This document shows positions 1 to 48,079 of a stretch of 48,079 nt of DNA, one piece after another. Position numbers and translations under genes: made by a program. The stretch lies in the NCBI GenBank assembly GCA_029558715.1, contig JAKQEA010000033.1, positions 1 to 48,079 on the forward strand, given 5' to 3'. This DNA is from Bacteroidota bacterium. GTDB taxonomy: Bacteria > Bacteroidota > Bacteroidia > Chitinophagales > Chitinophagaceae. The notes beneath the pieces are model-generated. The model saw only the letters and a list, made by a program, of their open reading frames with translations, did not search any database and was not told where the DNA came from. The number at the start of each line of letters is the position of its first letter. Within the stretch, counting starts at the first letter, position 1.

Positions 1-128
1 AAAATAGGTGCTTTATCGCACTATCACATAGCTACTAATCAGAGCCTTAACCTAAAGTCCCGCTGTTTCTACACCGGGGCTTTGTTTTGCCCCACCCTAA
101 AGGAGTTATACAAAGCATTTAATGAAAA

Positions 129-572
129 CTACCGGTTACAATTTTTGCAGGTTCCTTCCACCACCACTTCCACCTGTTCAGCAGAGTATCCTTTGGGTAA
201 TTTAATTTCGGGAGTTACTACATCATCAAGACAGTAGGTGTTATTGCAGGTACTGCATACAAAGTGTACATGATGATCATGATGATGGCCTTCAGAACAC
301 TCATCCTTGCACAAAGCATAGCGGATAGAATTGTCCGCAGTAGGGATAGTATGAACAATTCCTTTATCAACAAAAGTCTGTAGTGTACGGTAGACTGTCA
401 CCCGGTCAAATTTTTCCCCGGCTCTTTTTTCTATATCTCCGTGTGCCAATGCCCCGGTTTGTTCCAGGAAGAGCTGAAGTATTTTCTTCCTGCTGTCTGT
501 AATACTGAGGCTATTGCGTTTCAACAGTTCCGCAATTCTTTTATCAATAGTTATACTGGCTTGTTTTGGCAT
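129..572 (-). CDS. Fur-family metal-responsive transcriptional regulator (possibly Zur)
   Basis: A 147-residue protein with the Fur layout. An N-terminal winged helix (about residues 1-85) contains the recognition stretch FDRVTVYRTLQTF. The C-terminal part carries the metal-binding segment HHHDHHVHFVC, followed by two CxxC pairs (CSTC and CKNC) that would hold a structural zinc. Fur proteins repress metal-uptake or metal-handling genes when loaded with metal. The ATG at 572 is preferred; a TTG at 581 would add three residues but lies inside a TTGCAAC sequence resembling half of the operator upstream of the MerC gene. It lies 27 nt downstream of the SCO1-like gene on the same strand, so the two may be co-transcribed. 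The sensed metal is not shown by sequence; the MerC neighbour makes zinc a reasonable guess. Confidence 0.9.
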   Translation of the reverse strand: MPKQASITIDKRIAELLKRNSLSITDSRKKILQLFLEQTGALAHGDIEKRAGEKFDRVTVYRTLQTFVDKGIVHTIPTADNSIRYALCKDECSEGHHHDHHVHFVCSTCNNTYCLDDVVTPEIKLPKGYSAEQVEVVVEGTCKNCNR

Positions 573-599
573 GCGTTGCAATATCTATATACTTATAAA

Positions 600-1229
600 T
601 TACCTTTTTTCGGTTTCCGGTTTATCCTGCAACAATTTTTCAGCGTCTTTTATCAGTTCTTTCACTTCGCTTTGCTTTAATCCATCAAATATCTTCTTTA
701 CGTCACCGTTTCTGTCCACTAAAGCCCAAAACTGGGTATGCAAAAAATCATCCTCTATATTTTTTAGGTTGTTGGCCGGGTCGTCAATCGTATAACTTAT
801 TCTTGCAGTATTGTATAAGCTATCCTTTCTGCCGGTTAAAAAAATCCATTTCTTTGTATCCACCGCCATTGAATCTGCATATTTCTTCATTTGCGGAACA
901 GAATCTGTTTCGGGATCGCAGGTATGTGACAGGATCAGAAAATCCTTTTCTTCTTTCAGCTTATCATAGACCAGCCGCATATTATTGTTCATTTTTGGGC
1001 ATATTCCTTTACAGGTCGTAAAAAAATATTCTGCCACATATACTTTTCCTTTTACCTCTTTTTCAGTGAACGCTTTACCATCTTGCGTAGTAAAGGCAAA
1101 TGGTCTTACAAAACTGACCGGGGCCACTCCTTTTTTTGTAAAACCAGGAATCACCTGTGCCAGCACAAAATAAAAACCCAATGCCAGTGCAACAAAGAAC
1201 CCCGTATATAACCATCCCTTTTTCGACAT
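600..1229 (-). CDS. SCO1/SenC family thioredoxin-fold copper chaperone
   Basis: A 209-residue protein with one N-terminal membrane anchor (about residues 5-27) and a SCO-type thioredoxin fold outside the membrane. The copper/redox motif CKGIC is at about residues 73-77, and the distal histidine sits in DDFLHTQFW, as in SCO1. Family members deliver copper to the CuA site of cytochrome c oxidase or act as thiol-disulfide reductases. The ATG at 1229 is chosen; the longer frame needs a TTG three codons upstream. It is transcribed toward the Fur-type gene with an 18-28 nt gap and faces the MerC gene divergently. The operator-like palindrome in the shared upstream region could control both directions. 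Confidence 0.9.
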   Translation of the reverse strand: MSKKGWLYTGFFVALALGFYFVLAQVIPGFTKKGVAPVSFVRPFAFTTQDGKAFTEKEVKGKVYVAEYFFTTCKGICPKMNNNMRLVYDKLKEEKDFLILSHTCDPETDSVPQMKKYADSMAVDTKKWIFLTGRKDSLYNTARISYTIDDPANNLKNIEDDFLHTQFWALVDRNGDVKKIFDGLKQSEVKELIKDAEKLLQDKPETEKR

Positions 1230-1292
1230 ACAAACCAATTAAAAGACAAATTTACGGCCCCTTTGGTTCTGATAACCCGGACAACATTTTCT

Positions 1293-1323
1293 TTTGCAAC
1301 TATGTTGCTTTTTTATATCTTTG
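1293..1323 (+). promoter_or_regulatory. Promoter with embedded palindromic operator upstream of the MerC-like gene
   Basis: A Bacteroidota-type -7 element TATCTTTG (1316-1323) matches TAnnTTTG. A TTTG at 1293-1296 lies 19 nt upstream as a -33 element. Between them is a perfect inverted repeat GCAAC-TAT-GTTGC (1296-1308). A repressor bound there would block polymerase. The nearby Fur-family regulator is the natural candidate, since TTGCAAC recurs at its own start codon. Binding is an inference. Confidence 0.55.
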
Positions 1324-1333
1324 TTCACTTTTT

Positions 1334-1726
1334 ATGAAACTAAGGATCAATTGGGATGCATTAGGTATCGGGGCTTCTTTGGCCTGTGCCATTCATTGTG
1401 CCTTATTGCCCTTGTTTTTGAGCAGTCTTCCCCTTTTTGGCATCAATATCATACATCACACCGCTTTTGAAATAGGTATGATCTTATTAGCCCTTGCTAT
1501 AGGCTCTTATTCGCTTTATCATGGTTATAAGAAACATCATCACAGCCTGCTTCCTATTTCACTTTTTTTTGCAGGATTTGTGTTCCTCATTTTAAAACAA
1601 CTTTTTCTTCATTACAGCACCTGGCTGCTGATTCCTGCTGTAACACTGATTATTGCCGGGCACTTGTTAAATTATAAATCCTGCCGGATACACAATCATG
1701 CACATTCGGATGATTGTAATCACTAA
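1334..1726 (+). CDS. MerC-domain integral membrane protein
   Basis: A 130-residue protein with about four membrane helices. The N-terminal segment GASLACAIHCALLPL contains a Cys-x3-Cys pair typical of MerC-domain proteins. The C-terminus is rich in His, Cys and Asp (HNHAHSDDCNH), suggesting metal binding on one face of the membrane. MerC proteins were first known from mercury uptake, but chromosomal Bacteroidota members sit near Fur/Zur regulators and probably handle another metal. The ATG at 1334 follows the predicted promoter by about 10 nt, so the message is nearly leaderless. The longer frame from 1157 would run through the promoter and the SCO1-like gene's start, and is rejected. Confidence 0.8.
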   Translation: MKLRINWDALGIGASLACAIHCALLPLFLSSLPLFGINIIHHTAFEIGMILLALAIGSYSLYHGYKKHHHSLLPISLFFAGFVFLILKQLFLHYSTWLLIPAVTLIIAGHLLNYKSCRIHNHAHSDDCNH

Positions 1727-1777
1727 AGCGGACTCTGTGCTTTCCTGATTTTCGTTACCTTAAACAAAAGTTTATCA

Positions 1778-2200
1778 ATGAAAAAAGTTTTGCCTCTTTT
1801 ATTGCTGTTGCTGTCTTTCAACTTGTTTGCACAATCAGGTGACGAATTAAGAATCCGTCAGTTGCTAAACAGCCAAACCGAAGCCTGGAACCGGGGAAAT
1901 ATTGACGATTTTATGAAAGGCTATTGGGAAAATGATTCATTAATGTTTATCGGTAAAAGCGGTATCACTTACGGATGGACAAATACGCTGAATAATTATA
2001 AAAGGGGATACCCTGACACAGCAGCAATGGGAAAGCTGACGTTTAAACTGCTTTCAGTAAAACGACTTTCTAAAAAGTATTATCATGTAGTGGGACAATG
2101 GCACTTGCAACGAAGTATAGGTGATGTGGGAGGACACTATAATCTTTTGTTTCAAAAAATAAATGGCCGCTGGGTAATTATTGCAGATCACAGCAGCTAA
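1778..2200 (+). CDS. Secreted NTF2-like protein (DUF4440/SnoaL type)
   Basis: A 140-residue protein with a clear signal peptide ending at FAQ (about residue 19). The rest has the pattern of the NTF2-like cone fold: an opening helix with LLNSQTEAWNRGNIDDFMKGYWENDSL and a closing strand GRWVIIADHSS. Such small exported domains bind ligands or act as unspecific enzymes; no catalytic residues can be assigned. Its stop codon overlaps the stop codon of the convergent membrane-protein gene, leaving no room for a separate terminator. Confidence 0.75.
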   Translation: MKKVLPLLLLLLSFNLFAQSGDELRIRQLLNSQTEAWNRGNIDDFMKGYWENDSLMFIGKSGITYGWTNTLNNYKRGYPDTAAMGKLTFKLLSVKRLSKKYYHVVGQWHLQRSIGDVGGHYNLLFQKINGRWVIIADHSS

Positions 2201-2601
2201 GCCGGTTGATATTTCTCCTGTGCTTTACTGAATACAAAATAAGAAATCACAAGGCCCACTGAAGAGAAAACAATGTCATTGTAGTCAAACGTACGGCCAA
2301 AAACAGGCAGTAACTGCAGGTATTCGTTTATAACCAGCATACCGAACCCCAGCAAGCATACTATCCGGAGATCATTAAGATTTTCAACGCGGAAAATACG
2401 GGCCAGCAAAAACTCCCGGCCACTAAAGAACCAACAGGCGCCAAAGGGTATAAGAAAAGACCCTACAAGATTTGGCGCTATTCCAAAGAAGAAATGTAAT
2501 GGCTCATCAAAATGAAACTGCGGCCTGATAAAAAGCTTTACTGCCCATATAAACAGGGCCCCTGTTATCATTACCCATTTACTTATTTGCTTTAATTCCA
2601 T
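2197..2601 (-). CDS. Four-helix membrane protein of unknown function
   Basis: A 134-residue protein with four hydrophobic segments. Polar markers between them include HFDEPLHFFFG after helix one and FDYNDIVFSSVG before the last helix. The Asp-rich pre-helix motif and size recall VanZ-like proteins, but I cannot make that assignment firmly. It starts with ATG at 2601, 80 nt before the end of the next leftward gene, so it may be second in an operon with the 75-residue membrane protein. The stop codons of this gene and the convergent NTF2-like gene overlap. Confidence 0.6.
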   Translation of the reverse strand: MELKQISKWVMITGALFIWAVKLFIRPQFHFDEPLHFFFGIAPNLVGSFLIPFGACWFFSGREFLLARIFRVENLNDLRIVCLLGFGMLVINEYLQLLPVFGRTFDYNDIVFSSVGLVISYFVFSKAQEKYQPA

Positions 2602-2681
2602 CTGCTGGTATAGTCAGGCTTCAAAATAAACCCTTTTATATTCCTAACCATCAGTGAAGGCGGGTATTTTTGAAAAAAGAG

Positions 2682-2909
2682 CTATGCATTTTTCCATGTC
2701 CTGTACAAATACCGGATCAGTAAAAAAAATGTTGCCAGCATAAGAAAGTAGAAGATAATTGTATAAATAACCGGTTTCCCGTTGGAATACGCCAATTGAA
2801 AGTATAATCCGGCGGTAGCACAAGCCATCATCCAAAACAATGTAATGGCAATTGAATTCATGATCTTAACAAAAAATCTCTTAATCTCGGGATCCCAACC
2901 CTGTTCCAT
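2682..2909 (-). CDS. Small two-helix membrane protein
   Basis: A 75-residue protein beginning MEQGWDPEIKRFF, with two membrane helices (about residues 15-35 and 45-65) and a basic tail RYLYRTWKNA. A longer reading upstream to 2939 is possible, but the ATG at 2909 gives a typical soluble N-terminus followed by helices. No function is recognisable. It lies between the GH25 lysozyme gene and another small membrane protein on the same strand. Confidence 0.6.
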   Translation of the reverse strand: MEQGWDPEIKRFFVKIMNSIAITLFWMMACATAGLYFQLAYSNGKPVIYTIIFYFLMLATFFLLIRYLYRTWKNA

Positions 2910-2963
2910 AAAAAATATTGAATGAGTAAGGTAGTGCAATTTGAATATCCCTGGTTCTTCTGT

Positions 2964-3737
2964 TTAGCGAATAAGAATTCGTTTAAAATCAGCCGAATCA
3001 CCACTAAAAACATTGAAGTCTACCGGAGAAACAATTCCATTAACCCTTCCTCTGTCACTGTGCTGCCAGAAAATCCATCCCCTGTTGATGCGGGGTTGTT
3101 CGGGCTGATAGTAATGGGCCACCCATAAAGGATATTTATCGAAATCGCTGCCCAGGTTTTTTATATAAAAATCAACATTCGTATAAATGATGGGCCTTAC
3201 TCCATATTTTTTTTCTACTATATCGAGCCACTCCTTTGCTTCTTTTCTTAATTGTGCCGATGAGGTTCCGTTCAGTTGCTCAATATCAAGAACCGGGGGA
3301 AGATCTCCTTCTTCCAGTTCTACTTTACTTATAAAGTTCTCGGCCTGACCCCTGCCATCTCTTGATGCGATAAAGAAATGATACGCACCCCGGACAATAC
3401 CGGCCTCCCTGGCTTTTTTCCAATTGCGTTTGAATTGCGGATCGGTATTACCTGTTCCTTCTGTTGCCTTAATAAATGAAAAGCCATGCTGAATATTCTG
3501 AACTCTCATAGCTTTTACTTCTTCCCAGGCAATGGTATGCTGGTATTTGGAGACATCTATCCCGTGAATAGAATAACCACCGGGAATAGAAATACCAAAC
3601 TCAGGGTAACGGGTATACCGGGCCTTACGGTAAGTAAGCCAATGGTAAAGCATATAGCTACCCATACCCAATAATCCGATAATAAGTATGCTTAAAACCA
3701 GGTTCCGGTTTCTTCTTTTTTGTCTGGCTGATGGCAT
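2964..3737 (-). CDS. GH25-family lysozyme (muramidase), membrane anchored
   Basis: A 257-residue protein. A basic N-terminus and one membrane segment (about 12-32) act as an anchor or signal. The catalytic GH25 barrel follows. Family hallmarks are HGIDVSKYQ near residue 58, FSFIKATEGTG, the GAYHFF segment, and PPVLDIEQLNG, which holds the Asp/Glu acid-base pair. Family members cleave the beta-1,4 link between N-acetylmuramic acid and N-acetylglucosamine in peptidoglycan. The late motif WIFWQHSDRG and SPVDFNVFSGD match the end of the fold, so the domain looks complete. A housekeeping cell-wall role is as likely as a lytic one. Confidence 0.9.
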   Translation of the reverse strand: MPSARQKRRNRNLVLSILIIGLLGMGSYMLYHWLTYRKARYTRYPEFGISIPGGYSIHGIDVSKYQHTIAWEEVKAMRVQNIQHGFSFIKATEGTGNTDPQFKRNWKKAREAGIVRGAYHFFIASRDGRGQAENFISKVELEEGDLPPVLDIEQLNGTSSAQLRKEAKEWLDIVEKKYGVRPIIYTNVDFYIKNLGSDFDKYPLWVAHYYQPEQPRINRGWIFWQHSDRGRVNGIVSPVDFNVFSGDSADFKRILIR

Positions 3738-3799
3738 GTAGGGGCTAAAAGACTTCGGGCAAATGTATACTGCAGAAAATATTCAGTTTGTTAATTCTG

Positions 3800-6163
3800 T
3801 TACTCAACAATTCTAAGCTTTGCATAGTTAAGCATGATTTTCTTCTCTCCATTGTGCTCAAACTTTACCGTGGCAATGGGATTATGAGCAGCTCCTTCCA
3901 TTTTCAATACTTCTCCAAAACCAAATTTCTGATGCTCTACTTTTTGTCCGGCTTGTAAATTTGAGGTATCACTCGCAACAAAATCCTCAGAAGGCTTGTG
4001 CTCCACCACTTTGGGTTGCGTGGTTTTGGGTGCAAGGTAGGAGGGTGTGGAAGGTTCTTTTTTAGTGGCAGCTGGTCCATACCTCTTCTCTGCTTCTCTG
4101 ACATCACTATAAGAAGAATCATTACCCCAGCCCTTCATCCTGTTGAATGCAGCACCACCGCTCCATTTACTTTGTGTTTGATTTTTTGATCCGCCTCCGG
4201 CAAAACTTCTGTCCATATACTGTTCAGGTATCTCCTCGATAAAACGACTGGGGTCATTCTGCACCAATTGACCAAACCTGTAACGGGTATTGGCATAAGT
4301 GACCCAGAGACGTTGCTTAGCTCTTGTCACAACTACATAAAATAATCTTCGTTCCTCTTCCAGTTCTTCTCTTGTATTAATCGCCATTGCATTAGGAAAA
4401 AGCATTTCTTCCAGACCGGCGGCAAACACACAGCTAAACTCCAATCCCTTTGCCGCATGTATGGTCATCAGCTTTACTGTGTCTGCATCAGGATCTTTTT
4501 CATCCGCATCAGTAAGCAAAGTAATTTGCTGCAAGTAAGACGCAAGGCTTTTATCCACCAGCTCACCATCTTCATTGTCGGGGCTCTCTGTCCATTCTTT
4601 GATAGAGTTCAGCAATTCCTGGATGTTTTCATAGCGCTGCACCCCTTCAGTACTCTTATCATTGAACAGCTCTTTTACCAGGCTTGTTTGCTTACCTACA
4701 TGAAAGGCGACTTCATAGGCGTTTTGTTTGGTCAGCATGCTGGTAAAACTTTTGATCATAATTACAAATTCATCCAGTGCTGATAATGTTCCTGCTTTAA
4801 AACCATACTGCGCTGCATTCTCCAGCACCTTCCACATGCTGATATTATTTTCATTGGCAGCCAATACCAGTTTATCAATTGTTGTTTTACCAATTCCCCT
4901 TGCAGGGTAGTTAATGATCCGTTTTAACGCCTCTTCATCGCTGGGATTGACAATGATGCGGAGATAAGCCACCAGGTCTTTAATTTCCTTGCGCTGATAA
5001 AAACTGATGCCACCATAAATAGTATACGCAATCCCCATTCTCCGAAGCGCTTCTTCAAAGGCACGGCTTTGCGCATTAGTGCGATAGAGAATAGCAAAAT
5101 CTTTATTGCTGTAATGATTTCTGAGTTTTTGCTCCTGGATGCTGTCAGCCACAAATTTTCCCTCATCGTTATCCGTCATGGTTCGGACAAGCTTTATCTT
5201 TTCTCCTTCGCTGTTCTCTGTAAATAAAACTTTTTCGATCTGGCCTTTATTGTTCTTAATTACTTCATTGGCCACATGCAGGATGCTTTTGGTGCTTCGG
5301 TAATTCTGTTCCAGCTTCACAATTTTCACTTCGTCATAATCTTTCTGAAACTGCAGGATATTCTGGATGGTTGCTCCCCGAAATGAATAAATGCTTTGTG
5401 CATCATCTCCTACCACACATACATTCTCATGCATAGCTCCCAGCAGTTTGATGATCTCATACTGTGCAGGGTTAGTATCCTGGTATTCATCTATCAATAT
5501 ATACCTGAACTTGTGCTGGTATTTTGATAAACTCTCCGGAACGTTTTTCAACAGTTCATAAAATTTCAGCAATAAATCATCGAAGTCCATCGCACCGTTC
5601 TTAAAACAACGCTTCACGTAGGCATCATAAATCTGCCCGATAGCAGGCCGGTTGGCCCGCATATCTTCCTGCTGTATGGCGTAGTCGTTTCTGTATTCTG
5701 CCGGACCCACCAATGCATTCTTCGCTGACGAAATCCGGTTGTAAACAATATTGGGTTTGTAATGCTTGTCATCCAGGTTCATTTCATTAATGACAGTTTT
5801 CACCACATTCTTGGCATCATCGGTATCATAAATGGTAAAATTTCGGGGATAGCCAATTTTATCCGCCTCAAAACGGAGAATCCTTGCAAATACAGAATGA
5901 AAAGTACCGATATAAAGATTTCTTGCTTCACCATTACCCAAAATTCTCTCTACTCTTTCCTTCATTTCTTTAGCCGCCTTATTGGTAAAAGTAAGAGCCA
6001 GTATATTGAATGCATCCACCCCGTTCGCCATCAGATGAATGACCCGGGTGGTGAGTACTTTGGTTTTTCCGCTGCCTGCACCAGCCACAATCATTATCGG
6101 TCCGTCCTTATGTAATACGGCTTCTTTTTGCCGTTCGTTCAATCCACTTAAATAATCCTGCAT
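3800..6163 (-). CDS. UvrD/PcrA-type superfamily 1 DNA helicase
   Basis: A 787-residue ATP-dependent 3'-5' DNA helicase. The N-terminus has the Q-motif LNERQKEAV and Walker A VAGAGSGKTKV. Later motifs include DEYQDTN (Walker B), GDDAQSIYSFRGA (motif III), LEQNYRST (motif IV), and VKLMTIHAAKGLEF followed by RRLFYVVVTRAK (motifs V and VI). After a low-complexity linker (about residues 650-725), the C-terminal 50 residues (GQKVEHQKFGFGEVL...) match the Tudor-like domain of PcrA that contacts RNA polymerase. The length is usual for PcrA in this phylum. It works in nucleotide excision and mismatch repair and in clearing replication-transcription conflicts. Confidence 0.95.
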   Translation of the reverse strand: MQDYLSGLNERQKEAVLHKDGPIMIVAGAGSGKTKVLTTRVIHLMANGVDAFNILALTFTNKAAKEMKERVERILGNGEARNLYIGTFHSVFARILRFEADKIGYPRNFTIYDTDDAKNVVKTVINEMNLDDKHYKPNIVYNRISSAKNALVGPAEYRNDYAIQQEDMRANRPAIGQIYDAYVKRCFKNGAMDFDDLLLKFYELLKNVPESLSKYQHKFRYILIDEYQDTNPAQYEIIKLLGAMHENVCVVGDDAQSIYSFRGATIQNILQFQKDYDEVKIVKLEQNYRSTKSILHVANEVIKNNKGQIEKVLFTENSEGEKIKLVRTMTDNDEGKFVADSIQEQKLRNHYSNKDFAILYRTNAQSRAFEEALRRMGIAYTIYGGISFYQRKEIKDLVAYLRIIVNPSDEEALKRIINYPARGIGKTTIDKLVLAANENNISMWKVLENAAQYGFKAGTLSALDEFVIMIKSFTSMLTKQNAYEVAFHVGKQTSLVKELFNDKSTEGVQRYENIQELLNSIKEWTESPDNEDGELVDKSLASYLQQITLLTDADEKDPDADTVKLMTIHAAKGLEFSCVFAAGLEEMLFPNAMAINTREELEEERRLFYVVVTRAKQRLWVTYANTRYRFGQLVQNDPSRFIEEIPEQYMDRSFAGGGSKNQTQSKWSGGAAFNRMKGWGNDSSYSDVREAEKRYGPAATKKEPSTPSYLAPKTTQPKVVEHKPSEDFVASDTSNLQAGQKVEHQKFGFGEVLKMEGAAHNPIATVKFEHNGEKKIMLNYAKLRIVE

Positions 6164-6231
6164 GGCTGCAAGTTAAGCTGAAAACGAAGTAAACTATAAG
6201 TTGTGGATTAATTTGGCCTGAAGTAAAACAT

Positions 6232-7785
6232 TTATTTCCTCCTCTTACTGCCTACATATTTCTCATGAATTACGGCAGCCATTGGCTTGTTGTACACTTT
6301 ACTTTCTACCCATGAAATAATATCAATATAAGCAAAGGACCTTGTCTGGAAACGATCATTTTCCAGGTGCTTGATGGTATGCAACAACTTTTCAAACTCT
6401 GGCTTTAGCTGGCGGGGAGATAATGGAATAGATTGGCGTAAAAATTTAAACATGGCTTCTTCCACCGCCGTCAGGTTTTTCATTTTTGCCATAAAGCGGT
6501 ATACAGATTTGCTGAGTGATTCCATCAGCATATCATTACCCAGTTCATAGTGCGCCATCAGGTGAAGCACCCGGGCATAGCATTGCAGGTCATATCTGAG
6601 GTTAGTATTATCATTGATGATTTTTTGGAGATAGTCAATACAGGTATTATAATCTTCACTTCCGAAATACATCATAGCAAACTTATAATTCAGTACCAGT
6701 ACCCGGTGACTATCAAGAAATAAGTCATACTCCGCTAATTCCTTTTCTATAGAAGGAATGATCGTAAGTCCCTCTTTAAAAGTACCCTGCATGAAATGCT
6801 GGTTGATACGGGCCTGGCTGGTGTAAATAAAAGCCTGCACCCGGAAATTATCATGGTCCCTCACCCGGTCAGTTTGTGCCAATTGTTCAAACTGCCTGAG
6901 TGTTTTTTCAAAACCCCTGTGATTTCGCAAGTCAAAATGAGCATTGAGAAGATAATGCATGGCTTTGATATGATGACTTGTCTCTACTCTTTTCATCAGT
7001 GGCTGCTCATCAAACAGGTTTACCAATTTTTGCGAATACCGGTAGTACTGTAAAAAATCCTGGCGAATAAATGCATACCATGTATAGCTCTGGTACAGGT
7101 ACATCCGTTCATAAAAACCTGTTTCTTTCCATGCGCCGGAAGGAAGGTTTTGCGTCATGAATTTTCGGATATCCTTTTCGTCATATTCATCACGGGCATG
7201 GCCGTTTTGCACAAACCAGCTGAAAAGCTGCAAAGCCAGGTTAGACAGCCTTGTCACTTTATCAATTTGCATGTTTACATCATTCGCCTCTGCGGAAAGA
7301 GTATCTGCCCGGTGCTGAATATGCCGGGTGATGTGGAGACCCTCAATTCTTTTTTCCAGCGCAATCAGTTGCGGAAGAAAATAAAATTTCTGATTGCCCC
7401 TGGCGATTTCCCTGGCCTTGTCAATGATGCGCAGGCTTTGCATAAAGAGGCCTTTCTTATATAGAATATGCGCATAGTCAAACTGCTCATTTAATTGAAG
7501 GTCCATACTATCTGCACTTTTCAGCAAGCGCAGGCTGGCCAGGATTTGTTTGTATAAATGCGTTTTAAGATTTGCCAGCTGGGGTTTGGTGACCCCGTCC
7601 ATTTTCTTTAATAATATTTTTTCATCATATTCATTCAGTTTGTCCACCACATCAAAAAGCCGGACGATTTTGAGGTTTTCGTTACCTGAACTTCTCTTTA
7701 TGTATAGTTTAAAATGCCTTTTTTCGGCCTTTTCAAGCGATTTTATAAGCTGGAACAATATGTCGGTTGTGCGGTTGGGCATCAT
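6232..7785 (-). CDS. Large alpha-helical (TPR-like) protein of unknown function
   Basis: A 517-residue soluble protein with no signal peptide or membrane segment. It is almost wholly helical, with repeated pairs resembling degenerate TPR units, for example the HLMAHYELGN stretch near residue 410. The start is one of two adjacent ATGs (7785 or 7782). The N-terminus LIKSLEKAEKRHFKLYI is distinctive and I associate it with a conserved but unnamed Bacteroidota family. It is monocistronic between the helicase and a long non-coding stretch. TPR-like folds serve as protein-binding scaffolds; no partner is suggested by the neighbours. Confidence 0.75.
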   Translation of the reverse strand: MMPNRTTDILFQLIKSLEKAEKRHFKLYIKRSSGNENLKIVRLFDVVDKLNEYDEKILLKKMDGVTKPQLANLKTHLYKQILASLRLLKSADSMDLQLNEQFDYAHILYKKGLFMQSLRIIDKAREIARGNQKFYFLPQLIALEKRIEGLHITRHIQHRADTLSAEANDVNMQIDKVTRLSNLALQLFSWFVQNGHARDEYDEKDIRKFMTQNLPSGAWKETGFYERMYLYQSYTWYAFIRQDFLQYYRYSQKLVNLFDEQPLMKRVETSHHIKAMHYLLNAHFDLRNHRGFEKTLRQFEQLAQTDRVRDHDNFRVQAFIYTSQARINQHFMQGTFKEGLTIIPSIEKELAEYDLFLDSHRVLVLNYKFAMMYFGSEDYNTCIDYLQKIINDNTNLRYDLQCYARVLHLMAHYELGNDMLMESLSKSVYRFMAKMKNLTAVEEAMFKFLRQSIPLSPRQLKPEFEKLLHTIKHLENDRFQTRSFAYIDIISWVESKVYNKPMAAVIHEKYVGSKRRK

Positions 7786-7905
7786 AGAGATTTTTTGCTG
7801 AAATCCTCTGCTGGCAAGGGTTTAGCGCACTTCCCGGTCCTTTAGGCATAATGAAATGATGCCGGATTTGTTTTCAGGGACAAGGTGTGGCTCACTACTT
7901 TTGTG

Positions 7906-8093
7906 TCAGAAGATTAAATCATACGGCAGCAATCGTCAGAAGGGCAAACGTCAGAGGTCAAAGTTAAAGCCAAAAATCTTCAAAAAGCTGATAATTGGCC
8001 CTTTAGTCAGCAAACAAAACTCTTACTAAGAAGAATTTTCATATGGCAAGCAATCGTTAGAGGTCAGTCCGTTTCTACGGAAGGGCCTTTTTT
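7906..8093 (+). ncRNA. Candidate small non-coding RNA
   Basis: A TACTTTTG element (TAnnTTTG type) just upstream and an intrinsic terminator at 8061-8093 bracket about 185 nt with no coding frame. Inside, AAGGGC (7940-7945) can pair with GCCCTT (7998-8003), and GCTGA (7987-7991) with TCAGC (8007-8011). The sequence AATCGTYAGA occurs twice (near 7931 and 8053). No gene lies to the left on the + strand that would need this terminator. It could instead be an attenuated leader for the asparaginase gene. It does not match an RNA family that I recognise. Confidence 0.4.
8061..8093 (+). terminator. Intrinsic terminator of the candidate small RNA
   Basis: AGGTC (8061-8065) pairs with GGCCT (8084-8088), and TCCGT (8068-8072) with ACGGA (8077-8081) around a TTCT loop. 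A symmetric AG/AG internal loop separates the two stems. Six T residues follow (8088-8093). Confidence 0.65.
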
Positions 8094-8227
8094 GTTTAAA
8101 GGCCTGCTAAAGTAGCAATTATTTGATATATACAAAGAACCAGGAGTTCTTTTTCTGGTACTTTTTCTTTGATTATCCCTTTTCCAGTTTCTGTGTAAAT
8201 CAGCGTTTCTTTTACCTTCACAGCAAA

Positions 8228-8725
8228 ATGATTGCTATGGCTATCCGCATCTTCATCACTGGTGGTACATTTGATAAAGAATATAACGAAATAACTGGTC
8301 AGCTTTACTTCAATGACACTCATATGCATGACCTGCTGGAAATGGGACGGAATAAAGTACCGGTTGAAATCAGGACCCTGATGATGATCGATAGCCTGGA
8401 AATGACAGCTGAAGACCGTGAGCTGATTGTTCATCAATGTAATAACTGCGATGAGGATCGTATTGTTATTACTCACGGTACTGATACAATGGCCGATACT
8501 GCCAAAGTGCTGGTGCAAAAAGTAAAAAATAAAACCGTGATCCTTACCGGGGCCATGATACCGATCAAGTTCGGCAGCTCCGATGGTTTGTTCAATCTTG
8601 GCAGCGCATTAGCTTTTGCACAAACATTATCAGCAGGAGTGTATGTAGCCATGAATGGTCGTTATTTTACGGCTGATAATGTGCGCAAGAATAAACAGAC
8701 TGGTATGTTTGAAGAAATAAAATAG
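8228..8725 (+). CDS. Single-domain asparaginase-like protein
   Basis: A 165-residue protein matching only the N-terminal domain of L-asparaginase. Both catalytic threonine signatures are present: ITGGTFDKEYNE near the start and THGTDTMADTA around residue 80. ILTGAMIP and GSSDGLFNLGSAL follow. Ordinary asparaginases are about 330 residues with a second domain that completes the fold; here the protein ends naturally in FEEIK and a terminator. One-domain versions occur in Bacteroidota. Hydrolysis of asparagine or a related amide is the likely activity, but substrate range is uncertain. The start is ATG at 8228 or 8237; the upstream extension is phenylalanine-rich and not family-like. Confidence 0.8.
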   Translation: MIAMAIRIFITGGTFDKEYNEITGQLYFNDTHMHDLLEMGRNKVPVEIRTLMMIDSLEMTAEDRELIVHQCNNCDEDRIVITHGTDTMADTAKVLVQKVKNKTVILTGAMIPIKFGSSDGLFNLGSALAFAQTLSAGVYVAMNGRYFTADNVRKNKQTGMFEEIK

Positions 8726-8761
8726 CTGCGAAATTTCATATTCAGGAATTTCGCAGCTATT
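8721..8761. terminator. Bidirectional terminator between convergent genes
   Basis: A 15-bp perfect stem pairs AATAGCTGCGAAATT (8721-8735) with AATTTCGCAGCTATT (8747-8761). The left arm includes the stop codon of the asparaginase-like gene. The hairpin sits between convergent stop codons. Confidence 0.75.
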
Positions 8762-8765
8762 TCTC

Positions 8766-9251
8766 TTACCGGTTGAACCTGTATTGGTTTCGCTGGAAGA
8801 ACTGGTCGCTTCCTTCAAATTTTACCAGCTTTGTCATAATGAATGTTGTTTCCCCTATTATCAGCTCATAATGAAAAGTAGCTGGCTTGTGATCATTACC
8901 ATCTTTTCCTTTCTCTTCAAGTACAAGTTTCAGCATACCGTCTCCTGTAGTAGTTCGGTCAATTATTTTCATCCCGTTGATTTTCGTTCCGTTGTCTTTG
9001 ATCTCATAACGGTCTTTTCCTCCCTTTCCGCTTTCCCCGGGGTATCCAATAGAAAAATCAACGGCCTTGCCTCGTAGTTTGGCTGTCAGCCAGGCATCAA
9101 TAGTATCCTGCTTGTTGCTGGTATAATCCAGGTAGGTCAGTTTACCTTTCCATTCTCCTTCTATTGGTTTGAAGTCTTCAGAACTAACAGTTTGTGATTT
9201 GGCTGCTGAGGCTAAGCATGTCAATGATAGAATTAAAACAATTTGTTTCAT
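8766..9251 (-). CDS. Secreted protein of unknown function (lipocalin-like pattern)
   Basis: A 161-residue protein with a signal peptide (cleavage after about SAAKSQ). The mature part alternates strands: EGEWKGKLTYLDYTSNKQ, TKINGMKIIDRTT, HYELIIGETTFIMTKLV. Such a beta-rich chain opening with a GxW-type motif recalls lipocalin-like exported proteins of Bacteroidota, but no family is certain. The start at 9251 gives the signal peptide; the longer reading to 9497 overlaps the AraC gene and is rejected. It lies about 130 nt downstream of the 7TM-AraC gene on the same strand and may be its target or operon partner. Confidence 0.7.
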   Translation of the reverse strand: MKQIVLILSLTCLASAAKSQTVSSEDFKPIEGEWKGKLTYLDYTSNKQDTIDAWLTAKLRGKAVDFSIGYPGESGKGGKDRYEIKDNGTKINGMKIIDRTTTGDGMLKLVLEEKGKDGNDHKPATFHYELIIGETTFIMTKLVKFEGSDQFFQRNQYRFNR

Positions 9252-9378
9252 AAAAAAAATTTGATGATTTATTTGTTGACCATACAAAAGTGAGGGCCGG
9301 CGAATGGAAAGTCGCTGCAAAACATGATTTGAGACATTACAAACAAGGCTTAAATCCTGTTGCAGGATATCAAATTGT

Positions 9379-10623
9379 CTAACTATCTGGTAGTGATTGG
9401 TTAATTGCGGAGATATATGCTTTAGGACTTTGCCCGGTTGATTTTTTAAAGGCCCGGTTAAAGGTAGCTTTGGAGTTAAACCCGCAGTCAAGTGCAATTC
9501 CCAGTAAGGTCTGCTTTTTATGATCCCCCCTGTTTAGCATTTCTTTTACCGCCTCAATACGGAATTGGTTAACAAAGTCATTAAAGTTTTGCTGAAATCC
9601 CTGGTTTACCATCCGGGAAATAAACGAAGGGTTACTTTGCAGTTGTTTTGCCACCTGTGCAAGCGACAGTTCCGGGTCTTCATAAGCTTTACCCGATTGC
9701 ATCAATTGTAATAATTTCTCCTTCCATTCTTTTATATCAGCTGTCTCGTTGTTATTGGTAACAGGTATTGTATCAATATCAATTTCCGCTTCCTCTTCCG
9801 TTAATGGGTTCACGTTGATAAGAGAAGGATGATAATTCAGCAATAAGGCAGGCCGGTAGGTTAACAGGTTCGGATGAAAAGCAATTTTAGTTTCAATAGA
9901 ATTAGCATAGCCGGTAATGGCGATATAATAGAAGATAACTGCAAATACAAAAAAATGCCACCAGTTGCTGGCATAAGTGCTCCCGATAAAAAAATCACTG
10001 ATATAAAAGCCAAGTCGCACCGTGAGCATTAATAAAAAAGCCAGCAGAAAATTTTGTATCCAGCGGAACATAACCAACTCTGCATAACTGATTACCTGCA
10101 CAATGAGTTTTTTATACAGCCGGTAATAACGTAAGGATAATAAGAAATAGATCAGCATAGAAGAGAACCCAGTAAGCTGGTACCAGGTATCAAAATCGGG
10201 GTCTTGTCCGTTTATCAGGAAATAATAATCCTTCAATACCAGCTTATCTGTTACCACCATTACAATATGGAAGGCCAAATACAATAAGCCAGGAATTAAA
10301 TGCAACCATTCTTTTTTTCCGAACCGGAATGAGGGGTTTAGCAAACTTTGCACATAAAAGAAAATGACCGGGCCTATAAAAAATAAATGCTGAAATGGAA
10401 CATAGAATAAAATATCCCTGTAAGGCTGTGTATCATACCAGCCGGCAAAACCTACCATCCATGGAACGATATATAAAGCACAAATCAGCAGAAAAAACCC
10501 CAACCACTTATCTGACCTGCTTTCATTAATGATGCTTTTTCGGTACAGCAGGATGGCATATACCAGTCCATGTACAAAGAAGATGAGCAATAATGAACTA
10601 AACCGGTTAAACTGAAATAGCAT
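9379..10623 (-). CDS. Membrane-bound AraC-family transcriptional regulator (7TM-HTH)
   Basis: A 414-residue protein. About seven to eight hydrophobic segments fill residues 1-240, followed by an acidic linker and an AraC-type double helix-turn-helix (about 305-410). In the latter, LSLAQVAKQLQSNPSFISRMVNQ forms the first HTH and LGIALDCGFNSKATFNRAFKK the second, with the usual TGQSPKAY ending. Regulators of this design sense a signal at the membrane and bind DNA while anchored. The following gene, for a small secreted protein, is on the same strand and is a candidate target. The signal is unknown. Confidence 0.9.
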   Translation of the reverse strand: MLFQFNRFSSLLLIFFVHGLVYAILLYRKSIINESRSDKWLGFFLLICALYIVPWMVGFAGWYDTQPYRDILFYVPFQHLFFIGPVIFFYVQSLLNPSFRFGKKEWLHLIPGLLYLAFHIVMVVTDKLVLKDYYFLINGQDPDFDTWYQLTGFSSMLIYFLLSLRYYRLYKKLIVQVISYAELVMFRWIQNFLLAFLLMLTVRLGFYISDFFIGSTYASNWWHFFVFAVIFYYIAITGYANSIETKIAFHPNLLTYRPALLLNYHPSLINVNPLTEEEAEIDIDTIPVTNNNETADIKEWKEKLLQLMQSGKAYEDPELSLAQVAKQLQSNPSFISRMVNQGFQQNFNDFVNQFRIEAVKEMLNRGDHKKQTLLGIALDCGFNSKATFNRAFKKSTGQSPKAYISAINQSLPDS

Positions 10624-10670
10624 CTCGGTAAAATAGAAAAAGATGGTGAAACAATTACAGAATGTTTAAT

Positions 10671-10700
10671 GAAATAAAAAGGCCGGATAGAAATCCGGCC
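10671..10700 (-). terminator. Terminator of the truncated barrel gene
   Basis: GGCCGGAT (10681-10688) pairs with ATCCGGCC (10693-10700) around AGAA. Read on the minus strand, the stem is followed by TTTTTATTTC, giving a good U-tract just after the gene ending at 10733. Confidence 0.7.
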
Positions 10701-10732
10701 CGTTTCAGATCAATCGCTTTTATCCTCTTAAG

Positions 10733-11212
10733 TTATTCTTTTTCTTTCTTTAAACTCATTGTTCTGTTGATCGTGAAGCCAAAGGCAAATTCTCCGTCTT
10801 TTATCCAGCTTGTGTTTCTTGCCAGCTGATCAATTGGTGAAGCCGCTGTAGTGCTTCCTACGTAAAACTGGAACAGGTGACCTCCTGTATTTAATTCAAG
10901 GCCTACAGAAAGCAAATCAGGACTGTAGTTAACGATATTGCCATTCTTATCGATCAGGTTTTTATGCATGTTCAGTTGCCTGTTATATTCAAATGTCAGG
11001 TTCTTTTTGGCTGACATTTTGTACTTACCGGAGATTCCTAATGAATAAACCATATTGCTGTTGTTGATACCATAAGGTACAACGTTAAAATGAATCAATG
11101 TGGGGTTAAACTGTAATGAGAATTTGTCAGAAAACTTTCTGGCAACCAGCAATTGATGCATAAATGCCCATTTGTTCCATCCGAAAGTTATATCAGCATT
11201 TTTAGCAGGCAT
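10733..11212 (-). pseudogene. C-terminal half of a DUF5777-type outer-membrane beta-barrel
   Basis: This 159-codon frame has the C-terminal half of a DUF5777-like barrel: HQLLVARKFSDKFSLQFNPT, a GISGKYKMSAKKN strand pair, and the closing LELNTGGHLFQFYVGST and FAFGFTINRTMSLKK. Intact members are about 300 residues with a signal peptide. Here the frame begins at ATG 11212 with no signal, and a stop occurs seven codons upstream. The missing N-terminal half cannot be found nearby. The break coincides with the 5' end of the opposite-strand gene, which also lacks its natural beginning. It is either a rearrangement scar or an assembly misjoin. DUF5777 barrels are often near cytochrome c genes, as here. 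Confidence 0.7.
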
Positions 11213-12128
11213 GTTACTGCTGCTTGGTTCTTACTATCCTTCATTTGCACAGGGAGACTCCACACCGCCGGCAACTGATACCACGACAGTACCTGCCGAT
11301 GAGCCTGCAGCGGAAGAAGAACCTTCATTAATTTCTCCATCCATAGATTTCACCGCTGTGCAAAAAGGGGATAACTCCATCGACCTGAAAGCAGGTATGC
11401 GGGCCAAAGTAAAAGGACAGTTCATCAACCTGTACAAAATGAAAGTTTCATTTTTTCAGGTACTTAATGAGGAAGAGATACCAATCGGTTTCAAAATAAC
11501 AGACGGTAATGGCAAAACTGTTTTTAATGTAAAAGGAGATTCTTTAAAAACAGATGCGGAAGGCAAATTGCAGTTCAAAGTGGTTTTTGCAGGTAATAAA
11601 GCGATGGAATCCGCTGAAGAATTTGTTTCTTTCAAAAGAGCAAGACTGGAGATAACTCCTGTAAAAGAAGATTCTTTACTTACTGTGCAAGTGAAGCTGG
11701 TGGATATCGGAACAGGAGAAGAAGTTCCTGTGAAAGAGACTACTGTTGGAATTTTTGTCACCAGGATGTTCCTGCCGATGAAAGTCGGGGAAGGAACTAC
11801 TGATGAAAACGGGGAAGCTTCCATTGAGTTTCCCAATAACCTGCCGGGCGATGCCAAAGGAAACATCACTATACTGGCAAAGCTGGAAGAAAATGATTCT
11901 TATGGTAATCTTGAAGCCTCTGCCACCGAAAAATGGGGTATTCCTGTGTCAGATAAACCGGAAGAACAACCAAGGGCCTTATGGAGTTCACATCCGCCGC
12001 TGTGGATGTTGATCACATTTGCTATCTTAATGGTGACTGTGTGGGGGCACTATATTGTTATTGTATATGAACTGTTTCGATTAAGAAAAGAACAACCGGT
12101 TTTACCGGGCAATGCAACTAATTCTTAA
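11211..12128 (+). CDS. Exported beta-sandwich protein with C-terminal membrane anchor, 5' end probably altered
   Basis: From ATG 11211 the protein has 305 residues; a TTG at 11172 would give 318. The start MLLLLGSYYPSFAQ is a signal-peptide core and cleavage site lacking the basic n-region, which suggests loss of the true beginning. After an acidic, Thr/Pro-rich linker come beta-strand-rich segments resembling Ig or transthyretin-like modules, with a TTDENGEASIEFP motif near residue 215. A single C-terminal membrane helix (about 265-290) and a short tail end the protein. No function is recognised. It lies 29 nt before a cytochrome c gene, so an electron-transfer or periplasmic support role is possible. 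Confidence 0.65.
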   Translation: MLLLLGSYYPSFAQGDSTPPATDTTTVPADEPAAEEEPSLISPSIDFTAVQKGDNSIDLKAGMRAKVKGQFINLYKMKVSFFQVLNEEEIPIGFKITDGNGKTVFNVKGDSLKTDAEGKLQFKVVFAGNKAMESAEEFVSFKRARLEITPVKEDSLLTVQVKLVDIGTGEEVPVKETTVGIFVTRMFLPMKVGEGTTDENGEASIEFPNNLPGDAKGNITILAKLEENDSYGNLEASATEKWGIPVSDKPEEQPRALWSSHPPLWMLITFAILMVTVWGHYIVIVYELFRLRKEQPVLPGNATNS

Positions 12129-12157
12129 TACACATACATCTTTAATAAGTAAAATCA

Positions 12158-12568
12158 ATGAAAATGAAAAAAAATGTAACTGTCCTGCTCTTTAGCCTGT
12201 TTACCGTTGGCTTACTTGCATTTGTGCCAAAAGAATCTTCACAGGAGCCATGGCCTGTTCCTGATAATTACAAAAACAAAGTAAACCCTCTTAAAGGCAA
12301 TGCAGAATCGCTGACTACGGGTAAGACCTTGTATAACCAGCACTGCAAATCATGCCATGGAACGAAAGGAAAAGGAGATGGCCCCAAAGCAGCCCAACTG
12401 GATACAGAAAGTGGTGATTTTACCAAAGCTTCTTTTCAATCCCAAACTGATGGTGCATTGTTTTATAAAACTTACCAGGGAAGAAAAGATATGCCTTCTT
12501 ATAAAACCAAGATCCCTGATGCGAATGATATCTGGGCCATTATTAATTATATGAGAACATTTAAATAG
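12158..12568 (+). CDS. Mono-heme c-type cytochrome
   Basis: A 136-residue periplasmic cytochrome with an N-terminal signal or anchor (about residues 5-22). The heme attachment motif CKSCH is near residue 65, in the context LYNQHCKSCHGTKGKGDG. The likely axial methionine lies in GRKDMPSYK, and IWAIINYMRTF is the typical terminal helix. The size fits a class I cytochrome. It shuttles electrons in the periplasm. It follows the anchored beta-sandwich gene by 29 nt, suggesting an operon, and ends at a strong hairpin. Confidence 0.9.
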   Translation: MKMKKNVTVLLFSLFTVGLLAFVPKESSQEPWPVPDNYKNKVNPLKGNAESLTTGKTLYNQHCKSCHGTKGKGDGPKAAQLDTESGDFTKASFQSQTDGALFYKTYQGRKDMPSYKTKIPDANDIWAIINYMRTFK

Positions 12569-12586
12569 CGTATTCATTTAACAAAC

Positions 12587-12620
12587 ACAAAGCCATTGAA
12601 AGTATTTTCAATGGCTTTGT
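12587..12620. terminator. Bidirectional terminator
   Basis: A perfect 15-bp stem, ACAAAGCCATTGAAA (12587-12601) with TTTCAATGGCTTTGT (12606-12620), closes on GTAT. It separates the convergent cytochrome c and OmpA genes and has T-rich sequence on both exits. Confidence 0.85.
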
Positions 12621-12638
12621 TGTTTACATATATGCCTG

Positions 12639-13526
12639 TTACTTTGCCGGCTCAAGCAATTTGAAGAATTGATCAAGTTGTGGCAGTATCACAATCCTTG
12701 TTCTTCTGTTTGCTGCTTTTCCTTCTTTAGTTGTATTCTCCTGAATGGGCCTGTACTCACCACGGCCGGCTGCCGCCATTTTTGCAGGGTCAAGTCCATA
12801 TTGCTTTTGTAAAATTCTCACTACAGCTGTGGCTCTTTTTACACTCAGATCCCAGTTATCTGCTAATACTCCCCCTTTGTAAGGTACATTATCAGTATGA
12901 CCCTCCACCATGAATTCCATATCCGGCTGGTTTTTTAATACCTGTGCCACTTTGCCCAATACTTCTTTTGCCCTGTTTGTTACTTCATAGCTTCCGCTTT
13001 TAAAAAGCAGTTTATCTGAAATATCAATGTAAACAACTCCTTTGTCCACTTTAATATTTATATCCTGGTCATCCAGGTTTCCTATAGCGCCTTTCAGGTT
13101 CATCACCAATGCCATGTTCAGTGAATCCTTATGGGCCATTTGCTGCTGCAGGGTTTGTATATAAGCATCTTTAGCCCCAATGTTTTCCATTGATTTTTTA
13201 ATACTTTCTGCCTGTTTACCGGTTATTACCGAAAGGTTTTCCAATTGTTTTAATGCCTGGTTATTATTCTCCTTTAAATAATCTGCCTGGGCAATCAGAT
13301 CAGTCACTCTTGTATTCAATAATGCTTTTTCTCTTTCTAATGTCTCTTTTTGCCGGGTTAGCGTAGCTTTTTCAGTACTGCATTCTGACAGGTCGCTTTC
13401 CAGTGTTTTATATTTTGCTTCCAGTTTTGCATAATCAGCCTGTGCCGTTTTGAATTTTTTACTGCTGACACAAGAAAATAATAAAACAGGAGTTGCTGCT
13501 ACTAATACCACTTGCTGTAGTTTCAT
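12639..13526 (-). CDS. OmpA-family lipoprotein with coiled coil
   Basis: A 295-residue lipoprotein. The signal ends in the lipobox LLFSC (Cys at about residue 18). A coiled coil (about 30-150) rich in Lys, Glu and Leu follows. The C-terminal OmpA-like domain (about 170-285) contains MEFMVEGHTDNVPYKGG and the NRRTRIVILP ending, including the Asp and Arg that bind diaminopimelate in peptidoglycan. It would link the outer membrane to the cell wall. The ATG at 13526 is preferred, since a longer frame would destroy the signal peptide. It is divergent from the MFS gene across about 205 nt. Confidence 0.9.
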   Translation of the reverse strand: MKLQQVVLVAATPVLLFSCVSSKKFKTAQADYAKLEAKYKTLESDLSECSTEKATLTRQKETLEREKALLNTRVTDLIAQADYLKENNNQALKQLENLSVITGKQAESIKKSMENIGAKDAYIQTLQQQMAHKDSLNMALVMNLKGAIGNLDDQDINIKVDKGVVYIDISDKLLFKSGSYEVTNRAKEVLGKVAQVLKNQPDMEFMVEGHTDNVPYKGGVLADNWDLSVKRATAVVRILQKQYGLDPAKMAAAGRGEYRPIQENTTKEGKAANRRTRIVILPQLDQFFKLLEPAK

Positions 13527-13731
13527 ATATATGAATTTATGATGAATAAAAAATAACGGAATGTATCCATATTGCTTTACCAGCCTTAAGGGAGACAAAG
13601 ATAAAAGCCATAAACTGATGATCATTCTTCAGTTTGTTAATTATTCGTATTACATATAAAAGAGGTTTTATGTAAAATTTTCATACTTCGTAACAATAAC
13701 TGATCTTAGCACTTAACTCCATTTACTGTTC

Positions 13732-14952
13732 ATGAAAGATTCCCGTAAAGCTGCTGTGGGTTTTATTTTTATCACCTTACTGATTGATGTTATGGGTTGG
13801 GGATTGATCATTCCGGTAATGCCCAAACTGATATCTGAGTTAAAAGGCATTCCTGTTAATGAAGCCAGTTCAGATGGTGCCTGGCTGATATCAGTATATG
13901 CTATTACACAATTCATTTTTGCGCCACTGATCGGTAACCTGAGTGATAAGTATGGCAGGCGCCCGGTATTATTATTTTCACTCTTAGGGTTTGGAATTGA
14001 TTACATCATACTTGCCTTAGCTCCTGATTATAGCTGGTTGTTTGCCGGGCGCATCATTGCCGGGATCACCGGTGCCAGTTTTACTACTGCTGCTGCCTAT
14101 ATTGCTGATGTGAGTACTGCTGAAACTAGGGCAAAGAATTTTGGAATGATTGGTGCTGCATTCGGGTTAGGTTTTATTATTGGTCCCGCTTTGGGCGGAT
14201 TACTGGCAGGTTTTGGTATCAGGGCCCCTTTCTATGCAGCTGCGGGGCTTTGTTTATTAAATGCACTGTATGGCTATTTTGTATTACCGGAGTCTCTCAG
14301 TAAAGAACATCGGCGGCCATTTGAATGGAGGAGGGCTAACCCCTTTGGCTCTTTACAGTTCTTAAGAAAAACACCCTCTATCGGCAGTTTAGCCATTTCT
14401 TTTTTCCTCATTTATCTTGCTGCCCAGGCGGTACAGGGGAACTGGAGTTTTTTCACCATTTATCGTTTCAACTGGAGTGAAGGGATGGTAGGAGTTTCAC
14501 TGGCTGTGGTGGGTGTGCTGGTCGGCGCTGTACAAGCAGGGCTGACAAGAATTATTACTCCAAGAATTGGTAACAACAAAAGTATTTACCTGGGATTATT
14601 ATTATACACTGCAGGACTTGTTCTATTTGCTTTTGCCACTAAAGGATGGATGATGTTTGCTTTCCTTGTTCCCTATTGTCTTGGTGGTATCGCCGGACCT
14701 TCATTACAGGCTATATTAGCAGAACATGTGCCTCCGTCTCAACAAGGGGAATTGCAAGGTGCCTTAACAAGCCTGATGAGCCTTACTACAATAATTGGCC
14801 CGCTAATTATGAACAATATTTTTGAATACTTCACCAGTCCGCAGGCTCCGTTCTATTTCCCGGGATTATTCTTTTTACTTGGTGCTATTTTTATGCTCTT
14901 TAGCCTGCTGATTGCATGGTATGTATTACGTAAAGAAAAAAAGCAGGTGTAA
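13732..14952 (+). CDS. TCR/Tet-type MFS drug efflux transporter
   Basis: A 406-residue transporter with twelve predicted membrane helices. The helix 2-3 loop has the MFS motif GNLSDKYGRRPVLL, and helices 4-5 contain GRIIAGITGASFTTAAAYIAD and FGLGFIIGPALGG, typical of Tet-family antiporters. These expel small molecules, sometimes tetracycline, in exchange for protons. Chromosomal versions in this phylum are common and often give no clinical resistance, so substrate is not predicted. The gene stands alone. Confidence 0.9.
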   Translation: MKDSRKAAVGFIFITLLIDVMGWGLIIPVMPKLISELKGIPVNEASSDGAWLISVYAITQFIFAPLIGNLSDKYGRRPVLLFSLLGFGIDYIILALAPDYSWLFAGRIIAGITGASFTTAAAYIADVSTAETRAKNFGMIGAAFGLGFIIGPALGGLLAGFGIRAPFYAAAGLCLLNALYGYFVLPESLSKEHRRPFEWRRANPFGSLQFLRKTPSIGSLAISFFLIYLAAQAVQGNWSFFTIYRFNWSEGMVGVSLAVVGVLVGAVQAGLTRIITPRIGNNKSIYLGLLLYTAGLVLFAFATKGWMMFAFLVPYCLGGIAGPSLQAILAEHVPPSQQGELQGALTSLMSLTTIIGPLIMNNIFEYFTSPQAPFYFPGLFFLLGAIFMLFSLLIAWYVLRKEKKQV

Positions 14953-15142
14953 GCAGGCTTAATAATAACTTGTTCCTCCACTGGTTGAGGGATAAAACCT
15001 AATTAAACTCATACTTCGCTATGATATAGACCATTAGTCAATAAACAGGAATTACTCACTTTTACGGTGCTGAAATAAATTCTACGTTTCAGCGCTACGG
15101 TTGCCTGCCATTTTATAAATTTCATTTTAAAAAGAAAGAACT

Positions 15143-16996
15143 ATGTCACAACAATCCAACTTTTTTGCCATGGAAACAGCCCCCGCACGGGCAGAACTGG
15201 AAACATGGGTAAAACAAATTGCTTCTTTCTGTGAGGCTGCACATGTACATTGGTGTGATGGCTCACAGCAAGAATATGATAATCTTTGCCAGTTGCTTGT
15301 TACAAAAGGCACTTTTATTAAACTTAATCCCGAAAAACGTCCTAATAGCTTTGCCTGTTTCAGTGATCCCAGCGATGTAGCCCGGGTAGAAGACAAAACA
15401 TTTATCTGCAGCCTGCGCAAAGAAGATGCGGGCCCTACCAATAACTGGATGGAGCCGGTGGTGATGAAAAAGAAACTGCAGGACCTGATGCAGGGTTGTA
15501 TGAAAGGAAGAACATTATATGTTATTCCTTTTTGTATGGGGCCACTGGGTTCTCCTTTATCCAGGTATGGTGTACAGATCACCGATTCAGAATATGTAGT
15601 GGTAAATATGCGGATCATGACCCGTATGGGAAGTGAGGTATTACCCTATTTACAAAAGAAAAGCTATGTAAAATGTCTCCATACTGTAGGTGCTCCTTTG
15701 CAGGGCAACCAGAAAGACAGCAGCTGGCCTTGTAACCCGGATGTAAAATATATATCTCATTTCCCGGAAGAGCGATTGATCATTTCTTATGGTAGTGGTT
15801 ATGGAGGTAACGCCTTGATGGGTAAAAAATGTTTTGCCCTCCGTATTGCATCAACAATGGGCAGGGAAGAAGGTTGGTTGGCGGAGCATATGCTTATTAT
15901 GGGGGTCGAATCTCCTGATAAGAAAAAAACCTATGTGGCTGCCGCTTTCCCAAGTGCCTGTGGTAAAACAAATTTTGCGATGCTGATTCCTCCAAAAGAA
16001 TTTGATGGCTGGAAAGTAACGACTGTGGGTGATGATATTGCCTGGATACATAAAGGAAATGATGGAGGGCTATATGCTATCAATCCGGAAGCAGGATATT
16101 TTGGTGTGGCTCCGGGCACTAACTATAAGACCAATCCCAATGCCATGGAAAGCATTAAAGCCAACACCATTTTTACTAATGTGGCCATCACTGCAGATAA
16201 AGATGTTTGGTGGGAAGGATTGACAAAAGAAATTCCTGAAGGTTTGACTGACTGGCACGGTAAGCCTTATGATCCGGCCAGCGGAAAACCTGCTGCTCAC
16301 CCTAACTCAAGATTCACTGCACCTGCTTACCAGAACCCGGCTATTGATAAAGATTGGGACAATCCGAATGGTGTGCCTATTGCCGGTTTTATTTTTGGCG
16401 GCAGAAGAAGCACCGGCGTACCCTTAGTATATCAATCATTCAACTGGAATTTTGGTGTGTACCTCGCTACTACCATGGGAAGCGAAATGACCGCTGCAGC
16501 ATTTGGTGAAATAGGTAAAGTGCGCCGTGATCCTTTTGCTATGTTACCATTTATGGGTTATCATATTGGGGATTATGTAAATCACTGGTTACAGTTTGGC
16601 CGTGACCTTCCAAATGCACCAAGAATATTTGGGGTGAACTGGTTCCGTAAGGATGAGAATGGACAGTTTTTATGGCCGGGATTTGGTGAAAATATCCGTG
16701 TATTGAAATGGATCGTAGAACGTATCCGCGGAAACGCCTCTTCTGTAGAAAGCCCGATTGGATGGATGCCGCGGTATGAGGATATGGACTGGGCTGGTAT
16801 GAAAAATTTTTCCAAAGAAGATTTTGCAAAGATCATGACAGTAGACCGGGAACCCGGCAAGCAAGAGCTATTGTCACATGAAGAGTTATTTGAAAAAATG
16901 TATGATAAACTGCCAAAAGAGTTTTTCTTTATGCGTGAACTGCTCCTCTCGGCACTATGGCGATCTCCCGAACATTGGGGATTGCAGCCGGAGTGA
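15143..16996 (+). CDS. pckG: Phosphoenolpyruvate carboxykinase (GTP)
   Basis: A 617-residue cytoplasmic enzyme that converts oxaloacetate plus GTP to phosphoenolpyruvate, CO2 and GDP at the entry to gluconeogenesis. Recognisable segments include [22 protein letters not shown] (oxaloacetate site), [13 protein letters not shown] (P-loop with the hyper-reactive Cys), VGDDIAWI (kinase-2 metal site), [14 protein letters not shown], and [16 protein letters not shown]. Length and motifs match the GTP-dependent type and not the ATP type. It is monocistronic, with 190 nt upstream and a strong hairpin downstream. Confidence 0.97.
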
Positions 16997-17034
16997 GGGT
17001 GACCTCTGATTGATTGCCTGCTATTTTTACAATC

Positions 17035-17073
17035 ACAAACCCCGTGGCAGACATCAGCCTGCCACCGGTTTGT
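17035..17073 (+). terminator. Hairpin terminator after pckG
   Basis: ACAAACC (17035-17041) pairs with GGTTTGT (17067-17073), and TGGCAG (17045-17050) with CTGCCA (17059-17064). The T-rich stretch after it is broken (GTGTTTTGTTG), so termination strength is uncertain. Confidence 0.55.
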
Positions 17074-17100
17074 GGTGTTTTGTTGATTTGAATTCTTTTT

Positions 17101-18771
17101 ATGCCAGAATGGTTACATGATCTTTTTACAAAAGCATCCATTGCTCAATCAGTCATTATATATGGACTGGTGATCGCTATTGGCATCTGGATGGGTCGTA
17201 TCAAAATAGCCGGTATCTCTTTAGGTATTACATGGGTGCTTTTTGCCGGTCTTTTATTTTCCTATCTCGGTGTGGAGATAGACCCGGGCACTGAACATTT
17301 TGTCAAGGAGTTTGGCCTCATCTTATTTGTTTATTCAATCGGCTTACAGGTAGGCCCCGGCTTCTGGGCTTCCCTGAAGAAAAATGCAATGACCAATAAC
17401 CTGCTGGCTCTCGCCATAGTGGCAACCGGTGTGATCATTACAGTGGTACTTTACCTGTTAAGCAGCAACAGTATTGCAGTAATGGCTGGTGTGATGAGTG
17501 GTGCTGTTACCAATACACCGGGTCTCGCTGCTGCCCAGGCTGCCGTAAGTGATATGCATGTGGCTGTAGCAGACAAATCATTAATTACCCTGGCCTACGC
17601 CGTTACATATCCGTTAGGTGTATTTGGTATCATCGGTTCTTTGTTATTACTGAAAAAGATATTCAATGTAAAAATTGAAAAAGAACAGGAGCTTCACCGC
17701 AAGCTGGGAGTATTGCGGGCCAACAGGCCGGTGTCTATGCACCTGAGCCTGGAGAATAAACAATTACTGGGGCAACCTTTGCGAAAACTGTTTGATTTAT
17801 TAAAAGAACCGGTGGTAGTGTCAAGAATGTTTCACAAGGGAGAAATTATCACACCTACTCCTGATATAGTACTTACAGAGAATGATGTGTTGCTGGTAGT
17901 AGCTTCTAAACAAGAAATGGAGCAATTGAAATTATTGATTGGCCCTCCCAGTTCCATGAACCTGAAAACAGCTAAGGAAAGCGATCTGATCTCCAGGCAT
18001 ATTGTGGTAACAAGAACAGCCGTAACACATAAAAGACTTGGCGATATCCCTGAACTGCATCAGCAGGAATTCACTTTAACAAGGTTAAGCCGTGCCGGTA
18101 TTGAGATGGTACCGCATGGAGATATTTTTTTACAACTGGGAGATACAATAAAAGTAGTGGGAACAGAGGAAGGAGTTCAGGTGGTAACCCAGGCATTGGG
18201 CAATTCATTAAAGAAGTTGGAAGTGCCGGATCTGGCGCCGATATTCATGGGCATTGTACTGGGTGTAATGCTGGGCAGCATTCCTTTTCATTTTCCCAAT
18301 ATGCCGGTAGCGGTAAAAATAGGTATGGCCGGTGGCCCGCTGATCATCGCATTGACACTAAGCCGCTTTGGAAATTTATTTTACCTGAATAATTATACCA
18401 CAAATAGCGCTAACCTGATGATCCGTGAACTCGGCATCAGTCTGTTTCTCGCCAGTGTGGGATTAAGCAGTGGTAAGAATTTATCAACTGCCTTTGCGGA
18501 TGGCCGTGGCTGGATATGGATCGGTATGGGTATTCTGATAACTGTCATTCCATTGTTGCTGATAGGATTTATTGCCCGCAAATATTTTAAGAAAACTTAT
18601 TTTGAGGTTTGCGGGTTACTGGCCGGCGCTTCTACTGATCCACCGGCCCTGGCTTTTGCCACCAAACTGGCCGGCAGCGATATTCCATCGGTCACTTATG
18701 CTACTGTGTATCCGCTGACAATGATCTTACGAATTGTAGCAGCACAGTTATTGATCCTGCTATTGATGTAG
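17101..18771 (+). CDS. AspT/YidE/YbjL-type transporter with TrkA-C domains
   Basis: A 556-residue inner-membrane protein. Five N-terminal and about six C-terminal helices form the paired AspT/YidE duplication modules; the motif VMSGAVTNTPGLAAAQ in the first half is matched by GLLAGASTDPPALAFA in the second. Between them (about residues 190-370) are two TrkA-C/RCK-C regulatory domains, ending in DTIKVVGTEEGVQ. Family members are anion or amino-acid exchangers, and the RCK domains suggest control by a small ligand. Substrate is unknown. Its stop lies only one base from that of the convergent ArsC-like gene. Confidence 0.9.
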   Translation: MPEWLHDLFTKASIAQSVIIYGLVIAIGIWMGRIKIAGISLGITWVLFAGLLFSYLGVEIDPGTEHFVKEFGLILFVYSIGLQVGPGFWASLKKNAMTNNLLALAIVATGVIITVVLYLLSSNSIAVMAGVMSGAVTNTPGLAAAQAAVSDMHVAVADKSLITLAYAVTYPLGVFGIIGSLLLLKKIFNVKIEKEQELHRKLGVLRANRPVSMHLSLENKQLLGQPLRKLFDLLKEPVVVSRMFHKGEIITPTPDIVLTENDVLLVVASKQEMEQLKLLIGPPSSMNLKTAKESDLISRHIVVTRTAVTHKRLGDIPELHQQEFTLTRLSRAGIEMVPHGDIFLQLGDTIKVVGTEEGVQVVTQALGNSLKKLEVPDLAPIFMGIVLGVMLGSIPFHFPNMPVAVKIGMAGGPLIIALTLSRFGNLFYLNNYTTNSANLMIRELGISLFLASVGLSSGKNLSTAFADGRGWIWIGMGILITVIPLLLIGFIARKYFKKTYFEVCGLLAGASTDPPALAFATKLAGSDIPSVTYATVYPLTMILRIVAAQLLILLLM

Positions 18772-18772
18772 T

Positions 18773-19126
18773 TTACCCGGCAGCGTTCTTCAATGCTTCT
18801 ACTGTTTTCTTTTCACTCCCAATAAAGATCTTATCATTAAGAATGACCACAGGTCTTTTCAGAAAAGTATATTCCTCCAGTATATACTTCCGGTAATTTT
18901 TTTCTTCCAGCTTTTTATCTTTTAATCCCAGCTCTTTGTATTTCATGGCGCGGCGGCTGAACAGGGCTTCATAGCTGCCTGCCATTTTCTTCATTTCTTC
19001 CAGCTGCGCCGGAGTAATTTTTTCAAACTTGATATCTTGCATAGCAAATCCCTTTTGATCCACTTTGGTCTTTTTAATAATAGCCTGGCAGGTGGTGCAG
19101 TTGCCGAGATGATAGATTTTCTTCAT
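18773..19126 (-). CDS. ArsC/Spx-family thioredoxin-fold protein
   Basis: A 117-residue protein with the ArsC pattern: KIYHLGNCTTCQAII at the N-terminus and FLKRPVVILNDKIFIGSE near the end, with the conserved cis-Pro/Arg loop (KRPVV). A CxxC motif is present, whereas many ArsC proteins have a single catalytic Cys. Family members reduce arsenate with glutaredoxin, or act like Spx. No arsenic genes are nearby, so I would not call it arsC. It is monocistronic. Confidence 0.85.
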   Translation of the reverse strand: MKKIYHLGNCTTCQAIIKKTKVDQKGFAMQDIKFEKITPAQLEEMKKMAGSYEALFSRRAMKYKELGLKDKKLEEKNYRKYILEEYTFLKRPVVILNDKIFIGSEKKTVEALKNAAG

Positions 19127-19202
19127 ACTTATAATACGTCAGGGCCCATTGTTTGGTTCACTCCGCTGTAAAATGCGTTACTTTGTGACCTTAATTCTTG
19201 TG

Positions 19203-19931
19203 ATGGGCAAAGATGAAGTTTTTAAAGGTGACATAGAAAAAGCCAGTGATTTTAAGTTTGGCGCCAATGTCGCTAAAGTGTTCGATGATATGGTGAACCG
19301 TTCGGTGCCATACTACGGAGAGATACAACGCATGATGGCTGAATTGGCGGCTGATCATGCCCGTGAAGAAACTTTTGTATACGACCTGGGCTGTTCCACC
19401 GGAACCACCATGATAGGCATGGATACAATGGTAACTCCGAATATCAAATTTATCGGGGTGGATGATTCGCAGGAGATGCTGGATAAGTGTAAATCCAAAT
19501 TGATGGAGCTGGGCTTTTCCCGGCCTTATGAATTGCGCTGTACGGACCTGGGACAGGGAATAAAAATTGAAAATGCTTCCGTGGTTGTTCTTTGTCTTAC
19601 GCTGCAGTTTGTACGGCCTATCAACCGGGACCGGTTACTGCAGGATATTTATAACGGATTAAATCCGGGTGGTGTACTCATACTGGTGGAAAAGATACTG
19701 GCAGAAGAAAGCAATTTCAACCGTGATTTTATCAATTACTATTATAACTACAAACGCCGCAACAATTATAGCGAAATGGAGATCTCCCAGAAAAGAGAAG
19801 CCCTCGAAAATGTATTGGTTCCTTACAAGCTAAGCGAAAACATCACTTTGTTACGGGACAAAGGCTTTGCACATTGCGAAGTTTTTTTCAAGTGGTATAA
19901 CTTTGCAGGTCTTATCGCTGTTAAAAAATAA
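19203..19931 (+). CDS. cmoA: Carboxy-S-adenosyl-L-methionine synthase
   Basis: A 242-residue SAM-dependent methyltransferase-fold protein matching CmoA, which makes carboxy-SAM from SAM and prephenate. Signs are FKFGANVAKVFDDMVNRSVP near the start, the SAM motif DLGCSTGTT, GVDDSQEMLDKC, and LTLQFVRPINRDRLLQDIY. In gamma-proteobacteria CmoB then uses carboxy-SAM to modify wobble uridine 34 of tRNA. No cmoB is present here. The ATG at 19203 starts just before the conserved region. A TTACTTTG element with upstream TTTG lies about 20 nt before it, so longer readings would cover the promoter. The next gene follows by five bases. Confidence 0.85.
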   Translation: MGKDEVFKGDIEKASDFKFGANVAKVFDDMVNRSVPYYGEIQRMMAELAADHAREETFVYDLGCSTGTTMIGMDTMVTPNIKFIGVDDSQEMLDKCKSKLMELGFSRPYELRCTDLGQGIKIENASVVVLCLTLQFVRPINRDRLLQDIYNGLNPGGVLILVEKILAEESNFNRDFINYYYNYKRRNNYSEMEISQKREALENVLVPYKLSENITLLRDKGFAHCEVFFKWYNFAGLIAVKK

Positions 19932-19936
19932 CTGGC

Positions 19937-20695
19937 ATGGTTAGTATTGGTAATTTTTTCTTCCGGTACCGGAACTGGATATTCATTCTTTTTTATGGCG
20001 CATTATTTATTCCCTCCTGGCCTTTATTCTCTAAAAAACAATTCGGGGAGTGTTATTATATATGGCCTGTCAGTATCGGTCTATTCGTTACCTGTTTCGG
20101 TCAGCTCATTCGTGGGCTTACTATCGGGCTTGCCTATATTGTTCGTGGTGGCAAAGAAGGAAAACCTTATGCAGAAGGACTGGTAACAGATGGCATCTTC
20201 AACCATTGCCGTAACCCCTTATATGCCGGAAATATTCTGATGTTGCTGGGTGTTGGTATCCTTGCCAATTCTTTATTCTATGTTGGCATCATGATCCCTG
20301 TTTTCCTGTTCATTTACCAGGCTATTGTATTGGCAGAAGAAAATTTTCTCCGCGAAAAGTTCGGAGCAGGCTTTGATGCCTATTGCAAAAAAGTAAACCG
20401 CTGGTTCCCCAACCTGAAAGGAATCGGAAAAACATTTGGCAGCATGAGGTTCAACTGGAAAAGGTGGATACTGAAAGAACATACTACGCAATTCATCTGG
20501 CTGATCGGCATTACGCTAATCCTTTTTATCAATTATCCTATGCTGACCGGATATAAAGAAGAGCCGGCAAATGACCTTGAAGCTTTAGGATTGGGCTATG
20601 TGCATTTAATTCGTCTTGGTGTTGTTTTGGGAATCTTACTCCTGGTTTACCTGCTGATCCGCTACCTGAAAAAGACAGGAAAGCTAAAAGAATAG
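19937..20695 (+). CDS. Isoprenylcysteine carboxyl methyltransferase-like membrane protein
   Basis: A 252-residue protein with six or so membrane segments. The central GLVTDGIFNHCRNPLYAGN and the following EENFLREKFGAGFDAYCKKVNRWFPN match the ICMT/PEMT superfamily, whose conserved RNPxYxG, Glu-Glu and W/F-x-P residues bind SAM. These enzymes methylate lipids or small acceptors at the membrane. A further pair of helices at the C-terminus is extra to the shortest family members. It is five bases after cmoA and probably in one operon with it, but a functional link is not established. Confidence 0.85.
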   Translation: MVSIGNFFFRYRNWIFILFYGALFIPSWPLFSKKQFGECYYIWPVSIGLFVTCFGQLIRGLTIGLAYIVRGGKEGKPYAEGLVTDGIFNHCRNPLYAGNILMLLGVGILANSLFYVGIMIPVFLFIYQAIVLAEENFLREKFGAGFDAYCKKVNRWFPNLKGIGKTFGSMRFNWKRWILKEHTTQFIWLIGITLILFINYPMLTGYKEEPANDLEALGLGYVHLIRLGVVLGILLLVYLLIRYLKKTGKLKE

Positions 20696-20839
20696 AGAAG
20701 AGGTTTGAAAAAACGGGTAGTTCCCAATCACCCTGTCATCCAGCTATTTAGAAAACTTCCTCCCCCAGACTTCCTTTCTCCCGCCTTCGTAAACATCCAC
20801 CGGGAATTGTTGTTATTTTTACACTTCAAATAGTGAGTT

Positions 20840-21436
20840 ATGATCAAAACAGGCAACCCTATCATCAGCATTTATACCGAAATGACGCCCAACCCCGAGA
20901 CTATGAAGTTTGTGGCTAACAAATTGTTATACCCGGGCAAGAGCATCGATTTCCCGGATGCTGAAAGTGCCAAACCTTCTCCGCTGGCTACTGAATTATT
21001 TGGTTTCCCTTTTATTAAAGCTGTATTTATTGCCAGCAATTTTGTGACCATGACCAAGACTCCGGAAACAGACTGGAACGATGTGATTCCTTCTATCCGC
21101 CAGTTTTTAAGGGATTATCTCGAAGAAGGTAAGGCCGTGGTAAATGAAGAAGAACTCGCCGCGGTAAAACAATCCAGCAGTAATGAAGTGACAGCTGATG
21201 ACGATGATGTAGTAAAACGTATCAAAGAATTATTAGATAATTATGTTCGCCCGGCCGTAGAGATGGATGGCGGCGCTATTCAGTTCAAAAGTTATGAAGC
21301 CGGCACTGTAAACCTTGCCATGCAGGGAAGCTGCAGTGGTTGTCCTTCATCCATGATCACCCTGAAAGCAGGTATTGAAGGAATGATGAAGCGGATGATA
21401 CCCGAAGTGAAAGAAGTGGTGGCAGAAGCGGAGTAA
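20840..21436 (+). CDS. Nfu/NifU-type iron-sulfur cluster carrier
   Basis: A 198-residue protein. The N-terminal Nfu-N domain (about 8-95) has TEMTPNPETMKFVAN and FPFIKAVFIASNFVTMTK. After an acidic linker, the C-terminal NifU domain (about 120-195) has IKELLDNYVRPAVEMDGG and the cluster-binding CSGCPSS. Such proteins carry 4Fe-4S clusters to target enzymes. It starts at ATG 20840 and ends at an intrinsic terminator. It is monocistronic. Confidence 0.95.
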   Translation: MIKTGNPIISIYTEMTPNPETMKFVANKLLYPGKSIDFPDAESAKPSPLATELFGFPFIKAVFIASNFVTMTKTPETDWNDVIPSIRQFLRDYLEEGKAVVNEEELAAVKQSSSNEVTADDDDVVKRIKELLDNYVRPAVEMDGGAIQFKSYEAGTVNLAMQGSCSGCPSSMITLKAGIEGMMKRMIPEVKEVVAEAE

Positions 21437-21461
21437 GAAATTCCATTTAAATTATGATAGT

Positions 21462-21488
21462 AAGTGTCTCCAATCGGGACACTTTTTT
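21462..21488 (+). terminator. Terminator of the Nfu gene
   Basis: AAGTGTC (21462-21468) pairs with GACACTT (21478-21484) around a nine-base loop, followed by six T residues. Confidence 0.8.
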
Positions 21489-21502
21489 CTTATAACATCT
21501 TC

Positions 21503-21604
21503 CCGCTGATAGCGCAGATTTTTAACGCAGATTGACGGAGATAGGTGGTATAAATGTAGCCTTATCCTGTATTTATCTGCGAACCGATCAGCGGCATCTG
21601 CGGG
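21503..21604. repeat. Extragenic palindromic element rich in CGCAGAT/ATCTGCG
   Basis: About 100 nt between the Nfu terminator and the convergent dehydrogenase gene. CCGCTGAT (21503-21510) is the exact reverse complement of ATCAGCGG (21587-21594). CGCAGAT occurs at 21513-21519 and 21526-21532, and ATCTGCG occurs twice on the right side (near 21575 and 21596). The arrangement folds into a long imperfect hairpin. Similar CGCAGAT-rich elements occur, as I recall, between genes in other Bacteroidota, like REP elements. Confidence 0.55.
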
Positions 21605-21621
21605 CCAAATAAATATGGCGC

Positions 21622-22731
21622 TTAGCTCCGCTTCCAATTCACATTTCTCTCTTTCAAATACGCCAATACAAAATCAAAGCATTCTTTTCTATCCCCGATC
21701 AGCTCTGGCGGAAATACTCCTTTTTCTGTAAATAATCCTTTGGTAATTAAATTCACGGCAGCAGTACAGGTATACCCGGTTGTTCTCGCCATGGAAGAAG
21801 TTTTGGTAACGGGATCATACTCATCATACAGATCATATTCTACCGTTTTATCTTCCCCTTTCACAATCACTTTCATCACGGTAAACTCTTCTTCCTCTTC
21901 GCCCAGTTTCCATTCGTTTACTAAAAGTTTTGAAGTAAAGTCAAGAGGGGAGATAGATGTATCATTAATATGTAAGGGTGTTGTTTCAAAAAAACCTGCC
22001 TGCTGTAATGACATGATTAAATCAATATGACCGGGATAACGCAATGTCTTTTCTTTCATATCCGGGATATGATCCATCGTAAACAGTAATGACCGCAGCC
22101 CGTCTGTATTGAATGCTTCCAGTTCTCCGGTCTTGTCAAAATGCATTATTTCCCTTTCGCTCAATGCCGGTTTGGTTACAATAGTCCCCTTCTCCACCAG
22201 TCTTGCCGGACGGATATATTCTTGTATCACATCCACGGGAGAAAATGGTGCTTTGTACTGGAATGGCGGCTTTCGTTCCTTTGGTAATCCTCCCACATAA
22301 CATTCAATTGCTTTTACTTTCATAACAGCATTATACCGGCCAATAATGAAATTGCTCATTCCCGGCGCCACACCGCAGTCGGTGATCGCCGTTACTCCTT
22401 TTTCTTTGGCCAGTTTATCGAGCTGCAATGCATCTTCGGGAAAAAAAGATATATCCACCACATTCTTACCTGCCTGTATCACCGCTTCCAGTGTTTTGTA
22501 TCCCATAAATCCGGGCACAGCTGTTACTACTATATCAAAGGGAGATAACCAGTTCTTGTATTCACCAAATCGGGAAAGATCAGCTATTACAGTTTGTACA
22601 GCACTGTTACGTTGCTGCAGGGCCAGTAAATTTTCTTTGTTCAGGTCAAATGAAGTAACAGAATAGTCTTTCGCAAGGTCCAATGCTATGGCACGGCCTA
22701 CCATACCTGCTCCTAAAACTGCAATCGTCAT
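21622..22731 (-). CDS. Saccharopine dehydrogenase-like oxidoreductase
   Basis: A 369-residue cytoplasmic protein. The N-terminal Rossmann fold has MTIAVLGAGMVGRAIALDLA, and TDCGVAPGMSNFIIG marks the catalytic domain of the saccharopine dehydrogenase/LYS9-type family. MARTTGYTCTAAVNLI near the C-terminus is also typical. Family members act in lysine degradation or in polyamine synthesis (carboxynorspermidine dehydrogenase), and sequence alone does not separate them. No lysine-pathway genes are nearby. It starts at ATG 22731 and is monocistronic. Confidence 0.85.
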   Translation of the reverse strand: MTIAVLGAGMVGRAIALDLAKDYSVTSFDLNKENLLALQQRNSAVQTVIADLSRFGEYKNWLSPFDIVVTAVPGFMGYKTLEAVIQAGKNVVDISFFPEDALQLDKLAKEKGVTAITDCGVAPGMSNFIIGRYNAVMKVKAIECYVGGLPKERKPPFQYKAPFSPVDVIQEYIRPARLVEKGTIVTKPALSEREIMHFDKTGELEAFNTDGLRSLLFTMDHIPDMKEKTLRYPGHIDLIMSLQQAGFFETTPLHINDTSISPLDFTSKLLVNEWKLGEEEEEFTVMKVIVKGEDKTVEYDLYDEYDPVTKTSSMARTTGYTCTAAVNLITKGLFTEKGVFPPELIGDRKECFDFVLAYLKERNVNWKRS

Positions 22732-22901
22732 TGTGTCTTAAATTTGGCGCAAAGGTAATTGAAGAAAAAAAGAAGTCAGAAGTGGGATAATTAGTTACCT
22801 TTCTGTTTGCGACCTCCTTATCCTTCGCTTCAGCTACCTGTCCCCCATCAAAGCCATATTGTATCCGTTCCGGAAGAAGTCACCTATAAACCAACATAAT
22901 A

Positions 22902-23447
22902 ATGAAAAAGATTGTTTTACTGTTCGTGGCAGCAGCATTCCTGGCTGCCTGTAACAACGAAAAAAAATCTGACGCCGGAACCGGCGAAGCAACACCCGTT
23001 AACAAACCAGCAGCGGACCTGCCTTACAAAGCCGCTTATTCTTCTTCTTTTGAAATGGGCAGCCATCCCGAATATGTGGTCTCCATACTGCAGGGCAGCT
23101 GGAAAGACTGGGAAAACAACACCCTTGATAATATGAAGAACTGGGTGGCCGATACTATTGTGGCTTTTCATAGTGATAACAAAATGATCAAAGGAGCCGA
23201 CAGCCTGATGGCAGACTGGAAAAGGGCAAGAGCAAGGTACACTTCTGTTATAGACACTATTGATGCCGTGATGCCGGTCTACAGTATTGATAAAAAAGAA
23301 AACTGGGTACTGGTATGGGCAACCGAGATCAACACCAATGCCAAAGGAAAAAAAGACACTACGTCACTGATGGAAACATGGCGTATCAATAAAGATGGTA
23401 AAGCAGATATGCTGCTGCAATATAACCGGGCTAACCGGAAACCATAA
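22902..23447 (+). CDS. Lipoprotein with an NTF2/SnoaL-like domain
   Basis: A 181-residue protein. The signal ends with the lipobox LAAC (Cys at about 17), followed by a polar linker. The remaining part (about 45-180) has the NTF2-like pattern: a helix IVxSILQGSWKDWENN type opening, IVAFHSDNKMIKGADSLMADW, and a closing METWRINKDGKADMLLQYN strand pair. No active-site residues are certain. Its gene ends at a strong terminator facing the RDD gene. Confidence 0.75.
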   Translation: MKKIVLLFVAAAFLAACNNEKKSDAGTGEATPVNKPAADLPYKAAYSSSFEMGSHPEYVVSILQGSWKDWENNTLDNMKNWVADTIVAFHSDNKMIKGADSLMADWKRARARYTSVIDTIDAVMPVYSIDKKENWVLVWATEINTNAKGKKDTTSLMETWRINKDGKADMLLQYNRANRKP

Positions 23448-23464
23448 AGGAAAATAAGTTGATG

Positions 23465-23515
23465 AAGCTGTCCCGGGATGAAAAAGATTAACAAGTCATC
23501 CTGAGACAGCTTTTT
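23465..23515. terminator. Terminator between convergent genes
   Basis: AAGCTGTC (23465-23472) pairs with GACAGCTT (23505-23512), and GGATGA with TCATCC form an inner stem. Five T residues follow on the + strand. Confidence 0.8.
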
Positions 23516-23548
23516 CTTCCTGTTTATAATCAAAAATAAAGCAGGTTC

Positions 23549-24040
23549 TTATCCGCGGTTCAGATCCTTATACTCCACTACATAGGTTTTGTTCCACTTG
23601 TCGTGCCAGGGATAGCAGGGACTGCCCAATGCACTGAAGGCATTAAAAGGAACAGCCCGGCTGAGGCCACGGAGAAAAGCGGTTAATGCACTGATGCGGC
23701 TGCCATCTTCATTCACTGCAATAGTGCCGGTGATCAGTTTGCCCAGTGATCTTCCTTTGAACATCGCTTCTATCAATCCCATGTAGGCGCCATAGAATAA
23801 TAATACAACAAGGCGGCCCAGCAGGTTGAATCCGCCATCTCCCTCTCCATAGATCAAAATGGCCAGGTCAATGCTGATCGCCACTATCACATAGCTGAAG
23901 AAATACATGAAGACATAAAAACTGACAAGGTCGATAATATAATTGGCCAGCCGTTTGCCGGAACCGGCCTGGGTCAGTTGCTGGCTGAAGTCGTCGAACA
24001 GGTGTTGCTCTTGCTGTGGTGCGGGTTGATTTTCTTCCAT
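23549..24040 (-). CDS. RDD-family membrane protein
   Basis: A 163-residue protein with three membrane helices. The first has the RDD-type entry GSGKRLANYIIDLVSFY, where R and D are the family's conserved polar residues. The middle part contains EAMFKGRSLGKLITGTIAVN, the typical GRSxGK motif after helix two. A final VPFNAFSALGSPCYPWHDK segment marks the end. RDD proteins are widespread membrane proteins; some are ion exchangers, but most have unknown roles. It starts at ATG 24040 and is monocistronic. Confidence 0.85.
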   Translation of the reverse strand: MEENQPAPQQEQHLFDDFSQQLTQAGSGKRLANYIIDLVSFYVFMYFFSYVIVAISIDLAILIYGEGDGGFNLLGRLVVLLFYGAYMGLIEAMFKGRSLGKLITGTIAVNEDGSRISALTAFLRGLSRAVPFNAFSALGSPCYPWHDKWNKTYVVEYKDLNRG

Positions 24041-24412
24041 GTATTTATTTTATTGCTGCGATGTAAAATAATACCAAAGCTCTTTACAAAAAAATTTTGC
24101 CCCACGGTCAGTTACAACCAGTTCCCTTATTACCTGCTGCCTTCTGTATCATTTATACAGCGTTTAGCCTCTGATTAAATTGACCACCAGTTTGAAAAAG
24201 AACCGCTGGTGGAAGAATGACATTTTTGGCGAGCCATTCCGGCCAATAGCTGATTATGATCAATACCAAATATTTTTTATTTGATATTCAAATAATTGTG
24301 ACTATTTTAGCACGATAACCTGGTAATAAAACAACTTGATAACCTGGTAATCGTACAACCTGATAACCTGGCAATATTACATATTATTGATAATCAATAG
24401 TATAAATTTATA
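24041..24412. other. 372-nt intergenic region upstream of the fic gene
   Basis: No coding frame of note. The left half is ordinary A/T-rich sequence. The right 100 nt contain three 24-bp direct repeats (separate entry), then a short inverted repeat ATTGA-TAA-TCAAT (24386-24398) directly before the A/T-rich start region of the fic gene. Confidence 0.6.
24313..24384 (+). repeat. Three tandem 24-bp direct repeats (putative operator iterons)
   Basis: GATAACCTGGTAAT starts at 24314 and again at 24338; GATAACCTGGCAAT starts at 24362, so the period is exactly 24 bp. The spacer halves also resemble one another (…ACAAC in the first two). Within each unit, ATAACC-T-GGTAAT is an imperfect palindrome, suitable for a dimeric DNA-binding protein. 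The array ends about 30 nt before the fic start codon. AbiEi-type antitoxins, whose domain is fused to this Fic protein, bind repeats upstream of their own operons. Confidence 0.75.
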
Positions 24413-25966
24413 ATGGCAACACCAGCAGAAAACCTTGCTACATCATTAAAAGCTCTGAAGAAATTACAGGATGCCGGAAAAATTGCTATCAAAACAGCAG
24501 ACCTGAGCCGGACTAACCGGGAAAGATTGCTGAAAAACGGATTTCTGAAAGAGGTGACCAAGGGCTGGTACATTGCTACACCGCCGGATGAGCGGGAAGG
24601 AGACAGCACTTCCTGGTACACTTCTTACTGGGCTTTTTGTGCCGGCTACCTGAATGAAAGATATGGAGGTGATTATTTTATTTCTCCCGATCAGTCATTA
24701 TTAATGCATGTTGGAAACCGGACTATACCACAGCAGCTAATAATACGAACCTCAAGAGGTGTAAACCATAAAACTCCGCTTCCATATAACACATCTTTAT
24801 GGAACTGGCAATCACCATTGCCACGGGCGGCTAAATTTGTTGAAATGCAAGGCCTGCGGATGATGGACCTGCCTTCTTCTTTAGTTTTTTGCACCGTTTC
24901 CATGTTTACACATAATGAAGCCGATGTTCGCACTGCGCTGGCTATGCTAACGGATGCTTCTGCCATCAGCAGGATATTATTAGAAGGCGGACACTCTACC
25001 ATTGCCGGTCGCATAGCTGGTGCCTTTCGCAGCATGGGTAAAGAAAAAATAGCGGATGATATTGTAAAGTCCATGCAAGCGGCCGGATATAATGTCAGGG
25101 AAACTAATCCGTTTAAAAAAGAAGTACCGCCTGGTTTGTTCACCACAGAGAGATCCCCCTATATCAACCGTATCAAACAACTATGGTATGATATGCGGGA
25201 AACAGTTATCGCTGTTTTTCCTGCAGCGCCGAGCCTTCCGGCTGATAAAGAAAAGTATCTTAAAGAGGTGGAAGATATGTATGCCGCTGATGCTTACCAC
25301 TCATTATCCATAGAAAAGTACAGTGTAAGTCCGGAGTTGATTGAAAAAGTAAAAAGTGGTAACTGGGATTATCATAATAAAAAAGAAGATAAACTGCAAC
25401 GGGATGCCATGGCTGCGAGAGGTTACTGGCAGGCTGCACAAAAAGTAAGAGAAAGCATCCGAAAAATATTGGATGGCGCTAATGCAGGTAAAGTAGCCCA
25501 TGATGATTATGGCTACTGGTACCGGGAGTTGTTTGCCCCCTCTGTGCAGGCAGGCATTATACAGGCAGCCGACCTGGCGGGGTTCAGAAACAAGCAGGTG
25601 TTCATCAGCGGCTCCCGCCATGTGCCGCTGAATAATGAAGCAGTACGGGAAACCATGCCGCTTTTGTTTGACCTGCTGGCGCAGGAGTCGGAAGCGGTTG
25701 TACGGGCGGTGTTGGGGCATTTCATTTTTGTTTATATACACCCATATACTGATGGCAATGGCCGCATGGGCCGTTTCTTAATGAATGTGATGCTGGCAAG
25801 CGGCGGCTACCCGTGGACGGTAATACCTGTGCAACTGCGCAATGAGTATATGCAGGCACTGGAGCAGGCCAGTACGGAAAGAAACATGGAACCTTTTGCA
25901 AGGTTTATCGCCTACCTGGTAAATGCCAGTCTGCGAGGTGAACCAATAGCGAAGAATCCGGCATAA
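24413..25966 (+). CDS. Fic-domain protein with N-terminal AbiEi-like antitoxin/wHTH module
   Basis: A 517-residue protein. Residues 1-60 form a winged-helix region (RLLKNGFLKEVTKGWYIATP) followed by a domain (about 65-235), the arrangement of AbiEi-type antitoxins. The C-terminal half is a Fic domain with the active-site motif HPYTDGNGRMGR (443-454), complete for AMP transfer. Upstream, HSLSIEK (S297 to E301) looks like the inhibitory (S/T)xxxE helix of class II Fic proteins, with Lys where Gly or Asn is usual. It would therefore be an auto-inhibited AMP transferase acting on an unknown target. The gene is single, with an iteron array at its promoter. The DNA-binding module may bind those iterons and repress the gene. 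Confidence 0.85.
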   Translation: MATPAENLATSLKALKKLQDAGKIAIKTADLSRTNRERLLKNGFLKEVTKGWYIATPPDEREGDSTSWYTSYWAFCAGYLNERYGGDYFISPDQSLLMHVGNRTIPQQLIIRTSRGVNHKTPLPYNTSLWNWQSPLPRAAKFVEMQGLRMMDLPSSLVFCTVSMFTHNEADVRTALAMLTDASAISRILLEGGHSTIAGRIAGAFRSMGKEKIADDIVKSMQAAGYNVRETNPFKKEVPPGLFTTERSPYINRIKQLWYDMRETVIAVFPAAPSLPADKEKYLKEVEDMYAADAYHSLSIEKYSVSPELIEKVKSGNWDYHNKKEDKLQRDAMAARGYWQAAQKVRESIRKILDGANAGKVAHDDYGYWYRELFAPSVQAGIIQAADLAGFRNKQVFISGSRHVPLNNEAVRETMPLLFDLLAQESEAVVRAVLGHFIFVYIHPYTDGNGRMGRFLMNVMLASGGYPWTVIPVQLRNEYMQALEQASTERNMEPFARFIAYLVNASLRGEPIAKNPA

Positions 25967-25984
25967 ATAGCCGGAACAATGGTT

Positions 25985-26353
25985 TTTCATTAATCACATA
26001 ACCTTTTACAAAATATTCTGTTAGCCGCTGGGTCGCCCATTGGCGAAATTGGGTGCCCGTTTGGGTTTTACCCGGTAGCCAACGGAGATAATTACATCAA
26101 GATTATACACCTCTGCTTTCCTGTTTATCAACCTGTTCCCCTCTTTTTGAACTGTCAAGGAATCCTTGACAGTTGCTTTTTTAATAAGCTCTTTTTCTTT
26201 GTAGCAATTATTAATATGCAAACTGATATTTTGTTTGGTTTGGCCCAAAAGTTTAGCCATTTGTTGTTGCGTAAGCCACACAGTATCCTCTTCAAACTTC
26301 ACCTCTATCTGGGTTTGCTTGTCTTCGGTCTGGTATATTTCTATTGGGTTCAT
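25985..26353 (-). pseudogene. Frameshifted and truncated RhuM-family remnant
   Basis: The intact frame from 26353 reads the RhuM N-terminus: EIYQTEDKQTQIEVKFEEDTVWLTQQQMAKLLG with the HTH, then YNLDVIISVGYRVKPKRA. It then loses frame and stops at 26021. In the neighbouring frame the family sequence continues (GTQFRQWATQRLTEYFVKGY, INEK) to about 25985. Comparison with the intact paralogue at 29224-30195 shows a one-base deletion in a short A/G run near 26058-26061. The remaining two-thirds, including the Fic domain, is absent. The HTH segment differs more from the paralogue than the flanks do. Confidence 0.8.
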
Positions 26354-26360
26354 ATTAGTT

Positions 26361-26383
26361 AGTGAACTAAAGTTAATAAACTA
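26361..26383 (-). repeat. 23-nt upstream repeat shared by the two RhuM loci
   Basis: The sequence beginning AGTGAACTAAAGTTAATAAA is identical at 26361-26383 and 30199-30221, in each case just upstream of a RhuM start codon on the minus strand. It probably carries the shared promoter. Confidence 0.7.
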
Positions 26384-26521
26384 CCCATGCATTCACCTAT
26401 ATAAAGACAGGCGGCTGTCAAAATTTACAGTCTCCGTATTTCTTGAAGTGAGTGACCCGGCTATTTTATTAGTTTGCCGAAAAAATAATCCCTCTCTGCT
26501 TTTCAGCCCCTCATTCAACTA

Positions 26522-26918
26522 TCACTTCGACAGTGTTTTAAAACTCAGCTGATTGCCATATACCACCGTACCATCATTGTTCTTTACATAAGCTCTTATA
26601 TAATATGTAGTATTTAAGGTAAGGCCTTTTACTCCCACATTGAACTGTTTGGGTGTTGCTGAATTCAGTATAACCGTTGGCACCGTTAACGGAATATCGA
26701 TCTTGGAAGGAATGGTCGGGTCGCCTGTCTTGTTCAGGCATACGCCGGCCTTCTGCATATTATTCCCTGCGATGGTAAAAAAGCACCGCACACCCGTCAG
26801 GGTTATCTCGCTTACCTTATCTGTTTTGATGGAAGTAACATTATGATTACCGGTACTAAGGGCCATCAGCAATCAGCATGACAACCGCCGCACCTAATAG
26901 TATCAACAGCTTTTTCAT
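26522..26918 (-). pseudogene. Small exported FN3-like protein gene with frameshift in the signal peptide
   Basis: From ATG 26918 the frame encodes a signal peptide MKKLLILLGAAVVMLIA, then stops after 20 codons at 26856. The downstream frame (about 26522-26870) is open for over 110 codons and ends in a typical FN3 strand pattern, KGLTLNTTYYIRAYVKNNDG and YGNQLSFKT. Joining them needs one frameshift near 26860-26880. The cause is either a natural inactivating change or a sequencing error. It follows the OmpA/LamG-like gene by about 30 nt on the same strand. Confidence 0.6.
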
Positions 26919-26947
26919 TTGTTTTAGTTTGATCAGTAAAAAATGAG

Positions 26948-28030
26948 TTACAGTTTAATGAACTCCACTCTCCGGTTCAGTGCTTTGTTGGTACCGTTAT
27001 CATTGGGCGCCACCGGTTCTTTTTCTCCTTTGCCATCTGTTTCTATACGGGCTGCATCAATACTGTATGCCGCAACAAGTGCATTCTTTACAGATGCAGC
27101 ACGGCGTTTGGACAGATCAAGATTAGCCGCATCGTTACCATCGGCATCGGTATGACCAATGATCCTGATCTTCAGTTCCGGGTTGTCTGCCAGTATACCG
27201 GCAATTTCTTTTAATGTACCGGCCGACTGTGGTTTCAGTTTGTCGGAGTTCACATCGAAGTAAATACCGTAACTCACCAGCTTACCTTCGGTAATGAGTT
27301 TATTGCGCATATCAGGAAGGCCTGTTGCTATTCTTACATTACCGATCAGCGGTGTTCCATTTTCAAACCGTATCATATTATATTTAAACTGATCCGAGAT
27401 TGCTTTTGCCAGGTCAAGGATTTTGGTCTCGTTCAGGTATAAACGTATGCGTTGCTTTTGTACCCATATGGCCACATGATATTTTTCATTTTCTTTTTGC
27501 CGTATGGAAGGATCCATGCTATTCCCTTTCAGTTCCGGTGACTTATCTGCATAATAAGCCCGGTAATAGGTGTTATACTCAAAAGAAAACCTGATCCCGG
27601 TTCCGCCGGGCAGGGCCAGGCCATAAAGGAGGTCTTTGGGTTTTGGAGTGCTGATCAGTAAAAAATGATAATTGGTGCTTGTGTTGGAAGGTGGATATTT
27701 CTGTGGCACCACATCAAATTCAATCGTATAATTCTCCGGCAGCGTCAGCGGGTTAAGTAACGTAACGATACTGCGGCTATTGGTTATCTTAAACCACTTG
27801 CCGGGGTATTTGGGAAATGTTACCACTTCACCTGAATTGTTAGTATTCCATAAAGCAGGGAAGTCGCCGATATTATCGGCTGAAAAATCATCGAAGAAGA
27901 TAACTTTCTCTCCGGGAATAAAATCGAATTTGGAATAGATACGGGTGAGTGAATCATTGTCCTGGGCTGGCAGGTAGCTGCAGTATAACAAAGAAAGCAG
28001 CAGGAAAACAGCCATGAATCTTTTTTTCAT
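26948..28030 (-). CDS. OmpA-family protein with N-terminal beta-sandwich
   Basis: A 360-residue exported protein with signal peptide (cleavage after LPAQ). Residues about 30-235 form a concanavalin/LamG-like sandwich: FFDDFSADNIGDFPALW, YTIEFDVVPQKYPP, and KYHVAIWVQKQRIRLYLNETKILD. The C-terminal OmpA domain (about 245-358) has YFDVNSDKLKPQSAGTL, IRIIGHTDADGNDAANLDLS and ALNRRVEFI. It would span between the outer-membrane surface or periplasm and peptidoglycan. It is transcribed with the small FN3-like gene that follows. The start is ATG 28030. Confidence 0.9.
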   Translation of the reverse strand: MKKRFMAVFLLLSLLYCSYLPAQDNDSLTRIYSKFDFIPGEKVIFFDDFSADNIGDFPALWNTNNSGEVVTFPKYPGKWFKITNSRSIVTLLNPLTLPENYTIEFDVVPQKYPPSNTSTNYHFLLISTPKPKDLLYGLALPGGTGIRFSFEYNTYYRAYYADKSPELKGNSMDPSIRQKENEKYHVAIWVQKQRIRLYLNETKILDLAKAISDQFKYNMIRFENGTPLIGNVRIATGLPDMRNKLITEGKLVSYGIYFDVNSDKLKPQSAGTLKEIAGILADNPELKIRIIGHTDADGNDAANLDLSKRRAASVKNALVAAYSIDAARIETDGKGEKEPVAPNDNGTNKALNRRVEFIKL

Positions 28031-28271
28031 ATGCCGGTCGTTTGACGTGTACGAATAGCTCTAAAAGCCCATTCGTTTCGGCACAGGGGAGGAGCGAAAG
28101 AGCTTTTATTATTTCACTGTAAGGTAAACCTGCAGACAGGCCAAATCCAATTAATTGCAGTGGTTTGTTACATGATTCTTATCATGCCTCCCTAAGAAGG
28201 AAAATAAATGGAGTGGCGGGCTTTCGTAAATAAGATTCTTCTTTCTTATTTTAGCTTTTAAACCTTCTTCG

Positions 28272-29219
28272 TTGAAAAACTTTATTCTCATCATCACACA
28301 GTGCATTGCAGTAACTCTTACAGCACAAACCACCGAAGCTTATTACGATTTTTTCTGGAAGCCTTGTGAGCCGGGGCTGGCCCGTTTTTATTCCACCGTA
28401 CAAAAAACCGACAGTGGCTGGCTGCGTCATGATTATTTCATAACCAGTTCCACCCTGCAGATGCGGGCACTTTATGCCGACAAGGAATGTAAAATAAAAA
28501 ATGGTGAAGCGGTTTATTTCCATGCTAACGGACAGCTGCAGGCCAGAGGAAGATTTGTCAACGACAAACGGGAAGGCATTTATACCCGCTATCATCCCAA
28601 CGGTATGATGTCTGACTCCGGTTTTTATCAAAACGACAACTCCACCGGCATCCGCTATCGCTGGCACAGCAATGGTTATGTGGCCGATTCCATCACCCGG
28701 GTTAATGACAGTACTGAAGTGCAGGTAAGCTGGTTTGATGACGGTTCAATTAATGCTGCAGGTTACCTGCTGAATAATGAACTGAATGGCAAATGGAAAT
28801 ACTGGCACCGCAACGGTACTGCTGCCGGTGAAGAAGTGTATGATAAAAGAAAAGTTATTTCCAAAACTTACTATAACGAAGATGGCAGTGCCCAGCCCGA
28901 TACTGCACTGGCCAACAGCGATGCCGTTTTTAAAAACGGCGGGCAACAGGGTTGGCGCCGCTACCTGGAAAAAAATGTACGCTGGCCGGAAAATTACCAG
29001 TTGGTCAATACCACACAGGTTACGGTAGGAGTATCGTTCAGCATTGATGAAAATGGTAAAGTGGGTGATGTGGAACTGTATGTACCTTTTCACCCGGTAT
29101 TTGATAAAGCGGCTGAAGAAATAATACGTAAAAGCCCAGACTGGAAACCAGCTATGAGAAATAACCGCAAAACTAAAGCATGGTACCGTCAGCCGTTAAC
29201 CTTTGTGAATGTGGAGTGA
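28272..29219 (+). CDS. MORN/YwqK-like repeat protein with C-terminal TonB domain
   Basis: A 315-residue exported protein. The start is a TTG at 28272, giving MKNFILIITQCIAVTLTAQ, a good signal peptide. No ATG serves. Residues about 65-200 carry repeated Y-F/H-x-NG segments (YFHANGQLQARGRFVNDKREG, YHPNGMMSDSGFYQND, WHSNGY, WHRNGT), the YwqK/MORN type. The C-terminal part (about 225-315) resembles the TonB C-terminal domain: VNTTQVTVGVSFSIDENGKV and IIRKSPDWKPAM. Such repeat proteins are usually surface or periplasmic and the TonB domain would contact outer-membrane partners. It ends 4 nt from the convergent RhuM-Fic stop codon. Confidence 0.75.
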   Translation: MKNFILIITQCIAVTLTAQTTEAYYDFFWKPCEPGLARFYSTVQKTDSGWLRHDYFITSSTLQMRALYADKECKIKNGEAVYFHANGQLQARGRFVNDKREGIYTRYHPNGMMSDSGFYQNDNSTGIRYRWHSNGYVADSITRVNDSTEVQVSWFDDGSINAAGYLLNNELNGKWKYWHRNGTAAGEEVYDKRKVISKTYYNEDGSAQPDTALANSDAVFKNGGQQGWRRYLEKNVRWPENYQLVNTTQVTVGVSFSIDENGKVGDVELYVPFHPVFDKAAEEIIRKSPDWKPAMRNNRKTKAWYRQPLTFVNVE

Positions 29220-29223
29220 GGGT

Positions 29224-30195
29224 TTAACCTTTGATAAGATTGATGACAAGATTCACCATCAGTTCCTTGTCGTTGGGATCGCTTTGAGCCACCAGCAATG
29301 CAAGGGCCACCAGTGCATTGTCGTTAATTTTCAATTCACCTGATTTTTTAAAGCGGTGTTTATTCTTTTCCAAAAACCACACAAACATAAAAGCACCGAT
29401 ACGTTTGTTGCCATCGGTAAACGGATGGTTCTTGATAACAAAGTACAACAGGTGTGCGGCCTGCTCTTCAATGCTCTTATATAAATATTCTCCGCCGAAG
29501 GTTTGCACTACGGAATTAAGTATGCCCCCAAATGCCCCGTCTCTTTCATTGCCAAACAGGGCAGAAGCTTCTTTCTTTTTTACCAGTTGCTTCTTCAGTT
29601 CTGCAACAGCTTTCACCGCTTCATCGTACTCAATTTCATATGTAATCTTTTCATTCAGCCTGCCCGGCGCCAGTTCGTTACTGTCGAACCGGTTTAGCAG
29701 GATAAAGCTTTGGGTGTAGTTGGTAATAATTTCCAGCAAGCCTTTGGCTTCTGTGGCGGACAGTTCTTTGCCCTCGCCGGTAAGCTGAACCAGCCTGATA
29801 GCCTGCTCCAGGTCGGCTAACCGCTTTTCATTGATGGTATAACCTTTTACCAAATATTCTCTCAACCGCTGGGTAGCCCATTGGCGGAATTGGGTGCCCC
29901 TTTTGGAGTTAACCCGGTAGCCTACAGATATAATGGCATCCAGATTATAATGCAGTATGTCCCGGCGTACTGTTTTGTTTCCCTCCTTTTGAACTTGTGC
30001 AAATTTTGCACAAGTTTGTTTTTCGTCTAACTCCTTTGTCTTAAATATATTCCTGAGATGTTTAAGCACAGAAGTGCGGTCGGTAGAAAACAGTTCTGCC
30101 AACTGGTATTGGCTCAACCACACAGTATCCCCTTCAAACTTCACCTCTACCTGGGTTTGCTTGTCTTTGGTCTGGTATATTTCTATTTGGTTCAT
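29224..30195 (-). CDS. RhuM-family protein with C-terminal Fic/Doc domain
   Basis: A 323-residue protein. The N-terminal RhuM region (about 1-130) contains an HTH-like segment (WLSQYQLAELFSTDRTSVLKH) and the family sequence YNLDAIISVGYRVNSKRGTQF. A linker leads to a Fic/Doc domain with HPFTDGNKRIGAF (H257 to K264 region), the complete Fic motif, so AMP or phosphate transfer is possible. RhuM proteins were first noticed in Salmonella pathogenicity island 3 and are widespread as toxin-like accessory genes. It is single and lies next to the end of the methyltransferase/GHKL operon. It is the intact relative of the remnant at 25985-26353. Confidence 0.9.
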   Translation of the reverse strand: MNQIEIYQTKDKQTQVEVKFEGDTVWLSQYQLAELFSTDRTSVLKHLRNIFKTKELDEKQTCAKFAQVQKEGNKTVRRDILHYNLDAIISVGYRVNSKRGTQFRQWATQRLREYLVKGYTINEKRLADLEQAIRLVQLTGEGKELSATEAKGLLEIITNYTQSFILLNRFDSNELAPGRLNEKITYEIEYDEAVKAVAELKKQLVKKKEASALFGNERDGAFGGILNSVVQTFGGEYLYKSIEEQAAHLLYFVIKNHPFTDGNKRIGAFMFVWFLEKNKHRFKKSGELKINDNALVALALLVAQSDPNDKELMVNLVINLIKG

Positions 30196-30198
30196 GAT

Positions 30199-30221
30199 AG
30201 TGAACTAAAGTTAATAAACTA
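30199..30221 (-). repeat. Second copy of the 23-nt RhuM upstream repeat
   Basis: Identical to 26361-26383 and at the same position before the RhuM start codon. It marks the ancestral promoter of the duplicated or shared gene. Confidence 0.7.
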
Positions 30222-30411
30222 ATCATGCTTTTTTTAATACACAGCCTGATAGAGTTTACAAAAGCTTGTTGAGGCAATAAAACGAACCGCTGGAGATATG
30301 GCAACAACGGCGCATGGCAGACGGATTGGGAGGGGAAGAAGTGAGCCTGTTGCATTACTACTATCATCGTCTGTTGCGTCGCACAGTTCGGGGTTCGGTT
30401 CGCTGCTGAGC

Positions 30412-31146
30412 TTAATTGTACTGATTGCTTTTCCATTTCGCAAACTCAGCTGGCAGTAATTCAACAATCTCATTTCCATTCATCGAGTTCAGATCATAAG
30501 TCATCTGATATTGTCTGATAATCCTCACCAGCCTTCTTGCAGAGCCAGCCCCTTTTCCTGCCGCACCTCTTTTCAAATTGCCGGATGACCCATCCCAATA
30601 CATCAGATTAGCGGCATCAAGGATTCCTTTATTTAATGCTATTTCCTGATAAGCACCAAATTGTTCGGTAATCTCACCTCTTTTCTGAAATGTGCCGATG
30701 AGGAATATTTTAGAAGAGTCTCCAAGCTCAGAATAGAGCCTGCATGGATAAGCAAGCAAATGACGATAGTACTTTGTATAATTCTTCGGGTCTTTCAGAA
30801 TATAAAAAGCCGATTCATTGATTTTTCTTTTCCCGTTACCATCAGGAGGACAGATATTATTAAAATATAAAGCAGAAAGCCACGACCATAGTCCTTTATC
30901 AAAATAAAGATGTTTGTTTGCTTTAAGATTCAACTGTGCAACCAGGTATGGAACTAATTCATTTTTATTTTTGAACTCAACTCTTTCAATATTTATTATT
31001 GGTTCACAGATTTCTGAATATTGTTCATCATACAAAAGTGTTTCGGGTATTTCTTTCATATTACCGCTTCTGATCTCAGTAATTACCCTTTCAAACTCGT
31101 TGAGTCCTTCTTCATTGAATATCCGTATAGAAACCTGATTGCTCAT
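30412..31146 (-). CDS. Unknown protein, last gene of the methyltransferase/GHKL operon
   Basis: A 244-residue soluble protein, which I cannot assign to a function. The central part LYFDKGLWSWLSALYFNNICPP and the C-terminal SARRLVRIIRQYQMTYDLNSM are the best-conserved-looking stretches. No nuclease motif (PD-(D/E)xK, HNH, GIY-YIG) is apparent. Its start overlaps the stop of the preceding gene by 4 nt (ATGA), so translation is coupled. That makes it a true member of the system and a candidate for effector, adaptor or immunity function. A terminator was not found after it. Confidence 0.75.
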   Translation of the reverse strand: MSNQVSIRIFNEEGLNEFERVITEIRSGNMKEIPETLLYDEQYSEICEPIINIERVEFKNKNELVPYLVAQLNLKANKHLYFDKGLWSWLSALYFNNICPPDGNGKRKINESAFYILKDPKNYTKYYRHLLAYPCRLYSELGDSSKIFLIGTFQKRGEITEQFGAYQEIALNKGILDAANLMYWDGSSGNLKRGAAGKGAGSARRLVRIIRQYQMTYDLNSMNGNEIVELLPAEFAKWKSNQYN

Positions 31147-31904
31147 TGCCCTGTGAATTTTTCAAATAATTGCAATTTTTTACAATACTCGTTCACACAG
31201 TCATCTATCCATGCTTCCTGTTCGGGTGTTATTGTTCCGCTTTCAGTATCGGTATCCGGCAGGTTTTTAATACCCAGCACTGAATGAATAAATTTCAGCC
31301 AGTCACTGACCCAGGAATCATCTTCCACTTCAAAATCACCCTGCTCAATTAGTTTTATTAACACTCCCCGGAAGGCAGCCGGATAAACCAAACTGATAAA
31401 GTTTATATCATTCCTTGCCTTCTCGAAAATATCAGGAATCTTTTTATTGATTTCCAGCACAGGTCTTCCGTCATCACTTGAATCAAAACTTAGTTTCCAG
31501 AACTGGTTTTTTAAATCAGTGGGATTTACGGGCAGCAATGGTATTCTGTCATTCGGAACTCCATCCGTACTTACTGCTATACCTTTTGCTTTTCCAAGCA
31601 GGAGGCCAACCTTACCGGATTCATCCACCACAGCAATATCAAAGTAAGCCAGTTCGGTTTCGGGCAGCTCATTCAACCTTGTGTTTTCCGGTTCTTTAAA
31701 ATGAGCAACTGTGCCGAAAGGGAACCGCTGATAAACACCTTTGTAATTTGCTTCGATGTAAATCTTCGCATCAGGTGAGAGGTCCAGACCTTCAAGGTTC
31801 ACTTTTGCCCGGAAATATTTTCCTTCCCTGTCTTTGAACAATGAAATATCAACCCGGCTCCGGGGAATTTTCACTCTTCCTGTATAATTAAACCGGCGGA
31901 TCAT
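31143..31904 (-). CDS. Unknown protein in the methyltransferase/GHKL operon
   Basis: A 253-residue soluble protein. The N-terminal half is rich in short strands (RVKIPRSRVDISLFKDREGK, KIYIEANYKGVYQRFPFG, ELAYFDIAVVDESGK) and may form a beta-sandwich. The C-terminal half is helical, with IFEKARNDINFISLVYPAAFRGVL and an acidic EQEAWIDDCVNEYCKK region. No enzyme motif is recognisable. The start codon directly follows the stop codon of the second GHKL gene (TAAATG), and its end overlaps the next gene. The design suggests a partner that binds the GHKL protein rather than an enzyme, but that is an inference. Confidence 0.75.
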   Translation of the reverse strand: MIRRFNYTGRVKIPRSRVDISLFKDREGKYFRAKVNLEGLDLSPDAKIYIEANYKGVYQRFPFGTVAHFKEPENTRLNELPETELAYFDIAVVDESGKVGLLLGKAKGIAVSTDGVPNDRIPLLPVNPTDLKNQFWKLSFDSSDDGRPVLEINKKIPDIFEKARNDINFISLVYPAAFRGVLIKLIEQGDFEVEDDSWVSDWLKFIHSVLGIKNLPDTDTESGTITPEQEAWIDDCVNEYCKKLQLFEKFTGQ

Positions 31905-33863
31905 TTATTGCAGTTTTAAAAACAAATCTCTCCGTTCATCAAACCCGGTGAGCTTTATTTCAAAATGTGATTTGTCTTCTATATCAAATTCCAGTTCGTT
32001 CTTTTCTTTTTTTGTGAAATAAACCCCCGATGATTCAATCATTATCGGTGATTTGGCCACATCAAAGTCGAGTTCCTGATAACTTTTGATCGGATTGCCT
32101 CTCGGCACATCATATCCGAGTTTCAGTCTGATGGTTTCCGGAAATTCATCAGCTGCCGGATTCTTTACAATTTTCAGTCCTGATACTATCTTCTCAACAA
32201 TAAAAAGCTTTTTCTTTCCTTTTAAGCCGGGGATATCCGGTTCATCAGAATCTTCTTCGCCTTTATCATCATGTCCTTCAAGGTCTTTTGGTTTTCTCTC
32301 TTCCGGTTTTTGCGTTTCAACCGGAATAGAAAAGAAGTCAATCAGGAGGTCTTTCTGAATTCCCTCTATCGGCCTTTGCAGCTGGTCATATATTTTCTTT
32401 AGTGTGGCTTTTACAAAAACAAGGGCTTCCTTTCCGTCTGCATACTTTCCTTTGAAGTTTCTTGAATCCGGCTGCCATTCAGTATGTGCAGGATTTTCAG
32501 AATCACCAAGCATTCTGGCCAGGTCTGTATCATGAATTATGACCACTCCACGAACCAGGCCTTTATCCAATGAAGTGATACCAGAGATGGTAATGCCATC
32601 TCTGACAAAAAGATTTTCCGGTTTGGTGAGTGAAGTATCCTTTTCAAGAAAAGCATTAAACCAACAGATTTTGGCGGTTCCGTTTACCGGATGATATTTC
32701 AATGGGACTTTGAAAGCCACCCGTTCACCTCTTTCAAACTTGTCCCGAAACAAACTCAATCCTTCCTCATCAGCGAACATGCTTTTGTTCCATCGGGGTT
32801 TTAGTTTCAGATCCAGCTCTTTCAGTTTGAAAAAGTCTTCCTCCTGTAACTGAAAAGTCCATCTTGCAAAATCGAAAAGCCGTACAAGACTTTCCCGGCT
32901 CCTGATCTTTTTATCGTCGCCGTTTGATAATAGCTGAAAATCTATTTTATCAATCGCATCCTGAATAGAATTTTTCTCCAGATGTATGAGGTTATCTTCT
33001 TCTATTATTTCCACCTCCAGCCTTCCTTCCAGTATGGGATAGAAGTATTGCTCGATAACCGAATAAGCCAGGTGGTTGATAGTGATCTCCTCTGAGCAAA
33101 ACGGGATGACCAGTGAAAGGCCGGGCTGGTTATTTCTTTCAAGCCTGAAAAGTTTTTCAAACTTTGTCGTCTCACCTGCATCTTCAACCGGAACGGCAAA
33201 ATAAGTCTGGTCCCTATAATTACCGAACATACCATAAGGCCGGTAACCGCAAATCTCTTTTTTATGATCTTCCCTGTTATGTATCCGTAATATACTTTGA
33301 CCCATCAGCATTTTTCGCTGATCACTTTTTCTGACGGTAAGCCCCCAGAAAGTATTGATTCTGGATGAAGCAGGAAAAACCGTTTTTCCCAAGCCCCATC
33401 TTCCCAGCTTATCATCGGTTTTACCGGAACGGCCAACGTTTCTCCAGAAATAATAAAAGTTATGCGGCTGCTGGTCATTATTATTTTCTACATAAAATTC
33501 CTCCGGATTTCCTTCCAGTCCTTTGGTGTTAAAATCTTCAAAGGCCAGGAATTTCATAGGTGCTGTAAAATCCGGCAGCGACTGAAGCCCGGACGCCTTT
33601 GCTTTCAGATGAGGTTGTAATGTTTCCAGCAATGGCAAATAGTCCTGTGGTTTTAATGCATAGGCATCACCCGAAAGAAATATTCCCACTTTTACAGTTT
33701 CTGTTTGTTCACCTCTGTTTCTTTCATCCAGTGCATTCTGAATACCTTCCCGTACAACAGCCGTTGAAATATTATCTATATCCCTTGTGGTAAAAAATTC
33801 ACCCTGGATCGGGTCCACATCCATATCATCACGGGAGTTAGGTTTGAAGCGCCATTCTATCAT
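31905..33863 (-). CDS. GHKL-type ATPase (second ATPase of the operon)
   Basis: A 652-residue protein. GHKL ATP-binding motifs are in the first 160 residues: N-box REGIQNALDER (E39, N43, D46), a degenerate G1 box FEDFNTKGLEG (D110), and a strong G2 box GRWGLGKTVF (G154-K160). The rest (about 230-530) is mostly strands and helices that resemble no family I can name. An acidic charged segment (about 535-565) is followed by a strand-rich C-terminal domain. The architecture recalls MutL/MORC-like ATPases found with restriction-modification genes. The protein would hinge or dimerise on ATP binding. It starts 6 nt after the REC gene. Confidence 0.8.
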   Translation of the reverse strand: MIEWRFKPNSRDDMDVDPIQGEFFTTRDIDNISTAVVREGIQNALDERNRGEQTETVKVGIFLSGDAYALKPQDYLPLLETLQPHLKAKASGLQSLPDFTAPMKFLAFEDFNTKGLEGNPEEFYVENNNDQQPHNFYYFWRNVGRSGKTDDKLGRWGLGKTVFPASSRINTFWGLTVRKSDQRKMLMGQSILRIHNREDHKKEICGYRPYGMFGNYRDQTYFAVPVEDAGETTKFEKLFRLERNNQPGLSLVIPFCSEEITINHLAYSVIEQYFYPILEGRLEVEIIEEDNLIHLEKNSIQDAIDKIDFQLLSNGDDKKIRSRESLVRLFDFARWTFQLQEEDFFKLKELDLKLKPRWNKSMFADEEGLSLFRDKFERGERVAFKVPLKYHPVNGTAKICWFNAFLEKDTSLTKPENLFVRDGITISGITSLDKGLVRGVVIIHDTDLARMLGDSENPAHTEWQPDSRNFKGKYADGKEALVFVKATLKKIYDQLQRPIEGIQKDLLIDFFSIPVETQKPEERKPKDLEGHDDKGEEDSDEPDIPGLKGKKKLFIVEKIVSGLKIVKNPAADEFPETIRLKLGYDVPRGNPIKSYQELDFDVAKSPIMIESSGVYFTKKEKNELEFDIEDKSHFEIKLTGFDERRDLFLKLQ

Positions 33864-33869
33864 CGATAT

Positions 33870-35012
33870 CTATTTAGTAGTATGGTATGCTAGAATTCTC
33901 GCAAAATCAAAATCTGGAGAACCTTGTCTTGAGTAATAAAAAGAAAACTTAGCAATTATATCTTTTACGAAAGAAGATGTAATTGTTGCTTCTTTTCTAT
34001 AATTTACCAATTCTGTATACTTAATCGATGCGATTCGTTGAAAATTTATTAAACCGCCCTTTATAATAGTTGTATCAGGTAAATAATAATATTGCGGACT
34101 ACCATTATTTGTAATTAGCTTAAATATTGAGTCCCTTGCTTTTTCTACAGCCATAGCTTCATCATTGTTTGAAGGCTCCATTTTAGCTTTTTTAATCGAT
34201 GTGCCTAGGGGAGTGTCTTCAAAACTCTGTATTTCTGCTATTACTACCTGAGTAGCCTTGGGTTTTTTCTGTTCACCATGTGGCGCTAAATCGCATGCCG
34301 GATTAAGAATAACATATCTTTTATGGTTATTATTATTCTCTATAATAATATCCCCAGTAAAAAAATAATCTTTTATGCTTGGGACAATATAATTTTCAAT
34401 AGGGTAAACAATATCAAATTCACTTCCATCATCAGAAATTTCCAAATGTTCTTGTAAATGAGTTAGTGTATATCTAAGAAGTGGTTTTTCCGAGTCCTCT
34501 ATCTGCAACCATTCACCTAATGTATTTGATATATTTTTCCAAAAAATTTCATCCAGCATTTTTTCGACTAGCCCTTTTCTTCCTAAAATCTTAGTAATCC
34601 CAGTCTGATAGATATTAATAAGGTACATAATAATCTGTCCATAATCAGCATCAGTCTTATTTATTACTTGTAGAAATAAAGATGTTTTGAAATCGCCATT
34701 AAAATCACCTGGTGTGTTTGTTAATACAATTATTGGGAATCGAAGTTTTTGATATATTTCGCCAATTAAATCATTACCCTCGCTAACACCCACAGCTTGG
34801 CCGGTAGCAAGTTTTAGGTCGATAAAAGCCCCATTGAGATCATCCTTCATTGTATTAATCGCATCCAATCCGGCTTGTTTATCGCTCCTAACAATTGGTT
34901 CAATCTCAAAATTTGGAGATATCTCCATATTTAATATATCAATAGAATCTAAATAAATTTCTTGATCCAATGGGTTGTCCTCAACAATTAATAGTTTTAT
35001 TTTATCCGGCAT
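33870..35012 (-). CDS. Response-regulator receiver protein with unknown C-terminal domain
   Basis: A 380-residue protein. The N-terminal REC domain (about 5-135) keeps the phosphorylation residues: acidic pair in LLIVEDNPLD (E11, D12), phospho-acceptor D65 in GAFIDLKLA, T98/T100 in IIVLTNTPG, and K119 in VINKTD. The C-terminal 240 residues contain a notable YVILNPACDLAPHGEQKK segment, similar in flavour to the CDL motif of several abortive-infection-linked proteins, but no DNA-binding output domain is evident. It lies 2 nt after the double-GHKL gene, whose C-terminal half resembles a histidine kinase. Phosphotransfer between the two is the natural hypothesis. The gene is noticeably A/T-rich. 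Confidence 0.8.
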   Translation of the reverse strand: MPDKIKLLIVEDNPLDQEIYLDSIDILNMEISPNFEIEPIVRSDKQAGLDAINTMKDDLNGAFIDLKLATGQAVGVSEGNDLIGEIYQKLRFPIIVLTNTPGDFNGDFKTSLFLQVINKTDADYGQIIMYLINIYQTGITKILGRKGLVEKMLDEIFWKNISNTLGEWLQIEDSEKPLLRYTLTHLQEHLEISDDGSEFDIVYPIENYIVPSIKDYFFTGDIIIENNNNHKRYVILNPACDLAPHGEQKKPKATQVVIAEIQSFEDTPLGTSIKKAKMEPSNNDEAMAVEKARDSIFKLITNNGSPQYYYLPDTTIIKGGLINFQRIASIKYTELVNYRKEATITSSFVKDIIAKFSFYYSRQGSPDFDFARILAYHTTK

Positions 35013-35014
35013 TT

Positions 35015-37174
35015 CTATTTTTTTAACTCAATAGTAAAATATGCTCCAGCATCAGAGTGATGCGCCGTTATTGTTCCATTTAGTCTTTCAATTGCCTCGC
35101 CTGCGATAGGGAGTCCAAGGCCTGTTCCATCTAATTTTTTTGAAAATCCTGGTTCGAATATAACTCCAGATTCTATATTGAACTTTTCTATGCCTGGGCC
35201 ACTATCTTTATAGTGAATAATTATTTCTTCATTGTCAACAACGTCAATTTTTATTTTTTTCTCTCCTGCATTTGTTTGGCTTAGCCAATAAATACTATTC
35301 TCAATTAAATTAGTTAAGGCAATAAGTAAATCTTCTTCCCATCCTTTTAATTTGATATCATCATTACATTCGACTTGATTCAAAATATTACCATCATTTA
35401 GCTTACCCTCAAAAATTCGTAATGCTTTTGTAATTGCCCCTTTAATATAAAACTCTTTTTTTTCACCTCTGTTTTGTTTCGCTAATGGATCTAATCTTCT
35501 AAAGAGATCTGCCAATATTTCGCTTTGTTGTTTAAAGTTTTCTAATCTACTTAAAATGTCATCATATAAATCATTATCCCATTTTCTTTCAGCTTTGTAA
35601 TGAATTAACCATCTTGAAAGGTTTGGTGACTGTTGTTTAAAATAATGAACAGGTTTCCTGCCTTCATGCAGAAGAACAGTTACAATTTTTCCAAGAGTTG
35701 CCTGTCCCTGATAAATAGCTATGGTGTTTTGTATGTTTTCAAGAAATTTGGATTTCCTTTCTGCATCTTTATGTATAATTTTTGAAATCTCTTTAACGAC
35801 ACTTTCATCAATTTGTAAGTGGCTTAACTTTTTACTTACTTCATCTGTAAGAGTGCTGTAGTCAAATAAATTTTGAATTTCCTGACTAACATTTTTTGTC
35901 TGTCTTCCCTTTCCAGTTTTTTGCCGATAAGAAAATCTCCTTTCTTCAAGTTCCTTCAGCACGGATTTAAGGAGTCTGACAAGTCCAAAATAATATGCAT
36001 TCTCTTTCAAACCATCCCGGGCACTTTTTTCTTCGAGATGTGATATTCTTTCAGGCTTTATGTTTACGAAACCAACAACCTGATTATTACTTACACGCAA
36101 AGAAAAATTCTGAATTCTATCTTTATCAAGATTTAACCAATCAATTCCACCATTACCATAAGGTCTTATTCTGAAACCTTCTCTATAAAGGTTTACTCCA
36201 TACACTTCATCAAGCATTCTGCGGGCATCTCTCTTCCCAACAGCTAAATTAGAAATGGGATCAATTAATCCTTTATCAATTAAATTGCTTATTGCCTCCG
36301 GATCTCTATCAAAAACTCTTATATCAAATTCAATTGGCCCACAGTATTGCTCATTTCTGCTTACTTCAATCTTAATATTTATAACATCTGCTGGAAGGTT
36401 TGGCTCAGCATTATTTTCATACAATGCATTGACAATTCCTTCCTCGGTTATTACACCTGAAATTTTATAATCAAAAAGTTCAATGATTGGAAAGGCCTCT
36501 ATTTCGAAAATATTATTATTGTATTCTTCAAACGGACAGTCAATAAAAGCCAAGTTGATTTGAAATTCATCTTGATTTACAAGTAAGGGAGACTTTAATT
36601 TTCTTAATTCATTTGTTAAACTGGCTAACTCTGATCTTCCCCATTGAGCCATTTTTTTACCTGAGGCAGTTATGTAGAGCTTAGTTCCGGATAAATTATT
36701 TGTACCCTCCTCTTTGGTTACTAAAATCTCTACGTCTTCTAAAAACTCTTTTGACTCGAAATGAGACCAATTGATTAGAACTTCAGTTTTTTCTCCCTTC
36801 AAATCAACGGTGCTTAATATTAAAGTTTCACCAAGAACAGCTGCAGCATATCTTCCTATTCCTTTTTTACCTTGGAAAAGACGCCCACCTGGACTCGAAA
36901 CTCGATTAACTTTATCTTTAGTAGCTGGTACAAGCCATGCATTTAAAACTACTTCGTTTGACATTCCATGGCCGTCATCTTCTATTTCAATTTTTAAGAC
37001 ATCCTCATTATCAACCTTTGTGTATCTAAACACAATGTCGACTTTAGATGAATCGGCATCGTATGAATTCTTAACTAGTTCTACAATTGCAGCATATACG
37101 TCACCAATTAAGTCTTCCCCGATTGTTGAAATTAACCGAGCAGCAGGTCTTATTTTTGTTATTTGTGCCTCCAT
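35015..37174 (-). CDS. Double GHKL ATPase: MORC/MutL/Hsp90-like N-terminus and histidine-kinase-like C-terminus
   Basis: A 719-residue protein with two ATP-binding modules. Module one (1-about 210) has N-box ELVKNSYDAD (E32, N36, D39), G1 DDGHGM (67-71) and G2 GKKGIGRYAA (102-110), the MutL/MORC/Hsp90 pattern, followed by an S5-like transducer (about 215-370). Module two is histidine-kinase-like, with LLHEGRKPVHYF (H503, a possible phospho-acceptor), a coiled dimerisation helix, N-box LIENSIYWL (E625, N626), DSGPGI (657-662) and GTGLGLPIAGEAI (683-695). Such fusions are rare. The next gene is a REC protein. Start codon ATG directly follows the methyltransferase stop (TAGATG). Confidence 0.85.
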   Translation of the reverse strand: MEAQITKIRPAARLISTIGEDLIGDVYAAIVELVKNSYDADSSKVDIVFRYTKVDNEDVLKIEIEDDGHGMSNEVVLNAWLVPATKDKVNRVSSPGGRLFQGKKGIGRYAAAVLGETLILSTVDLKGEKTEVLINWSHFESKEFLEDVEILVTKEEGTNNLSGTKLYITASGKKMAQWGRSELASLTNELRKLKSPLLVNQDEFQINLAFIDCPFEEYNNNIFEIEAFPIIELFDYKISGVITEEGIVNALYENNAEPNLPADVINIKIEVSRNEQYCGPIEFDIRVFDRDPEAISNLIDKGLIDPISNLAVGKRDARRMLDEVYGVNLYREGFRIRPYGNGGIDWLNLDKDRIQNFSLRVSNNQVVGFVNIKPERISHLEEKSARDGLKENAYYFGLVRLLKSVLKELEERRFSYRQKTGKGRQTKNVSQEIQNLFDYSTLTDEVSKKLSHLQIDESVVKEISKIIHKDAERKSKFLENIQNTIAIYQGQATLGKIVTVLLHEGRKPVHYFKQQSPNLSRWLIHYKAERKWDNDLYDDILSRLENFKQQSEILADLFRRLDPLAKQNRGEKKEFYIKGAITKALRIFEGKLNDGNILNQVECNDDIKLKGWEEDLLIALTNLIENSIYWLSQTNAGEKKIKIDVVDNEEIIIHYKDSGPGIEKFNIESGVIFEPGFSKKLDGTGLGLPIAGEAIERLNGTITAHHSDAGAYFTIELKK

Positions 37175-38434
37175 CTAAAAAAGTTTCTTTAAAAATTTTG
37201 CAATTTCAACAGCCATTAATGGTGGCACCGCATTTCCAATTTGTTTAAATGCTGCTGTTCTGTTTCTTCCTTCGTTCACTCCTTCAAAATAAAAATCATC
37301 CGGAAAAGATTGCAGACGGGCTGCTTCCCGTACAGTCAATGAACGGTTTTGTTTTATATCGGGATGTATATAATAGTGCCCGTCTTTGGCAATATGTGCC
37401 ACTACTGTTTGTGAATAAGCAGCTTTTTCATTTACCACCTTAAAGCGGTCAAAGAAAGAGTGGCGGTTTTTATGTGTCATTAACCTTTGTGGAAGAGAAG
37501 TATAACTTAATCTTTCTCCCTGCAGCATTTGCTCCACGGCAATGCGGTATATCTCCTTATCCTGTTCTGTATGCGGCCTTGCTATATGCTGGGTGAGTAT
37601 TTCCATCCCATTTCGTATGCCACTTTTGTCCAGGTACTCTGTTTTTGGTTTTCTGTATGTAAGGCTTTCGCCTTTATCAACTCCTTGCCCTGCATGTAAC
37701 GGAGGAAGATCGCTCAGCAACTCTTTAACGATGTGTTTTGTGCTATTGCGTATTGCTTCCAGATCAGGCAGTATTATTTTTAATTCTTTCTGCCAGCCGA
37801 TTATGATCACTCTCTTTCTATTTTGCAGTACACCAAAATTGTTGGCTTCAACGGTAAACAGTTTCATATGGTAGCCTTTCTTTTCAAAAAGCTTTTCCAT
37901 ATTCGTCAGATAAATACCTGAACCGGCAGATTTTAATCCCAGCACATTTTCAAAAACAAACAGTTTAGGATTATACTTCTCCAGGTATTTGGCATACTGC
38001 ACATAGAGATAGTTTCTGTGGTCACCCTTCATACCATCTTTACGTCTTGCCCTTCCCACCAATGAATAAGCCTGGCAGGGCGGGCCACCAATAATTAAAT
38101 CCACTTTCCGGTTGCCAAGCAATGACTCAATGGTTTTATGAATTTTGGGGTTATTGTCTGCTCCTATTGGCAGATTGATTACACTTTTCAGTATTTCTTC
38201 AGGGACTTTACTATACAGGTACTCCCTGTTTATTTCACCTTTCAGGTATTGCTTATAGATATCAAGCTTTCCATTTGCTTTAAGATAATGATATGCCGCC
38301 CTTGTTCTCAATGTATAACAGGCGGCTTCATCCATTTCCACATGTGCAATAAGTTCATATCCTGCCCGGATAAATCCTTCTGATAAACCTCCTGCACCGG
38401 CAAAGAGGTCGATAAAAGTCAACTTCTTTGTCAT
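37175..38434 (-). CDS. dcm: DNA cytosine-5 methyltransferase
   Basis: A 419-residue C5 methyltransferase with motifs in order: FIDLFAGAGGLSEGF (I, SAM), GGPPCQAYS (IV, with the catalytic Cys), FVFENV (VI), QNRKRVIIIG (VIII), REAARLQSFPDDF (IX) and QIGNAVPPLMA (X). About 45 extra residues sit between motifs I and IV. The target recognition region lies before motif IX, and the target site cannot be read from sequence. It would protect the cell's own DNA in this system and may, together with Vsr, influence mismatch repair. Its start overlaps the end of the XRE gene by one base. Confidence 0.95.
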   Translation of the reverse strand: MTKKLTFIDLFAGAGGLSEGFIRAGYELIAHVEMDEAACYTLRTRAAYHYLKANGKLDIYKQYLKGEINREYLYSKVPEEILKSVINLPIGADNNPKIHKTIESLLGNRKVDLIIGGPPCQAYSLVGRARRKDGMKGDHRNYLYVQYAKYLEKYNPKLFVFENVLGLKSAGSGIYLTNMEKLFEKKGYHMKLFTVEANNFGVLQNRKRVIIIGWQKELKIILPDLEAIRNSTKHIVKELLSDLPPLHAGQGVDKGESLTYRKPKTEYLDKSGIRNGMEILTQHIARPHTEQDKEIYRIAVEQMLQGERLSYTSLPQRLMTHKNRHSFFDRFKVVNEKAAYSQTVVAHIAKDGHYYIHPDIKQNRSLTVREAARLQSFPDDFYFEGVNEGRNRTAAFKQIGNAVPPLMAVEIAKFLKKLF

Positions 38435-38652
38435 TACTTAAATTCTTTACTGTCGAAAAATTCTTTGGGTGTTGTTCCTAATGCGCTGATGATTTTATCA
38501 AGTGTAGAGAGAGAAATATTTTTTCTGCCGTTTTCAATGTGAGTGAGATAGGTTCTTTCCATCTCTGCCTCATATGAAAATTTCTGTTGTGATAAGTTTC
38601 TGGCTTTTCTTAGTTGGGTAATTCGCTGTCCAACTTTGGTTTTCAAATCCAT
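38434..38652 (-). CDS. XRE-family HTH regulator (C-protein-like)
   Basis: A 72-residue protein that is a single HTH domain: RKARNLSQQKFSYEAEMERTYLTHIENGRKNISLSTLDKI, with the recognition helix around residues 30-45. Size and position before a DNA methyltransferase are those of controller (C) proteins of restriction-modification systems. The start at ATG 38652 is preferred over a TTG two codons upstream. It overlaps the dcm start by one base, and GGACAC/GTGTCC repeats lie upstream. Confidence 0.85.
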   Translation of the reverse strand: MDLKTKVGQRITQLRKARNLSQQKFSYEAEMERTYLTHIENGRKNISLSTLDKIISALGTTPKEFFDSKEFK

Positions 38653-38684
38653 AAACAATTGGGTAAGTAAGTTTGGGAAATACC

Positions 38685-38760
38685 GTGTACTTCAGGACAC
38701 AAAATGCCCTAAGGCGAATTTATCTTTGTGTCCCAGAATATACGGCATACTATAGGACAC
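38685..38760. promoter_or_regulatory. GTGTCC/GGACAC repeats upstream of the XRE-dcm operon (putative C-boxes)
   Basis: GGACAC occurs at 38695-38700 and 38755-38760, and GTGTCC at 38728-38733. GTGTACTTCAGGACAC (38685-38700) is an imperfect palindrome. GGACACAAA (38695-38703) is the reverse complement of TTTGTGTCC (38725-38733). TACTTCAGGACAC and TACTATAGGACAC (38688-38700 and 38748-38760) match at 11 of 13 positions. They lie 33-108 nt upstream of the XRE start. The HTH protein of this operon is the obvious ligand. Confidence 0.55.
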
Positions 38761-38863
38761 ATTGTTAATTGCGAGAACTCTGAATAGCAGAACAAGAATA
38801 ACACTTAGTGCATAAAGTACATTTGCCTTTAAGTCACTATTAATAAGTGAGGAATAAAAGAAA

Positions 38864-39277
38864 TCAGGAGAGTTTCTTCAGTAAGGAAGAAAGGGTTCTA
38901 TCAAGCTTCGCAGGCCTAAGCTTGCATTCCCAGATGGTAATAATCTTCCAGCCTTCTTTCTTCAAAGCCTTTACGGCTTTAGCATCATTGGCTTTGTTGG
39001 TGTTTATTTTATCCAGCCACCATTGCGTTCTTGTTTTGGGAACTACAAAGTATTTGCAGTTTTTATGTCCGTGCCAGAAACAGCCGTGTATGAAAATGAT
39101 GGTTTTATATTTCGGTAAAACAATATCCGGCTTACCCGGCAGTGTTTTTTTATGCAGAGAATAACGGAAGCTATTGGCATGTAAGAATTTCCGCACCAGA
39201 ATTTCCGGTTTGGTATTGGTCGCTTTTATCTGCGACATGTTGTAGCTGCGGGTCTTTTTATCATGTACATCAGCCAT
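38864..39277 (-). CDS. vsr: Very short patch repair (Vsr) endonuclease
   Basis: A 137-residue Vsr protein. The signature is complete: SQIKATNTKPEILVRKFLH, LPGKPDIVLPKYKTIIFIHG, CFWHGHKNCKYFVVPKTR, and the WKIITIWECKL end. The catalytic Asp is in LPGKPDIVL, the zinc-site Cys and His are in GCFWHGHKNC. Vsr nicks DNA beside T:G mismatches left by deamination of 5-methylcytosine and commonly accompanies Dcm enzymes. It is upstream of the XRE-dcm operon on the same strand, with about 210 nt of regulatory sequence between. In some related systems a Vsr-like enzyme is thought to act as the restriction nuclease. Confidence 0.95.
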   Translation of the reverse strand: MADVHDKKTRSYNMSQIKATNTKPEILVRKFLHANSFRYSLHKKTLPGKPDIVLPKYKTIIFIHGCFWHGHKNCKYFVVPKTRTQWWLDKINTNKANDAKAVKALKKEGWKIITIWECKLRPAKLDRTLSSLLKKLS

Positions 39278-39374
39278 TCGTTAAAGTTACTGCCCCACCC
39301 TCAATAGCATACTAACCATCGTCATTGTTTTCCGGTTCCCGGCAGCTTAACTTACTTCCAATAAATTTCGCTGT

Positions 39375-39563
39375 ATGAAATACAAAGTGCACAAGCTGGA
39401 GGTAACCAAAAACGAAGCGCAGCAACAACTGGAGCAGTTCATCAACAGCCTGCGGGGCGAGGTGGTAAGTGTGGTGCCTTATGTGGCCCCGCTGTTCAGG
39501 CCCATGGGCGCCACTTCCAATGTTAAGTTTTTACTGGTGGTGGAAAAGCTGCCCGGCAGGTGA
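39375..39563 (+). CDS. Small DUF4177-like protein
   Basis: A 62-residue protein with the DUF4177 pattern: an opening strand YKVHKLEV, then EQFINSLRGEVVSVVPYV, and a final strand FLLVVEKL. Family members are small beta-alpha-beta proteins of unknown role. It starts at ATG 39375 with a short upstream region shared divergently with the vsr gene. Confidence 0.65.
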   Translation: MKYKVHKLEVTKNEAQQQLEQFINSLRGEVVSVVPYVAPLFRPMGATSNVKFLLVVEKLPGR

Positions 39564-39564
39564 C

Positions 39565-39750
39565 TCAATACTCCGCTTTAATATCATCCGGGTAAAATAC
39601 ATCAGCCTTCTCTTCCGTACCCTTGTAGCGGCTAAAAAGTGATAAGGTTGAACGCACCGCCGGCAGAAATACATTGTCAAATGAGCGGGGAAGAAGCTTC
39701 TTCTTTTCTTTTATTTGGCGTAGCTTTAAAAAGGTTTGCTGCCCGGTAAT
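39565..39750 (-). other. Open coding-looking frame without ATG (possible remnant or small gene)
   Basis: Reading leftward, 61 codons are open between stops at 39751-39753 and 39565-39567. The sequence KKKLLPRSFDNVFLPAVRST and EEKADVFYPDDIKAEY looks protein-like and not random. No ATG or GTG near the 5' end gives a complete start; only ATT or an internal GTG is available. It could be the 3' end of a decayed gene, or a small gene using a rare start. Confidence 0.3.
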
Positions 39751-39758
39751 TCATTTGT

Positions 39759-40157
39759 ATGCCTGCATACGCTATTGAAATTATCCTGAATCGCCAGCTG
39801 GCGGATTGTTTGTCCATGCCGGTTTTTATTACCGATACGGCCGGTAATCTTATATTTTATAATGAGCCTGCAGAAAAGGTCCTCGGCACCCGGTTTGAAG
39901 AAACCGGTGAAATGAAAGTGGAAACCTGGTCCACCATTTTCAAACAGCAGGATGATGAGGGCAATCTATTGCCGCCGGACAGCCTGCCGCTGGTAAGAAC
40001 CATAAAGGACCAAACCCCTAACCACAAAACATTCTGGATAGTGAGCATGCTGGGCAAAACGGAAAAAATATCTGTAACGGCATATCCCATCATCGGCCGG
40101 GCGGGAAATTTCCTGGGCGCCGTTGCCATTTTCTGGCAGGTAAAAGATGCATCATGA
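39759..40157 (+). CDS. PAS-domain protein
   Basis: A 132-residue protein consisting of one PAS domain: CLSMPVFITDTAGNLIFYNEPAEKVLG, a middle with DEEGNxLPP-type loop (DDEGNLLPPDSLPLVR), and a closing strand NFLGAVAIFWQV. PAS domains bind small ligands or mediate signalling contacts. Its stop overlaps the start of the metallo-beta-lactamase gene by four bases (ATGA). The two products may work together as sensor and enzyme. The start at ATG 39759 is the only suitable one. Confidence 0.85.
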   Translation: MPAYAIEIILNRQLADCLSMPVFITDTAGNLIFYNEPAEKVLGTRFEETGEMKVETWSTIFKQQDDEGNLLPPDSLPLVRTIKDQTPNHKTFWIVSMLGKTEKISVTAYPIIGRAGNFLGAVAIFWQVKDAS

Positions 40158-40990
40158 AGGTTACACTGCGGGGTGTTCGTGGTTCCATACCCACTACCAG
40201 CCCCCATATGTCACATTATGGAGGTAATACTTCCTGCGCCATAGTAAGCGAAGAGGATCGTATACTGGTGATGGATGGCGGATCGGGTATGCAGCAGTTC
40301 AACCTGCCGGAGGGCACAGGTATGAACCGGGTGGATATATTATTAACGCACCTGCATCTTGATCATATCCAGGGTCTCGGTTTCTTCATTCCTTTTTTTA
40401 ACCCGGAGAATGATATACATATCTGGGGACCGGCCAGTACCACTAACAGCCTGCATGCAAGGCTCAGCCGCTATCTTTCTCCGCCCCTGTTCCCGGTGCA
40501 GCTGCGGGAGCTGCCCTGCAAGCTTACCTTACATGAAATTGAAAACAGCTCCTTTGCAATCGGGCCCTTTACCATTGAATCACGGTTTGTGATCCACCCG
40601 GGGCCCACGGTGGGTTTTCGTGTAAGCAATGGCCGGTCTGTTTTTACCTATATCCCCGATCATGAACCGGCGCTGGGTGCAAATGGTTTGCTAACGGATA
40701 CAAAATGGCTCTCCGGTTTTGACCTCGCCGTGAATGCCGACCTGCTGCTGCATGATGCACAATATTCCTATCAGCAATATCCATCCAAAAAAGGCTGGGG
40801 CCATAGCAGTATGGATGATGCAGCAAAGTTTGCTTCGCTGGCCGGTGTAAAGCATCTGCTGCTGGCACATCATGATCCCGCCCATACAGATGCACAGCTG
40901 GATGAGTTATTTGCCGACCTGAAAAAAAGAAAAAACTACTCCTTCAATTATGAACTGGCAGCGGAGGGCATGCAGATAAATCTGCCATAA
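40154..40990 (+). CDS. Metallo-beta-lactamase-fold hydrolase
   Basis: A 278-residue enzyme of the MBL fold. The opening RGVRGSIPTTSPHMSHYGGNT is typical of a signalling-linked subgroup. Metal ligands appear in THLHLDHIQGLG (H66, H68, D70, H71), H148, D201 in LLLHDAQYS and H239 in LLLAHHDP. Some relatives are cyclic-nucleotide phosphodiesterases or accompany PAS and receiver proteins. The substrate cannot be told. It is translationally coupled to the PAS protein by a 4-nt overlap. Confidence 0.85.
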   Translation: MKVTLRGVRGSIPTTSPHMSHYGGNTSCAIVSEEDRILVMDGGSGMQQFNLPEGTGMNRVDILLTHLHLDHIQGLGFFIPFFNPENDIHIWGPASTTNSLHARLSRYLSPPLFPVQLRELPCKLTLHEIENSSFAIGPFTIESRFVIHPGPTVGFRVSNGRSVFTYIPDHEPALGANGLLTDTKWLSGFDLAVNADLLLHDAQYSYQQYPSKKGWGHSSMDDAAKFASLAGVKHLLLAHHDPAHTDAQLDELFADLKKRKNYSFNYELAAEGMQINLP

Positions 40991-41082
40991 TTCTTTCAAC
41001 CCGGGTCAGCCTATACACTGCGGATTATGGAGCAAAGAATAAAACAGGTCCACCGGATAAAACTTCGGAAATACATAAGGGA

Positions 41083-41580
41083 TCAGTGAAAATCATTTTC
41101 GTCAGCGCTTGGTCCATAGCTTCCGGGAATCGGGATATTGAGCAACCGCAGGTACACTCCCAGTTGTGCCCGGTGGTGTATCTGCTGGCTGAGCGACATC
41201 CTCAATACATCGATCTTGGGATCGGTGAGGTAAACCTGTTCACCATTACGCAGTGTCCATGGTTTGCTCAGCACTTTTTCATTTTCCGGTACCAGCACAG
41301 CAAGTCCTTCGCTGTATCTTTTGTCAAACAGGTCCAGTAACTCTTTGCTGTTGTTCACTGCAGGCTGCTCCGGGTAAGTGGCAAAGTCAAGTTCGTCGGT
41401 GGTGAGAGTCATGTGTATCCAGCCGGGCAGATCAGCCAGGTGAGTGGCAAGCTGGTTCATGGCCATGGATCTTTCATGGGGTGTATAGTTCCATTGCTCA
41501 GCGGGGATGCGTGCCAGCATCTTGCGGGTAGTGGCGCCTTCTTCAATGAATTGCTGCTTCAGGTAATCAATGATGCTCAT
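41083..41580 (-). CDS. DinB-family protein
   Basis: A 165-residue helical protein with the DinB/YfiT four-helix layout. A metal-binding histidine triad is suggested by NQLATHLADLPGW (His after helix two) and MSLSQQIHHRAQLGVYLRLL (two His). Some members are thiol-S-transferases and others have unknown function. The ATG at 41580 begins MSIIDYLKQQF, a standard start. A frame ten codons longer exists but lacks support. Confidence 0.8.
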   Translation of the reverse strand: MSIIDYLKQQFIEEGATTRKMLARIPAEQWNYTPHERSMAMNQLATHLADLPGWIHMTLTTDELDFATYPEQPAVNNSKELLDLFDKRYSEGLAVLVPENEKVLSKPWTLRNGEQVYLTDPKIDVLRMSLSQQIHHRAQLGVYLRLLNIPIPGSYGPSADENDFH

Positions 41581-41680
41581 AGTTGGTTGTTTTATTTGTT
41601 TACACAAAACAACAACCCCCCAGTGACAGCCCTATGTCAGCAGCCTTTGATTTTATTTTTCCTGTTACTCCACCGGTCAG

Positions 41681-41959
41681 TTATTTTTTAATTGCCGGGC
41701 TGTCTGTACGCCATTTATTCTTCTCTATATACTCATTCAGCTCCATGGTATCTTTATTCCCGGCAGAATCAGTGAGGATGATCAGGGAGTTCACTTCTTT
41801 GAACTGGCTTTCTTTGTTGATCATATTCAGTTCGTTTATGCCATGCAGTATGTGTACCACTTTTATGATCACAAACACCAGCCCGCCAATGGACAAGCCG
41901 GCCACCACGGCTCCGTTACCATAGCGGCGGCGGTATTTATTGGTCGGCTCTTCAGGCAC
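41681..41959 (-). CDS. Small membrane protein with one helix
   Basis: A 92-residue protein with a GTG start at 41959 overlapping the stop region of the MazG-like gene by eight bases. One membrane helix covers about residues 17-40 (VVAGLSIGGLVFVIIKVV). The remaining part is charged and presumably soluble. The overlap suggests an operon with the MazG-like gene. No function is recognised. Confidence 0.55.
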   Translation of the reverse strand: MPEEPTNKYRRRYGNGAVVAGLSIGGLVFVIIKVVHILHGINELNMINKESQFKEVNSLIILTDSAGNKDTMELNEYIEKNKWRTDSPAIKK

Positions 41960-42326
41960 CGGTTGCAGTTACTGGTTGGATAAACTGCTGAAACCCGTAC
42001 TTAGCAGACTTGCTGTTGAAGGTATCAATGATCGCTTCTTCCAGGCTGATGTCAAGCTGTGATGCCAGCAGGTCAAGATAAATGGCGATGCCTCCTATTT
42101 CTTCTTTCAGCATTTCTTTGGTAATGTCTTTGGCAGTGTAACTGCTGCCGCCATCGAGGCCGCCTTTTTCTACCCGTTGCATTTTCTTGATCATGTTGCA
42201 GAGTTCACCCACTTCGCCGGCCAGCGCCGTGGTCCAGTAGGTGAGGGGCTGGTTATCATAACAGTTGAATCCTTCAATGGCCCGCTGTACATTGATAGGT
42301 CTTAGTGCTGCCAGGTCAAGTTTCAT
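41952..42326 (-). CDS. MazG-like nucleotide pyrophosphohydrolase
   Basis: A 124-residue protein. ALAGEVGELCNMIKKMQR and LKEEIGGIAIYLDLLASQL provide the EVGEL and EExxD-type acidic clusters that bind magnesium in MazG-type NTP pyrophosphohydrolases. The protein is one MazG unit, as in small housekeeping members that hydrolyse NTPs or dNTPs. It starts at ATG 42326 and is followed by the overlapping small membrane protein gene. Confidence 0.8.
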   Translation of the reverse strand: MKLDLAALRPINVQRAIEGFNCYDNQPLTYWTTALAGEVGELCNMIKKMQRVEKGGLDGGSSYTAKDITKEMLKEEIGGIAIYLDLLASQLDISLEEAIIDTFNSKSAKYGFQQFIQPVTATGA

Positions 42327-42464
42327 GTAAAGTATTTTATATCGTTATGGGCAATGCTGTTGCTAAGATAACAAAGCTGATTGTTTATAGTACGGTAACA
42401 CTGTGTTCATGTTCAGTTAATACGGATATGGTTAGTTGCAGGCCCTTAACTAAAAAGCACAGAC

Positions 42465-43958
42465 ATGAAACTAAAACAACTGTTACCGCTGGCGGCCATC
42501 GTGGCGCTGGCATCCTGTAATCCACACGACCTGCCCAACCCGCATGAAGACCCTTCCACATTTACAGAGATCAGCAGTACGGTGATCGGTGCCGAAGGCG
42601 CTGCCGAAATTTCTGCCTTTGATCCGCAAACAAAAAAATTGTTTGTAGTAACCAATACGGGTGTTACACAAATTGATATCCTTGATCTGTCCAATCCTGC
42701 CGCTCCTGTACCTGCCGGTTTTATCGACATCAGTCCTTATGGTGGTGGTGTAAACAGTGTAGCCGTATATAATGGCAAACTGGCTGCTGCCGTGGAAGGT
42801 TTCAATAAAACGGATGATGGTAAGGTAGTGGTATTCAAAACTACTGATTACGCTGTAGTAAAACAGGTAACCGTGGGTGTACTGCCTGATATGGTTACAT
42901 ACACTTATGATGGAAAATATATACTCACGGCCAATGAAGGGGAGCCGAACGCAGATTATTCTTATGATCCCGTTGGTTCGGTTTCTATTATTGCCGTTAA
43001 TCAGAACTATTCGGCTACTACGCTTGATTTCAGTTCTTTTGCCGGCCAGGTGAATACACTGAAAGCAAAAGGTCTTCGTTTGTTTGGTCCCGGCGCCAGC
43101 TTTGCACAGGATATGGAGCCGGAGTATGTAGCCGTTTCCAAAAATTCAACTACTGCATGGGTAACCCTGCAGGAAAACAATGCTATTACTGAAATAAATA
43201 TTCCTGCACGGAGGATCACTAAAATAATGCCGCTGGGTTTTAAAGATTATAACATTACTAAGAATGCGATTGACGGAAGCGACAGGGATGGTGGCATCAT
43301 TCAGAAGAACTGGCCGGTAAAAGGTATGTACCTGCCAGATGCAATTGCCGTGGTGGAAGACAAGGGCATTCCTTTCCTCTTTACTGCCAATGAAGGTGAC
43401 GCAAGAGAATATACCGGCTTCCTGGAAGAACAAAGAGTGAAAGATGTGGTGCTGGATGAAACGGCTTTTCCCAATGGCGCTGTAATAAGAACAGATGCCA
43501 ATGCAGGCCGTTTAAAGATCACCAATACGATGGGCGATACCAATAATGATGGTGATTATGATGTGTTATATTCTTTTGGCGCCAGGTCCTTCTCTGTATG
43601 GAATGGTAATAATGGCCAGCAGTTATTCGACAGTGATAATGAACTGGAAGATAAATGTATTGCCGCCGGTTATTATGATGATACACGCAGTGATGATAAA
43701 GGTGTAGAGCCCGAAGGTGTAACGCTGGGTTATGTGGGCAATAAGGCCATTGCGTTTGTAGGGATGGAACGTTCCAATGCCGTGGCAATATATAATATCA
43801 ACAATCCTGCACAACCTTCTTTTATCAAATTGTTGCGCACCGGTATCGGCCCCGAAGGTTTATTGTTTATTCCTGCTAAAGACAGTCCTTCAGGTAAAAG
43901 CCTGCTGGTGGTAAGCAGTGAAGTAGATGGTACAGTAAAGATCTACCAGACCAACTGA
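42465..43958 (+). CDS. Choice-of-anchor I family lipoprotein (beta-propeller)
   Basis: A 497-residue lipoprotein with lipobox LASC (Cys at about 18). Many repeated strands indicate a beta-propeller: AEISAFDPQTKKLFVVTNTG, YTYDGKYILTANEGEPN, EPEYVAVSKNSTTAWVTLQE and PEGLLFIPAKDS. LTANEGEPNADY and FTANEGDAREYTG carry acidic residues fitting metal sites of alkaline-phosphatase-like esterases. The choice-of-anchor I family includes proteins tied to the cell surface by different means. It ends at a strong hairpin. Function beyond surface display is unknown. Confidence 0.85.
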   Translation: MKLKQLLPLAAIVALASCNPHDLPNPHEDPSTFTEISSTVIGAEGAAEISAFDPQTKKLFVVTNTGVTQIDILDLSNPAAPVPAGFIDISPYGGGVNSVAVYNGKLAAAVEGFNKTDDGKVVVFKTTDYAVVKQVTVGVLPDMVTYTYDGKYILTANEGEPNADYSYDPVGSVSIIAVNQNYSATTLDFSSFAGQVNTLKAKGLRLFGPGASFAQDMEPEYVAVSKNSTTAWVTLQENNAITEINIPARRITKIMPLGFKDYNITKNAIDGSDRDGGIIQKNWPVKGMYLPDAIAVVEDKGIPFLFTANEGDAREYTGFLEEQRVKDVVLDETAFPNGAVIRTDANAGRLKITNTMGDTNNDGDYDVLYSFGARSFSVWNGNNGQQLFDSDNELEDKCIAAGYYDDTRSDDKGVEPEGVTLGYVGNKAIAFVGMERSNAVAIYNINNPAQPSFIKLLRTGIGPEGLLFIPAKDSPSGKSLLVVSSEVDGTVKIYQTN

Positions 43959-43976
43959 TCGTATCAGAATAAAAAA

Positions 43977-44006
43977 AAACCTCACGGCTTACGGGCCGTG
44001 AGGTTT
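43977..44006. terminator. Bidirectional terminator
   Basis: AAACCTCACGGC (43977-43988) pairs with GCCGTGAGGTTT (43995-44006), giving 12 bp around TTACGG. It lies between the convergent lipoprotein and barrel genes, with an A-run on one side and T-rich sequence on the other. Confidence 0.9.
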
Positions 44007-44028
44007 ACCTTTTGTCGCCAATGTCCTG

Positions 44029-44712
44029 CTAGAATTTGATTCCAATTCCGCCTGTGAGATTGAGTACGGAAATTTTTTGTTTGACCTTATCCAGCTCATA
44101 TCCTTCATTGTCTTCCAGCTGGAATTCTGGTTTCATATACATGTAATCTACATTGGTAAAGATGAACATGTTCTTACCTGTACCTATACGCAGGTCCAGG
44201 CCGCCTTGCAGTACCGGTGCAAAGTTCCATTCTGCTTTCACCATTGTTTCTCCTTCGTAGCTGATCTTTGGTGTTTTGGCATTAGCCACGCCACCCATCA
44301 GGCGCAGGTCGGTCATGATGTTTTTGCCTAAATCGAAAGTGAGCATTGGGCCGGCAGTAATGCCATATAATTTCCAGTTATCCATGGACAGGTTGATGAG
44401 TTCACCGTTACGTTCTCCGACAGTGAAATCAAATGTTTCATCCGTCGCATTATACTGGTTGAAAAAAACAGCCGCTCCAATACCGGCATTTTTATGAAAC
44501 TGGTAGCCGTAATTCAGATCAATAGTAAATCCTGTTTTGGCAAAACCAGCTTCTTCATTATCGATGTTGTTGTCTTTAAAGTCCCCCATAGGAAAAGAAG
44601 GCCCTGCATGGAAAGCAAGTGTAGATTTCATTATCCCCGTCTGCTTACTTCCCTGGGCCAGCATTGCTCCGCTAACCAGCAGAACAAGCGTCAACAAGAG
44701 AAGTTTTTTCAT
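44029..44712 (-). CDS. Outer-membrane beta-barrel protein
   Basis: A 227-residue exported protein. The signal peptide MKKLLLLTLVLLVSGAMLAQ is followed by a barrel with alternating strands, such as TLAFHAGPSFPMGDF, GFTIDLNYGYQFHKNAGIGAAVFFNQ and ending VLNLTGGIGIKF with terminal Phe, the usual outer-membrane signature. This size fits an eight-stranded porin-like protein. The ATG at 44712 is chosen because it gives the signal peptide. Function is unknown. Confidence 0.8.
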   Translation of the reverse strand: MKKLLLLTLVLLVSGAMLAQGSKQTGIMKSTLAFHAGPSFPMGDFKDNNIDNEEAGFAKTGFTIDLNYGYQFHKNAGIGAAVFFNQYNATDETFDFTVGERNGELINLSMDNWKLYGITAGPMLTFDLGKNIMTDLRLMGGVANAKTPKISYEGETMVKAEWNFAPVLQGGLDLRIGTGKNMFIFTNVDYMYMKPEFQLEDNEGYELDKVKQKISVLNLTGGIGIKF

Positions 44713-44805
44713 ATCACTGTTTTTAAGTGTAACCATTCTTCACTTTTATCTCCATCACGGGAACAATATAATTTATGAACCGGTTGATAACAATGATCAG
44801 GTAAT

Positions 44806-44828
44806 ATGATACTGATGACAAGTATCAT
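44806..44828. promoter_or_regulatory. Inverted repeat upstream of the alcohol dehydrogenase gene
   Basis: ATGATACT (44806-44813) and AGTATCAT (44821-44828) are exact reverse complements separated by seven bases. The site is about 180 nt upstream of the dehydrogenase and about 95 nt upstream of the barrel gene, so it could serve either gene. It could be a regulator's operator; no regulator is nearby. Confidence 0.35.
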
Positions 44829-45005
44829 TGTTTTCGGGCATGCAATGATGTTATCTTTATCATTTATGCTCTGTAATTCTATTTTCCGGGGCTGTTTTTA
44901 AAAAGATATGTTTCTCTTTTAATAATTTTTTCATACCCTTTTCTTTTATTTAAACTTTTGGGATACTTTATTGTATTATATTCACCAATAAAAAATTAAT
45001 TCATT

Positions 45006-46049
45006 ATGCCAGCTACCAAAGCCTACGCCGCACATAATGCTACTACTCCTCTTGAACCATGGACGCTAGACCGCAGAGACCCGAAGCCTCATGATGTGGC
45101 TATGGAAATACTGTATTGCGGCGTCTGTCACAGTGATCTTCACTTTGCCCGCAATGAATGGGGAATGACCGTATTCCCGGTGGTGCCCGGTCATGAGATA
45201 GTGGGCCGTGTGACGGCAGTGGGTGATCATGTAAAAAAATTTAAGGTCGGCGACCTCGCCGGTATCGGTTGCCTGGTAGATAGTTGCCGTGAATGTGATA
45301 ACTGTAAAGATGGCCTTGAACAGTACTGTTCCGGCGGAGCCGTATTCAGTTACAATGGTTATGAAAAAGACGGCAGCGGCATTACTTATGGCGGTTACAG
45401 CAAAGCTATCGTTGCTCATGAAGATTTTGTACTGCATATTTCTGACAAACTCGATCTTGCTGCTACAGCTCCTTTACTTTGTGCAGGTATTACTACCTAT
45501 TCACCATTGCGTCACTGGAAAGTAGGCAAGGGTATGAAAGTAGGCATACTTGGTTTGGGTGGTTTGGGGCATATGGGTGTAAAGTTTGCTGTTAGTATGG
45601 GAGCAGAAGTAACCATGCTGAGTCATTCTCCTTCAAAAGAAGCAGATGCAAAAAGACTGGGGGCACATAAATTCATCCTCACCAGTAATGAAGAGCAGGC
45701 AAAAAGTGTAACCGGCTATTTTGATTTTATACTTGATACTGTGTCTGCACCGCATGATTATAATTTTTACCTTGGTATGCTTCGTACCAATGGAGTAATG
45801 GTATGTGTAGGTGTGCCCCCGGAACCCGCACCCTTACATCCCATGAGTCTCATCTTTGGACGTAAAAGCCTGGGAGGTTCACTTATCGGTGGTTTGCCGG
45901 AAACACAGGAGATGCTGGATTATTGCGCCGAACATAATATTGTAAGTGATATTGAAATGATCCGCATGGACCAGATCAATGAAGCGTATGAGCGGCTCTT
46001 GAAGAGTGATGTGAAATACCGGTTTGTGATTGATATGGCAAGTTTGTAG
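45006..46049 (+). CDS. Zinc-dependent alcohol dehydrogenase (YahK/CAD-like)
   Basis: A 347-residue NAD(P)-dependent dehydrogenase. The catalytic zinc site is CGVCHSDLHFARNEWG with PGHEIVGRV, the structural zinc site is CRECDNCKDGLEQYC, and the nucleotide-binding fold starts VGILGLGGLGHMGVKFA. The arrangement is that of the cinnamyl-alcohol-dehydrogenase branch, which reduces a range of aldehydes with NADPH. The gene is alone and ends at a terminator. Substrate is not predicted. Confidence 0.95.
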   Translation: MPATKAYAAHNATTPLEPWTLDRRDPKPHDVAMEILYCGVCHSDLHFARNEWGMTVFPVVPGHEIVGRVTAVGDHVKKFKVGDLAGIGCLVDSCRECDNCKDGLEQYCSGGAVFSYNGYEKDGSGITYGGYSKAIVAHEDFVLHISDKLDLAATAPLLCAGITTYSPLRHWKVGKGMKVGILGLGGLGHMGVKFAVSMGAEVTMLSHSPSKEADAKRLGAHKFILTSNEEQAKSVTGYFDFILDTVSAPHDYNFYLGMLRTNGVMVCVGVPPEPAPLHPMSLIFGRKSLGGSLIGGLPETQEMLDYCAEHNIVSDIEMIRMDQINEAYERLLKSDVKYRFVIDMASL

Positions 46050-46086
46050 TATGTGATGCGGTAAACAGGATGTTAATTTATATTAT

Positions 46087-46113
46087 AGCGGTCTTTTTAA
46101 GGCCGCTTTTTTT
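46087..46113 (+). terminator. Terminator of the alcohol dehydrogenase gene
   Basis: AGCGGTC (46087-46093) pairs with GGCCGCT (46101-46107), with one T-G pair, followed by seven T residues. Confidence 0.85.
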
Positions 46114-46161
46114 ATTTTACTCCGTAAATTACTTTTCCAATCATAGCGCCATTCAATTTTT

Positions 46162-46752
46162 GTGAAGCCACTGCTCCTGCTATATTGTTTTCTTATTACG
46201 ATCTGTTGCCGGGCACAGCAGCAATATACTGTTGCACAATTAAAGGATGGAAAGTTCAAAGAAGATAGCAGTCATATATACACCCTGCCGTTTGAAACAG
46301 GTAAAAAAGTTTTTTTGGTACAGGGATACGAAAGTATGTTCAGCCATAAGGGTTCCAAAGCTCTTGACTTTAAAGTAAAGACAGGCACAAAGGTATGTGC
46401 AGCAAGGGGCGGGGTGATAACTGCTGTCCGGAAAAATTCAGATGCTGGTGGTTTAAAACAAGCTAATCTTTCTGATGGCAATTATGTCTTCATCAAACAT
46501 GCTGATGGTTCCGAGGCCAACTACTGGCATTTTCAAAAAGACAGTGTGTTTGTATCGGTGGGTGATACAGTAATAACAGGACAACTTATTGGCAAAAGCG
46601 GTAATACAGGTTACTCGGCTTTTCCTCATTTGCATTTTGAAGTAAGAGGATATGATGCCAATGGCAATTATACCGACCTGCCCACCCGCTTCTATACTCA
46701 GCAGGGTGTTATTTATCTGCGGCCCGGAAAATTTTACCGCACCCGCCGTTGA
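46162..46752 (+). CDS. M23-family metallopeptidase (LytM-like)
   Basis: A 196-residue exported protein using a GTG start at 46162, needed for the signal peptide MKPLLLLYCFLITICCRAQ. The M23 zinc motif appears as SHKGSKALDFKV (H and D) and later FPHLHFEVRGYD (HLH). Such enzymes cut peptide cross-bridges in peptidoglycan. The distances between ligands are typical. It is followed by the SRPBCC gene on the same strand after 61 nt. Confidence 0.85.
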   Translation: MKPLLLLYCFLITICCRAQQQYTVAQLKDGKFKEDSSHIYTLPFETGKKVFLVQGYESMFSHKGSKALDFKVKTGTKVCAARGGVITAVRKNSDAGGLKQANLSDGNYVFIKHADGSEANYWHFQKDSVFVSVGDTVITGQLIGKSGNTGYSAFPHLHFEVRGYDANGNYTDLPTRFYTQQGVIYLRPGKFYRTRR

Positions 46753-46813
46753 CATATAAATCATTGTCAGGCCCACCCTAATTCGCTACCTTACTGGTTC
46801 AAATAAGTTTGCC

Positions 46814-47338
46814 ATGATCATTATCTATATACTCGCCGGTCTTATCGCCGGTTTGCTGATCGCTGCTGCATTAATGCCTAAGATCTACAATGTAGAAAAA
46901 ACGATCGTTATCAGCCGCCCTGTTGCTGATGTGATGAACCGCATCAGCGATATGAACTATTACAGTCAATGGAATCCCTGGCAGCAAAGTGATCCCACAG
47001 CCAAAAGTACCATCACCGGCATAGCAGCCACACCGGGACATAAATATGCATGGACAGGAAAGAAAGTAGGAGTGGGCAGTTTAACCCTGCAACGCATAGA
47101 TGATAAACATATTCATTTTGAACTGGAGTTTGTAAAACCATGGAAGAGTAAAGCAAAGGATAACTGGATGTTTGAACCATGGGGAGATGGGAGTGAAACA
47201 AAAATAACCTGGCAAAACAGTGGCGATCTGCCCTGGCCGATGGCCAGGCTGATGGGACCCCTGATCAATAAAAACCTGCATCACCAGTTTGAACAGGGAT
47301 TGAATAACCTGAAGAAGATGGTGGAAGCTATCAGTTAA
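46814..47338 (+). CDS. SRPBCC-family protein with N-terminal membrane anchor
   Basis: A 174-residue protein. A single membrane helix (about 3-20) is followed by a SRPBCC (START/Bet v1-like) domain: VEKTIVISRPVADVMNRISDM, YYSQWNPW, and FEPWGDGSETKITWQNSGD near the end. These domains have a deep hydrophobic cavity for lipids or small molecules. No partner is obvious. Confidence 0.8.
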   Translation: MIIIYILAGLIAGLLIAAALMPKIYNVEKTIVISRPVADVMNRISDMNYYSQWNPWQQSDPTAKSTITGIAATPGHKYAWTGKKVGVGSLTLQRIDDKHIHFELEFVKPWKSKAKDNWMFEPWGDGSETKITWQNSGDLPWPMARLMGPLINKNLHHQFEQGLNNLKKMVEAIS

Positions 47339-47369
47339 CCCGTTTATTTGTTAACCAAGGCTATTGTGT

Positions 47370-47729
47370 TTAAATCGATTCCAGGTTTGTCCTTGTTTTC
47401 TCATTGATAATATTTCCTGTATTTATTGTAGAAGCCGGTTCAAACAGCATGATCTCTACTTCTTCTTTTGCCACCGGTTTATGCTCTGTTCCCCGCGGCA
47501 TAATGATAAACTCTCCTTCGTTAACAGTAATGATCTTCTCCCGCATATGCATGTCAAAGCTGCCTTTCACTACATAAAACAACTCATCCTCATTATCATG
47601 ATGATGCCACACAAACTCTCCTTTGAATTTTACCAGTTTTACCATCTGACCATTTAATTCACCTGCAATGCGGGGATTAAAATAATCACTGAAGCCGGAC
47701 AATTTTTCTGCAAGGTTTACTTTATCCAT
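47370..47729 (-). CDS. Cupin-domain protein
   Basis: A 119-residue single cupin. The metal motif is FVWHHHDNEDELFYVVKG (H, H and E), with the second part FIIMPRGTEHKPVAKEE (His). Family members bind metal and catalyse varied reactions or act as sugar-binding proteins. The start is the ATG at 47729. It overlaps no neighbour; the purT stop codon is about 10 nt upstream, so the two may be co-transcribed. Confidence 0.85.
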   Translation of the reverse strand: MDKVNLAEKLSGFSDYFNPRIAGELNGQMVKLVKFKGEFVWHHHDNEDELFYVVKGSFDMHMREKIITVNEGEFIIMPRGTEHKPVAKEEVEIMLFEPASTINTGNIINEKTRTNLESI

Positions 47730-47739
47730 ATAATAACAG

Positions 47740-48079
47740 TTATTGAACCGTGATTTGATCAGCGGCATTCTTTGCTTTTTTACGCAATTCATTTACCTCA
47801 GCATCCGCTGCATCATATACCAATGCCACCGCCATTCTACGGTAAGGTCTTGTTGTTGGTTTGCCAAATATGCGGACATCTGTATTCTTTTGCGCCAATG
47901 CTTTTTCAACACCTGTTATAGAAAACTGATCTGCTGTTTTATTTGCCAGCACTACGGCGCTGGCACCGGCCCTTTCTAATTTAATTTCAGGAATGGGTAA
48001 GCCGAGAATAGTTCTGGCATGTAATTCAAATTCTGACAAGTTTTGTGTTCCCGCCAGTGTCACCATGCCTGTATCATGC
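47740..48079 (-). CDS. purT: Formate-dependent GAR transformylase, C-terminal part
   Basis: The 3' end of purT, running off the window's right edge. The frame remains open to the edge and reads HDTGMVTLAGTQNLSEFELH, then GLPIPEI, and RPYRRMAVALVYD, all of which match PurT's C-terminal part of the ATP-grasp enzyme. PurT makes formyl-GAR from GAR, formate and ATP in purine synthesis. The rest of the gene, including the ATP-grasp core, is outside the window. Confidence 0.9.
   Translation of the reverse strand, partial: HDTGMVTLAGTQNLSEFELHARTILGLPIPEIKLERAGASAVVLANKTADQFSITGVEKALAQKNTDVRIFGKPTTRPYRRMAVALVYDAADAEVNELRKKAKNAADQITVQ

What the first reader, a model, noticed from the sequence alone, without database searches (positions are those of the whole stretch)
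30412..39277. Methyltransferase, two GHKL ATPases, receiver protein and Vsr form one operon-like defence candidate
Seen: seven leftward genes with junctions from a 4-nt overlap to a 6-nt gap (XRE, dcm, double GHKL, REC, GHKL, two unknown), with vsr on the same strand upstream. Known: Iyer, Abhiman and Aravind described MutL/MORC-type GHKL ATPases in predicted restriction-modification operons with methylases and Vsr; other versions often include Z1 or PD-(D/E)xK proteins. Inference: the set is a methylation-guarded defence system in which the REC protein adds a phosphorelay step, with no conventional restriction enzyme apart from Vsr. I do not recall the REC-containing form as an experimentally characterised system, though genomic reports may exist.
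Basis: partly seen in the sequence, partly recalled or inferred. Interest (0 to 1): 0.88.

Follow-up and report, generated by a model that had tools for sequence, protein, structure and literature searches.

The report
Defence gene island with swappable parts
A run of bacterial genes looks like an anti-virus locus built around a DNA-marking enzyme, in which the place that holds a DNA-cutting enzyme in two close relatives is filled here by a two-protein signalling relay, next to a separate three-gene set of unknown action; this is predicted from sequence only.

Summary
The genes are real and lie as described, but they are two separable modules on a methylase/Vsr anchor rather than one dedicated system. 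Module 1 (dcm, double-GHKL "HK", REC) is a His-Asp pair in which a restriction-enzyme/MORC-type ATPase (residues 1-213) is fused to a histidine-kinase end: the phospho-His is kept in 74 of 76 aligned relatives and the phospho-Asp aligns in 62 of 62 REC-position proteins. A sister system is in print (HEF_HK/Response_reg_2, 2021), but the window proteins match neither of its Pfam models. Module 2 (GHKL2, p253, p244) is complete and in one order in 76 of the 80 best relatives; one of those 80 carries REC. Its GHKL is akin to PADLOC candidate PDC-M33A. The slot between methylase and module 2 is exchangeable: with GHKL2 77-84% identical, relatives hold HK-REC, a BbrUII/HgiDII-like MORC-nuclease, or a KaiC-like NTPase. 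A same-genus genome carries other cargo in the same region. Best reading: a restriction-modification-like defence locus whose cutter was exchanged for a phosphorelay, with an independent trio behind it. Function is untested.

The parts
38864..39277 (-). vsr, very-short-patch repair endonuclease, 137 aa
   Evidence: Pfam Vsr 1.2e-32; TIGR00632 140.5 bits, over its cut-off; 205 nt upstream of XRE
38434..38658 (-). XRE/C-protein-like regulator, 74 aa, TTG start
   Evidence: HTH_3 4e-12; PADLOC Control_protein 4.8e-20
37175..38434 (-). dcm, C5-cytosine methylase, 419 aa; PPCQ and ENV motifs
   Evidence: PF00145 1.1e-59; PADLOC DrmMII PDLC02649 1.6e-173; motifs
35015..37174 (-). HK: MORC/restriction-enzyme-type ATPase (about 1-213), middle part, His-box H503, C-terminal HATPase_c; 719 aa
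   Evidence: HATPase_c_3 1.3e-20 and HATPase_c 2.1e-20; NF050001 BbrUII/HgiDII N-terminus 4.8e-13, far under cut-off; profile match 1-213 to the MORC-nuclease of L058/L060, probability 99.1; residues
33870..35012 (-). REC: receiver (about 3-140, D65) plus output domain of unknown function (about 205-366, PxCDL and RQGxP motifs); 380 aa
31905..33863 (-). GHKL2: GHKL ATPase, PDC-M33A-like, with the ExxxH signature quoted for paraMORC2 (E456, H460); 652 aa
   Evidence: PDC-M33A 6.2e-18; 99.8 probability to M33A-type proteins; conservation in 81 sequences; residues
31143..31904 (-). p253, second gene of the trio, unknown function, 253 aa
   Evidence: homologue in 77 of 80 trio loci
30412..31146 (-). 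p244, third gene of the trio, unknown function, 244 aa; confident model without a library match
   Evidence: homologue in 76 of 80 trio loci; pLDDT 93.8; no match

Best explanation
A methylase-anchored defence locus with an exchangeable middle. dcm marks host DNA and Vsr repairs deaminated 5mC (family functions, recalled). In the middle slot two close relatives keep a MORC-type ATPase fused to a PD-(D/E)xK nuclease; here an ATPase of the same type is fused to a histidine kinase. Likely chain: the N-terminal ATPase engages unmarked or otherwise foreign DNA; the kinase end autophosphorylates at H503; the phosphoryl group passes to D65 of REC; the REC output domain then acts, as effector or as switch. 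GHKL2-p253-p244 is a second, self-sufficient anti-invader module sharing the methylase and probably the transcript. Shown: gene order, homologies, conserved His, Asp and ATP-site residues, slot exchange. Inferred: defence, DNA sensing, phosphotransfer, the action of the output domain and of the trio.
For: HK-REC pairing: 60 of 66 viral loci have a REC-position ORF next to HK; seven of seven long REC hits in 395 Bacteroidota genomes. Catalytic residues: first ATPase site 76 of 76, H503 74 of 76, N622 74 of 76, D65 62 of 62. HK 1-213 homologous to the MORC-nuclease of the same slot, which fits BbrUII/HgiDII restriction enzyme over 7-612, E 3e-91, under its equivalog cut-off, and shows an RxIDF...IEIKR nuclease motif. 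Slot exchange: DNA similarity to L060 and L058 breaks at the GHKL2 start codon and in the last 50 nt of dcm; the window dcm groups with the MORC-type loci, support 0.986. dcm beside HK in 29 of 66 viral loci and beside the trio in 35 of 80. Trio self-contained: 76 of 80 complete, one order.
Against: No function was tested. The window HK and REC match neither PF19191 nor PF19192. The REC output domain has no known relative in PDB by sequence and its model is weak. p253 and p244 have no known function. HK also resembles ordinary sensor kinases, so DNA as the signal is an inference. A different HK-RR allele sits beside an HNH gene, which favours a control role. Vsr may simply be a repair companion.
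Confidence: 0.5

Rival explanations
1. HK-REC controls the neighbouring nuclease-like module: it senses infection or DNA state and switches on the trio (here) or an HNH enzyme (in G024). The seven genes would then be one system.
For: Six-nt junction REC/GHKL2; L059 keeps the same eight-gene layout although HK and REC are only 43% and 35% identical; in G024 the RR is followed by an HNH restriction-type gene.
Against: REC in only 1 of 80 trio loci; no trio in 66 HK viral loci or in six other Bacteroidota HK-REC loci; the same output-domain cluster occurs with and without the trio.
Confidence: 0.2
2. HK-REC is a regulator of the methylase or of the locus only (the speculation of PMC8011034), not a defence effector; the trio is the only defence.
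For: Receiver-type proteins are usually regulators; 12 of 70 REC-position proteins have less than 90 aa beyond residue 150.
Against: The slot is filled by a restriction-enzyme-like protein in L058 and L060; 58 of 70 REC-position proteins have larger outputs in seven clusters, and no known DNA-binding domain was named in the output of the window REC.
Confidence: 0.15
3. Chance neighbours in a defence hotspot: the modules share a place and a promoter but no function.
For: The same region holds other cargo in G024; about half of the trio loci have no methylase in the stretch held; a RhuM-Fic gene lies next door.
Against: dcm and vsr are the only strongly recurrent neighbours of the trio (35 and 25 loci, next clusters 6); the methylase segment 226-345 keeps shared blocks across slot types.
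Confidence: 0.13

Closest known systems
HEF_HK / Response_reg_2 two-component-like pair beside R-M genes (Bellieny-Rabelo 2021, PMC8011034)
   Same: HATPase_c_3 + His-box + HATPase_c kinase next to a receiver protein; C5 methylase and often vsr nearby; the five PF19192 loci fetched have kinases homologous to the window HK profile.
   Different: Window proteins match neither curated domain; those kinases are 966-1001 aa by ORF and receivers over 520 aa, against 719 and 380 aa; the paper describes no trio and no slot exchange in the sections read.
PADLOC candidate PDC-M33 (A/B/C)
   Same: GHKL first gene, three-gene order; L053 and L054 carry M33A/B/C-like genes beside vsr and dcm.
   Different: p253 and p244 match no M33B/M33C model and do not align by profile.
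paraMORC2 of Iyer, Abhiman and Aravind (PMC2292703)
   Same: GHKL ATPase in R-M neighbourhoods with a conserved ExxxH motif.
   Different: S5 domain not tested; the sections read name no p253/p244 partners.
BbrUII/HgiDII restriction enzymes (NCBIfam NF050001)
   Same: N-terminal ATPase of HK (4.8e-13) and the whole slot protein of L058/L060.
   Different: The window HK has a kinase end where that protein has its nuclease.
DISARM
   Same: The methylase is best described by the PADLOC DrmMII model; in L045 dcm-HK-REC-vsr converges on DrmA and DrmB.
   Different: No DrmA or DrmB found in the window with the L045 pair as query.
Detocs two-component defence (recalled, not read)
   Same: Works-like parallel: kinase, receiver and effector as an immune relay.
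   Different: No homology tested; one PMC listing mentions the name and was not read.

Membership tests
HEF_HK / Response_reg_2 pair | HATPase_c_3 N-terminal and HATPase_c C-terminal in the kinase | tested here: met
HEF_HK / Response_reg_2 pair | HEF_HK domain PF19191 | tested here: not met
   no hit and in own genome; three sub-cut-off hits among 50 viral records
HEF_HK / Response_reg_2 pair | Response_reg_2 domain PF19192 | tested here: not met
   the model does ring in 7 of 296 Bacteroidota over cut-off
HEF_HK / Response_reg_2 pair | Conserved His and Asp, genes adjacent, C5 methylase nearby | tested here: met
PDC-M33 | M33A-type GHKL | tested here: met
   6.2e-18; 99.8 probability over 407 columns
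PDC-M33 | M33B and M33C (DUF6339) proteins | tested here: not met
   0 PADLOC hits; profile probabilities 0.9 and 0.3
paraMORC2 | GHKL motifs plus C-terminal ExxxH | tested here: met
   signature as worded in PMC2292703 section 5
paraMORC2 | S5 domain between them | not tested
DISARM | DrmMII methylase | tested here: met
   1.6e-173
DISARM | DrmA and DrmB | tested here: inconclusive
   not found in the window with one query pair from L045; other DrmA/DrmB clades not tried
Type II R-M system | Recognisable cognate endonuclease | tested here: not met
   none in the window run apart from Vsr; present in the same slot of L058 and L060
Two-component system (mechanism) | Phosphotransfer from His to Asp | not testable with these tools
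   residues conserved only

The most novel reading that the evidence does not exclude
Phosphorelay restriction: a type II restriction enzyme of the MORC-nuclease kind has had its cutting half exchanged for a histidine kinase, so that the absence of the host methyl mark is passed on as phosphate to interchangeable receiver-effector proteins. One methylase lineage would serve several killing devices (nuclease, phosphorelay, KaiC-like NTPase, and the trio, whose third protein matches nothing in the fold libraries searched).
Probability: 0.33. Interest if true: 0.85.

Novelty: new variant of a known kind. Interest (0 to 1): 0.62.

Why it matters
If right, recognition of unmarked DNA can be coupled to a His-Asp relay instead of directly to cutting. 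That would give two-component signalling a DNA input and would explain why these kinases carry a second ATPase where a sensor domain belongs. It also sets out a three-gene module found in contigs labelled with many phyla and two archaea (nearly all are metagenome bins, so labels may err), whose third protein is confidently modelled but unmatched. The slot exchange offers a clean experiment: same methylase lineage, different cassettes.

Full report
What is there. The window is a whole 48-kb contig (G000:C225) of a genome placed by the tool in the same family as G147, whose record is labelled Chitinophagaceae (L051 and L058 are the same place). Eight minus-strand genes run vsr, XRE, dcm, HK (double GHKL), REC, GHKL2, p253, p244; the seven after vsr are packed from a 4-nt overlap to a 6-nt gap. 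HK carries HATPase_c_3 and HATPase_c; dcm, XRE and Vsr are clear; REC, GHKL2, p253 and p244 have no significant Pfam family. PADLOC names the methylase DrmMII (1.6e-173) and GHKL2 PDC-M33A (6.2e-18).

HK and REC are a conserved pair. Forty-four plasmid records match REC, 41 of them Campylobacter; the Enterobacter, Fusobacterium and two Campylobacter loci fetched all have HK beside REC, and the last three have dcm. Of 395 Bacteroidota genomes 166 match the REC profile at E 0.001, but most listed matches cover only the first hundred or so positions, as ordinary receivers would; seven matches, the window included, are long (positions 1-353 to 77-350; the last, L014/L050, is weak at 54.9 bits) and all seven have HK next to REC. 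In viral contigs 66 loci encode HK relatives; 60 of 66 have, next on the same strand, an ORF of over 200 aa in REC position. Of the six misses L138, L161 and L195 end at or near the end of the stretch held; L146, L177 and L202 do not. In an alignment of 76 HK proteins (window, nine further loci, 66 viral) E32, N36, D66, G68, G70, G105 and G107 are kept in 76 of 76, H503, N622 and G683 in 74, D657 in 69; in 62 REC-position proteins D65 aligns in 62, and position 11 is D or E in 62. A cruder motif check, without alignment, found an acidic pair and a candidate Asp in 56 of 62. REC outputs vary: of 70 proteins 58 have at least 90 aa beyond residue 150, in seven clusters; the window is in the cluster of 17. 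A methylase hit (E 1e-5) lies in 29 of 66 viral loci and Vsr in 12. The receiver is confirmed by profile and fold.

Relation to the published pair. PMC8011034 (abstract, introduction, results and discussion read; [quoted passage not shown] The window proteins match neither model, while PF19192 rings over cut-off in 7 of 296 Bacteroidota genomes. Of those seven, five loci were fetched: kinase ORFs of 966-1001 aa match the window HK profile at E 1e-54 to 8e-68, dcm is in four of five and vsr in one. In 50 of the 66 viral records given, no hit passed either cut-off; two sub-cut-off PF19192 and three sub-cut-off PF19191 hits appeared. The window pair is therefore a sister branch of a reported kind.

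The trio is a unit of its own. GHKL2 matches seven of 395 Bacteroidota genomes, the window included, some weakly. A genome-contig scan found 247 relatives and kept the best 80. Of these 77 have p253 and 76 have p244 homologues; the misses are L088, L108 (p244 only), L111 and L130. In all 76 complete cases the genes are on one strand, in one order, closely spaced. Record labels span Bacteroidetes, several Proteobacteria, Planctomycetes, Verrucomicrobia, Acidobacteria, Chloroflexi, Nitrospirae and others, and two archaea; nearly all are metagenome bins. One of 80 (L059) has REC. A C5 methylase lies in the stretch held in 35 of 80 and Vsr in 26 (25 within 7 kb); among 43 loci with 3 kb on both sides 28 have the methylase. 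It lies upstream or downstream and on either strand (17, 10, 7 and 1), so the tie is not one inherited layout; against it, more than half of the 80 show no methylase, and several loci with ample flanks have no recurrent neighbour. GHKL2 has intact ATPase motifs and ExxxH (E456, H460; about 98% conserved in 81 sequences, where numbers one lower), the signature that PMC2292703 (section 5 and passages) gives for paraMORC2. GHKL2 aligns to M33A-type proteins at 99.8 probability; p253 and p244 do not align to the M33B and DUF6339 proteins.

The slot is exchanged. Percent identity to the window, GHKL2/p253/p244/dcm: L058 84/86/81/79; L060 78/79/78/82; L059 81/80/76/64; L061 78/74/72/65; L062 77/70/75, no dcm hit in its 3.8 kb upstream. 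Between dcm and the trio stand a 617-619 aa MORC-nuclease (L058, L060), HK-REC (window, L059; HK 43%, REC 35%), or smaller ORFs plus a KaiC-like NTPase (L061, and before the trio in L062). DNA similarity of the window to L060 and L058 stops at the GHKL2 start codon and within the last 50 nt of dcm. Slot genes are AT-rich: GC 0.32-0.34 against 0.40-0.41 for dcm and GHKL2 in the window, 0.29-0.32 against 0.35-0.36 in L059, 0.30 against 0.39-0.40 in L060, 0.32 against 0.41 in L058; XRE and p244 are low too (0.29-0.37), so this is supporting only. In a tree of 51 methylases a clade of seven (support 0.999) interleaves slot types, and the window sits with L058 and L060 (0.986). The MORC-nuclease fits BbrUII/HgiDII restriction enzyme over 7-612 (E 3e-91; 307 bits against a 550-bit equivalog cut-off, so family level only). 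PMC5867850 (passages) describes M.HgiDII as a 5mC methylase of GTCGAC. The window HK aligns to the MORC-nuclease over residues 1-213 (99.1 probability). The methylase segment 226-345, where I place the target-recognition part from recall, is 56-76% identical in L058-L061, L049 and L067, and 37-47% in the seven other loci compared, with shared blocks; 40% in G024. Whether these mark one DNA motif is not shown.

Same region, other cargo. In same-genus genome G024 both flanks match (DNA 89% right, 80% left) and vsr is kept (80% aa), but the cargo is dcm (53%), HK (32%), an RR whose best hits are in another output cluster, an HNH restriction-type gene and a 172-aa ORF, on the other strand and without the trio, besides further genes. 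In L045 dcm-HK-REC-vsr converges on DISARM DrmA (4e-196) and DrmB (3e-67); with that one query pair no other scanned locus showed them.

Structures. p244: 35 sequences, pLDDT 93.8, pTM 0.89, no acceptable match. REC: 7 sequences, pLDDT 72.5: receiver good, output part too weak to judge.

Reading. Best reading: a restriction-enzyme-type ATPase drives a His-Asp relay where close relatives have a nuclease, with an independent trio behind it. VcSduA (PMC12137116, passages) shows by experiment that a GHKL ATPase fused to a nuclease protects against phages and needs both its ATPase and nuclease residues; that is support by analogy only. PMC12839542, PMC3710099, PMC4267653 and PMC7159879 were seen as passages only; PMC3710099 proposes RhuM as a toxin domain in multilevel defence, which bears on the neighbouring gene and not on this operon.

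Noticed in passing
window 29224-30195 and 26021-26353: A RhuM-Fic gene (PADLOC PDC-S23, 1.3e-136) lies 217 nt downstream of p244 on the same strand, and a second, short RhuM-like ORF lies at 26021-26353. No RhuM-Fic hit occurs in the 80 trio loci.
   Followed up: partly
L228 (G024 C32, same genus): Same chromosomal region with a different dcm-HK-RR allele, an HNH gene and a kept vsr.
   Followed up: partly
L045 5430-16037: DISARM DrmA and DrmB genes converge on vsr-REC-HK-dcm in one Bacteroidota contig.
   Followed up: partly
L061 5894-9966; L062 176-3728: A third slot filling: small unknown ORFs plus an 816-844 aa KaiC/AAA-like NTPase (42% identical to each other) just before the trio.
   Followed up: partly
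L129 4803-8151; L134 10001-13409: The complete trio on two contigs labelled archaeal (Nitrososphaeria, Methanomicrobiales); both are metagenome bins.
   Followed up: no
L180, L182, L200: HK partners with unusually long REC-position proteins (613, 566 and 505 aa) forming their own output cluster.
   Followed up: no
L057 10054-10614: A short ORF resembling only the REC output domain (profile positions 210-352, E 2.9e-9), with no HK or dcm hit in that stretch: the output domain may exist on its own.
   Followed up: no
L053 6565-10117; L054 9575-13121: PDC-M33A/B/C-like trios with DUF6339 beside vsr and dcm in other Bacteroidota.
   Followed up: partly
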